Source: an uncultured Geobacteraceae bacterium (GTDB lineage: Bacteria; Desulfobacterota; Desulfuromonadia; Geobacterales; Pseudopelobacteraceae). Taken from it: 35,493 bases of DNA. Under the pieces are notes generated by a model, which saw only the letters and a program-made list of their open reading frames with translations, was not told the DNA's origin and ran no database searches. Positions 1 to 35,493 of this stretch are shown here, piece by piece. Position 1 is the first letter of the stretch. Each line of letters begins with the position of its first letter. Location: positions 1 through 35,493 of the forward strand of contig CAIUSO010000070.1 of NCBI GenBank assembly GCA_903901875.1, written 5' to 3'. The position numbers and the translations under genes were made by a program.

Positions 1-1
1 A

Positions 2-1963
2 ACCGCCAAACTCACCTTCAACTCCGGCATAAACAATTTTTCGGGGATTTTAAATGGTACCAACCCGTTCAGTATAGCCAACGGCGTGACGGTGACCGCT
101 ACCGGCGGAGTAAACGCAACAGGCAATGGCGCAATAACCGTCGGCACCGGTTCCGTACTCAATATCAATCCTTCGGTGTTCGGAGTAACGGGGCAACCAA
201 TTGCTCGCGGCACCATAACCAATAATGGCACCATCAATGTTAATGCCGCAGCCGGGACGTTTGCGGCTCCGTCATATTATAGTTATGCCTGTCAGACAGT
301 GGCAGGTACGGGCGGTGTTATCAATTTTATGACCGGCTACTCCCGATTGGCGGCCGATGCTGACTCGGCAGCATGGGCGGGAACAGGGACAATAAATATC
401 AAAAGCGGTGCGGGTATGTCGAGCTGGTATGGTCTCAACGCTCCGGGGTATGTGCTGAACGTGGAGGCGGGAGGAAATTTTGGAATAGACAATACAACAG
501 CTGTCTTTGGCGGGTTGACCGGCTTGGGGACCGTCAGTAACGGTCATGGTAGTGTTGGCGGCTATATAAAAATCAATACGGCCGTCTCCAGCACATTCCC
601 GGGGCTGCTGCAAAATGGCGGCGTCGGAGTGTTGCACTTTACCAAGGATGGAGTAGGCACACTCAAGCTGACCGGGACAAACACCTATACCGGTCAAACC
701 TTGATAAATGCAGGTGCTCTCGAAATTACGGCACTGAATAATCTCGGAGCATCAGCTTTTGCGACAATAACGCCGGGTCAACTGCTGGTAACCGGATCAA
801 ACAGTTTTACTGCTCCAACGGCCTATGGAACCTCCACCGGTACCTTCAACTGGAACTCGTCAGGATTATTAAGCATACCGTTCCAATGGGGTTTTCAAGG
901 CTCTTTGCTACTGCCCACCGGTTCAGCGGCGATAAACTATACGGGGGCAGCCAGTGGCACAAACTATACGATACAGCCGACGTCAATCACCATCGGTGCC
1001 AACGATGGAACGTCTACCGCCACCTTAACGCACCTGTTTGATACTTTTGGTGCTGGTGCGTGGCCTTCAATATACACGAATCCGATTAAAATAAATGCCG
1101 GTAGTTCCATGGTTTTCGCAAACGATACCGTTAACCAGTCTGCGAGTTTTATGCCTGGTGCATTAACCGGTACCGGTTCAATAATCAAAACCGGTTCACA
1201 GGTGACGGCACTGATAGGCGGGGCGGGATCGGCCGGTGCGCTGACTAATTTTGCCGGCTTGATCGATGTGCAGGGTGGCACCCTCTACATTAACCCTAAC
1301 GGGTCATCGGTTGCCGCTACGGGGACGCGGCTGAAATCGTCAGCGGGTACTCTGTACATGATTCGCGGCAACATGACCGTGGATTATGCCAATCTTACCG
1401 GTGGTATCATCTGCAATTATTCCGCTTACAATGCGGTCTTCACCGTTGGATCAGCCACAACCAACAGTAATATTGATGGTCCTATCACCGCAACCTATTC
1501 ATTCGGCATAGGAAAAACCGGCGCAACTACCGTGTTGTTGTTAAATAATTCGGGGAATAACTACACAGGAGCAACAACAATAACTGCCGGTGGCCTTGGC
1601 GGCAGCGGTTCATCGGCGTCGTCGGCGCATACCGTTGCCTCCGGCGCGTGGATATTTGGCGGGACCGGTGCAGGAAACGCGGGTACCTATACCAGCGGCA
1701 CGCTGGCATTTGCATCGGGCAGCATACTCAAGGTCTACAGCGATGGCACATCGGTAAGCAGGGTCACGAGCGGCGCGATCACGGTGACAACCGGCTTTGT
1801 GGTTAACCTCATGGAAGCCATGCCGGCCGGCACCGATATCGTGCTGCTTGCCAACACCGGCGCACTGCCGGCTATTGTGCCGTCACTGGTAAACAACAGC
1901 GGTAGAGCGGCTACAAACCTGAGATGGAAGGCGGGCACCGGTCTGGTGGTGACGTTAACGTGA
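2..1963 (+). CDS. Surface protein with autotransporter-type beta-strand repeats, 5' partial
   Basis: The reading frame is open from the first bases of the window, so the true start lies to the left; the in-frame GTG at 86 is only an internal codon. The visible ~653 residues are rich in Gly, Thr, Asn and Ser, with low charge and a parallel beta-helix feel. A textbook PATR (autotransporter-associated beta strand) repeat is seen around 655-727 (GTLKLTGTNTYTGQTLINAG) and a second, weaker one around 1540-1605 (NNYTGATTITAGGLGGSGS). The protein ends in LRWKAGTGLVVTLT with no C-terminal beta-barrel and no PEP-CTERM-like anchor, so it is probably a passenger-type exported or surface protein and not a classical type Va autotransporter. 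Its neighbours downstream are also exported proteins. Substrate or ligand is unknown. Confidence 0.8.
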   Translation, partial: TAKLTFNSGINNFSGILNGTNPFSIANGVTVTATGGVNATGNGAITVGTGSVLNINPSVFGVTGQPIARGTITNNGTINVNAAAGTFAAPSYYSYACQTVAGTGGVINFMTGYSRLAADADSAAWAGTGTINIKSGAGMSSWYGLNAPGYVLNVEAGGNFGIDNTTAVFGGLTGLGTVSNGHGSVGGYIKINTAVSSTFPGLLQNGGVGVLHFTKDGVGTLKLTGTNTYTGQTLINAGALEITALNNLGASAFATITPGQLLVTGSNSFTAPTAYGTSTGTFNWNSSGLLSIPFQWGFQGSLLLPTGSAAINYTGAASGTNYTIQPTSITIGANDGTSTATLTHLFDTFGAGAWPSIYTNPIKINAGSSMVFANDTVNQSASFMPGALTGTGSIIKTGSQVTALIGGAGSAGALTNFAGLIDVQGGTLYINPNGSSVAATGTRLKSSAGTLYMIRGNMTVDYANLTGGIICNYSAYNAVFTVGSATTNSNIDGPITATYSFGIGKTGATTVLLLNNSGNNYTGATTITAGGLGGSGSSASSAHTVASGAWIFGGTGAGNAGTYTSGTLAFASGSILKVYSDGTSVSRVTSGAITVTTGFVVNLMEAMPAGTDIVLLANTGALPAIVPSLVNNSGRAATNLRWKAGTGLVVTLT

Positions 1964-2022
1964 GCGGGGGGAGACCCTCTCCTCAGTTAGAAAATTGCGT
2001 GGGGTATAATACGCTGCTTTAT

Positions 2023-2121
2023 CCCCTCATCCGGCCTTTGGCCACCTTCTCCCGGGGGGAGAAGGGTTGTGGTCTTTCCTTCTCCCTCTGGGAGAAGGTG
2101 CCCGTCAGGGCGGATGAGGGC
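2023..2121. repeat. REP-like nested inverted repeat
   Basis: The outer arms CCCTCATCCG (2024-2033) and CGGATGAGGG (2111-2120) are exact reverse complements. Inside them CACCTTCTCC (2043-2052) pairs with GGAGAAGGTG (2091-2100), and a further GAGAAGG/CCTTCTC pair lies within. The result is a long imperfect cruciform of about 97 bases between two genes. Elements of this type (CCCTCATCCGGCC...) are dispersed in many proteobacterial genomes. It could also work as a transcript-end hairpin for the gene upstream, though no U-run follows. Confidence 0.8.
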
Positions 2122-2191
2122 GAAACGGTGCCATTTGCAAAAAAACAAACGGACATCACTGAGTACCGAGAAATATAAGGCGGGAATTACC

Positions 2192-3181
2192 ATGAAAAAT
2201 TTCAGCGGTTACACATATCTGGTCATGCTGTTATCCGTCCTGTTGTTGGTACCGGTACGGGTTTTCGCCATATCCAGTGCCAACTATTCCCTCCAGGGGG
2301 GTGTTGTCTCCGGCGGGGGGAACGTCAAGGCAACGTCCAGTGAGGGGTATGTGCTGGGGGGAATAATTGGCCTGCCGGTACATTACCCAAAAACGAGCAT
2401 CGACACCGAACAGTATGACGTCAAGCCGGTCACCCTGGCCACCATGGGGACTTCCCCTCCCACGGTGGTTACCCTGGGTGAGGGAGCCGTCACCTCCACA
2501 GAACAGATGACCATATCCGGTATGGTGGACCTGTCTGCTCCCCCCAAATCCCTTACGATCAACGGGATGGCGGTCACGTGGGATAGTAGCGGTTTCTACA
2601 GCACGGTGGTGAAGCTGACGTCGGGAGCCAACGCCATTCAGGTGGACTCCGTCGACCAGAACGATATCGCCAGTGGCGTCTCCCGGAAGGTAACCCTTAA
2701 CAGCCAGGCCCCCAGGGTGCAGTTCGTCTCCCCCCGGAGCAACAGTGAAATGTTCACGACCCAGGTGGTGACCCTGAGCGGAACGGTGGACAGTGATGCC
2801 ACCCTGGTCTTGAAACTGAATGGGGTTGAGCGTGCGGTCACCAGTTCGGCCGGTACCTTCAGTGCCACGTTGTCTGGCCTTGCCTCCGGCGATAACAGCG
2901 TGGTTGTCACGGCCACCCGGGACGGTCTCAGCGGTTCGGCGGTCCTGCGCCTGGTGGGTTTGACCATGGATCATTCCGGTGATGTTACCAATGACCGGGT
3001 GGTGGATATTGTTGATGCCCTTATGGCACTTCGTCATGTGTCGGGGATCGCTCCGCTGGACGCCGCTGCCGTGACACGGTGTGACGTGGCACCCATCGTC
3101 AATGGGTATTCCCGTCCCGATGAGGTCTGTGATCTGATGGATGTGCTGTGGATTCTGCGGCGAACCGTGGGGCTGAATTAA
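2192..3181 (+). CDS. Secreted protein with Ig-like repeats and C-terminal dockerin-like domain
   Basis: The 329-residue protein begins at the ATG at 2192, because a signal peptide follows at once (hydrophobic core about residues 9-22, likely cleavage VFA|IS near residue 26). An upstream in-frame extension would read through the REP-like repeat and is not credible. After the signal comes a short SSANYSLQGGVVSGGG segment of a kind common in exported Geobacter-type proteins. Two tandem Ig-like beta-sandwich repeats (about 95-170 and 175-255) follow. Residues ~260-329 resemble a dockerin type I domain: DHSGDVTNDRVVDIVDALMA supplies the Ca2+-loop and helix pattern, and a second, degenerate copy ends in LMDVLWILRRTVGLN. 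Two Cys in the second half (RCD, VCD) could form a disulfide. The next gene may encode the matching cohesin-like partner. Function beyond surface assembly is unknown. Confidence 0.8.
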   Translation: MKNFSGYTYLVMLLSVLLLVPVRVFAISSANYSLQGGVVSGGGNVKATSSEGYVLGGIIGLPVHYPKTSIDTEQYDVKPVTLATMGTSPPTVVTLGEGAVTSTEQMTISGMVDLSAPPKSLTINGMAVTWDSSGFYSTVVKLTSGANAIQVDSVDQNDIASGVSRKVTLNSQAPRVQFVSPRSNSEMFTTQVVTLSGTVDSDATLVLKLNGVERAVTSSAGTFSATLSGLASGDNSVVVTATRDGLSGSAVLRLVGLTMDHSGDVTNDRVVDIVDALMALRHVSGIAPLDAAAVTRCDVAPIVNGYSRPDEVCDLMDVLWILRRTVGLN

Positions 3182-3203
3182 TATACTCATGAAGAGGTGT
3201 GTA

Positions 3204-3755
3204 ATGAAAAAAAACAAGCAAAACAGTATGCTGCGGCTCGTGGTGCTGATACTGCTGATCTCTGCCGTGACCGGATGCGGCGGGGGAGGAGATGGGGGAA
3301 CGGGAGGAGAAGTTCCCCTTTCGGCGGGTGACCATTATCTGCTATTCATGGCCTCCGACACGGCTACCCTGCCGGTGCCGATTTCGACCGTCGATTTCGG
3401 CTTCAAACTCCCCGGCGGCACCACCGTGGCAACGGCAGACAACGGCTCAAAAGCTATCCAGCAGAGTTCGCTCATGGCATCGGGTCCCTTTGCTTCTGCG
3501 GTGTACGGTTCCTATTCCGCTGCCTCGACCGGGGGGAGCGTGCATGTGAATCTGGTTGCCGTGGAGAGTGCCTTTCGCACCGGTCAATTGGTGGAGTTGA
3601 AGTTCACCGTTCCGGTGGGGCAGACGGTGTACGCCAGTGCCATAACGACCCCGACTCCGAATTTTTGGCACTATCAGGTAACCGGGATTGATGGAGACAA
3701 CAATTCCATTATCTTGACCGATAGGGTGAGGGTAGGGGTGCAGGTAGCGGAATGA
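3204..3755 (+). CDS. Lipoprotein with possible cohesin-like domain
   Basis: The start at 3204 is preferred over an in-frame ATG at 3189 because AGAGGTG at 3193-3199 is a good ribosome-binding site only for the later start. The 183-residue product has a lipoprotein signal peptide ending in AVTG-C25 followed by a Gly-rich linker (GGGGDGGTGG). It should therefore be lipidated and attached to a membrane. The remaining ~145 residues are beta-rich, with stretches such as PVPISTVDFGFKLPGGTTV and GQLVELKFTVPVGQTVYAS. Their layout (early beta-strands on an asymmetric D/N-rich face, late 'L-x-F-x-V' strand) is reminiscent of cohesin domains, but this is a judgement by eye. The gene begins 22 bases after the dockerin-like gene, which fits a co-transcribed receptor/ligand pair. 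Confidence 0.65.
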   Translation: MKKNKQNSMLRLVVLILLISAVTGCGGGGDGGTGGEVPLSAGDHYLLFMASDTATLPVPISTVDFGFKLPGGTTVATADNGSKAIQQSSLMASGPFASAVYGSYSAASTGGSVHVNLVAVESAFRTGQLVELKFTVPVGQTVYASAITTPTPNFWHYQVTGIDGDNNSIILTDRVRVGVQVAE

Positions 3756-3879
3756 TTGATAATTGATAGCGTCAGAAGGGGGGCTTCTCAGATGTATAGG
3801 CATTGTCTTAAACATCTTTCGGTGGTATGTTCATAACGATTGAGCATTTTCCAGAATTTTTCTGCACATCACCCCTCAA

Positions 3880-3905
3880 CCCCCTTTTTTTTAAGGGGGG
3901 ATTTT
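3880..3905 (+). terminator. Possible weak terminator or dispersed hairpin
   Basis: CCCCC, a run of eight T, then AAGGGGGG forms a short G/C hairpin (CCCCCTT/AAGGGGG) followed by ATTTTAAAG. It lies between the lipoprotein gene and the next gene. The trailing T-run is short, so termination is only possible. The same sort of C5-T8-AA-G6 tract is a common dispersed intergenic motif. Confidence 0.35.
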
Positions 3906-3930
3906 AAAGTTCAACACGGAGGATGTTCCC

Positions 3931-4299
3931 ATGGAAACAAAACATTTGATTTTTGTGTATGGTACCCTCTGTTCGGGGCAGAATAATCATCACCTGCTGC
4001 AGGATTCTACTCGTTTGGGTACGGGGTATTCTGCCGAGAACTATGCCATGTATCTGCTCAGCGGGTACCCCTACGTCACCAGCCATGCGGCCAGATATCC
4101 GATCAAAGGGGAGTTGTTCGGGGTGGATGATGCCACGCTGGCCGTTCTGGACAAGATGGAAGGGCATCCCCGCTATTACACACGGAAAGAGGTTGTGGTG
4201 ATCGTTGATGGTACCCAGTATACCGCATGGATGTATTTCAAGGACCCTCCCGGCGTGCTCATGTCCCATGGTGATTTTTGCCATACTGTTCCCGTATAG
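3931..4299 (+). CDS. Gamma-glutamylcyclotransferase-like protein (GGCT/AIG2 family)
   Basis: This complete 122-residue protein belongs to the GGCT-like/YtfP/AIG2 fold. It has the N-terminal substrate-loop motif FVYGTL (residues 8-13) and a glutamate in DKMEGHP (E77) at the place of the family's catalytic acid, followed by the usual RYYTR strand. Members release 5-oxoproline from gamma-glutamyl peptides or remove gamma-glutamylamine groups; the actual substrate here is unknown. It should be cytoplasmic. The ribosome-binding site GGAGGA sits just before the start. It stands alone, 21 bases upstream of a decayed regulator gene, so context does not refine the role. Confidence 0.8.
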   Translation: METKHLIFVYGTLCSGQNNHHLLQDSTRLGTGYSAENYAMYLLSGYPYVTSHAARYPIKGELFGVDDATLAVLDKMEGHPRYYTRKEVVVIVDGTQYTAWMYFKDPPGVLMSHGDFCHTVPV

Positions 4300-4320
4300 T
4301 GCCGGTTCAATGGGTGAACT

Positions 4321-4985
4321 ATGAGAAGATATTCTGATCAAGAACTTTTGGAGTTATTGAATTCCGTTGAATCTGATCGAGTTGAACGTAAAGAGTCATT
4401 CAACGGCGATGTTCCTAAAAAGGCTCGCCAGGCTGTCTGTGCCTTTGCCAATGATTTACCAGGTCACAATGAGCCAGGTGTTCTTTTTGTTGGTGTAAAA
4501 GACAATGGAGTGCCGTCTGGATTGCATGTGACTGATCAGCTCTTACTGTCGCTTGCCGATATGAAGAGTGAGGGGAACATACTTGCCCCTGCCTGTATTA
4601 ACTGTAGAGAGACGAATATTGAAAGGATCTGAGCTGGCGGTGATAACGGTCATGCCTTCCGACATGCCTGTATAACGCTGTGCTTCATCGCACATACGAA
4701 AGTACTAATGCACCTGTCCGGGTGTACTGGTTTAATGATCGGATCGAAATCAACAGTCCGGGCGGTCCTTATGGCAATGTCACCAGCGAGAATTTCGGTA
4801 AACCAGGGATTACGGACTACCGCAATCCCAACATTGGTGATGTATTGAAAACGTTCGGGTTTATTCAAACCTTCGGGAGAGGCATCGCCACGGCCCGAAA
4901 AGAGATGGAAAAAAATGGCAATCCTACCCCGGAGTTTGAAACAAACCAGAGTGCTGTCGTATGCACATTAAGGGGCAGGATATGA
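4321..4985 (+). pseudogene. Decayed AlbA_2 / HATPase_c_4 regulator (Schlafen-type AlbA_2)
   Basis: The first open part (4321-4632) encodes an AlbA_2 (Schlafen AlbA_2) domain start: ELLNSVESDRVERKESF, VFVGVKDNG-like GVLFVGVKDNGVPSGL, then a shift into a wrong tail. In the next frame, from about 4629, family sequence resumes (KGSELAVITVMPSDMP) and stops again at TAA 4673-4675 (ATGCCTGTATAA). From about 4677 a third piece gives the C-terminal GHKL-like part (VRVYWFNDRIEINSPGGPYG ... NPNIGDVLKTFGFIQTFGRG ... TARKEMEKNGNP). Intact relatives run to 400 residues or more, so one frameshift plus a deletion of perhaps 150-250 residues has removed the middle. The TGA at 4983-4985 overlaps the ATG of the next gene. 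The intact gene would have been a DNA-binding regulator with an ATP-binding C-terminal domain. Confidence 0.85.
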
Positions 4986-5842
4986 ATTCACCTGTGCTGA
5001 CCTTTTTTAGCAACAAAAGCGGTGTTGGTAAAACTTCTCTCATTTACCATCTGTCGTGGATGTTTGCCAGTTTGCGTAAGCGGGTTGTGATCATGGACCT
5101 GGATCCGCAATGCAACCTTACCGCGGCCTTTCTGGATGAAGACACGATTGAAGCAATTTGGAATCAGCAAAATGTGGGATCGACCATCTATAACAATCTT
5201 TACCGCCCAATGCGAATGCTCAGTTCCTTCTGGCAGGTGATGCAGATGGCGGCTCAAAAAGTTCAGGCAGACATCATACTCGTAGATACAGGCACGAACG
5301 TGGGAGCAATTAATCGATCGGTTCTGATAGCAACAGATTATGTAACAATCCCGCTTGGTGCAGACCTTTTCTCCTTGCAAGGGTTAAAGAATCTGGGCCC
5401 AACCTTGAGAGGGTGGAGAAATCTCTGGAATAAAAGATTGGCTAACTGGGATACCAATGCTGAAAAAAAGAGATTTCCTGATTTCAGACTTCCACAAGGA
5501 AATATGCACCCTATCGGCTATGTATGCCAGCAACATGGAGTGCGCCTTGATCGTCCGGTAAAAGCTGACGACAAATGGGTACAGCGTATTCCTGATGTTT
5601 ATCGAGAGTTTGTATTAGGTGATTTGCCTACTGGCACAATACGCCAGCAAGAGGATCCCTACTGCTTGGCAACCGTCAAGCTTTATCGTAGCCTGATCTC
5701 GATGGCGCAGGAGCACCGAAAGCCGATTTTCTACCTAACCCCCGCTGATGGTGCCATTGGCAGCCATGCAAATGCGGTACAGGACGCAAAAAAGGACTTT
5801 CATCAACTGGCAGATAAGATAGCCGAAAAGATAGTAATATAA
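4982..5842 (+). CDS. ParA/Soj-like ATPase, probably with an internal deletion
   Basis: The start is set at ATG 4982, which overlaps the preceding stop as ATGA and follows GGGGCAGGA. An ATG at 4961 lies inside the upstream frame. The 286 residues open with a deviant Walker A motif, NKSGVGKTS (signature Lys12 and catalytic Lys17). Then come VIMDLDPQCNLT (Walker A'/switch I) and ADIILVDTG (Walker B). The rest (AINRSVLIATDYVTIPLGAD, IGYVCQQHGVRL, TADGAIGSHA-like ADGAIGSHANAV) matches a stand-alone ParA-like family found on genomic islands. As I recall that family, a segment of roughly 40-60 residues normally lies between STIY and LYRP. Here they are joined directly (GSTIYNNLYRPMRM), which suggests an in-frame deletion. 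No parB lies nearby. Its role is unknown and activity doubtful. Confidence 0.75.
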   Translation: MNSPVLTFFSNKSGVGKTSLIYHLSWMFASLRKRVVIMDLDPQCNLTAAFLDEDTIEAIWNQQNVGSTIYNNLYRPMRMLSSFWQVMQMAAQKVQADIILVDTGTNVGAINRSVLIATDYVTIPLGADLFSLQGLKNLGPTLRGWRNLWNKRLANWDTNAEKKRFPDFRLPQGNMHPIGYVCQQHGVRLDRPVKADDKWVQRIPDVYREFVLGDLPTGTIRQQEDPYCLATVKLYRSLISMAQEHRKPIFYLTPADGAIGSHANAVQDAKKDFHQLADKIAEKIVI

Positions 5843-5883
5843 GGGGACGGGGGCAGAAACAGTTTCGGACTGGAGCAGTTTTG

Positions 5884-5912
5884 TTGACACCTTTTGGTAT
5901 TCAGACTACAAT
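5884..5912 (+). promoter_or_regulatory. Strong sigma70-type promoter before pgpH
   Basis: A perfect -35 box TTGACA (5884-5889), a 17-base spacer and a -10 box TACAAT (5907-5912) lie in the gap between the ParA-like gene and pgpH. The predicted transcript start near 5919 leaves a leader of about 40 bases. This marks the junction between accessory genes and the housekeeping block. Confidence 0.8.
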
Positions 5913-5961
5913 TTGATCTTCATTAAACCAAATCCCCTTTTTCAAGCGGCGTTTGCACATT

Positions 5962-8403
5962 ATGTCTGAACAACAAAGCGGCAAGCAGGAACAGAACATT
6001 CTGACCTATCTGACCCAATTCGGGTCCAACCTGCTTGACAAACTCGTCAAGAGGTTTTCCAATGCCGAAACCGCCCGACGTAACCGCTTTATCCTGCTGG
6101 TGTCAACCGCGCTTCTGTTGACACTGACTATTCTTCCTATCCAGAATTCCTCAAATCTTTCTTTTAAAGTTGGTGAAATTGCCGTATCCGATATCCGGGT
6201 TACTCAGGATCAGCTTGTTGAAGACAAGGCCCTGACCGAACAGCGGCGAAAGGATGCCGGAAATGGTGCGCCGGTGGTGTATAACCTGAATGGTCAGGTG
6301 GCCACGGCCCTTGCCGATAAAATCGGTCAGGCGGTGGCAATCATCCATGGTGACCAGGGTGATGCTGTCGGAAAAACGGTTGTCCAGTGGCGTGCGCTGC
6401 TGGTCCCGGTGCTGGATACGGATTTGAGCGAAGGAGAAATCAAGGCGCTGATCCGTATTAAATCGGTCAAAACGTTTCAGGCCACCGTGGTGGAATTGCT
6501 GGATGAGCTGTATCGTCAGAGGATCGTTCTCGATAAAAAGGTCTTTCAGACCGACAGTCACCGGGGCCTTGAGATCACTGATAACAACGGCCATCCTATT
6601 GAAGGGGTGGACCTTGCTGACGGGGTGACCGAAATAGGCGATGCCCGGAAGTCCGTGTCTGCCTGGAGTTACAAAGGGGTGGGGAGCGATGGTGACCAAG
6701 GGCGGATTTCGGCTATTATCGGCAGGATTCTGCTTCCCAATCTGTTTTATAACCGTGAAGCGTCGGAGGTTCGGGCCCGTCGTGCCATGGAGGTGGTCAG
6801 GCCGGTGATGTTCAAGCTCCAGAAAGGGGAAATGGTGGTGCGGGTGGGGGAACGGATCACCACCGAACAGGCCCACAAGCTTGAAGCAATTTTTGGCAGT
6901 CATCGCAGCGATACCCGGATCTTCAAGGCGTGCGGCACCTTTACCCTTATCCTGGTGTTCTTCTATTTTCCCTACCGGTTCGCCTGCAAAAACATCCGTA
7001 AATTCAATCCGACCAATAAGGATGTGCTGCTCATCTCCCTGTTGATCTCCATCAGTTTTATCTGCTTTAAAACAGCCCTGCTCATTTCACATAATATCGG
7101 CCCGGTTTTCCCCTCGATTGCGGTGTCCAGTTATTTTTACCTGTTCCCGTTTGCCGCCGGCGCCATGATCGTACGATTGTTCATCAATTCGGAAGTGGCC
7201 CTGGTCTATTGTGCTGTTCTGGCACCACTTTTGGGGATCATGTTTGAAAACGACATGCTGGTGGTCATCTATTCGTTGCTCGGCAGTATTGTGGGGGCCC
7301 ACGGGGTTCGCCACTGTTCCAGCCGGGGTACCATTTACGGGGCGGGGATCAAGGTGTCGGTGGTCAATCTGGCCCTGGCCCTGTCATTCCAAACCTTTAA
7401 TAATGCGATTTTTACCATGCAGACCCTCTATGTGGCGTTTTTTGCCCTGTTGAGTGGTTTTATCTGCGCCGGTTTTGTGTCCGGTTTCATTCCCCTGATT
7501 GAAACTCTCTTCCAGTACACCACCGATATCAAGCTGCTGGAACTGGCCAACCTCAATTCCCCGGTGTTACGTGAGCTGATGGTCAAGGCTCCCGGTACCT
7601 ACCATCACAGTGTGGTGGTGGGGAATCTGGTGGAGGCGGCGGCCGAATCCATCGGTGCCAACCCGCTGCTGGCACGGGTTTCTGCCTATTATCACGATAT
7701 CGGCAAGGGGAACAAGCCGCTCTATTTTATTGAAAACCAGGGGGGAGAGGAAAATCGCCATGACAAGCTGACCCCCAGCATGAGTGCCCTGATCCTGATT
7801 TCCCATATCAAGGAGGGGGCAGAGCTGGCGCGGGAGCATCGGCTGGGGCAGCCGATTATCGATATAATCCGTCAGCACCACGGCACCGGGCTTATCAAGT
7901 TTTTTTACGAGCGTGCCAAAAGTCAGGCAGCTGTCTCCGGTCATACGGTCGAAGAGAAGGATTTCCGCTATCCGGGCCCCAAACCCCAGACACGGGAAGC
8001 TGGTATCGTCATGCTGGCCGATTGCGTTGAAGCCGCCTCCCGCACCTTGGCAAATCCGACCTCGGACCGTATCCAGGGGCTGGTGCAGAAGTTGATTAAC
8101 AATATATTTATTGATGGTCAGCTTGACGAGTGCGAGCTTACCTTGAAAAATCTCCATGAAATTGCTAAAAGTTTTACCGTTATTTTGAACGGAATATTCC
8201 ACCACCGCATTGAATATCCGGAACCCGCCTACAAGGGGGGAGACCGGAGTAAAAAAGCTGAAAACCGTGATCAGGCAAAGGTTGACCAAGGAGGTTTGCC
8301 ACGTGGAGATACTACTGAACAATCGTCAGCGCCGCCACCCCTTCAGGAACCGGCAGCTCAAAAAAGTGGCGGAGAGAATCTTAAGCGCCTTGGGATGTCC
8401 TGA
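5962..8403 (+). CDS. pgpH: PgpH-type 7TM receptor with HD phosphohydrolase (HDIG) domain
   Basis: The ATG at 5962 is chosen over an in-frame TTG at 5953. The 813-residue membrane protein has a cytoplasmic N-terminus, TM1 at about 43-60 and a large periplasmic 7TMR-HDED-like domain (about 62-320). A bundle of membrane segments follows to about 520, then a cytoplasmic HD domain. HD motifs are clear: TYHHSVVVGNL, YYHDIGKGNKPLYF (H578, D579) and IIRQHHGTGL. Characterised PgpH proteins hydrolyse c-di-AMP; whether this lineage uses c-di-AMP is not shown here. The C-terminal tail after about 760 is polar, Pro/Gln-rich and low in structure. It overlaps the start of ybeY by 101 bases in another frame. 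The gene order pgpH-ybeY-dgkA is typical for Desulfuromonadia. Confidence 0.92.
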   Translation: MSEQQSGKQEQNILTYLTQFGSNLLDKLVKRFSNAETARRNRFILLVSTALLLTLTILPIQNSSNLSFKVGEIAVSDIRVTQDQLVEDKALTEQRRKDAGNGAPVVYNLNGQVATALADKIGQAVAIIHGDQGDAVGKTVVQWRALLVPVLDTDLSEGEIKALIRIKSVKTFQATVVELLDELYRQRIVLDKKVFQTDSHRGLEITDNNGHPIEGVDLADGVTEIGDARKSVSAWSYKGVGSDGDQGRISAIIGRILLPNLFYNREASEVRARRAMEVVRPVMFKLQKGEMVVRVGERITTEQAHKLEAIFGSHRSDTRIFKACGTFTLILVFFYFPYRFACKNIRKFNPTNKDVLLISLLISISFICFKTALLISHNIGPVFPSIAVSSYFYLFPFAAGAMIVRLFINSEVALVYCAVLAPLLGIMFENDMLVVIYSLLGSIVGAHGVRHCSSRGTIYGAGIKVSVVNLALALSFQTFNNAIFTMQTLYVAFFALLSGFICAGFVSGFIPLIETLFQYTTDIKLLELANLNSPVLRELMVKAPGTYHHSVVVGNLVEAAAESIGANPLLARVSAYYHDIGKGNKPLYFIENQGGEENRHDKLTPSMSALILISHIKEGAELAREHRLGQPIIDIIRQHHGTGLIKFFYERAKSQAAVSGHTVEEKDFRYPGPKPQTREAGIVMLADCVEAASRTLANPTSDRIQGLVQKLINNIFIDGQLDECELTLKNLHEIAKSFTVILNGIFHHRIEYPEPAYKGGDRSKKAENRDQAKVDQGGLPRGDTTEQSSAPPPLQEPAAQKSGGENLKRLGMS
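8288..8295 (+). promoter_or_regulatory. Ribosome-binding site that sets the ybeY start
   Basis: AAGGAGGT, a near-perfect anti-16S match, sits inside the 3' end of pgpH, seven bases before GTG 8303. It supports that GTG as the start of ybeY and argues against the longer in-frame ATG at 8210. Confidence 0.85.
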
Positions 8404-8773
8404 TGGGACCGAACTTTCCGTTTCCGTAGTGGGTGACCGCTCCATGCGGATCGTCAACCGGGAATATCTGGGCAAGGATCGACCGACCAACGTCATCTCC
8501 TTTTCGTTGCAGGAGGGGGAGTATGGCGGTATCAATCCCCATGCCCTGGGGGATGTGATCCTGTCGGCAGATACCGCCGCCCGTGAGGCGGAGGAGTGCG
8601 ACCAGACGTTTTTTGGGCGCCTTTCTTTTTTGTTGATGCATGGTATTCTCCATCTGTGCGGGTACGATCATGAACGGAGCGGTGAAGTGGAAGCGGTGAA
8701 AATGGAGCAGAAGGAGCAGGAGCTATTCGGGATTCTCGAGAAAGAAGGGTTGTTAAGCCAACCCGCTTCATAG
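8303..8773 (+). CDS. ybeY: Endoribonuclease YbeY (16S rRNA maturation / ribosome quality control)
   Basis: With the GTG start, the protein is 156 residues, the usual size for YbeY (UPF0054). The zinc-site signature HGILHLCGYDH is intact: three His supply the metal ligands of this single-strand endoribonuclease, which acts in 16S 3'-end processing and removal of faulty ribosomes. The upstream core LSVSVVGDRSMRIVNREYLG and DRPTNVISFS are also standard. The gene begins 101 bases before pgpH ends, so it is probably translationally linked to it. It is cytoplasmic. Confidence 0.95.
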   Translation: MEILLNNRQRRHPFRNRQLKKVAERILSALGCPDGTELSVSVVGDRSMRIVNREYLGKDRPTNVISFSLQEGEYGGINPHALGDVILSADTAAREAEECDQTFFGRLSFLLMHGILHLCGYDHERSGEVEAVKMEQKEQELFGILEKEGLLSQPAS

Positions 8774-8829
8774 ATTCGGTCAACTGTGCAATCGAAGGTA
8801 TTCTACACGCCGTTCGCGCCGAAAAGCAT

Positions 8830-9459
8830 ATGCGGATTCATTTTGGCGCGGCCATTGTCGTGCTGTTGGCGTCCCTGTTTCTGAAAGTCACCCCCCTGGA
8901 ATTTGCCCTGCTGGCCCTGTCAATCCTGTTGGTCCTTTGCACCGAACTGCTTAATACGGCCATAGAAGCGGTGGTGGACCTGGTCTCCCCCGATTTTCAT
9001 CCCCTGGCAAAAATTGCCAAGGATACGGCCGCCGGTGCCGTGTTGGTTGCAAGCTGCGGTGCGGCCATCATGGGGTGCCTGATCCTTTCAAAGTATGTCA
9101 TGCCGTCCTGCCGGGAGGTGCTTTCCCTGTTTGGCCCACTATCCGGGATGGGGACGCTTGTCTCGATTCTGATCGTGGTGATTGTGGTCATTATTGTCAA
9201 GAGTGTTACCGGAGCCGGTACGCCGTTCCATGGAGTCATTCCGAGCGGCCACGCCGCCGTGGCTTTTTCCATTGCAACCGCAGTATCATTCACGACCGGC
9301 GATCCGCTTATCTCCCTCTTGAGTCTGGTGTTGGCCACCATGGTCAGTCATTCCCGTCTGCTCATGAAAATCCATGCCGTGGGAGAACTGCTTGCCGGTG
9401 GGTGCATCGGTGCCGGAATAACGTTGCTGGTGCTGCAACTGTTCAAAGTGTATGGGTGA
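8830..9459 (+). CDS. dgkA: Diacylglycerol/undecaprenol kinase (DgkA) fused to a PAP2 phosphatase domain
   Basis: From ATG 8830 the 209 residues hold a DgkA domain (about 1-85) with the catalytic signature ELLNTAIEAVVDLVS and HPLAKIAKDTAAGAV. A PAP2-like domain (about 95-205) follows, with PSGHAA and SRLLMKIHAVGELLAGGCIG. Several TM segments are clear. The fusion suggests both phosphorylation and dephosphorylation of lipid carriers such as undecaprenol or diacylglycerol at the inner membrane. In the same frame upstream, 8755-8829 encodes KPTRFIDSVNCAIEGILHAV and RAEKH, which is the normal N-terminus of DgkA including its first conserved Glu. That stretch has no ATG, GTG or TTG in frame down to the TGA at 8683. 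So the coordinates given are the shortest canonical form and the real start is likely upstream (see findings). Confidence 0.8.
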   Translation: MRIHFGAAIVVLLASLFLKVTPLEFALLALSILLVLCTELLNTAIEAVVDLVSPDFHPLAKIAKDTAAGAVLVASCGAAIMGCLILSKYVMPSCREVLSLFGPLSGMGTLVSILIVVIVVIIVKSVTGAGTPFHGVIPSGHAAVAFSIATAVSFTTGDPLISLLSLVLATMVSHSRLLMKIHAVGELLAGGCIGAGITLLVLQLFKVYG

Positions 9460-9512
9460 GAACTTTTGGGGAAGAGTGATATTGTTACAACGTACTATTA
9501 GAAGGTGCTTTT

Positions 9513-9710
9513 ATGTCAGCTATGAATTTTAATACCGCAAACCAGACGTTTCGTCAGCTTTTGGGTAATGGCCTTATCTACCGTGTCCCACCATTTCAGA
9601 GGGATTATTCCTGGGGCGAAGATGAATGGGATGAAAACAAGATACAGTCCCGGCAAAGTCGCTTAGCCGATGTGGCAGCAGGAATATGGCGTGTTGAGTT
9701 TGAAAACTGA
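9513..9710 (+). pseudogene. 5' remnant of a DUF262 (GmrS-type) gene
   Basis: The first ~42 residues ([29 protein letters not shown]) are a clear N-terminus of a DUF262 protein, with a proper start and the ribosome-binding site AGAAGGTG. The homology then stops at about 9640 and the frame runs on for ~24 unrelated residues to TGA at 9708-9710, just before asnS. Intact DUF262 proteins are several hundred residues long and act as nucleases or NTPases in modified-DNA restriction (GmrSD and relatives), so over 85% is missing. Here it is a non-functional scar. Confidence 0.8.
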
Positions 9711-9732
9711 TGTCATAGGTACGGAGGTGTAT

Positions 9733-11118
9733 TTGAGTAACTATATTAAGATTGCTTCGTTGTTGCAAACCGCTCAGATAGGCAACAATTTGACCGTTAA
9801 CGGGTGGATCAGGTCCCTGCGGGTTAATAAAGGTGTTGCCTTTATAAGCCTTAATGACGGCTCAACTGTGGGCGGTTTGCAGATTGTTATGGAATCCCCT
9901 CTGCCGGAATATGACGAGGTCTGTCGGCTGGGAACCGGCAGTGCCATTGGCGTTTATGGTGAATTGGTGGAATCTCCCGCTGCAGGTCAGTCGGTTGAAC
10001 TTCGGGCTGAAAAGATAACTATTTACGGAGGGGTCGACGGAAATTACCCGCTTCAGAAAAAGCACCACAGCTTTGAGTTTTTGAGAAGTATTGCCCACCT
10101 GCGTCCACGGGCTAATACCTTTGGAGCCGTATTTCGGACACGGTCTGCGCTCTCCTTTGCCATTCACCGCTTTTTTCGCGAGAGGGAGTTTGTCTACGTC
10201 CATACCCCCATCATTACGGCAAACGATTGTGAAGGGGCGGGGGAACTGTTCCGGGTGACTACCCTGGATATGGCAGATCCTCCCCGCGTTCAAGGCAGCG
10301 TTGATTATAGCAGTGATTTTTTCTCCCAGCCGACCGGTCTTACCGTGAGTGGACAGCTGGAAGGCGAACTTTTGGCCATGGGATTGTCGTCCGTCTATAC
10401 CTTTGGTCCGACGTTCCGCGCCGAAAATTCCAATACCTCCCGCCATGCGGCGGAGTTCTGGATGGTAGAGCCGGAAATCGCCTTTGCGGATCTCTCGGAT
10501 AATGCTGATTTGGCGGAGGATTTTATCAAATATCTCTGCCGGTTTGTCCTGGACGAATGTGCCGGTGACATGGCGTTCTTTGACAAACAGATTGAGCCGG
10601 GTCTCATTCAGCGGGTGGGAACCCTTGCCCAATCCAATTTTGTGCGAATGGACTACTCCGAGGCGATTGACCGGCTGCTGAAGGCACCGGTTACTTTCAA
10701 ATATCCGGTGGAGTGGGGGCTTGATCTGCAAACCGAGCATGAGCGATACCTGGCTGAGCAGGTCGTCGGCGGTCCCCTGTTTGTTCTTAATTACCCAAAA
10801 GACATCAAAGCGTTCTATATGCGGCAGAACGACGACGGTCGCACCGTAGCCGCCATGGATCTGCTGGTGCCGAAGGTGGGGGAGATTATCGGCGGGAGTC
10901 AGCGTGAAGAACGCCTTGATTACCTTGAAAACCGCATGGACCAGATGGGCATAAGTACCCGGTCCCTCTCCTGGTACCTTGACAGCCGACGGTGGGGTTG
11001 CTGTCCCCATGCCGGGTTTGGATTGGGGTTTGAGCGCCTGATCATGTATCTCACCGGCATGGAGAATATCCGTGACGTCATTCCCTTTCCCCGAACGCCG
11101 GGGCATGCGGAATTCTGA
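9733..11118 (+). CDS. asnS: Asparaginyl-tRNA synthetase
   Basis: The start is TTG 9733, placed five bases after a strong GGAGG (9723-9727); a further in-frame ATG at 9670 lies inside the DUF262 remnant. The 461-residue length equals the usual AsnRS. An N-terminal OB-fold anticodon-binding domain ([20 protein letters not shown]) is followed by the class II catalytic core: motif 2 at [20 protein letters not shown] (preceded by Y-T) and motif 3 at [15 protein letters not shown]. Its length and the motif-2 loop [11 protein letters not shown] favour asparaginyl- over aspartyl-tRNA synthetase. It charges tRNA-Asn in the cytoplasm. Confidence 0.95.
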
Positions 11119-11146
11119 AGAAGGTACTGGTGGAAGTCCATATCAG

Positions 11147-11172
11147 GTTGGGCAAAGCAACGCGTGCCCAAC
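11147..11172. repeat. Short dispersed palindrome, copy 1 (GTTGGGCA...TGCCCAAC)
   Basis: GTTGGGCA (11147-11154) and TGCCCAAC (11165-11172) are perfect inverted arms around AAGCAACGCG. A near-identical element lies at 12162-12187. Both sit just after a gene's stop codon. The type is a common intergenic REP-like repeat. The rest of the 259-base gap between asnS and the next gene shows no convincing gene. Confidence 0.8.
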
Positions 11173-11377
11173 AGGCACCGCCCCTGATCGCAACTTCCAA
11201 ATCACGGCCACCGGGGCGACGATAAACCTTGAAAATTTTACCCGCTTCGGTGTATATAGTACCCCATGTACACGAGCCATCCACGGCAAGCCGGAACGTA
11301 ATAATAACCTGTAGAAGTCCCCTGCGATGGGCCATAACCGGTCGGCATACCACCAATCAGAACATCCTGGAGTTTGT

Positions 11378-12148
11378 GTGAAAATCTGTTCGCTGGCGAG
11401 CGGCAGCAAGGGAAACTGTCTCTATCTTGAAACCGGTGACAGCCGGGTTCTGGTCGATGTGGGGCTCTCGCTGCGGGAAACGGTGCTTCGCATGACAGAG
11501 TGCGGTATTGACCCGGCTCGGGTAGATGCCCTGCTGGTTACCCATGAACATATCGATCATATTCGGAGCGTGGGATCCTTTGCCCGTAAGTTCGATGTGC
11601 CGGTGTTTGCCAGTCACCTGGTCAGGGATAAGTCGGCAAAACTGCTGAAAAACACCCGGGTCCGTGAATTCGAATCCGGTGTGGCGTTTACCTTCAGAGA
11701 TATCCAGATCGACCCGGTGCCGATAACCCATGACAGCTGTGATCCGGTCGGTTTTGTTATTGATTCTTCCGAAGGGCGCGCCGGTTCGGTGACCGATCTG
11801 GGGATCGTCACCCGCTTGATCCGGGAAAAACTGCGGGGGTGCCGGGCCCTTAATCTTGAATCCAACCATGACGTCGATATGCTGATGAACGGTCCCTATC
11901 CGTGGGAGCTGAAGCAGCGTATCAAATCCCGCCATGGCCATCTTTCCAATGGTGAATCGCTGGAACTGCTCCATGAACTTGCCCACGACGGGCTTGAAAC
12001 CGTGATCATGGCCCATCTGTCCGAAGTCAACAATCATCCGGATCATGTGGAGCGTAGTGGCCATTCTTTTTTGACGGACCAGAGCATCTGTGCCCCCCGA
12101 ATGATTATCGGCGATCAGTACCGGGCCAGCGAGCTGATAGAAATGTGA
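11378..12148 (+). CDS. Metallo-beta-lactamase-fold hydrolase, YycJ/WalJ-like
   Basis: The start is GTG 11378, six bases after CTGGAG; this places the conserved opening VKICSLASGSKGNCLYLE at the N-terminus, and the longer frame from 11327 adds nothing conserved. The 256-residue protein has the MBL metal motif THEHIDH (H56, H58, D60, H61), a THDSCDPVGF strand with the next His, and TDLG and LESNHDVDML blocks. These match the YycJ/WalJ family, some of which are 5'-3' DNA exonucleases linked to repair and cell-wall signalling. The function in this lineage is not established. It is flanked on both sides by the same short palindrome. Confidence 0.88.
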   Translation: MKICSLASGSKGNCLYLETGDSRVLVDVGLSLRETVLRMTECGIDPARVDALLVTHEHIDHIRSVGSFARKFDVPVFASHLVRDKSAKLLKNTRVREFESGVAFTFRDIQIDPVPITHDSCDPVGFVIDSSEGRAGSVTDLGIVTRLIREKLRGCRALNLESNHDVDMLMNGPYPWELKQRIKSRHGHLSNGESLELLHELAHDGLETVIMAHLSEVNNHPDHVERSGHSFLTDQSICAPRMIIGDQYRASELIEM

Positions 12149-12161
12149 TGTAATCAAGTAG

Positions 12162-12187
12162 GTTGGGCAAAGCAAAGCGTGCCCAGC
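12162..12187. repeat. Short dispersed palindrome, copy 2
   Basis: GTTGGGCA (12162-12169) and TGCCCAGC (12180-12187) flank AAGCAAAGCG, one arm differing by one base from copy 1. It begins 14 bases after the stop of the MBL gene and lies upstream of purB. Confidence 0.8.
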
Positions 12188-12238
12188 ATTGCTACCATAT
12201 GATGATGTTATCAAATATGCCACAAGGAGTTTTACCCT

Positions 12239-13534
12239 ATGATCCCACGTTATACCCGTGCCGATATGGCAAAAATCTGGGAACCGGAAAACCGTTTCCG
12301 TATCTGGCTTGAAATCGAGACACTGGCCTGTGAGGCCCAGGCCGAACTGGGGGTTATTCCCCGTGAGGTTGTGCCGGTAATCCGGGAAAAGGGCAATTTC
12401 AATATCGAGCGGATCGATGCCATCGAGGCCGAAGTTAAGCATGATGTCATCGCTTTTCTCACGTCAGTTGCTGAATTTGTTGGCCCCGAGGCCCGTTTTA
12501 TCCATCAGGGGATGACCTCTTCCGACGTGCTGGATACCTGTCTTTCCGTGCAGATGGTGCAGGCTGCCGACGAACTGCTGGCAGACCTTGACATGCTGCT
12601 GGAATCCCTCAAAATACGTGCTTTGGAGCATAAGGATACGGTCTGCATGGGGCGTTCCCATGGCATCCATGCAGAACCGGTTACTTTTGGCCTCAAACTT
12701 GCCTCTTTCTATGCCGAGATGCAGCGTAACCGTACCCGTCTCAAGGCGGCCCGGGAAAATATCGCCACCGGTGCCATCTCCGGTGCCGTCGGCACCTTTG
12801 CCAACATCGATCCCTTTGTTGAAGAGTATGTGTGCGGGAAAATGGGGCTGACGCCGGAGCCGGTATCGAGTCAGGTCATTCCCCGGGACCGTCATGCCGA
12901 ATATTTCTGTGTGTTGTCAATCATCGCCTCTTCCATCGAACGGATTGCCATTGAAGTCCGTCATTTGCAGCGGACCGAGGTGCTTGAGGCGGAAGAACAG
13001 TTCACCAAGGGGCAGAAGGGGTCGTCTGCCATGCCCCACAAACGGAATCCGATCCTTTCAGAAAACCTCACCGGTCAGGCTCGTTACATCCGCGCCATGT
13101 GCATTCCGGCCCTGGAAAATGTGGCACTCTGGCATGAGCGGGATATCTCCCACTCGTCGGTGGAACGGTACATCGCCCCCGACGCGACCGTTGCCCTTGA
13201 CTTCTCCCTGCGCCGTTTGAACGGACTCGTTCGTAATCTGGTGGTCTACCCGGATAACATGGTGAGAAACCTCAATCAGATGAAGGGACTGGTTTTCTCC
13301 CAGAAAATTCTTCTGGATCTGACCCAGGCCGGGGTATCCCGTGAGGACTCCTATCGTCTGGTGCAGCGCAATGCCATGAAGGTGTGGGAAGAGGGGAAAG
13401 ATTTTCAGGTCGAACTTCTGGCAGATCCGGAAGTGGTTGGGGCCCTCGGTGAAGAAAAAATCCGTGAGTCATTCGATCTTTCGTACCATTTAAAGCATGT
13501 CGACACCATTTTCAAGAGAGTATTCAATGGATAG
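12239..13534 (+). CDS. purB: Adenylosuccinate lyase
   Basis: This complete 431-residue protein has the fumarase/aspartase superfamily signature SSAMPHKRNP (residues 262-271) and the N-terminal pattern of PurB (MIPRYTRADMAKIWEPE). It catalyses two steps: SAICAR to AICAR in IMP synthesis, and adenylosuccinate to AMP. Further conserved blocks are HQGMTSSDVLDT and GRSHGIHAEP. A good ribosome-binding site, AAGGAGT (12224-12230), precedes the ATG. It is the first gene of the purine run; its last bases overlap the start of the next gene. It is a cytoplasmic homotetramer in known cases. Confidence 0.97.
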   Translation: MIPRYTRADMAKIWEPENRFRIWLEIETLACEAQAELGVIPREVVPVIREKGNFNIERIDAIEAEVKHDVIAFLTSVAEFVGPEARFIHQGMTSSDVLDTCLSVQMVQAADELLADLDMLLESLKIRALEHKDTVCMGRSHGIHAEPVTFGLKLASFYAEMQRNRTRLKAARENIATGAISGAVGTFANIDPFVEEYVCGKMGLTPEPVSSQVIPRDRHAEYFCVLSIIASSIERIAIEVRHLQRTEVLEAEEQFTKGQKGSSAMPHKRNPILSENLTGQARYIRAMCIPALENVALWHERDISHSSVERYIAPDATVALDFSLRRLNGLVRNLVVYPDNMVRNLNQMKGLVFSQKILLDLTQAGVSREDSYRLVQRNAMKVWEEGKDFQVELLADPEVVGALGEEKIRESFDLSYHLKHVDTIFKRVFNG

Positions 13535-14615
13535 CCTTTTCGCTCTGTGGGATCTGCTGCTGCGTGGTCATGAGGGTGACCCCTTTCTGCTGTTCTGGAG
13601 TAAGGAGGGGCTGAGGGCATTACTGATCCTGGCCCTCTTCTGGGGTGTTTCACGGCTGGCGGTTAACATGCTGAGACGGTGGAGGCAAACGCTGTCAACC
13701 GATTCGGGGTTGGAGGACGAGGACACGGTCATTGTGCGCCTCTCCCCCTATCTGTCCCGGTTGTTCGTGGTGTATGGAGCGTATCTGGCCATCGGCTCCC
13801 TGCCGCTTCACGAAAAAGTGGCCATGGTCATTTCCGGTGCTGTCTTCATCGTTCTGGTAGCGATTGCCGGCAATGTGCTGTTTATCTTCATCGATGAGAT
13901 CATGAACCGGTATGTTGCCAGACAGCAGGATACTGCCGGGGCTCTCATGTCCCGACAGATGATGCCGGTTGCCCAGAAGATCATGTCACTGTTTTTGATG
14001 GGAGCGGCCCTCATCGTCATTCTCAAACATTTCAACTATGATATCATCTCCCTGGTAACCGCGCTGGGCATCGGCTCCCTGGCCATCGGTATGGCGGCAA
14101 AGGATACCCTTGCCCATATGATATCAGGTTTTACCATCATGCTGGACCGTCCCTTTCGTATCGGTGACCGGATTCAGCTGGTGGGGGGGCAAATCGGTGA
14201 TGTGGCGGACATCGGCCTGCGAAGTACCAAGATAAAAACCCTGGATAACCAGCTTCTCATCATCCCCAATTCCGATCTCTGTAATACCATGCTGACAAAT
14301 CAGGCGTTTCCCGATCGACGGGTCAAGGGGCGCGTCAATATCGGCGTTGCCTATGGCAGTGACGTTGAAAAGGTGAAACGGGTTCTGGTAGCCACCGCCC
14401 TTGAAGTGAATCTCGTGCTTTCGGACCCGGTCCCGGAAGCCTACTTCGTCGCGTTTGGTGACTCTGACCTCAATATGTCCCTCTTCTTCTGGGTCGCGGA
14501 TTACAGTACCTTATTCGGCACGACTGACCTGGTAAATTCGCTGATTCTGCATCGATTTGCCGAACAGTCCATTGAAATACCCTTTCCGATCAGAACGGTT
14601 CGGATGGAACAGTGA
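13527..14615 (+). CDS. MscS-family mechanosensitive channel
   Basis: The start at 13527 lies within the last codons of purB (8-base overlap), with AAGAGAG as ribosome-binding site. The 362-residue protein has hydrophobic helices near 28-45, 75-95 and 105-130, and a pore helix with the typical Gly/Ala pattern GIGSLAIGMAAKDTLAHMIS. The MscS beta domain follows (DRPFRIGDRIQLVGGQIGDV, then TLDNQLLIIPNS) and a C-terminal cytoplasmic part. It should open under membrane tension to release solutes during hypo-osmotic shock. Its placement between purB and purL is likely incidental co-transcription. Confidence 0.92.
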   Translation: MDSLFALWDLLLRGHEGDPFLLFWSKEGLRALLILALFWGVSRLAVNMLRRWRQTLSTDSGLEDEDTVIVRLSPYLSRLFVVYGAYLAIGSLPLHEKVAMVISGAVFIVLVAIAGNVLFIFIDEIMNRYVARQQDTAGALMSRQMMPVAQKIMSLFLMGAALIVILKHFNYDIISLVTALGIGSLAIGMAAKDTLAHMISGFTIMLDRPFRIGDRIQLVGGQIGDVADIGLRSTKIKTLDNQLLIIPNSDLCNTMLTNQAFPDRRVKGRVNIGVAYGSDVEKVKRVLVATALEVNLVLSDPVPEAYFVAFGDSDLNMSLFFWVADYSTLFGTTDLVNSLILHRFAEQSIEIPFPIRTVRMEQ

Positions 14616-14675
14616 ACGGGGAGGCCGTTTTTCCCCCAGCATGTTACTACTAACAACGACAGGAAACCGATACCA

Positions 14676-17666
14676 ATGCCAAACAGAGTCGAAATAGCCC
14701 TGCACTCCGGTGTACGGGACGCCCGTGGTGAGCGGATCAAAAGGGAAATTGAACATTTTCTCCAGCTTGCAGTTGACGAAGTGCGAACCATTGATGTGTA
14801 CACCGTGGATGCCCCCCTGAGCGGGGAAGAGCTTCGGCAGGTCGCTGCCGGTCCGTTTTGTGATCCGGTTATTCAGGGGTGGTCAATCGATGCGCCGGTT
14901 GCGGACCGCTTTGACTTCGTCGTGGAGGTTGGTTTTCGTCCCGGTGTGACCGACAACGTGGGACGTACGGCCCGGGAAGCGGTATCCTACCTGACGGGAC
15001 GCCCCTTCTCAGGTGGCGAGGGGGTTTATTATTCGGTTCAGTACCTGCTGCGGGGAAACATTACCGGAGCGGATGTGGAGAACATCGCCACCGGCCTGCT
15101 CTGCAATACCCTCATCCAGCGCTACAGCGTTCTCTCCCGTGCCGATTTTGCGGCCCAGGGGGGCTTTGCCGTGATGGTGCCCAAGGTTGCAAGTGAGTCA
15201 CTGGTCCAGGTCAGGGACATTGATCTGGAGGTTTCCGACGAAGAGTTAATGCGGATCAGCAAAGATGGCGTGCTGGCCCTGACCCTTGACGAAATGAAGA
15301 TCATCCAGGGACATTTTCGCTTGGCGGATGTTCAGGCGGAGCGGTTGAAATTCGGTCTGTCGGCCCACCCCACCGATGTGGAGCTGGAATGTCTGGCCCA
15401 GACCTGGTCGGAACATTGCAAACACAAGATTTTTGCCGGAACAGTTCACTATGAAGACGAAACGGGGCAGCGTCAGGAGATCAAGTCGCTGTTCAAATCA
15501 TTCATCCAGCGAACCACCGCGGATGTGCGGGAGCGGATGGGGGAGAAAGATTTCTGCCTGTCGGTTTTCAAGGACAATGCCGGTGTCATCAAGTTCAACG
15601 AAGAACATTCCCTGGTGTTCAAGGTTGAAACCCACAATTCCCCTTCGGCTCTGGACCCCTACGGCGGAGCGTTGACCGGTATTGTCGGCGTTAACCGTGA
15701 TCCGTTCGGTACGGGGCAGGGGGCCAAGCTCATTTTCAATACCGATGTGTTCTGCTTTGCCGATCCGTTCTACACCAAACCGCTGCCGAGCCGTTTGCTC
15801 CACCCCCGCCGCATTTACGAAGGGGTTGTGGAAGGGGTGGAACATGGGGGGAACAAGAGCGGTATTCCGACGGTGAACGGTTCACTGGTTTTTGATGAGC
15901 GTTTTTGCGGCAAACCGCTGGTATTCTGCGGTACGGCTGGACTCATGCCGGCCCGCGTCAATGGTCAGCCGGGCCATGACAAGTCCATTGAGCCGGGGGA
16001 CCTGATCGTCATGACCGGTGGCAGGATCGGCAAGGATGGTATCCATGGTGCCACTTTCTCGTCGGAAGAGTTGAATGAAAATTCGCCGGTGACGGCGGTG
16101 CAGATTGGTGATCCGATCACCCAGAAGCGGATGTTCGACTTTCTGATCCGGGCCCGTGACAAGGGGCTCTACCGCTTTATTACCGATAACGGTGCCGGAG
16201 GGTTGTCCTCCTCCATCGGTGAAATGGCCGGCGAATGTGGCGGCTGTCGCATGGACCTTGCCAAGGCACCCCTGAAATATCCCGGTCTTAACCCGTGGGA
16301 AATTCTGATCTCCGAAGCCCAGGAACGGATGTCCCTGGCGGTGCCGCCGGAACAGATTGCGGAGTTTCTGGATATGGCCGACCGCTTTGGTGTGGAGGCA
16401 ACCGTACTGGGAGAATTCACCGATAACGGGGTATTTCATATGCTGTACGGTGAACAGACCGTGGCCCTGCTGCCGATGGAGTTCATGCATGAGGGGCTCC
16501 CCCCCATGCAGTTGCCGGCAAAATGGACCCCCCCCCGCCACCCGGAGCCTGAACGTGACCCGAAAAGCGACTATACCGGTGAACTGAAGCAGCTCCTCTC
16601 CGCACTGAACATCTGCTCCAAGGAGTCGGTTGTTCGCCGCTATGACCATGAGGTACAAGGGGGCTCGGTCGTCAAGCCGTTCAGTGGTGTGGCCAATGAT
16701 GGTCCGTCCGACGGGGCGGTGGTCAGGCCGCTCCTGGATTCCTTCGAGGCGGTTGTCACCGCCCATGGTATCTGCCCCCGCTATTCGGATATTGACACCT
16801 ATCACATGACCACCAATGCCGTTGATGAGGCACTCCGTAATTATGTGGCTGTGGGTGGTTCCCTTGACCTGGTTGCCGGTCTGGACAATTTCTGCTGGTG
16901 TGATCCGGTGGAGTCCGACAAAACCCCGGACGGTGCTTACAAGATGGCCCAGTTGGTCCGCTCCAATCAGGCTCTCTACGATATCTGCATGGAATATAAC
17001 CTGCCGCTCATCTCCGGCAAGGATTCCATGAAAAATGATTTTTACGACGGCACCACCAAAATTTCCATCCCCCCTACGTTGTTGTTCTCGGTTATCGGCA
17101 AGATGGATGACGCCCGTAAGGCGGTGACCATGGATGTCAAGCGGCCCGGCGACCTCGTGTACCTTCTGGGTGCCACGGCCGATGAGCTGGGGGGCTCCGA
17201 ATATTTTGCCCTGTCCGGTGAGATCGGTAACAAGGTGCCCCAGGTTGACGCCCCCTCCGCTTATCGGCGTTATCGGGCCTATCAGGGGGCTGCTACCGGT
17301 CGGTTGGTGGCTTCCTGCCATGACCTTTCCGACGGCGGGCTTGCGGTGGCTGCGGCGGAAAGTGCCTTTGCCGGAGGTTTTGGCATCACCCTTGACCTCT
17401 CTTCCGTACCTTGGAAGGGGGAGAGTGCCGCCAGGAGTGATGCGGTTCTGTTGTTCTCCGAATCGGCATCCCGCCATCTGGTAACGGTTCACCCGGAACA
17501 GCAGGGTGAATTTGAAGCAGCCATGGCCGGTGAGTGCTGTGCCGTTGTCGGTGTGGTCACCGAGCGGCAGGTGCTGAATGTGACCGGTTTGGACGGTACG
17601 CCGGTCATTGCGGCCGACCTGGCCGGGTTGAAAGAGGCATGGCAGCAGACGTTGCGGGAACTATGA
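14676..17666 (+). CDS. purL: Phosphoribosylformylglycinamidine synthase, long PurL lacking the glutaminase domain
   Basis: This 996-residue protein makes FGAM from FGAR, ATP and ammonia, step four of purine synthesis. Residues 1-~160 form two PurS-like repeats (RVEIALHSGVRDARG; FDFVVEVGFRPGVTDNVGRT). They are followed by a linker and two AIRS-like halves with TWSEHCKHKIF, ETHNSPSALDPYGGALTGI and LISGKDSMKNDF. Small PurL proteins are about 730 residues with separate PurS, and long ones about 1300 with a C-terminal glutaminase. This is the long type without its glutaminase, which is supplied by purQ at 19497. The start ATG follows AGGAAA at some distance. Its TGA overlaps the ATG of recQ, so the two are translationally coupled. 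Confidence 0.95.
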   Translation: MPNRVEIALHSGVRDARGERIKREIEHFLQLAVDEVRTIDVYTVDAPLSGEELRQVAAGPFCDPVIQGWSIDAPVADRFDFVVEVGFRPGVTDNVGRTAREAVSYLTGRPFSGGEGVYYSVQYLLRGNITGADVENIATGLLCNTLIQRYSVLSRADFAAQGGFAVMVPKVASESLVQVRDIDLEVSDEELMRISKDGVLALTLDEMKIIQGHFRLADVQAERLKFGLSAHPTDVELECLAQTWSEHCKHKIFAGTVHYEDETGQRQEIKSLFKSFIQRTTADVRERMGEKDFCLSVFKDNAGVIKFNEEHSLVFKVETHNSPSALDPYGGALTGIVGVNRDPFGTGQGAKLIFNTDVFCFADPFYTKPLPSRLLHPRRIYEGVVEGVEHGGNKSGIPTVNGSLVFDERFCGKPLVFCGTAGLMPARVNGQPGHDKSIEPGDLIVMTGGRIGKDGIHGATFSSEELNENSPVTAVQIGDPITQKRMFDFLIRARDKGLYRFITDNGAGGLSSSIGEMAGECGGCRMDLAKAPLKYPGLNPWEILISEAQERMSLAVPPEQIAEFLDMADRFGVEATVLGEFTDNGVFHMLYGEQTVALLPMEFMHEGLPPMQLPAKWTPPRHPEPERDPKSDYTGELKQLLSALNICSKESVVRRYDHEVQGGSVVKPFSGVANDGPSDGAVVRPLLDSFEAVVTAHGICPRYSDIDTYHMTTNAVDEALRNYVAVGGSLDLVAGLDNFCWCDPVESDKTPDGAYKMAQLVRSNQALYDICMEYNLPLISGKDSMKNDFYDGTTKISIPPTLLFSVIGKMDDARKAVTMDVKRPGDLVYLLGATADELGGSEYFALSGEIGNKVPQVDAPSAYRRYRAYQGAATGRLVASCHDLSDGGLAVAAAESAFAGGFGITLDLSSVPWKGESAARSDAVLLFSESASRHLVTVHPEQQGEFEAAMAGECCAVVGVVTERQVLNVTGLDGTPVIAADLAGLKEAWQQTLREL

Positions 17667-19468
17667 CCCCATCCATCCACCACACCCTGAAAACCGTCTT
17701 CGGTTTTCACCAGTTCAGAGCGCCCCAACAGGACGTCATTGAACGGGTCATCGGGGGGGAGGATGTGTTTCTGGTGATGCCGACCGGGGGGGGGAAATCC
17801 CTCTGCTACCAGATTCCGGCACTCCACCGGACCGGAGTGGCCATCGTGGTGTCACCACTGATCGCCCTCATGAAGGATCAGGTTGATGCGCTGCAGGATA
17901 ACGGGGTGCGGGCTGCCTGTCTCAACTCGTCCCTGTCGTCCGATGAGGTCCGTCAGGTGTTGCGGCAGATGCATTGCGGTGAACTTGATCTGCTCTATGT
18001 GGCACCGGAGCGTCTGCTGCTCCCCGATTTTCTTGAAACCGTGGCGACCCTTACCCTGGCACTGTTTGCCATCGATGAGGCCCACTGTATCTCCCAGTGG
18101 GGCCATGACTTTCGTCCTGATTACGTAAGGCTCGGTCAGCTCCGTGCGCTGTTTCCCCAGGTACCGATTGTGGCCATGACCGCAACGGCTGACCCCGAAA
18201 CCCGCAAGGATATCGTCAATCAGTTGGGTATCCAGCAGGCCAAGGTGTTTGTGGCCGGCTTTGACCGCCCCAATATCACCTATACGGTGATTCCCAAGCA
18301 TAAGCCGTTCGCCCAGTTGTGCGGCTTTCTCAAGGGGCGCAGCGATGAGTCCGGCATTGTCTATGCGTTAAGCAGGAAGCGGGTAGAGCAGATTGCCGAA
18401 CAGCTGGTTCAGCAGGGATTTTCCGCCGCCGCCTATCACGCCGGTCTGTCGGACCGGGAACGGAGCCGGGTGCAAAACGGTTTCCGTTGTGACGACATCA
18501 GGATTGTCGTCGCGACCGTCGCCTTTGGTATGGGGATTGATAAGCCGAACGTGCGGTTTGTGGTTCATTATGACATGCCGAAGAGTGTTGAAAGCTATTA
18601 TCAGGAAACCGGCCGGGCCGGCCGGGATGGTCTGAATTCGGAAGCGGTGATGCTATTTGGCATGGGCGATGTCATGACGGCCCGCTCCCTGATCGAGACC
18701 AGTGATAACGCCGAACGGGTGCGGATTGAGCTGCAAAAACTCAATGCCATGGTTGCCTATTGTGAGGCGTTGACCTGTCGCCGTCGGGCCCTGCTCTCTT
18801 ATTTCGGGGATCAGATGCCCCATGATTGCGATAACTGCGATATCTGTACCGATCCTCCCCAGCGCTTCGATGCATCGGAAGTGGCAAAGAAGGCCCTGTC
18901 ATGTGTCTACCGGGTCGGTGAACGGTTCGGGGTGCGCCATGTTATTGAGGTGTTGCGCGGTTCTAAAAATCAACGGATTCTCGAACTGCGGCACCATCAG
19001 CTTTCAACCTACGGTATCGGTGCCGAATTGTCGGCCGTCGAATGGGAAAATATCTTCCGGCAATTGATCCATCTCGGCTATCTGGTGCAGGATTTTACCC
19101 GCTACGGGGTACTGGGACTTTCGCCCGCCGCGAGGCCGGTGCTGAAGGGGGAAATCCAGGTTATTCTCGGACTTCCCCGGGTGGTTGCGAAACCGGAGGA
19201 GAAGAGCCGCCGCAAAAGGGGTGTCTCCGCCGGGTTTAATCAAGGATTGTTTGATCGGCTGCGGGGGGTCCGCAAAGAAATTGCCGACGGAGCCGGTGTC
19301 CCCCCGTTCGTGGTGTTTTCCGATGCCACGCTGCTGGAAATGGCCTCCAGCAAACCCCACGATTTTCGGGAACTGCTGGCTGTTAATGGGGTGGGCGAAC
19401 ATAAACTCCGTAAATACGGCACCCAGTTTCTGGCTGTCATACGGGAGTTCGGCACTGGTGAACCGTGA
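17663..19468 (+). CDS. recQ: ATP-dependent DNA helicase RecQ
   Basis: The start is ATG 17663 in an ATGA overlap with purL; longer frames would read into purL. The 601-residue protein is of normal RecQ size. Helicase motifs are PTGGGKS (residues 40-46), DEAH (138-141), TATADPETR, and the motif VI segment QETGRAGRDG. A zinc-binding RQC region follows with Cys in CEALTCRRR and HDCDNCDIC. A C-terminal HRDC domain is seen in VFSDATLLEMA and LLAVNGVGEHKLRKYG. It unwinds DNA 3'-5' in recombination and fork repair. It is unusual to find it between purL and purQ. Confidence 0.95.
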   Translation: MTPSIHHTLKTVFGFHQFRAPQQDVIERVIGGEDVFLVMPTGGGKSLCYQIPALHRTGVAIVVSPLIALMKDQVDALQDNGVRAACLNSSLSSDEVRQVLRQMHCGELDLLYVAPERLLLPDFLETVATLTLALFAIDEAHCISQWGHDFRPDYVRLGQLRALFPQVPIVAMTATADPETRKDIVNQLGIQQAKVFVAGFDRPNITYTVIPKHKPFAQLCGFLKGRSDESGIVYALSRKRVEQIAEQLVQQGFSAAAYHAGLSDRERSRVQNGFRCDDIRIVVATVAFGMGIDKPNVRFVVHYDMPKSVESYYQETGRAGRDGLNSEAVMLFGMGDVMTARSLIETSDNAERVRIELQKLNAMVAYCEALTCRRRALLSYFGDQMPHDCDNCDICTDPPQRFDASEVAKKALSCVYRVGERFGVRHVIEVLRGSKNQRILELRHHQLSTYGIGAELSAVEWENIFRQLIHLGYLVQDFTRYGVLGLSPAARPVLKGEIQVILGLPRVVAKPEEKSRRKRGVSAGFNQGLFDRLRGVRKEIADGAGVPPFVVFSDATLLEMASSKPHDFRELLAVNGVGEHKLRKYGTQFLAVIREFGTGEP

Positions 19469-19496
19469 GCATCACATTTAAGGAGATCAGGACGCA

Positions 19497-20324
19497 ATGA
19501 CACAGACACGAGCAATCGTAATAACCGGTAATGGTACCAACTGCGAAATGGAGGCAGCCCATGCCTGTCGCCTCGGTGGGTTTGATGAGGCGGTTATTGC
19601 CCATATTTCGGAGATTTTGTCCGGTGAAATTTCTCTGGACGACTTTCATTTTCTCAATCTGACCGGCGGTTTTCTCGACGGCGACGATCTGGGCAGTGCC
19701 AAGGCCCAGGCCAATCGCCTCACCCACGGCGTGGTGTCCGGCAGCGGTGAAAAGCTGGTGGACCAGTTCACCCGCTTTATTGGGGCGGGCAAACTGATTC
19801 TCGGCGTCTGTAACGGCTTTCAGCTGATGGTGAAAATGGGCATGCTCCCCGGTTTTGATGGCGACTACCTCCGCCAGAGTGTCACCCTGACCCATAATGA
19901 CTGTGGCCGTTTTCAGGACCGCTGGACCTATCTGAAAGTCGATGCCGATTCCCCCTCTGTCTTTACCGCCGGTATCGAGAAGGGCATTTACCTGCCGGTA
20001 CGCCATGGTGAGGGAAAATTTCTCACCGATTCACCCGCCACCCTGGCACGCATCGAAGAGGGGCATCTGGCGGTGCTTCGCTACAGTGATGCCACCTTCA
20101 CTGAAACATCCCTGGCGTTTCCCGCCAACCCCAACGGTTCGGTCAACGCCATTGCGGCACTCTGCGATCCGACGGGGCGAATCATGGGGCTCATGCCCCA
20201 CCCGGAGGCTTTTGTCCATTACACCCAGCATCCCCGCTGGACCAGGGAGGAACTGCCGGTCAATGGCGGCGGGCTGATCCTCTATAAAAATGCTGCCGAA
20301 TATGTCCGAAATAACCTGATCTGA
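19497..20324 (+). CDS. purQ: Phosphoribosylformylglycinamidine synthase, glutaminase subunit
   Basis: The 275-residue class I glutamine amidotransferase has the nucleophile in GVCNGFQ (C105) and the His/Glu pair in MPHPEAFVHYTQHPRW. It hydrolyses glutamine to feed ammonia to PurL. It is longer than the ~227-residue PurQ of the PurS/Q/L type and looks like the glutaminase domain of a long PurL made as a separate chain: the NGTNCEMEAAHACRL opening and LTGGFLDGDDLGSAKAQANR region match that type. It begins 28 bases after recQ with AGGA as ribosome-binding site. Confidence 0.95.
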   Translation: MTQTRAIVITGNGTNCEMEAAHACRLGGFDEAVIAHISEILSGEISLDDFHFLNLTGGFLDGDDLGSAKAQANRLTHGVVSGSGEKLVDQFTRFIGAGKLILGVCNGFQLMVKMGMLPGFDGDYLRQSVTLTHNDCGRFQDRWTYLKVDADSPSVFTAGIEKGIYLPVRHGEGKFLTDSPATLARIEEGHLAVLRYSDATFTETSLAFPANPNGSVNAIAALCDPTGRIMGLMPHPEAFVHYTQHPRWTREELPVNGGGLILYKNAAEYVRNNLI

Positions 20325-20348
20325 CACATACCAGTGGAGTTTTTACCT

Positions 20349-21776
20349 ATGAAGTTATCCCGTCCCCAAGAAGAATGCGGTGTCTTTGGCATCTACAATC
20401 ATACGGAAGCATCCAACCTGACCTATCTGGGACTCTATGCCCTCCAGCATCGGGGTCAGGAAAGCTGTGGCATTGTCTCCTCCGATGGCACCTCGCTCCA
20501 TGCCCATAAGCGGATGGGGCTGGTGGCCGATGTGTTCAGTAATCCCGAAGTATTCAAAAAACTCCCCGGCAAATCGGCCATCGGTCACGTCCGGTACTCG
20601 ACGGCCGGTGCCTCCGTTGAAAAAAACGTTCAGCCGATCATGGTCGATTACTCCCGTGGCTCCATTTCCGTTGCCCACAATGGCAATCTGGTCAACGCCC
20701 AGTTGCTGAAGGCAGAACTGGAAGCCTACGGTTCCATCTTCCAGACCACCATGGACACCGAAATTATTATCCATCTGATTGCCGCCTCCAAAACCAATTC
20801 CCTGGTGGACCGGATTGTGGATGCCCTGAAGCGGATTCAGGGGGCCTACTGTCTGCTGTTTCTCACCGAATCCCGCATGATTGCGGTCCGTGACCCCAAC
20901 GGGTTTCGCCCCCTCTGTCTGGGTAAGCTGGGCAATGCCTGGGTAGTCGCGTCGGAGAGCTGTGCCCTTGATCTGATTGAGGCCGATTTTGTTCGGGAAA
21001 TTGAGCCGGGTGAAATGGTCGTCTGCACTAAAGATGGCAATATCAAGTCTCTCTTCCCCTTTAAGAAGATCGAACCGACCCCCTGTATTTTCGAGTTTGT
21101 CTATTTTGCCCGCCCCGATTCCCATATTTTTGGTCGCAACGTCTATATGGCCCGTAAGGAACTGGGGCGTCAGTTGGCACGGGAATATCCGGTCGATGCC
21201 GATGTGGTGATTGCGGTGCCGGACTCCGGTGTGCCTGCCGCCATGGGGTACGCCGAAGAGTCCGGTATCCCCTTTGAGCTGGGGCTGATCCGTAACCACT
21301 ACGTGGGGAGGACCTTTATCGAACCGGCCCAGTCCATCCGCCATTTCGGGGTCAAGATCAAACTGAATCCGGTGCGGGAACTGTTAAAGGGGAAACGGGT
21401 GGTGGTCATCGACGATTCCATCGTGCGGGGCACCACCTCCCGCAAGATCGTCAAGATGGTGCGAAATGCCGGAGCGTCTGAAGTCCATCTGCGAATTTCC
21501 TCTCCCCCCACCAGCTATCCCTGCTATTACGGCATTGATACGCCGAACCGGAAGGAGCTGATCTCTTCGTCCCACACCATTGATGAAATCTGTCGCTATG
21601 TGACCGCCGATACCCTGGGGTATCTTTCGGAAGAGGGACTCATCTCATCCATCGGTCAGGGCGATACCCGCTATTGCAAAGCCTGTTTTGCCGGTAAATA
21701 CCCGGTCGCATTCCCCAAACCGGTGGATATTCCCCAGTTGGGACTATTTGAAGAGGAGTATTCGGAACATGAGTGA
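20349..21776 (+). CDS. purF: Amidophosphoribosyltransferase
   Basis: The start is ATG 20349; five upstream in-frame codons from 20334 are less likely. The protein is 475 residues. Cys10 in QEECGVFGIY would become the N-terminal nucleophile after removal of a nine-residue propeptide. It makes 5-phosphoribosylamine from PRPP and glutamine, the first committed purine step. The PRPP loop is VVVIDDSIVRGTTS. The pattern of Cys in PTPCIFEFVYF, SYPCYYGID and YCKAC (C443, C446) matches the B. subtilis-type enzyme with a 4Fe-4S cluster. The gene overlaps pyrE by eight bases. Confidence 0.96.
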   Translation: MKLSRPQEECGVFGIYNHTEASNLTYLGLYALQHRGQESCGIVSSDGTSLHAHKRMGLVADVFSNPEVFKKLPGKSAIGHVRYSTAGASVEKNVQPIMVDYSRGSISVAHNGNLVNAQLLKAELEAYGSIFQTTMDTEIIIHLIAASKTNSLVDRIVDALKRIQGAYCLLFLTESRMIAVRDPNGFRPLCLGKLGNAWVVASESCALDLIEADFVREIEPGEMVVCTKDGNIKSLFPFKKIEPTPCIFEFVYFARPDSHIFGRNVYMARKELGRQLAREYPVDADVVIAVPDSGVPAAMGYAEESGIPFELGLIRNHYVGRTFIEPAQSIRHFGVKIKLNPVRELLKGKRVVVIDDSIVRGTTSRKIVKMVRNAGASEVHLRISSPPTSYPCYYGIDTPNRKELISSSHTIDEICRYVTADTLGYLSEEGLISSIGQGDTRYCKACFAGKYPVAFPKPVDIPQLGLFEEEYSEHE

Positions 21777-22320
21777 TCGTGAACAGCTAAAAAAGATTAT
21801 CCTGGAACTTTCCTATGAAAAACGTCTGGTAACACTGGCTTCGGGACGTCAAAGCGATTTTTATTTTGACGGCAAACAGACCACCCTCCATGCCGAAGGG
21901 GGCTTTCTGGTGGGCAAACTGTTCTATGAAGCGATCAAGGACGTTGCAGGGGTTCAGGCCGTTGGCGGCATAACCCTGGGTGCAGACCCCATTGCCACCG
22001 CTACCTCCATCGCCGCCCACCTGGACGGTACCAGTATGCACGCCTTCATTATCCGTAAGGAGCCAAAGGGGCATGGCACCGGACAGTGGCTGGAAGGAAG
22101 AAAAAATCTCCCCGCCGGAACCCGGGTGGTCATCGTTGAGGATGTGGTGACAACCGGCGGCTCTTCCATGAAAGCGGTCAGACGGGCCGAGGAGGAGGGG
22201 TTGGTAGTACTCGGTATCGTGACCCTGGTTGACCGGGAAGAGGGGGGACGGGAAAATATCGAGGCGGAAGGGTACTGGCTTCGCACCATCTTTACCAAAA
22301 GTGAGCTTGTCGGAGCATAA
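21769..22320 (+). CDS. pyrE: Orotate phosphoribosyltransferase
   Basis: The ATG at 21769 overlaps the purF stop; AGAGGAG lies upstream inside purF. The 183-residue protein has the PRPP-binding motif VVIVEDVVTTGGSS, the flexible loop region KEPKGHGTGQWLEG, and SGRQSDFYFDGKQTTLH at the start. It joins orotate to PRPP to give OMP in pyrimidine synthesis. Coupling to purF puts a pyrimidine gene under purine-operon translation. Confidence 0.95.
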   Translation: MSDREQLKKIILELSYEKRLVTLASGRQSDFYFDGKQTTLHAEGGFLVGKLFYEAIKDVAGVQAVGGITLGADPIATATSIAAHLDGTSMHAFIIRKEPKGHGTGQWLEGRKNLPAGTRVVIVEDVVTTGGSSMKAVRRAEEEGLVVLGIVTLVDREEGGRENIEAEGYWLRTIFTKSELVGA

Positions 22321-22345
22321 CCGTGGGGCATGAGCGGCATCAACC

Positions 22346-23092
22346 ATGAGCAAACAGCGCCTTGACCTGCTGGTCGTCAGCCAGGGGCTGGCCACGGATA
22401 TCTCCCGTGCCCGTGCTCTTATCATGGCGGGGCAGGTGGTCGTGGCCGACCACCTGGCCGATAAGGCAGGCCAGCTGTATGCACCGACGGTGGAACTGCG
22501 TCTCAAGGGGGAGCAGCTCCCCTACGTGAGCCGGGGGGGGCTCAAGCTGCGTAAAGCCCTTGATGAATTCAGCCTTGATGTGCGGGGAGTGGTTGCGGTC
22601 GATGTGGGCTCCTCCACCGGAGGTTTTACCGATTGCCTGCTCCAGGCGGGGGCTGCCCGTGTGTACGCCATTGATGTGGGGTATGGGCAGCTCGCCTGGA
22701 AGCTGCAGACTGACCCGCGGGTCATCAGCATGGAACGCACCAACATCCGCTATGTCACCGCCGGACAGCTTGAGGTGGTGCCAACCCTTGCGGTCATAGA
22801 CGCCTCCTTTATCTCCCTCGTCAAGGTTCTCCCTCCCACGGTCGGCCTGTTGAGCCAGGGGGGGAGTGTCATCGCCCTTGTCAAACCGCAGTTTGAAGTC
22901 GGCAGAGATGCGGTGGGGAAGGGGGGGGTTGTCCGGGATAGCGTCGCCCAGCAGCAGGTTGTCGAAGATATCAGCGTCCATGCCCGTGACCTTGGTCTGG
23001 AGGTGGCCGGTATGTGTGAATCCCCCATAACCGGTGCCGACGGTAACCGGGAATTTCTGCTGTTGTTACACCTTCCATCACCCCCGAAATGA
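22346..23092 (+). CDS. tlyA: TlyA family rRNA 2'-O-methyltransferase (S4 + FtsJ)
   Basis: This 248-residue protein begins with an S4 RNA-binding domain (RLDLLVVSQGLATDISRARA). An FtsJ/RrmJ-type SAM methyltransferase domain follows, with VDVGSSTGGFTDCLLQAGAA as the SAM site and ALVKPQFEVGRD further on. TlyA enzymes methylate 16S and/or 23S rRNA ribose; some relatives are called haemolysins by history. It begins 25 bases after pyrE. Ribosome-binding sequence is weak. Confidence 0.92.
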   Translation: MSKQRLDLLVVSQGLATDISRARALIMAGQVVVADHLADKAGQLYAPTVELRLKGEQLPYVSRGGLKLRKALDEFSLDVRGVVAVDVGSSTGGFTDCLLQAGAARVYAIDVGYGQLAWKLQTDPRVISMERTNIRYVTAGQLEVVPTLAVIDASFISLVKVLPPTVGLLSQGGSVIALVKPQFEVGRDAVGKGGVVRDSVAQQQVVEDISVHARDLGLEVAGMCESPITGADGNREFLLLLHLPSPPK

Positions 23093-23102
23093 GGAACTAC
23101 CC

Positions 23103-23447
23103 ATGGAAAATTGTCTCTTTTGTAAAATAATCGCCGGCAGCATCCCGGCACGCATCGTCTTTGAGGACGAACAGTTTCTGGCCATTGAGGATATCACCCC
23201 CCAGGCACCACTCCACCTGCTGCTGATACCAAAGTGCCACTTTGCCAACCTACTGGATATGACGGCCGAACATGACGCTTTGGTGGGGCATATCCTCCGC
23301 AGTGGCGGTACTATTGCCCGTGACAGGGGATATGGTGACGGGGGCTTCCGCATTGTTCAAAACAACGGGACTGGGGCGGGACAATCGGTCTTTCACCTTC
23401 ATTTCCATCTTCTGGCGGGGCGTGATTTTAGCTGGCCTCCCGGGTAA
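23103..23447 (+). CDS. HIT family hydrolase (HINT-like)
   Basis: The ATG at 23103 follows GAGGA; a longer frame from 23034 overlaps tlyA and lacks homology. The 114-residue protein has the histidine triad HLHFHLL (H98, H100, H102) and the zinc Cys pair CLFCK (C4, C7) seen in HINT/PKCI-type members. Such enzymes hydrolyse adenosine phosphoramidates or similar nucleotide adducts. It ends three bases from the end of the opposing transporter gene. Confidence 0.93.
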   Translation: MENCLFCKIIAGSIPARIVFEDEQFLAIEDITPQAPLHLLLIPKCHFANLLDMTAEHDALVGHILRSGGTIARDRGYGDGGFRIVQNNGTGAGQSVFHLHFHLLAGRDFSWPPG

Positions 23448-23450
23448 TGG

Positions 23451-24749
23451 TTAAAACGCCATAACCCGTTTGATCAGGCCGGGGACCGCCATATCGACGG
23501 TCATAATGAGGGTTAGCAGAATCATGACCACCACGGTAAACCAGGCGATGATATTGAAGACCGGTCCGTTGACGTAACTTCCCATGAGATTTTTGTCATT
23601 GATCAGCTTGATCATGAACATCAGCACGAAGGGGAGCACCGCGCCGTTCACCACCTGGGAAATAAACATGATGGCCATCAGTGGCGCGTTTGGAATCAGG
23701 ATGAGCCCGGCACTGATGATAATAATGATGGTAAACAGCCAGAAAAATTGCGGTGCCTGTTTGAAATCCTTATCGACCCCCGATTCCCACCCCATTCCCT
23801 CACAAATATAATAGGCGGTAGAGAGCGGCAGTATGCAGGCGGCAAACAGCGACGCGTTGAACAGTCCAAAAGCGAACAGGGCCGATGCATGTTGGCCGAC
23901 CAGCGGCTTGAGGGCCAGGGCGGCATCGGCGGCCGTTTCAATTTTCAGCCCGTGAAGGTGGATTGATGCGGCGCAGGCAACCATCATGAAAAAGGCCACC
24001 ACGATCGCCATGATGCAGCCAAAGACCACATCAACCCGGGAAAAACTGTATTGGTCTGCCGTTATCCCCTTTTCAACCACGGCCGCCTGCTGGTAAAACT
24101 GCATCCAGGGGGCAATGGTGGTGCCGACGATGCCGATCAGGGTCATGAGGTAGGCACTGTCGGTCTTGAAGGTGGGGGTGACGGTTGCTTTCAGAACCAC
24201 AGGCCAGTCCGGTCCGGCCATGAAGGCGGCAATGGGGTAGGCGATATAGACCAGACAGGCCACGAGAAAGACTTTTTCGACGACTTTATAGGAACCTTTG
24301 ACGATCAGCAGCCAGACTAACAGTGCGGAAATAGGGACCGAAATATATTTGCTGATGCCGAAAATTTCAAGACTTGCAGCAATGCCGGCAAACTCGGAAA
24401 TGGAATTGCCCATGTTGGTCAGCAGCAGGGCGATCATGACGTAGAAGGTGACCTTGACGCCGAATGACTCCCGGATGAGATCCGACAACCCCTTGCCGGT
24501 GATGGCCCCCATGCGGGCACACATTTCCTGGATCACCACCAGGGCAATAGTGGTCGGTATCATCATCCAGAGGATCGAGTAACCGTAATTGGCGGCGGCC
24601 AGGGAATAGGTGGTGATGCCACCGGCATCATTATCCACATTGGCGGTGATAATGCCCGGACCAAGGATAGCCAGAAAGATCAGTATATTACGGGGGCTGA
24701 AACTCTTGAGTGGTTTTAGGAATCTGAATTGTGATATCGCTGTGAACAT
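23451..24749 (-). CDS. NRAMP-related divalent cation transporter, likely Mg2+ (NRMT-like)
   Basis: The 432-residue protein has about eleven TM segments and NRAMP fold features. The TM1 unwound segment reads NVDNDAGGI (D39-A42) where Mn/Fe NRAMPs have DPGN. The TM6 site reads TTIAPWMQF (A213-W215) in place of the MPH motif with its metal-binding Met. Such changes are reported for NRAMP-related magnesium transporters (NRMT) that carry Mg2+. It lies 11 bases downstream of a soluble MgtE_N/CBS gene and behind an M-box Mg2+ riboswitch, which supports Mg2+ uptake across the inner membrane. Substrate is inferred, not shown. Confidence 0.85.
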   Translation of the reverse strand: MFTAISQFRFLKPLKSFSPRNILIFLAILGPGIITANVDNDAGGITTYSLAAANYGYSILWMMIPTTIALVVIQEMCARMGAITGKGLSDLIRESFGVKVTFYVMIALLLTNMGNSISEFAGIAASLEIFGISKYISVPISALLVWLLIVKGSYKVVEKVFLVACLVYIAYPIAAFMAGPDWPVVLKATVTPTFKTDSAYLMTLIGIVGTTIAPWMQFYQQAAVVEKGITADQYSFSRVDVVFGCIMAIVVAFFMMVACAASIHLHGLKIETAADAALALKPLVGQHASALFAFGLFNASLFAACILPLSTAYYICEGMGWESGVDKDFKQAPQFFWLFTIIIIISAGLILIPNAPLMAIMFISQVVNGAVLPFVLMFMIKLINDKNLMGSYVNGPVFNIIAWFTVVVMILLTLIMTVDMAVPGLIKRVMAF

Positions 24750-24760
24750 GGTATGGGCTT

Positions 24761-26023
24761 CTAACGTCGTTTAATTTTAATGATTTGCGGCAGATAATGG
24801 GCGAGCACGTCGTCAACGGTGACGATTCCCGCCATCTTGTCATCAAGGTCCAGGACCGGAACGGCAATCAGGTCATATTTGGTTAATGTTTCCAGCATAT
24901 CCTCCGGTTCGGCATCAATCCGGACGTACTTGATGTTTTCCTCCATGATATCGGTCAGGAGGGTTTCCGGCGGATTCATGATCAACCCCTTCAGGGACAC
25001 AATACCCTCAAGCTGGTCATCCGATGAAACCACATAGCCGTAAAAGATGGTCTCAATCTCGTTGGCTGACTCTTTAAGAATTTCCAAAGCCCTCCCCACG
25101 GTAATCTCGGAGGTGAGCCGCAGGTAGTCCGGGTTCATGAGGCCACCGGCCGAATCCTCTTCATGTTCCAGAAGTTCCTGAATGTCCTCGGCATCCTCCT
25201 GATCCATCATTTCCAGCAGTTCTTGCGCTTTCTGTTCCGGAAGGTCACTCAATACGTCGGCAGCCTCATCCGGTTCCATCTCCTCGAGAATATCGGTCAT
25301 CTGCTCATTATCCAACTGGCTGATAACCAGATTTCTCATGTCCGATTCCAGCTCATAGAGGGCTTCACCGGTGGTTTCAACGTCAATGGAATCGAGCACG
25401 GTCCGGATACTCTGAATCGGAATATTCTCCAGAATATCTGCAAGGTCAGCGGGATGCATTTCATTCATCTGATCCCGGGCGATGTTGAGAGCCAGTTTTG
25501 ACGAGTTGGCTTCCAGGGGTTGCACATATTCCCAGCTGATTTCATTGTGGGGAATGTCCCGCTTGAGCAGTTTGGCAACCTGCTCACCGAAACGTTCATA
25601 TCCCAGACGTCTGAGCAGACCGCGAAAGCCGATATCAACGGAGAATATACAGAGTTTGTGATTCAGATTACCCAGTTTGATGTCATTAACCCGGACTACT
25701 TTGGCACCGTCAACATCGACGATCTGCTTGTCGAGCAGATCCCGTTTGACAAGTATGTCTTTTTCGTCGGGGATAAAGGTGTGCAGCTGCTGGGGGTTGT
25801 TACTCCCCGTGGAGATGACCACATGGGTAAAGAGAGACACTTCCCCCCAGGGGAGGGTTTTTAGCCCCTTACGGCTTTTAATGACGATATGGGACACTTC
25901 GGGAAATACTTCGCCCGGAACCATGATGAGGTCACGCAGGATGCCGAGCTGTTCCCCCTTGAGGTTGATTACCGAACGGCCAATGACGGAGCTGAGGTAT
26001 ATTTCATTTATTTCAATATTCAT
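24761..26023 (-). CDS. Soluble Mg2+-sensor-like protein: PRC barrel, MgtE_N and two CBS domains
   Basis: The 420-residue protein has no TM segments. The N-terminal ~1-170 looks like one or two PRC-barrel domains (IGRSVINLKGEQLGILRDL). An acidic superhelical MgtE_N domain follows at about 190-290 (MNEMHPADLADILENIP, EEMEPDEAADVLSDLPEQKA). Two CBS domains fill ~300-415 (GLMNPDYLRLTSEITVGRAL, LIAVPVLDLDDKMAGIVTVD). In MgtE channels this cytosolic region senses Mg2+ and gates the pore; here the pore domain is absent. It is made just before the NRAMP-related transporter, so it may gate or sense for that partner. The start ATG follows GAAAGACGGG. Confidence 0.9.
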   Translation of the reverse strand: MNIEINEIYLSSVIGRSVINLKGEQLGILRDLIMVPGEVFPEVSHIVIKSRKGLKTLPWGEVSLFTHVVISTGSNNPQQLHTFIPDEKDILVKRDLLDKQIVDVDGAKVVRVNDIKLGNLNHKLCIFSVDIGFRGLLRRLGYERFGEQVAKLLKRDIPHNEISWEYVQPLEANSSKLALNIARDQMNEMHPADLADILENIPIQSIRTVLDSIDVETTGEALYELESDMRNLVISQLDNEQMTDILEEMEPDEAADVLSDLPEQKAQELLEMMDQEDAEDIQELLEHEEDSAGGLMNPDYLRLTSEITVGRALEILKESANEIETIFYGYVVSSDDQLEGIVSLKGLIMNPPETLLTDIMEENIKYVRIDAEPEDMLETLTKYDLIAVPVLDLDDKMAGIVTVDDVLAHYLPQIIKIKRR

Positions 26024-26042
26024 GGGCCCGTCTTTCGCGCAA

Positions 26043-26073
26043 TAAAAAAGACCCCGTCAGGAAGAAAGGGTCT
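26043..26073 (-). terminator. Riboswitch expression-platform terminator
   Basis: On the minus strand, AGACCC (26073-26068) pairs with GGGTCT (26054-26049), followed by a run of T (26049-26044). It lies between the M-box aptamer and the first gene, 20 bases before the start codon, as expected for Mg2+-controlled attenuation. Confidence 0.85.
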
Positions 26074-26107
26074 CACAAAAAATGGCAACCATTTCCCCCC
26101 TGGTGGA

Positions 26108-26249
26108 CTTTCAGCAGTGCGCAACGTAGGATTTCTCCAGCTACATTGGGTTAAGCCTTAATCCGACAAAACCTGGTGACCACATTGGCGTCTTTCGACG
26201 TTTCTGGGCAGTAGCATCTTTTTGCGCAAACGCCTCATTCTAACGAGGA
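26108..26249 (-). promoter_or_regulatory. M-box (ykoK) magnesium riboswitch
   Basis: Read on the minus strand, the leader holds the very conserved M-box core: GCTACTGCCCAGAAA, then CGTCGAAAGACGCCAATG, GGTCACCAG, and a later AATGTAGCTGGA...TCCTACG with GCGCACTGCTGAAAG. The 5' GTTAGAATGAGGCG and these blocks follow the family order. In known cases Mg2+ folds the aptamer and lets the terminator form. The terminator at 26043-26073 is present, so high Mg2+ should switch off the MgtE_N/CBS and NRAMP-related genes. The outer boundaries are approximate. Confidence 0.95.
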
Positions 26250-26572
26250 ATGCATAAATTATGTAATAGGCTGATATTACAGTGTAATATACTTGTGTTT
26301 TGAATTTCAAATTATATCAAAACTTGTAACGGTTTTGTATAGCACTTTCACCGGTACTGCGCAACCTTCTATTTTATCTTGGGCACACATCTGGCGTATT
26401 CCTCAACGTAGGGGGTGGCGGCATTGATACTAAAATAAACTACTACTTTGTATGGATTACGTAATTGTATTTTCTACTTGAAATACTGTTTTTACTGTGA
26501 TAGAGAATTTTCTTGCACCGGATAAACGTTTCTGCTTAATCACATATAATTAAAATAGTGAGGTACGGCGGG
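26250..26572. other. AT-rich divergent intergenic region
   Basis: This gap lies between the minus-strand M-box leader and the plus-strand small gene at 26573. A minus-strand TATAAT (26316-26311) is placed well to start the riboswitch transcript but has no good -35 match at 17 bases. A plus-strand TATAAT (26545-26550) lies close to the small gene and also lacks a convincing -35. No gene or further RNA motif was recognised. Confidence 0.4.
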
Positions 26573-26887
26573 ATGGTACAGGGAATTAATTCCAGTAATG
26601 TGAACGATCTGACCACAAGTCTGAAACAGGGAAGTTCATCGGAACAGGTTCAAAACCCTGGGGCTGATACCGTGCGAAAGAAAAAGCAGGTAAAAGCTGC
26701 CAAGAGTGCCGGCAGCGGTGATACGGTAACCATCTCTTCCGACTACATGGCATTGCCCCGGCTCCCCCTTTCGGACGTCAAGCCCCCATCGCGACCGGTT
26801 ACCTTTGACGAAAAGAACGCGCTGTATAAGGCCTATGCGGCGTTGTCCCAATCGGTCACCACCCTGTTCAATGGGCTGAGTGCATAG
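26573..26887 (+). CDS. Small hypothetical protein
   Basis: The 104-residue protein starts at ATG 26573, with GAGG at 26560-26563 as a possible ribosome-binding site; a GTG at 26558 would add five residues. It is hydrophilic and probably disordered in its N-terminal half, with a basic patch RKKKQVKAAKSAGSG and a possible helix at the C-terminus (DEKNALYKAYAALSQSVTTL). No membrane segment or signal peptide. The segment GDTVTISSDY is faintly like the N-terminal linker of FlgM-type proteins, but length and C-terminus do not allow that call. It converges with the FapA-like gene, 31 bases away. Confidence 0.55.
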   Translation: MVQGINSSNVNDLTTSLKQGSSSEQVQNPGADTVRKKKQVKAAKSAGSGDTVTISSDYMALPRLPLSDVKPPSRPVTFDEKNALYKAYAALSQSVTTLFNGLSA

Positions 26888-26918
26888 AAGGCTTACCAAA
26901 TCGCCTGATGTCAGTGAA

Positions 26919-28364
26919 TTACTCTCCTCCCGCAACTTCCTTCTGTTCCTTCTGTTCGCGGAGCAGTGCTTCCTTAAGCTGATCTGCGGTAATCGGCATT
27001 CCGCTCATCTGTAGCTGCAATATCTCCGATTCGTCAAGATTGCTGATGAGGGTGACAGGCCCTTTAATTACATCGGTTGTGACAGAAGCCATCCGGTCAA
27101 ACTTGAATCTGACGTTTTCGTGTACTATTTTAATAACATTGACCTTGGGGTTGGCATTTTCGTACGTGTGACTGTTAACTTCCTGAAGTTGTGTGGAGAG
27201 CCGGTTTCTTTCGGTCATGAAGGCCATCAGATCCCGTTGGTTGGGGGGGGCAGCTGCGAATTGCTCGTTCAATTCGATCAGTGAATGGTTAAGTACCTCA
27301 ATCATATCGTAATCATTGTAATTTACGCCGACAATGACTGCCGTCGGCAGTGAGGTTTTTGAGCCGATAATCGTGGCTTCCAGCCCCCCCAATGCTATGC
27401 AGGTTCCTCCGCAGAACGCACCTTTGGTGACGGTCAGGGTGCCGAGACAGTTGACTCTGCTGTTGCGGATTTCGATCTGTGCGGTGACATTTCCTGCACA
27501 GGTTATGGAGGTGTCGTTACAATACTTCAGGGCCAGGTCGCCGCCGCAGCTTATTTTCCCCACCCCGGCTCCATTCATGCCGTTGATATCAATGTTGCCG
27601 TTTGAGGTGATAAGTGCGTTACCGACGATACCACTTACCTTGATGCCCTTTGTTGCGAATATCTCAAAACCATCTAAAACGTCACCGGTTACCTCCACAA
27701 GACCGTTGTATCGGATGTTCCCCACATGGTAATCAACTTTTCCCTTAACCACATAAACGTTTTCAACGGAGAGCCCTTCCGGTGAGTTAAACACCCGTCC
27801 GGATCGATTGGCATAGAGGGTCTTGCCATCTTCTCCCATGAAAATTCCCTTGCCATATCGGACAATCAGCGGTTTTCCCGGAATGGCAGGTATGGGTTTC
27901 GACTGTACGGTTATACCATCCACACCGTCACTGCACTCATGGATGATGCCAATTGGGTCATCTGCTTCAACATTTTGAAACGTCTGGATTTTTTTAAAGT
28001 TAACCCGTGTGTAACGCCGGAGTTCGTTTTCCTCTTCATCATTTTCATCTACCAGGGCATCGGGGACGATCATTTCGAACCAACCGTCTATTCCCGGTTG
28101 CATCGCTTCCCCCAGTGCCAATACAACACCTGAAACCGGTTTGTTGTCAGTGGCAGCACTCACCACTAAATTTATACCCTCATCATTGAGATGTTCGGTT
28201 ATGGCATGGATTTCCAAAAACTCCCGAAGCCCCTCCTCGGTGATACCTGCCCCGCTTTTGGCAGGAGTATAGCGTCCCGTACAGAGTGTTGCGTTGTCCA
28301 GTAAATCCAGGCGCAGGGTGTAACCGGCCTGTACCAGATCGTATGAGATGTTTTCACCTGCCAC
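26919..28364 (-). CDS. FapA/DUF342 family protein
   Basis: The 481-residue protein begins at GTG 28364, inside the last codons of the HD-GYP gene (11-base overlap). N-terminal ~1-190 is the FapA domain (GDGVDGI-like CSDGVDGITVQSKPIPAIPG, GKGIFMGEDGKTLYANRSG). A Gly-rich right-handed beta-helix follows (GLVEVTGDVLDGFEIFATKG; GNALITSNGNIDINGMNGAG; SRVNCLGTLTVTKGAFCGGT). The C-terminal ~110 residues include a helical part and a KEALLREQKEQKEVAG end. In Vibrio, FapA links sugar uptake to polar flagellum placement; the role in this lineage is unknown. It is the last gene of the riboswitch operon. Confidence 0.87.
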   Translation of the reverse strand: MAGENISYDLVQAGYTLRLDLLDNATLCTGRYTPAKSGAGITEEGLREFLEIHAITEHLNDEGINLVVSAATDNKPVSGVVLALGEAMQPGIDGWFEMIVPDALVDENDEEENELRRYTRVNFKKIQTFQNVEADDPIGIIHECSDGVDGITVQSKPIPAIPGKPLIVRYGKGIFMGEDGKTLYANRSGRVFNSPEGLSVENVYVVKGKVDYHVGNIRYNGLVEVTGDVLDGFEIFATKGIKVSGIVGNALITSNGNIDINGMNGAGVGKISCGGDLALKYCNDTSITCAGNVTAQIEIRNSRVNCLGTLTVTKGAFCGGTCIALGGLEATIIGSKTSLPTAVIVGVNYNDYDMIEVLNHSLIELNEQFAAAPPNQRDLMAFMTERNRLSTQLQEVNSHTYENANPKVNVIKIVHENVRFKFDRMASVTTDVIKGPVTLISNLDESEILQLQMSGMPITADQLKEALLREQKEQKEVAGGE

Positions 28365-29346
28365 GGTACATGTCTTCAGCCACCCTCACCATGTGGGGGA
28401 TCAGCTGGGGATCAAATTCGGTTCCACCCCGGTCGCTCACTTTTTCCAATACTTTTTGCAGGGGCAATTTGCCACCATTCAATTCCATTTCACTCTCCAG
28501 GGTATTTGCCAGGCTTATGATGGCTGACCCTTGGGGAATGGCATTCCCCGCCAGTCCATCGGGAAAACCGGTGCCGTCGAAGTTTTCATGGTGATGTCTC
28601 ACAATCAGTGCAATATCATGGAGATGTACGATGGTTTCTATCATGCTCTGCCCAATGACCGGATGGGAACGATAGAGGGCATACTGGGTTGCGGACATAC
28701 AGAGCGGGTCCATTTCCGCAACATCGCTGGAAAGGGTGTTCAGGCCTATGTCATGGAGCAGGGCAGCCATTCGGATCTTTTCCAGGTCGGTGGGGGAAAG
28801 GCCAAGGCTGACACCCATGCCAACCGAAATCTCGGCGGTGATGGCTGCGTGGCGTTTTGCCGCCGGCAGGGTCAGGTCTATAAAGCCGGTCAGGGCCCCG
28901 AACAGGGCACTGAAATGCTCCTGGTGATGACGCTGCTGCTCGTGAATTTTATGGAGATCGGTACGTAATTTGCTGTCATCCCGGTACTTGGCAATCGCTT
29001 CCTGCACAAAAGAGAGCATCTCCTGATTATCCCACGGCTTACTGATATAGCGGGTAGCTCCCCCCTTATTGATGGCATCAATGGTAACCTGTATGTCCGA
29101 ATATCCGGTCATGATCATTCGGATCGCGTTGGGGGCAAATTCCTGGGAACGTATCAGAAATTCGGTTCCGGTCATGGCGGGCATACGCTGGTCAGAGACG
29201 ATTACTTCAACTTCTTCTTCGGCCGCAGCAAGCATCTCAAGGGCAAGTTTCCCGGAAGTGGCAAAAACAACCGTATAGGGTTCGCCCCTGAACAGCCGTT
29301 TCAGTGACTGGAGTACCTGCTCTTCATCATCGACAAAAATAACCAT
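28354..29346 (-). CDS. Response regulator with HD-GYP phosphodiesterase domain
   Basis: The 330-residue protein has a receiver domain (1-~120; acidic pocket VDDEE, phospho-acceptor D52 in VSDQRMP, K in SKPWDN) and a C-terminal HD-GYP domain. It has HD at H198-D199 (ALLHDIGL) and HHHENFDGTGFPDGLAGNAI at 251-270. The GYP triad reads GFP (260-262), a tolerated variant. HD-GYP enzymes hydrolyse c-di-GMP, and some hydrolyse 3',3'-cGAMP. It is cytoplasmic. It lies in an operon led by a GEMM-I riboswitch, 15 bases after the REC-PAS gene, so it may form a feedback loop on the ligand. Confidence 0.9.
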   Translation of the reverse strand: MVIFVDDEEQVLQSLKRLFRGEPYTVVFATSGKLALEMLAAAEEEVEVIVSDQRMPAMTGTEFLIRSQEFAPNAIRMIMTGYSDIQVTIDAINKGGATRYISKPWDNQEMLSFVQEAIAKYRDDSKLRTDLHKIHEQQRHHQEHFSALFGALTGFIDLTLPAAKRHAAITAEISVGMGVSLGLSPTDLEKIRMAALLHDIGLNTLSSDVAEMDPLCMSATQYALYRSHPVIGQSMIETIVHLHDIALIVRHHHENFDGTGFPDGLAGNAIPQGSAIISLANTLESEMELNGGKLPLQKVLEKVSDRGGTEFDPQLIPHMVRVAEDMYRGR

Positions 29347-29361
29347 TATTCTCTTTCCCCA

Positions 29362-30390
29362 CTAATTTCTCATATTACGTATGATCGCCCGCTGTTCATC
29401 AGCACACTCGGGGCAGACACCATGGCTGAACACCGCTTCGGAGTGCCGGGATATATAGGCTTCGACCTGCAACCAGCTGTTTTTATCGTCCTTTATTTTC
29501 TTGCAGTATGAGCAGATCGGAATTATCCCCTCCAGTTGTCTGATACGGGTAAGGGCTGCCTCAAGTTGATCTCTCTGTTCTTTTACCAGATCATTGCGTT
29601 TTTGCAACTCAATTTCAGCTTCCTTGAGTGCCGTAATATCCTGAATTGTTCCCGTGACCCGGAGCGGTGCTCCCTGGTCGTCCTGCTCAACCTCAACTCT
29701 TCCCCTGATCCAGAGAGCAGTGCCGATTTTTTCAAGGCGGTATACCATGTCAGAGGAGGCACCGTTGAGCAGGATATCTTCCCATGAGGCCAAAACCATG
29801 CCACGGTCATCAGGATGTATCAGGGAAAAATAGTCTGCCGACGAAAAGTGAGTATCCTGGTCAATGCCGCAGAGGTGGCGTGCTTCGGCGGACCATTCCA
29901 TATCGCCGGTCATGAGGTCAAGGGTCCAGCTTCCTGTCTGAGCGACAGACTGTGCCCGCAGGAGATTCTCCTCACTCCTCCGGAGCAGCTGTTCCGCCTG
30001 TATCTGATTTCGGGTATCTAATTTTTTCTGAAGGTGGTTTTTGATTCGCAGCGTTAACTCAACCCGATCATAGGGTTTGGTAATAAAGTCGTCGGCACCG
30101 AGTGCAAGGGTATGGATGGCATCATCCCGGTTACTCGCTACGACAATAACTGAAAGATGACGTAATTCTTCCGAATTTCGTATGTCAACCAGCATCTTGT
30201 TACCGTTTATAACCGGCATTTCAAGATCCAGCAGAATCAAATCGATATCTCGGTGTCTGGCAAGCAGGTTCAGCCCCTCCAGTCCGTTGCTCGCAAACTG
30301 AAAGTTCCTGAAATTTTCGGAGAGCATATGCCTGAGAATAGCACAGCTCACTTCATCGTCATCAACGATGAGGATCTTAGTCGATTCCAT
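29362..30390 (-). CDS. REC-PAS signalling protein with C-terminal CxxC...CxxC motif
   Basis: The 342-residue protein has a receiver domain (phospho-acceptor D55 in LLDLEMP, K in TKPYD), then a linker helix and a PAS/PAC domain at about 150-262 (AQTGSWTLDLMTGDMEWSAE; VTGTIQDITALKEAEIELQK). A coiled coil leads to a tail LEGIIPICSYCKKIKDD (C293, C296) and HGVCPECADE (C326, C329). There is no kinase, GGDEF or DNA-binding domain. This tail is common in PAS/REC proteins of Desulfobacterota and looks like a metal-binding knuckle pair, but no function is established. It follows the IHF-like gene by nine bases. Confidence 0.87.
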   Translation of the reverse strand: MESTKILIVDDDEVSCAILRHMLSENFRNFQFASNGLEGLNLLARHRDIDLILLDLEMPVINGNKMLVDIRNSEELRHLSVIVVASNRDDAIHTLALGADDFITKPYDRVELTLRIKNHLQKKLDTRNQIQAEQLLRRSEENLLRAQSVAQTGSWTLDLMTGDMEWSAEARHLCGIDQDTHFSSADYFSLIHPDDRGMVLASWEDILLNGASSDMVYRLEKIGTALWIRGRVEVEQDDQGAPLRVTGTIQDITALKEAEIELQKRNDLVKEQRDQLEAALTRIRQLEGIIPICSYCKKIKDDKNSWLQVEAYISRHSEAVFSHGVCPECADEQRAIIRNMRN

Positions 30391-30399
30391 AGGGAGGTG

Positions 30400-30690
30400 T
30401 TAGTTACTCATGCCGTTGATACGCTCTCTCAACTGTCCGCTCAGTTTGAAGGTAACAATCTTTCGCGAGGTAATTGAGACGGTTTCACCGGTGTGGGGAT
30501 TTCTTCCCTTATGTCCCATTTTCTGCCTGATCTCGAACTTGCCGAAACGGTGAATTTTAACCTCTTCACCTGATTTCAGGGTGCTCTTGATTATGTCCAG
30601 AACTTCTTCACACAAGGATAATGATTCTTTGAGCCGGAACCCCATGCGCTCATGGATGTTTTTTGCAATATCCGCTTTGGTCAATGTCAT
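30400..30690 (-). CDS. ihfA: IHF alpha-like DNA-bending protein (HU/IHF family)
   Basis: The 96-residue protein has the HU/IHF fold: MTLTKADIAKNIHERMG opening, IHRFGKFEIR beta-turn and GRNPHTGETVSITSRK on the DNA-binding arm with the conserved Pro that intercalates at the bend. TLTKADI and ITSRKIVTFK are closer to IHF-alpha than to HU. It would bend DNA, probably as a heterodimer with IHF-beta encoded elsewhere. GGAGG before the ATG is a strong ribosome-binding site. It is the first gene behind the GEMM-I riboswitch, and may be a second IHF-alpha copy, since the main copy usually lies near pheT. Confidence 0.88.
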   Translation of the reverse strand: MTLTKADIAKNIHERMGFRLKESLSLCEEVLDIIKSTLKSGEEVKIHRFGKFEIRQKMGHKGRNPHTGETVSITSRKIVTFKLSGQLRERINGMSN

Positions 30691-30769
30691 ACTGGTTTCC
30701 TCCGATTGTGTAAGTAACGGGCAGTCCCGTGCCCTGATTTCAGGTGGAACGATTTCGTTCCCTTGGAAA

Positions 30770-30801
30770 TAAAAAAACCTTCAATAAAAAACTAATGAAG
30801 G
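30770..30801 (-). terminator. Terminator of the GEMM-I riboswitch platform
   Basis: On the minus strand CCTTCA (30783-30778 as TGAAGG partner of 30801-30796) forms a six-base-pair hairpin followed by seven T (30777-30771). It lies between the aptamer and the IHF-like gene. A competing hairpin GGGTG...CACCC (30816-30799) shares bases with both the aptamer's P1 stem and this terminator, giving a plausible switch. Confidence 0.8.
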
Positions 30802-30814
30802 GTGATAATGGCAC

Positions 30815-30902
30815 CCTCTATTTGGCAACCCGACTATCCAAAAACTGGACTCGTGGCTTTGCGTCATCAGGTTACCCTGAGTTTGCTCTTGTTACTTAGA
30901 GG
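30815..30902 (-). promoter_or_regulatory. GEMM-I riboswitch, A20 variant (candidate 3',3'-cGAMP / GEMM-Ib)
   Basis: On the minus strand P1 is closed by CCTCTA (30902-30897) and TAGAGG (30820-30815). Inside is AGAGCAAAC, then a P2 hairpin TCAGG-GTAA-CCTGA with a GNRA tetraloop, the conserved GACGCAAAGCC, a P3 hairpin (GTCCA...TGGA, with receptor-side ATAGTCGG) and GGGTTGCC. This is the order of the GEMM-I c-di-GMP aptamer. The base two before CAAAC (equivalent to G20 of the Vc2 aptamer, the ligand-contact base) is A. In Geobacter A20 variants (GEMM-Ib) prefer 3',3'-cGAMP. The aptamer class is seen directly; ligand preference is inferred. Confidence 0.92.
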
Positions 30903-30920
30903 AAATTATAGAACAATATT

Positions 30921-30949
30921 TAGATAAAGCTAATGGAAATATAAGTCAA
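30921..30949 (-). promoter_or_regulatory. Sigma70-type promoter of the riboswitch operon
   Basis: On the minus strand TTGACT (30949-30944), a 17-base spacer and TATCTA (30926-30921) lie upstream of the aptamer, with the start predicted about 10-15 bases before P1. A TATAAT at 30910-30905 is also present but would start the RNA within P1, so it is less likely. Confidence 0.55.
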
Positions 30950-31029
30950 GTATTAATGTTATGTGGTGAACAATTTCTTATTAAATATGGTCTTCCGGTG
31001 CCACTGGAAAGGAAACGTTTTATTGTACG

Positions 31030-32163
31030 TCAGGGAGGTGTTGCAGGGTGTTGGAACCTGAAGGTGGTTCCTTCTTCAGGGGAGGTGGTGAAACTGACTT
31101 TGCCCGGTAAATATTTTTCTCCGAGCAGTCTCATGGAATAGGTTCCCAAGCCGCGCCCCATGGTATTTTTGGTGCTGAAGTGCTTCTGGAAAATTCTTCG
31201 TTGAATGTCGGGAGCGATGTAGGTGTCATTCCAGACCTCCCAGGTAATTTCCTTACCATCTGATGACGTAACGAGACGAACGGTCCCCCCGACGTCGGTC
31301 GATTCCAGGGCATTCAACAGCATATTTCCGATTACACGGGAAAGAAGATAAATGTCTGTCTTGAGTTCAATAGTTTTATCATGGCAGATCTGTTCTACAT
31401 TTTTCCGTTCGGCACTTGGGTGATTCAAAATGATAAGCTCAATCTCTTCCTGAATGGCCCCCAGGGTTACAGCTCTGCACTGTGGCAGGAGGGTGCCATC
31501 GCCCTGATGATTACTCAGGAAACGTTGCAACTCGACTTCGGCGCAGAGGCGCCGTGAGGTGTTCTGAATCATGGTCGCCAAGGCATTATCGGGCTGCTTC
31601 ATGGAAAGTAAATCGCCGCACCCGGTGAGTACCATCAATATATTGTTGAAATCGTGGTAGAAAATTTTCTCCAACGATGCATGGGAATGCTGCTGGGTGA
31701 TATCCTGTGCGAAAAGGAGAATCCACCGGCTCCCATCAACCATGAATGGTCGTGCGGTAACCGACAGAAACAGATCTACGGTTTTGCCGTCCTTTTCGGC
31801 GGTGAGTGCGCAGGTCTGCTCCGAGGAGACGTCGTCGATGATTGCCGACATCGTGGCTATGGCGGCTCCGCAGCTCCCGCAGTGGGGGGTGGTGCCGCAA
31901 CCATGGGGCCGTTCCGTTGCGTGAATACACTCCAGGGTCTCTCCCAGGCGGAGCCCCAACACTCTGTCCAGATTCTTCATACCGAGGGAATTGAGGAAAG
32001 CCTCATTGAGTCCCACTATCTGACGCTCTTCGTTAAGCACCACCAGTAAACCACAGGATGCCTCCAACAGTTTGCTCATCACCGGGCTTGTGCTGATGTT
32101 TTCAATCTGGCGATTAAAAACGTTCCGGTCCGTTCGCTCAGCTGGTGCAAAGCTGGTTTCCAT
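31030..32163 (-). CDS. Soluble PAS histidine kinase with Cys/His cluster
   Basis: The 377-residue protein has no TM segment. A PAS domain (about 30-155) contains a dense cluster CIHATERPHGCGTTPHCGSC (C79-C98). An H-box FYHDFNN (H170) follows, then a dimerisation region and an ATPase domain with N-box NMLLNALES and G-boxes VWNDTYIAP and GRGLGTYSM. It is an orphan cytoplasmic sensor kinase; its partner is not next to it. The cluster could bind Zn, Fe-S or heme, or sense redox. AGGAGG precedes the ATG. It is the last of the kinase/CheX genes before the riboswitch operon. Confidence 0.88.
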   Translation of the reverse strand: METSFAPAERTDRNVFNRQIENISTSPVMSKLLEASCGLLVVLNEERQIVGLNEAFLNSLGMKNLDRVLGLRLGETLECIHATERPHGCGTTPHCGSCGAAIATMSAIIDDVSSEQTCALTAEKDGKTVDLFLSVTARPFMVDGSRWILLFAQDITQQHSHASLEKIFYHDFNNILMVLTGCGDLLSMKQPDNALATMIQNTSRRLCAEVELQRFLSNHQGDGTLLPQCRAVTLGAIQEEIELIILNHPSAERKNVEQICHDKTIELKTDIYLLSRVIGNMLLNALESTDVGGTVRLVTSSDGKEITWEVWNDTYIAPDIQRRIFQKHFSTKNTMGRGLGTYSMRLLGEKYLPGKVSFTTSPEEGTTFRFQHPATPP

Positions 32164-32200
32164 GGAGCCTCCTGGTGTTAGTTGTCATGACAGTCCAGGT

Positions 32201-32242
32201 CAGACACCGACATCCACTGATTGCAACGGATGTCGGTGTCTG
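32201..32242. repeat. Perfect 15-bp inverted repeat
   Basis: CAGACACCGACATCC (32201-32215) and GGATGTCGGTGTCTG (32228-32242) are exact inverted arms around a 12-base loop ACTGATTGCAAC. It lies between the CheX-like gene and the downstream kinase. No U-run follows on either strand, so a standard terminator is unlikely. It may be a REP-like element or an mRNA-stability hairpin. Confidence 0.85.
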
Positions 32243-32373
32243 ATTCTGACAGACATAGAAAAGCTTTTAATGTACACGTATTATTAAATATCAGATAATC
32301 GGTCAGTTCACAAGTCCCTAAAATACTGACAGAATATGTAGGATTAGCGGGGGTATTTTGTAGGAGCAGTGCC

Positions 32374-32880
32374 TTATGGTTGCTTGAGTGTCATGCCAAC
32401 CATGAACCACTGGTCACCGACATCACAGAGAATGGCAAGTGACTCTTCGGGGGCACTGTTGTTGAAAAAATATTCTCCACCGGTAAAGGTTGATGGCGTT
32501 GACAGATGGATGTCGTTGCCATGGTTACCGAGATGGTATTTAAACGAACCGGCAATCATGAGGGCAAGTTCACCAATGGCGTCATGCACGTCGCGGTTTA
32601 TACTGGTAATCGGTGTGCCAAGCATTCCAGAGGTAAACTCCCGTGCCAGCAGATCGGGGAGATGGAGGCTGACAAGACCGCTGCATGCACCACCCAGTCC
32701 CACCAGGGCGGTAACACAATTGGTGAACACGTTTATAGGATCGATGATCTTTGGTCGTTGGGATACGTTGGCAATGCCGGCCATGTTTTCAAAAATGGTA
32801 CCCATGTCACCGACCAGAAAATCGGTAAGTTGATCCTCTGACAGATTCAATTGTTTGATAACAGATTCATTAATGGCCAT
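32374..32880 (-). CDS. CheX-like protein lacking the conserved Asn
   Basis: The 168-residue protein has the CheC/CheX/FliY fold pattern: an N-terminal helix-rich start, then DVHDAIGELALMIAGSFKYH at the phosphatase helix, and a GDQWFMVGMTLK C-terminal strand. The active motif is normally E-x2-N; here E104 is kept but position 107 is Leu (ELAL). CheX enzymes dephosphorylate CheY; this one may instead be a binding or adaptor protein. It sits between histidine kinase genes, with gaps of 31 bases upstream and about 210 downstream. Confidence 0.8.
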   Translation of the reverse strand: MAINESVIKQLNLSEDQLTDFLVGDMGTIFENMAGIANVSQRPKIIDPINVFTNCVTALVGLGGACSGLVSLHLPDLLAREFTSGMLGTPITSINRDVHDAIGELALMIAGSFKYHLGNHGNDIHLSTPSTFTGGEYFFNNSAPEESLAILCDVGDQWFMVGMTLKQP

Positions 32881-32911
32881 GGCGTAGCTCCTTTTGTTGT
32901 ATTACCGCCTG

Positions 32912-34084
32912 TTACGCTGCATCATTCTCGCCATCGGGTACCGGTAACCAGATAGAAAGAGTGGTCCCTTCTCCTGGTGTTGATTCGGCCTGTATGCTGC
33001 CACCGCTTTTCATGATGGCGGTCTGGCAGAGGGCAAGATTTAACCCGGTTCCTCTTTTGTCGCCCTCTTGTTTGGTGCTGAAATAGGGATCAAAAATGGT
33101 GGGGAGGAGTTCAGGGGTAATTCCGTTACCCGAGTCGCGCAGCTGTATGCACATATAGGCTCCTGGTGTCAGTGGCACCGTATCTGCCTGACTCATGGTG
33201 ACCGTCTGGACGGTCAGCTTCAGGGATCCCCCCTGGGGCATTGCTTCCACCGCATTAATTGCCAATCCGGAAAATACCAGTTGTATCAGCGGTTCAGAAA
33301 AATCTATGTCGGGGATATGCTCCGGAATCTCACAGCTAAAGGAAATAGTATCGGCGGGAAGAACTCCCTCAATCGCATCGATGATACAGGGGATGACCGG
33401 TCCCCGGTACCTGTTCTCTGTGTGGCCATTGCCGATAATGCTGAGCATTTTACCAAGTTCGTGGGCATCGGCAGAGCATGTTTCTACCTTTTCCAGATAC
33501 TTCCAGCTTGCGCTGCCCGGTTCCAACTTTTCCAATGCCAATGAGGTATATCCAAGAATTGACTGAATCAGGTTGTTATAGTCATGTACCATGCCGCTGG
33601 CCAGCACGGCTATGGTCTCATTCTGCTTTGACCTGGCATCACGTATGTCACGTTCGTGTTGAATCTTGAGCTGTTGTTCCCCCCGCAGGCGATGGGTACA
33701 CTCCAAGAGGGCCGCAAACAGAAGATAACTGTTGACCGGCTTGGTAACGTACTTGTCAATACCGATGTTGATTGCCCGCATCAGGTAGTCACTTTGTTCA
33801 AATGCCGTTATAACAATGATCGGGATCTTGGGGGCTATCTCAATAATTTCACGGGCCATGGTGAGACCATCCATGCGGGGCATCTGCACATCGGTGATGA
33901 CAATATCCGGCCGATGCTTGTTAAACAGCTCCAACCCTTCCACGCCATTTTCTGCGGTTATCAGGGTGCCGACCGGGCGGCTGAGAAACTCGGCGAACTG
34001 GGTTCTTGTGGCGCCATCGTCCTCCACATAGAGTACGGTGAGTGTTTTGAGATACTGCTGGTCAAGTCTGTCATTGGTTTTCAT
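32912..34084 (-). CDS. REC-histidine kinase hybrid (soluble)
   Basis: The 390-residue protein has an N-terminal receiver domain (D65 in ITDVQMPRMDG, K in TKPVN) joined to a kinase with H-box GMVHDYNNLIQS (H167), N-box LAINAVEAM, and G-boxes DSGNGITPELL and KRGTGLNLALC. No TM segments. REC-first kinases are usually switched by phosphorylation of their own receiver from another kinase. It lies 30 bases from the next upstream kinase gene and 31 bases before the CheX-like gene. Partners are not known. Confidence 0.9.
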   Translation of the reverse strand: MKTNDRLDQQYLKTLTVLYVEDDGATRTQFAEFLSRPVGTLITAENGVEGLELFNKHRPDIVITDVQMPRMDGLTMAREIIEIAPKIPIIVITAFEQSDYLMRAINIGIDKYVTKPVNSYLLFAALLECTHRLRGEQQLKIQHERDIRDARSKQNETIAVLASGMVHDYNNLIQSILGYTSLALEKLEPGSASWKYLEKVETCSADAHELGKMLSIIGNGHTENRYRGPVIPCIIDAIEGVLPADTISFSCEIPEHIPDIDFSEPLIQLVFSGLAINAVEAMPQGGSLKLTVQTVTMSQADTVPLTPGAYMCIQLRDSGNGITPELLPTIFDPYFSTKQEGDKRGTGLNLALCQTAIMKSGGSIQAESTPGEGTTLSIWLPVPDGENDAA

Positions 34085-34114
34085 GTGAGTGTCCTTCCAA
34101 AGTCGAGCATGAGT

Positions 34115-35404
34115 TTAGATGATCCCGTTAACCGGCACTTTAACGGTAAAAGTTGTTCCCCTGCCGGGTTGACTGTCCAGGATAATATCCCCTCCATGCT
34201 TTTTGATAATGCCATAGCAGATGCTGAGGCCCAGGCCGGCCCCTTTTCCCACATCCTTGGTGGTAAAGAAGGGGTCAAAGATATGCTCACGGATATCATC
34301 GGCAATGCCGTGTCCGGTGTCGCTGACATCAATATGCACAAAGTCCCCTTCACAATGGGTGGTGATGGTGATGGTGCCATGGTCGTCAATAGCTTCCGCC
34401 GCATTCATGAGCAGATTGGCAATAACCAGATTTATTTGCTGGGCATTACACTCCACCGCCGGAATATCACCCAGGTGAAGTTCAATCTGTGCAATGGGTG
34501 AAAGTTCGCTTTGGTACAGATTAGCTGCCCTCTGAACAGAACGGTTCAGGTCGGTTTCATCCATGAAGTCCTTGCCGGGGCAGGCAAAGTCCTTCAAATC
34601 CAGCACGATGCTCTTGACACGCTCGGCACCTTCCAGGGTTTCTGCAATCAGTATGGGCAACTCTTCCCGAATGTAGGGAACGTCCAGATCGGCATACAAT
34701 TCTGCCGTTTGGGCACGCTGCTCATCGCTGGCAGAATGGTGAAGTGCGTCCATATACTGTTGCAGGGTGTTGGTGAAGTTGAGCAGTGTTTTGAGGTTAC
34801 TCATGATAAATCCCATGGGATTATTGATCTCATGGGCGACACCGGCCGCCAGATAACCGACGGATGCCAGTTTATCCTGATGGATCAGCAGGGCATCTTT
34901 TTTCCGGCTGTTATTGACCTCTTCAGCCACCCGGTTTTCCAGTTCCCTGTTGAGTTCTGCAAGTTGCTGCTGCTTGAGCTGAAGCTCGGTGGTCCGTTCA
35001 ACAACCAGCATTTCAAGGTGATTTCGGTATTTTTTCAGTTCGAGCTGGTTGCGAATTCGTGCCCGAACCAAAGAAGGGGAGAACGGTTTCTGAATATAAT
35101 CCACCGCGCCCAGATCCAGTCCCCGTTTTTCATCGGACTCCTCGGACAGGCCGGTAACCAGAATCACCGGGATTCCATCGGTCTGCGGGTCCCTCTTCAG
35201 TTCCGAACAGACATCATAGCCGGTCTTGCCGGGCATAATGACATCCATCAGAATCAGATCGGGCGAAGCATCGCTCCGGGCAATTTCCAACGCCTCTTCT
35301 CCGCTGGTGGCAACGACCACCGAGTAGTCATTCTTCAGAAGGTGGCAGAGAATCTTGACGCTGAGCGGCTCATCATCCACAACGAGAATGGTGTTGTTAT
35401 TCAA
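34115..35404 (-). CDS. REC-histidine kinase hybrid (soluble)
   Basis: The start is TTG 35404 with AGGA eight bases before it. The 429-residue protein has an N-terminal receiver (D54 in [14 protein letters not shown] in QKPFSP), a coiled coil (about 115-180) and a HisKA domain with [13 protein letters not shown] (H191). The HATPase domain has N-box [10 protein letters not shown] and G-boxes [10 protein letters not shown] and [12 protein letters not shown]. It is cytoplasmic. It heads the minus-strand signalling cluster, but genes further upstream are cut off by the window. The last ~90 bases of the window (35405-35493) hold no gene I can support. Confidence 0.9.
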
Positions 35405-35493
35405 GAAAGTATCCTAATTGAGTTAATGAGTACCATCTATTGGTTGAATAAAAAACATTACTGAAGCTCGGAGCGAATATATGCCATTGTCTA

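Follow-up and report, generated by a model that had tools for sequence, protein, structure and literature searches.

The locus

The window, i.e. the whole stretch of 35,493 nt that was analysed, carries a GEMM-I riboswitch aptamer on its minus strand. It is flanked on one side by a histidine-kinase gene (32163-31030) and on the other by four genes in an operon, which code for an IHF-alpha-like protein, a response regulator with a PAS domain (RR-PAS), a response regulator with an HD-GYP-like domain (RR-HD) and a FapA-like protein. The features are as follows:

30897..30903, minus strand: 5' arm of an outer P1 extension, UCCUCUA, strand P (minimum-energy fold, 7 pairs)
30821..30897, minus strand: GEMM-I / c-di-GMP-I aptamer with P2, P3 and three-way junction (RF01051)
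30887, minus strand: A at the position of Vc2 G20, which reads one ligand base (Rfam alignment; numbering according to passages of PMC7288161 and PMC6274999)
30861, minus strand: equivalent of C46, partner of G21 at 30886, c-di-GMP-type scaffold (alignments)
30825, minus strand: C at the position of Vc2 C92 and of C75 in the cGAMP riboswitch (alignment)
30814..30820, minus strand: 3' arm of the outer P1 extension, UAGAGGG, strand A (minimum-energy fold)
30798..30818, minus strand: predicted antiterminator hairpin GAGGGUG/CACCCUU (fold at lengths 120-135)
30771..30801, minus strand: predicted terminator CCUUCA/UGAAGG followed by U7 (fold; similar to a hairpin in the G033 ortholog)
30400..30690, minus strand: IHF-alpha-like DNA-binding protein, encoded by the leading gene of the operon (Pfam PF00216 HU/IHF-like, E 4.8e-26)
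29362..30390, minus strand: response regulator with PAS domain and a Cys-bearing C-terminal tail (Pfam, sequence)
28354..29346, minus strand: response regulator with HD-GYP-like domain (Pfam HD_5; motif alignment)
26919..28364, minus strand: FapA-like beta-solenoid protein (Pfam FapA and FapA_N)

The original prediction had placed the element at 30815-30902, which spans the aptamer plus almost the complete outer arms of P1, and had named as its target an operon led by an IHF-like gene; the Pfam match of the first gene bears this out. Among the NCBIfam models this protein is nearest to IHF-alpha, with 102 bits, which is below the cut-off of 111 for that model. In the RR-HD protein of the window the alignment shows HDIGLN, and LAN in place of VAD, whereas its paralog in the same genome (L086) and the proteins of two other genomes (G124, G131) read HDIGK and VAD; the copy in the sister genome G033 has LAD. 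Since two of the usual motif residues are missing, the protein probably is degenerate as an HD-GYP domain, and the idea of a clear cyclic-dinucleotide phosphodiesterase was rejected.

Upstream of the switch, between 31030 and 35404 (minus strand), there is a run of signalling genes according to Pfam, namely the histidine kinase, a CheX-like phosphatase and two response-regulator/kinase proteins. This run is kept in G033 as far as the compared stretch reaches. The window also contains an M-box magnesium riboswitch (RF00380, 129.5 bits, E 5e-29) at 26254-26089 on the minus strand; it is followed by a gene (26023-24761) whose product has MgtE_N and CBS domains, and then by an Nramp gene (24749-23451).

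Identity of the aptamer and numbering of its core

When the window was searched against Rfam 15 with cmscan, the minus strand from 30897 to 30821 matched the GEMM-I family (RF01051) with 60.8 bits and an E-value of 1.1e-9. The gathering score of the family is 35, and the match spans the full model (positions 1-87 of 87). A GNRA-capped P2, GACGCAAAGCC, P3 and GGGTTGCC follow each other in this order, in line with the original prediction. A model built here gives 82.9 bits, a match by construction as this model includes the element.

The A at 30887 takes model position 11, for which the consensus is G. In the structure line of Rfam, model G12 is paired with C37, the C just 5' of AAAG, and position 11 directly precedes this pair. 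Passages of PMC7288161 give G21, C46, A47, A48, A49 and G50 as contacts in Vc2. Because of these contacts and the structure line, model G12-C37 corresponds to Vc2 G21-C46 and position 11 to G20. For the cGAMP riboswitch, an excerpt of PMC6274999 describes a junction strand A9-A14 directly preceding the P2 closing pair C15-G40, and its A14 is therefore the equivalent of Vc2 position 20. The contacts given for that riboswitch in the relevant part of PMC7288161 include G74, C75 and C76; via this list the C92/C75 equivalent was placed at 30825, the first C of GCC. C75 is described, in parts of PMC9262584 and PMC6274999, as the Watson-Crick partner of the other ligand base. In this numbering the window element reads A20 (30887), G21 (30886), C22 (30885), AAA, C46 (30861), A47 (30860) and C92 (30825). 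The A claimed at the equivalent of Vc2 G20 was thus recovered in the covariance-model alignment with Rfam GEMM-I.

Predicted expression platform

The outer P1 extension, the antiterminator and the terminator are mutually exclusive in the predicted folds, and their succession is the one known from the OFF switch Cd1. The layouts of Cd1, an OFF switch, and of pilM, an ON switch, are those given in sections of PMC9262584. Because the P-A-T-H layout is that of Cd1 and not that of pilM, the window leader is predicted to be an OFF switch, unlike pilM. The antiterminator hairpin itself was also listed as terminator-like. By a crude rule a hairpin and a T run are present in 23 of 25 elements, a few of these being doubtful (L011, L013, C155). 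Covariation as a proof of the P1 extension and the antiterminator had to be rejected, since in the 25 elements the pairing of matched arms did not exceed that of permuted arms: 4347 of 5000 permutations were as strong or stronger for the P1 extension and 1006 for the antiterminator. A search for a sigma-70 consensus promoter remained negative.

Conservation in a sister genome

In G033 the genes are arranged as in the window; the four operon proteins are 79–93% identical, and the corresponding site again carries an A20 switch. The IHF-alpha-like protein is 93% and RR-PAS 79% identical, compared to 62% for the paralog of RR-PAS within G000, the genome from which the window comes. At E 1e-40, RR-PAS was found exclusively in G000 (two copies) and G033 among 39 genomes of the genus, G000 included. 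In the named genome collection 15 loci were confirmed; one of them is 79% identical over nearly the full length, and the next best segment reaches 59%. The G033 ortholog of the window element keeps A20, the other core bases and a terminator-like hairpin, although parts of the leader have changed.

Four pairs of elements could be matched between G000 and G033 by their downstream genes, and base 20 is kept in each: the window element and C185 (A/A), L014 and C56 (A/A), L005 and C102 (G/G, both with U92), and L008 and C33 (C/C, with the downstream proteases 46% identical). In ten other columns about as variable, the mean was 1.5 mismatches of 4, corresponding to a chance of about 0.15 for zero mismatches; the columns comprised the 18 elements of G000 and seven of G033, without C35 of G033, which has an altered 3' half. 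Taken by itself, the retention of base 20 is suggestive and not significant.

Positions 20 and 92 in related elements

All 18 matches to RF01051 in G000 score above the cut-off. Their base 20 is A in seven, G in five, C in five and U in one; U92 is restricted to three of the five G20 elements, and the remaining fifteen elements have C92. Both positions characteristic for c-di-GMP (G20 and C92) are kept in two elements, L004 and L009, exactly one differs in 16, and in no case do both differ. This pattern extends to a wider sample: among its elements on the G21-C46 scaffold, U92 was seen in 13 of 40 with G20 and in none of 35 with another base at position 20 (Fisher p 1e-4, relatedness ignored), suggesting that one deviation is tolerated or favoured and two are not. 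The sample comprised 88 matches, from which two partial and one repeated were dropped, leaving 85; the test left out two elements with A92 or G92 on the same scaffold and eight C21-G46 elements, all G20/C92. It is a non-random sample with all 18 elements of G000, all eight of G033, one match from each of 29 relatives, additional matches from the close clade and those retrieved with the A20, C20 and G20 patterns; a selection for base 20 is not in itself a selection for base 92.

The eight elements combining a C21-G46 pair with G20 (8 of 85; L251 of G035, L258 of G036, L037, L042, L043, L046, L050 and L035) represent the reverse hybrid of the window element.

For a broader view, 141 genomes of the order were searched by exact patterns. 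The usual cGAMP-type core with A20 and C21-G46 (ACYAAA, 16 bases, GRCGGAAAGY) has exact matches in 123 of them and none in G000, which belongs to the 18 genomes lacking a match together with, among others, G033, G029, G035, G036 and G038. A20 on the G21-C46 scaffold is rarer, with 26 exact matches in 14 genomes; on the same scaffold G20 has 85 in 40 and C20 or U20 nine in four, these counts missing elements with other P2 lengths or cores.

Genes following the 18 elements of G000 code mostly for chemoreceptors, kinases and other signalling proteins, some assigned by Pfam and the rest by eye. In G124 and G131, genes for RR-HD proteins having HD, GYP and VAD motifs lie downstream of A20 elements on the G21-C46 scaffold; in G000, an operon with such a protein follows a further element of this kind (L012). 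A second pairing of an A20 switch with an IHF gene exists in G043 (L316, 1376-2549), where the GEMM-I element is followed by a GGDEF gene and then by an IHF-alpha gene. Other A20 elements on this scaffold are located upstream of genes for FIST, Lcl_C, kumamolisin-like or cytochrome-like proteins.

A possible source of cGAMP

As query for the cGAMP synthase GacA we used the ortholog of a relative, which has a receiver and a GGDEF domain (Pfam) and a Ser at the selectivity residue. Its best PDB match is 6d9m (E 9e-60), which we take to be GacA from its title and the subject of the eLife paper. A GAF domain is named only in this PDB title and was not found in the ortholog by Pfam at E 1e-6. At E 1e-80 GacA was detected in 124 of the 141 genomes. 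No match was obtained in 17, among them G000, which is 99.76% complete, and G033, with 95%; of the remaining ones, some are incomplete.

The selectivity residue of the 25 GGDEF domains of G000 (20 read by script, five by eye) is Asp in 23, Gly in one degenerate domain and Thr in one (L082); none has Ser. Similarly, 12 of the 13 GGDEF domains of G033 have Asp and one has Thr. G003, G017 and G035 possess one Ser-type and one Thr-type domain each, among 27 of 29, 19 of 27 and 33 of 36 domains examined, with the residue unreadable in 3, 2 and 4, respectively. L082 (946-2034) codes for a GGDEF protein with a hydrophobic N-terminal half and has matches in 62 of the 141 genomes; all 30 copies that were read (orthologs L116-L145) retain the Thr. 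This residue stands in place of Asp344 of PleD, where a study on Bdellovibrio (PMC9140294) regards Ser or Thr as the hallmark of Hypr enzymes. For G. sulfurreducens, a passage of PMC8835794 reports that deletion of two Ser-type enzymes removed >90% of the cGAMP reporter signal. A cGAMP source in the species is hence possible, with the Thr-type GGDEF protein as a candidate.

Presence of GacA and the bases of the switches are associated to some degree, relatedness being ignored in these counts. When the genomes that have such elements are compared, five of six without GacA contain non-G20 forms vs. 10 of 45 with GacA (p 0.006), and at the element level the figures are 21 of 30 vs. 14 of 90; when the related genomes G000 and G033 are omitted, the latter becomes 3 of 5 vs. 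14 of 90 (p 0.04). The usual cGAMP core is absent in seven of 17 GacA-less and 11 of 124 GacA-bearing genomes (p 0.0015). Yet a simple drift of base 20 following the loss of GacA was rejected, as four ortholog pairs keep base 20, and GacA loss does not explain the diversity at positions 20 and 92, because G035 has GacA and none of the four elements read on the G21-C46 scaffold (of seven matches in this genome) is G20/C92.

Ligand and proposed mechanism

From A20 the original prediction derived a candidate sensor of 3',3'-cGAMP, with reference to GEMM-Ib. One part of it stands: the A at position 20 is real and recurs in the single ortholog that was found, and the binding pocket corresponds to that of a G20A mutant reported as a cGAMP binder. 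The other part does not fit the G21-C46 pair, the missing core and GacA, and the platform predicted as OFF; judged by these features, A20 by itself making the window element one of the Geobacter GEMM-Ib type is not supported as stated. With the GEMM-Ib riboswitches Gs1761, Gm0970 and pilM it shares A at position 20 and C at 92. However, these close P2 with the C21-G46 pair, which is typical for but does not formally define the type, and the window element with G-C; pilM is an ON switch; and GEMM-Ib goes with cytochrome, pilus and polysaccharide targets and the GacA enzyme, in contrast to an operon of signalling genes in a genome in which no GacA was found. With the c-di-GMP-I riboswitches (GEMM-Ia; Vc2, Cd1) it has in common the fold, G21-C46, A47, C92 and the P-A-T-H layout of the OFF switch Cd1, but these have G at position 20.

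All three features, A20, G21-C46 and C92, are united in an engineered G20A class-I aptamer, the parent of which presumably is Vc2. Its structure with cGAMP is PDB 4YB1 according to a passage of PMC7288161, and G20A is reported as a cGAMP binder in parts of this paper and of PMC6274999. Unlike it, the window element is natural, kept in a sister species, connected to a predicted OFF platform and located before an IHF-alpha-like gene. The reverse exchange, A20G, is described as switching a Geobacter cGAMP riboswitch to c-di-GMP. PMC9262584, as far as its relevant sections go, presents cGAMP riboswitches as able to bind c-di-GMP via a protonated adenine and position 20 as a selectivity factor rather than a hard filter. 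At this position A, C and U may all pair with the Hoogsteen edge of adenine, and G would suit guanine. Literature searches for GEMM-I with "position 20" and for cGAMP riboswitch with Pelobacter found nothing.

Our preferred reading, with a probability of about 0.5, is a working hybrid GEMM-I switch, a c-di-GMP scaffold with A20, because G20A is reported to bind cGAMP and A20G to convert the specificity, A20 is kept in G033, U92 was absent from the non-G20 elements of the sample, the P-A-T-H layout is that of Cd1, and the Thr-type GGDEF protein keeps a residue described as a Hypr mark. The aptamer, its bases 20 and 92, the conservation in one ortholog and the operon are established by the analysis; function, ligand, affinity and direction of switching are inferred. 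As the natural counterpart of the engineered aptamer, it would accept 3',3'-cGAMP and also c-di-GMP, the latter less tightly than a G20 aptamer does. Binding would stabilise P1 and its outer extension (UCCUCUA with UAGAGGG), keeping the GAGGGUG strand out of the antiterminator; the CCUUCA/UGAAGG-U7 terminator could then form, and the ligand would turn the IHF-alpha / RR-PAS / RR-HD / FapA operon OFF. In vivo the ligand may be cGAMP, c-di-GMP or both; we slightly favour cGAMP, made by the Thr-type GGDEF protein, over c-di-GMP alone. Against the hybrid reading, neither a GacA ortholog (at E 1e-80) nor a Ser-type GGDEF domain was found in G000, which makes the cGAMP source a candidate only. Moreover, four different bases at position 20 among paralogs could mean weak constraint, and neither covariation in the P1 extension and antiterminator nor a sigma-70 consensus promoter was found.

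A possible though rather unlikely alternative is that the change of base 20 or 92 weakens binding and thereby tunes the threshold of c-di-GMP switches, the 18 switches responding at different c-di-GMP levels and cGAMP playing no part in the species. The lack of both GacA and the usual cGAMP-type core in G000 would fit, and so would the excess of non-G20 forms in genomes without GacA, the properties ascribed to position 20 and cGAMP riboswitches in PMC9262584, and the missing double deviants, which are expected to be very weak for c-di-GMP (about 4900 nM is given for a G20A/C92U double mutant). But base 20 is kept in four ortholog pairs, G035 shows that GacA loss is not needed for diversity, and the counts are dominated by two related genomes.

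Positions 20 and 92 could also constitute a code within one cell, an idea which we regard as doubtful: G20/C92 would read c-di-GMP and the single deviants (A20/C92, C20/C92, U20/C92, G20/U92) a mixed dinucleotide, which A20/C92 and G20/U92 would hold in opposite orientations; for the C20 and U20 forms, even an additional ligand is conceivable. In this case the c-di-GMP scaffold would have acquired cGAMP sensing anew, once the usual cGAMP riboswitches and GacA had been lost, with the Thr-type GGDEF protein as source.

Still less probable is the original prediction in full, with a GEMM-Ib switch dedicated to 3',3'-cGAMP: A20 with C92 and the conserved Thr-type GGDEF in the same genome agree with it, but the element does not close P2 with C-G, as do the crystallised cGAMP riboswitch and the core common in the order, it is predicted to be OFF instead of ON, no GacA was found, and it precedes a signalling operon and not cytochromes or pili. 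A decaying element, with A20 as a chance change in an RNA being lost, is very improbable, since the ortholog keeps A20, the other core bases and the terminator-like hairpin although parts of its leader changed, even if position 20 takes all four bases in G000 and C35 of G033 has lost much of its 3' half.

In summary of its type, the window element is a real, natural A20 GEMM-I switch of hybrid character, kept in a sister species and with a predicted OFF platform, and A20, a known mark of cGAMP riboswitches, is insufficient to assign a ligand. If A20 RNAs bind cGAMP in the absence of GacA, another cGAMP synthase must exist, for which the Thr-type GGDEF protein is the first candidate. With A20, C20, U20, G20/U92 and G20/C92 on one scaffold, a single genome provides a natural test set for the discrimination between c-di-GMP and cGAMP.

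Two loci of G000 illustrate the rarer bases. On contig C89 (L087), two GEMM-I aptamers, both C20, are found about 1.5 kb apart (5473-5395 and 3933-3859), the second directly before a gene whose 1188-aa product contains a protease domain of the papain type (Pfam E 4e-48); the G033 homologue of this gene, 46% identical, also has a C20 element. On contig C12 (L088, 6846-6922), a U20 aptamer, the only U20 among the C20/U20 pattern matches, precedes a hybrid kinase with a Cache domain.
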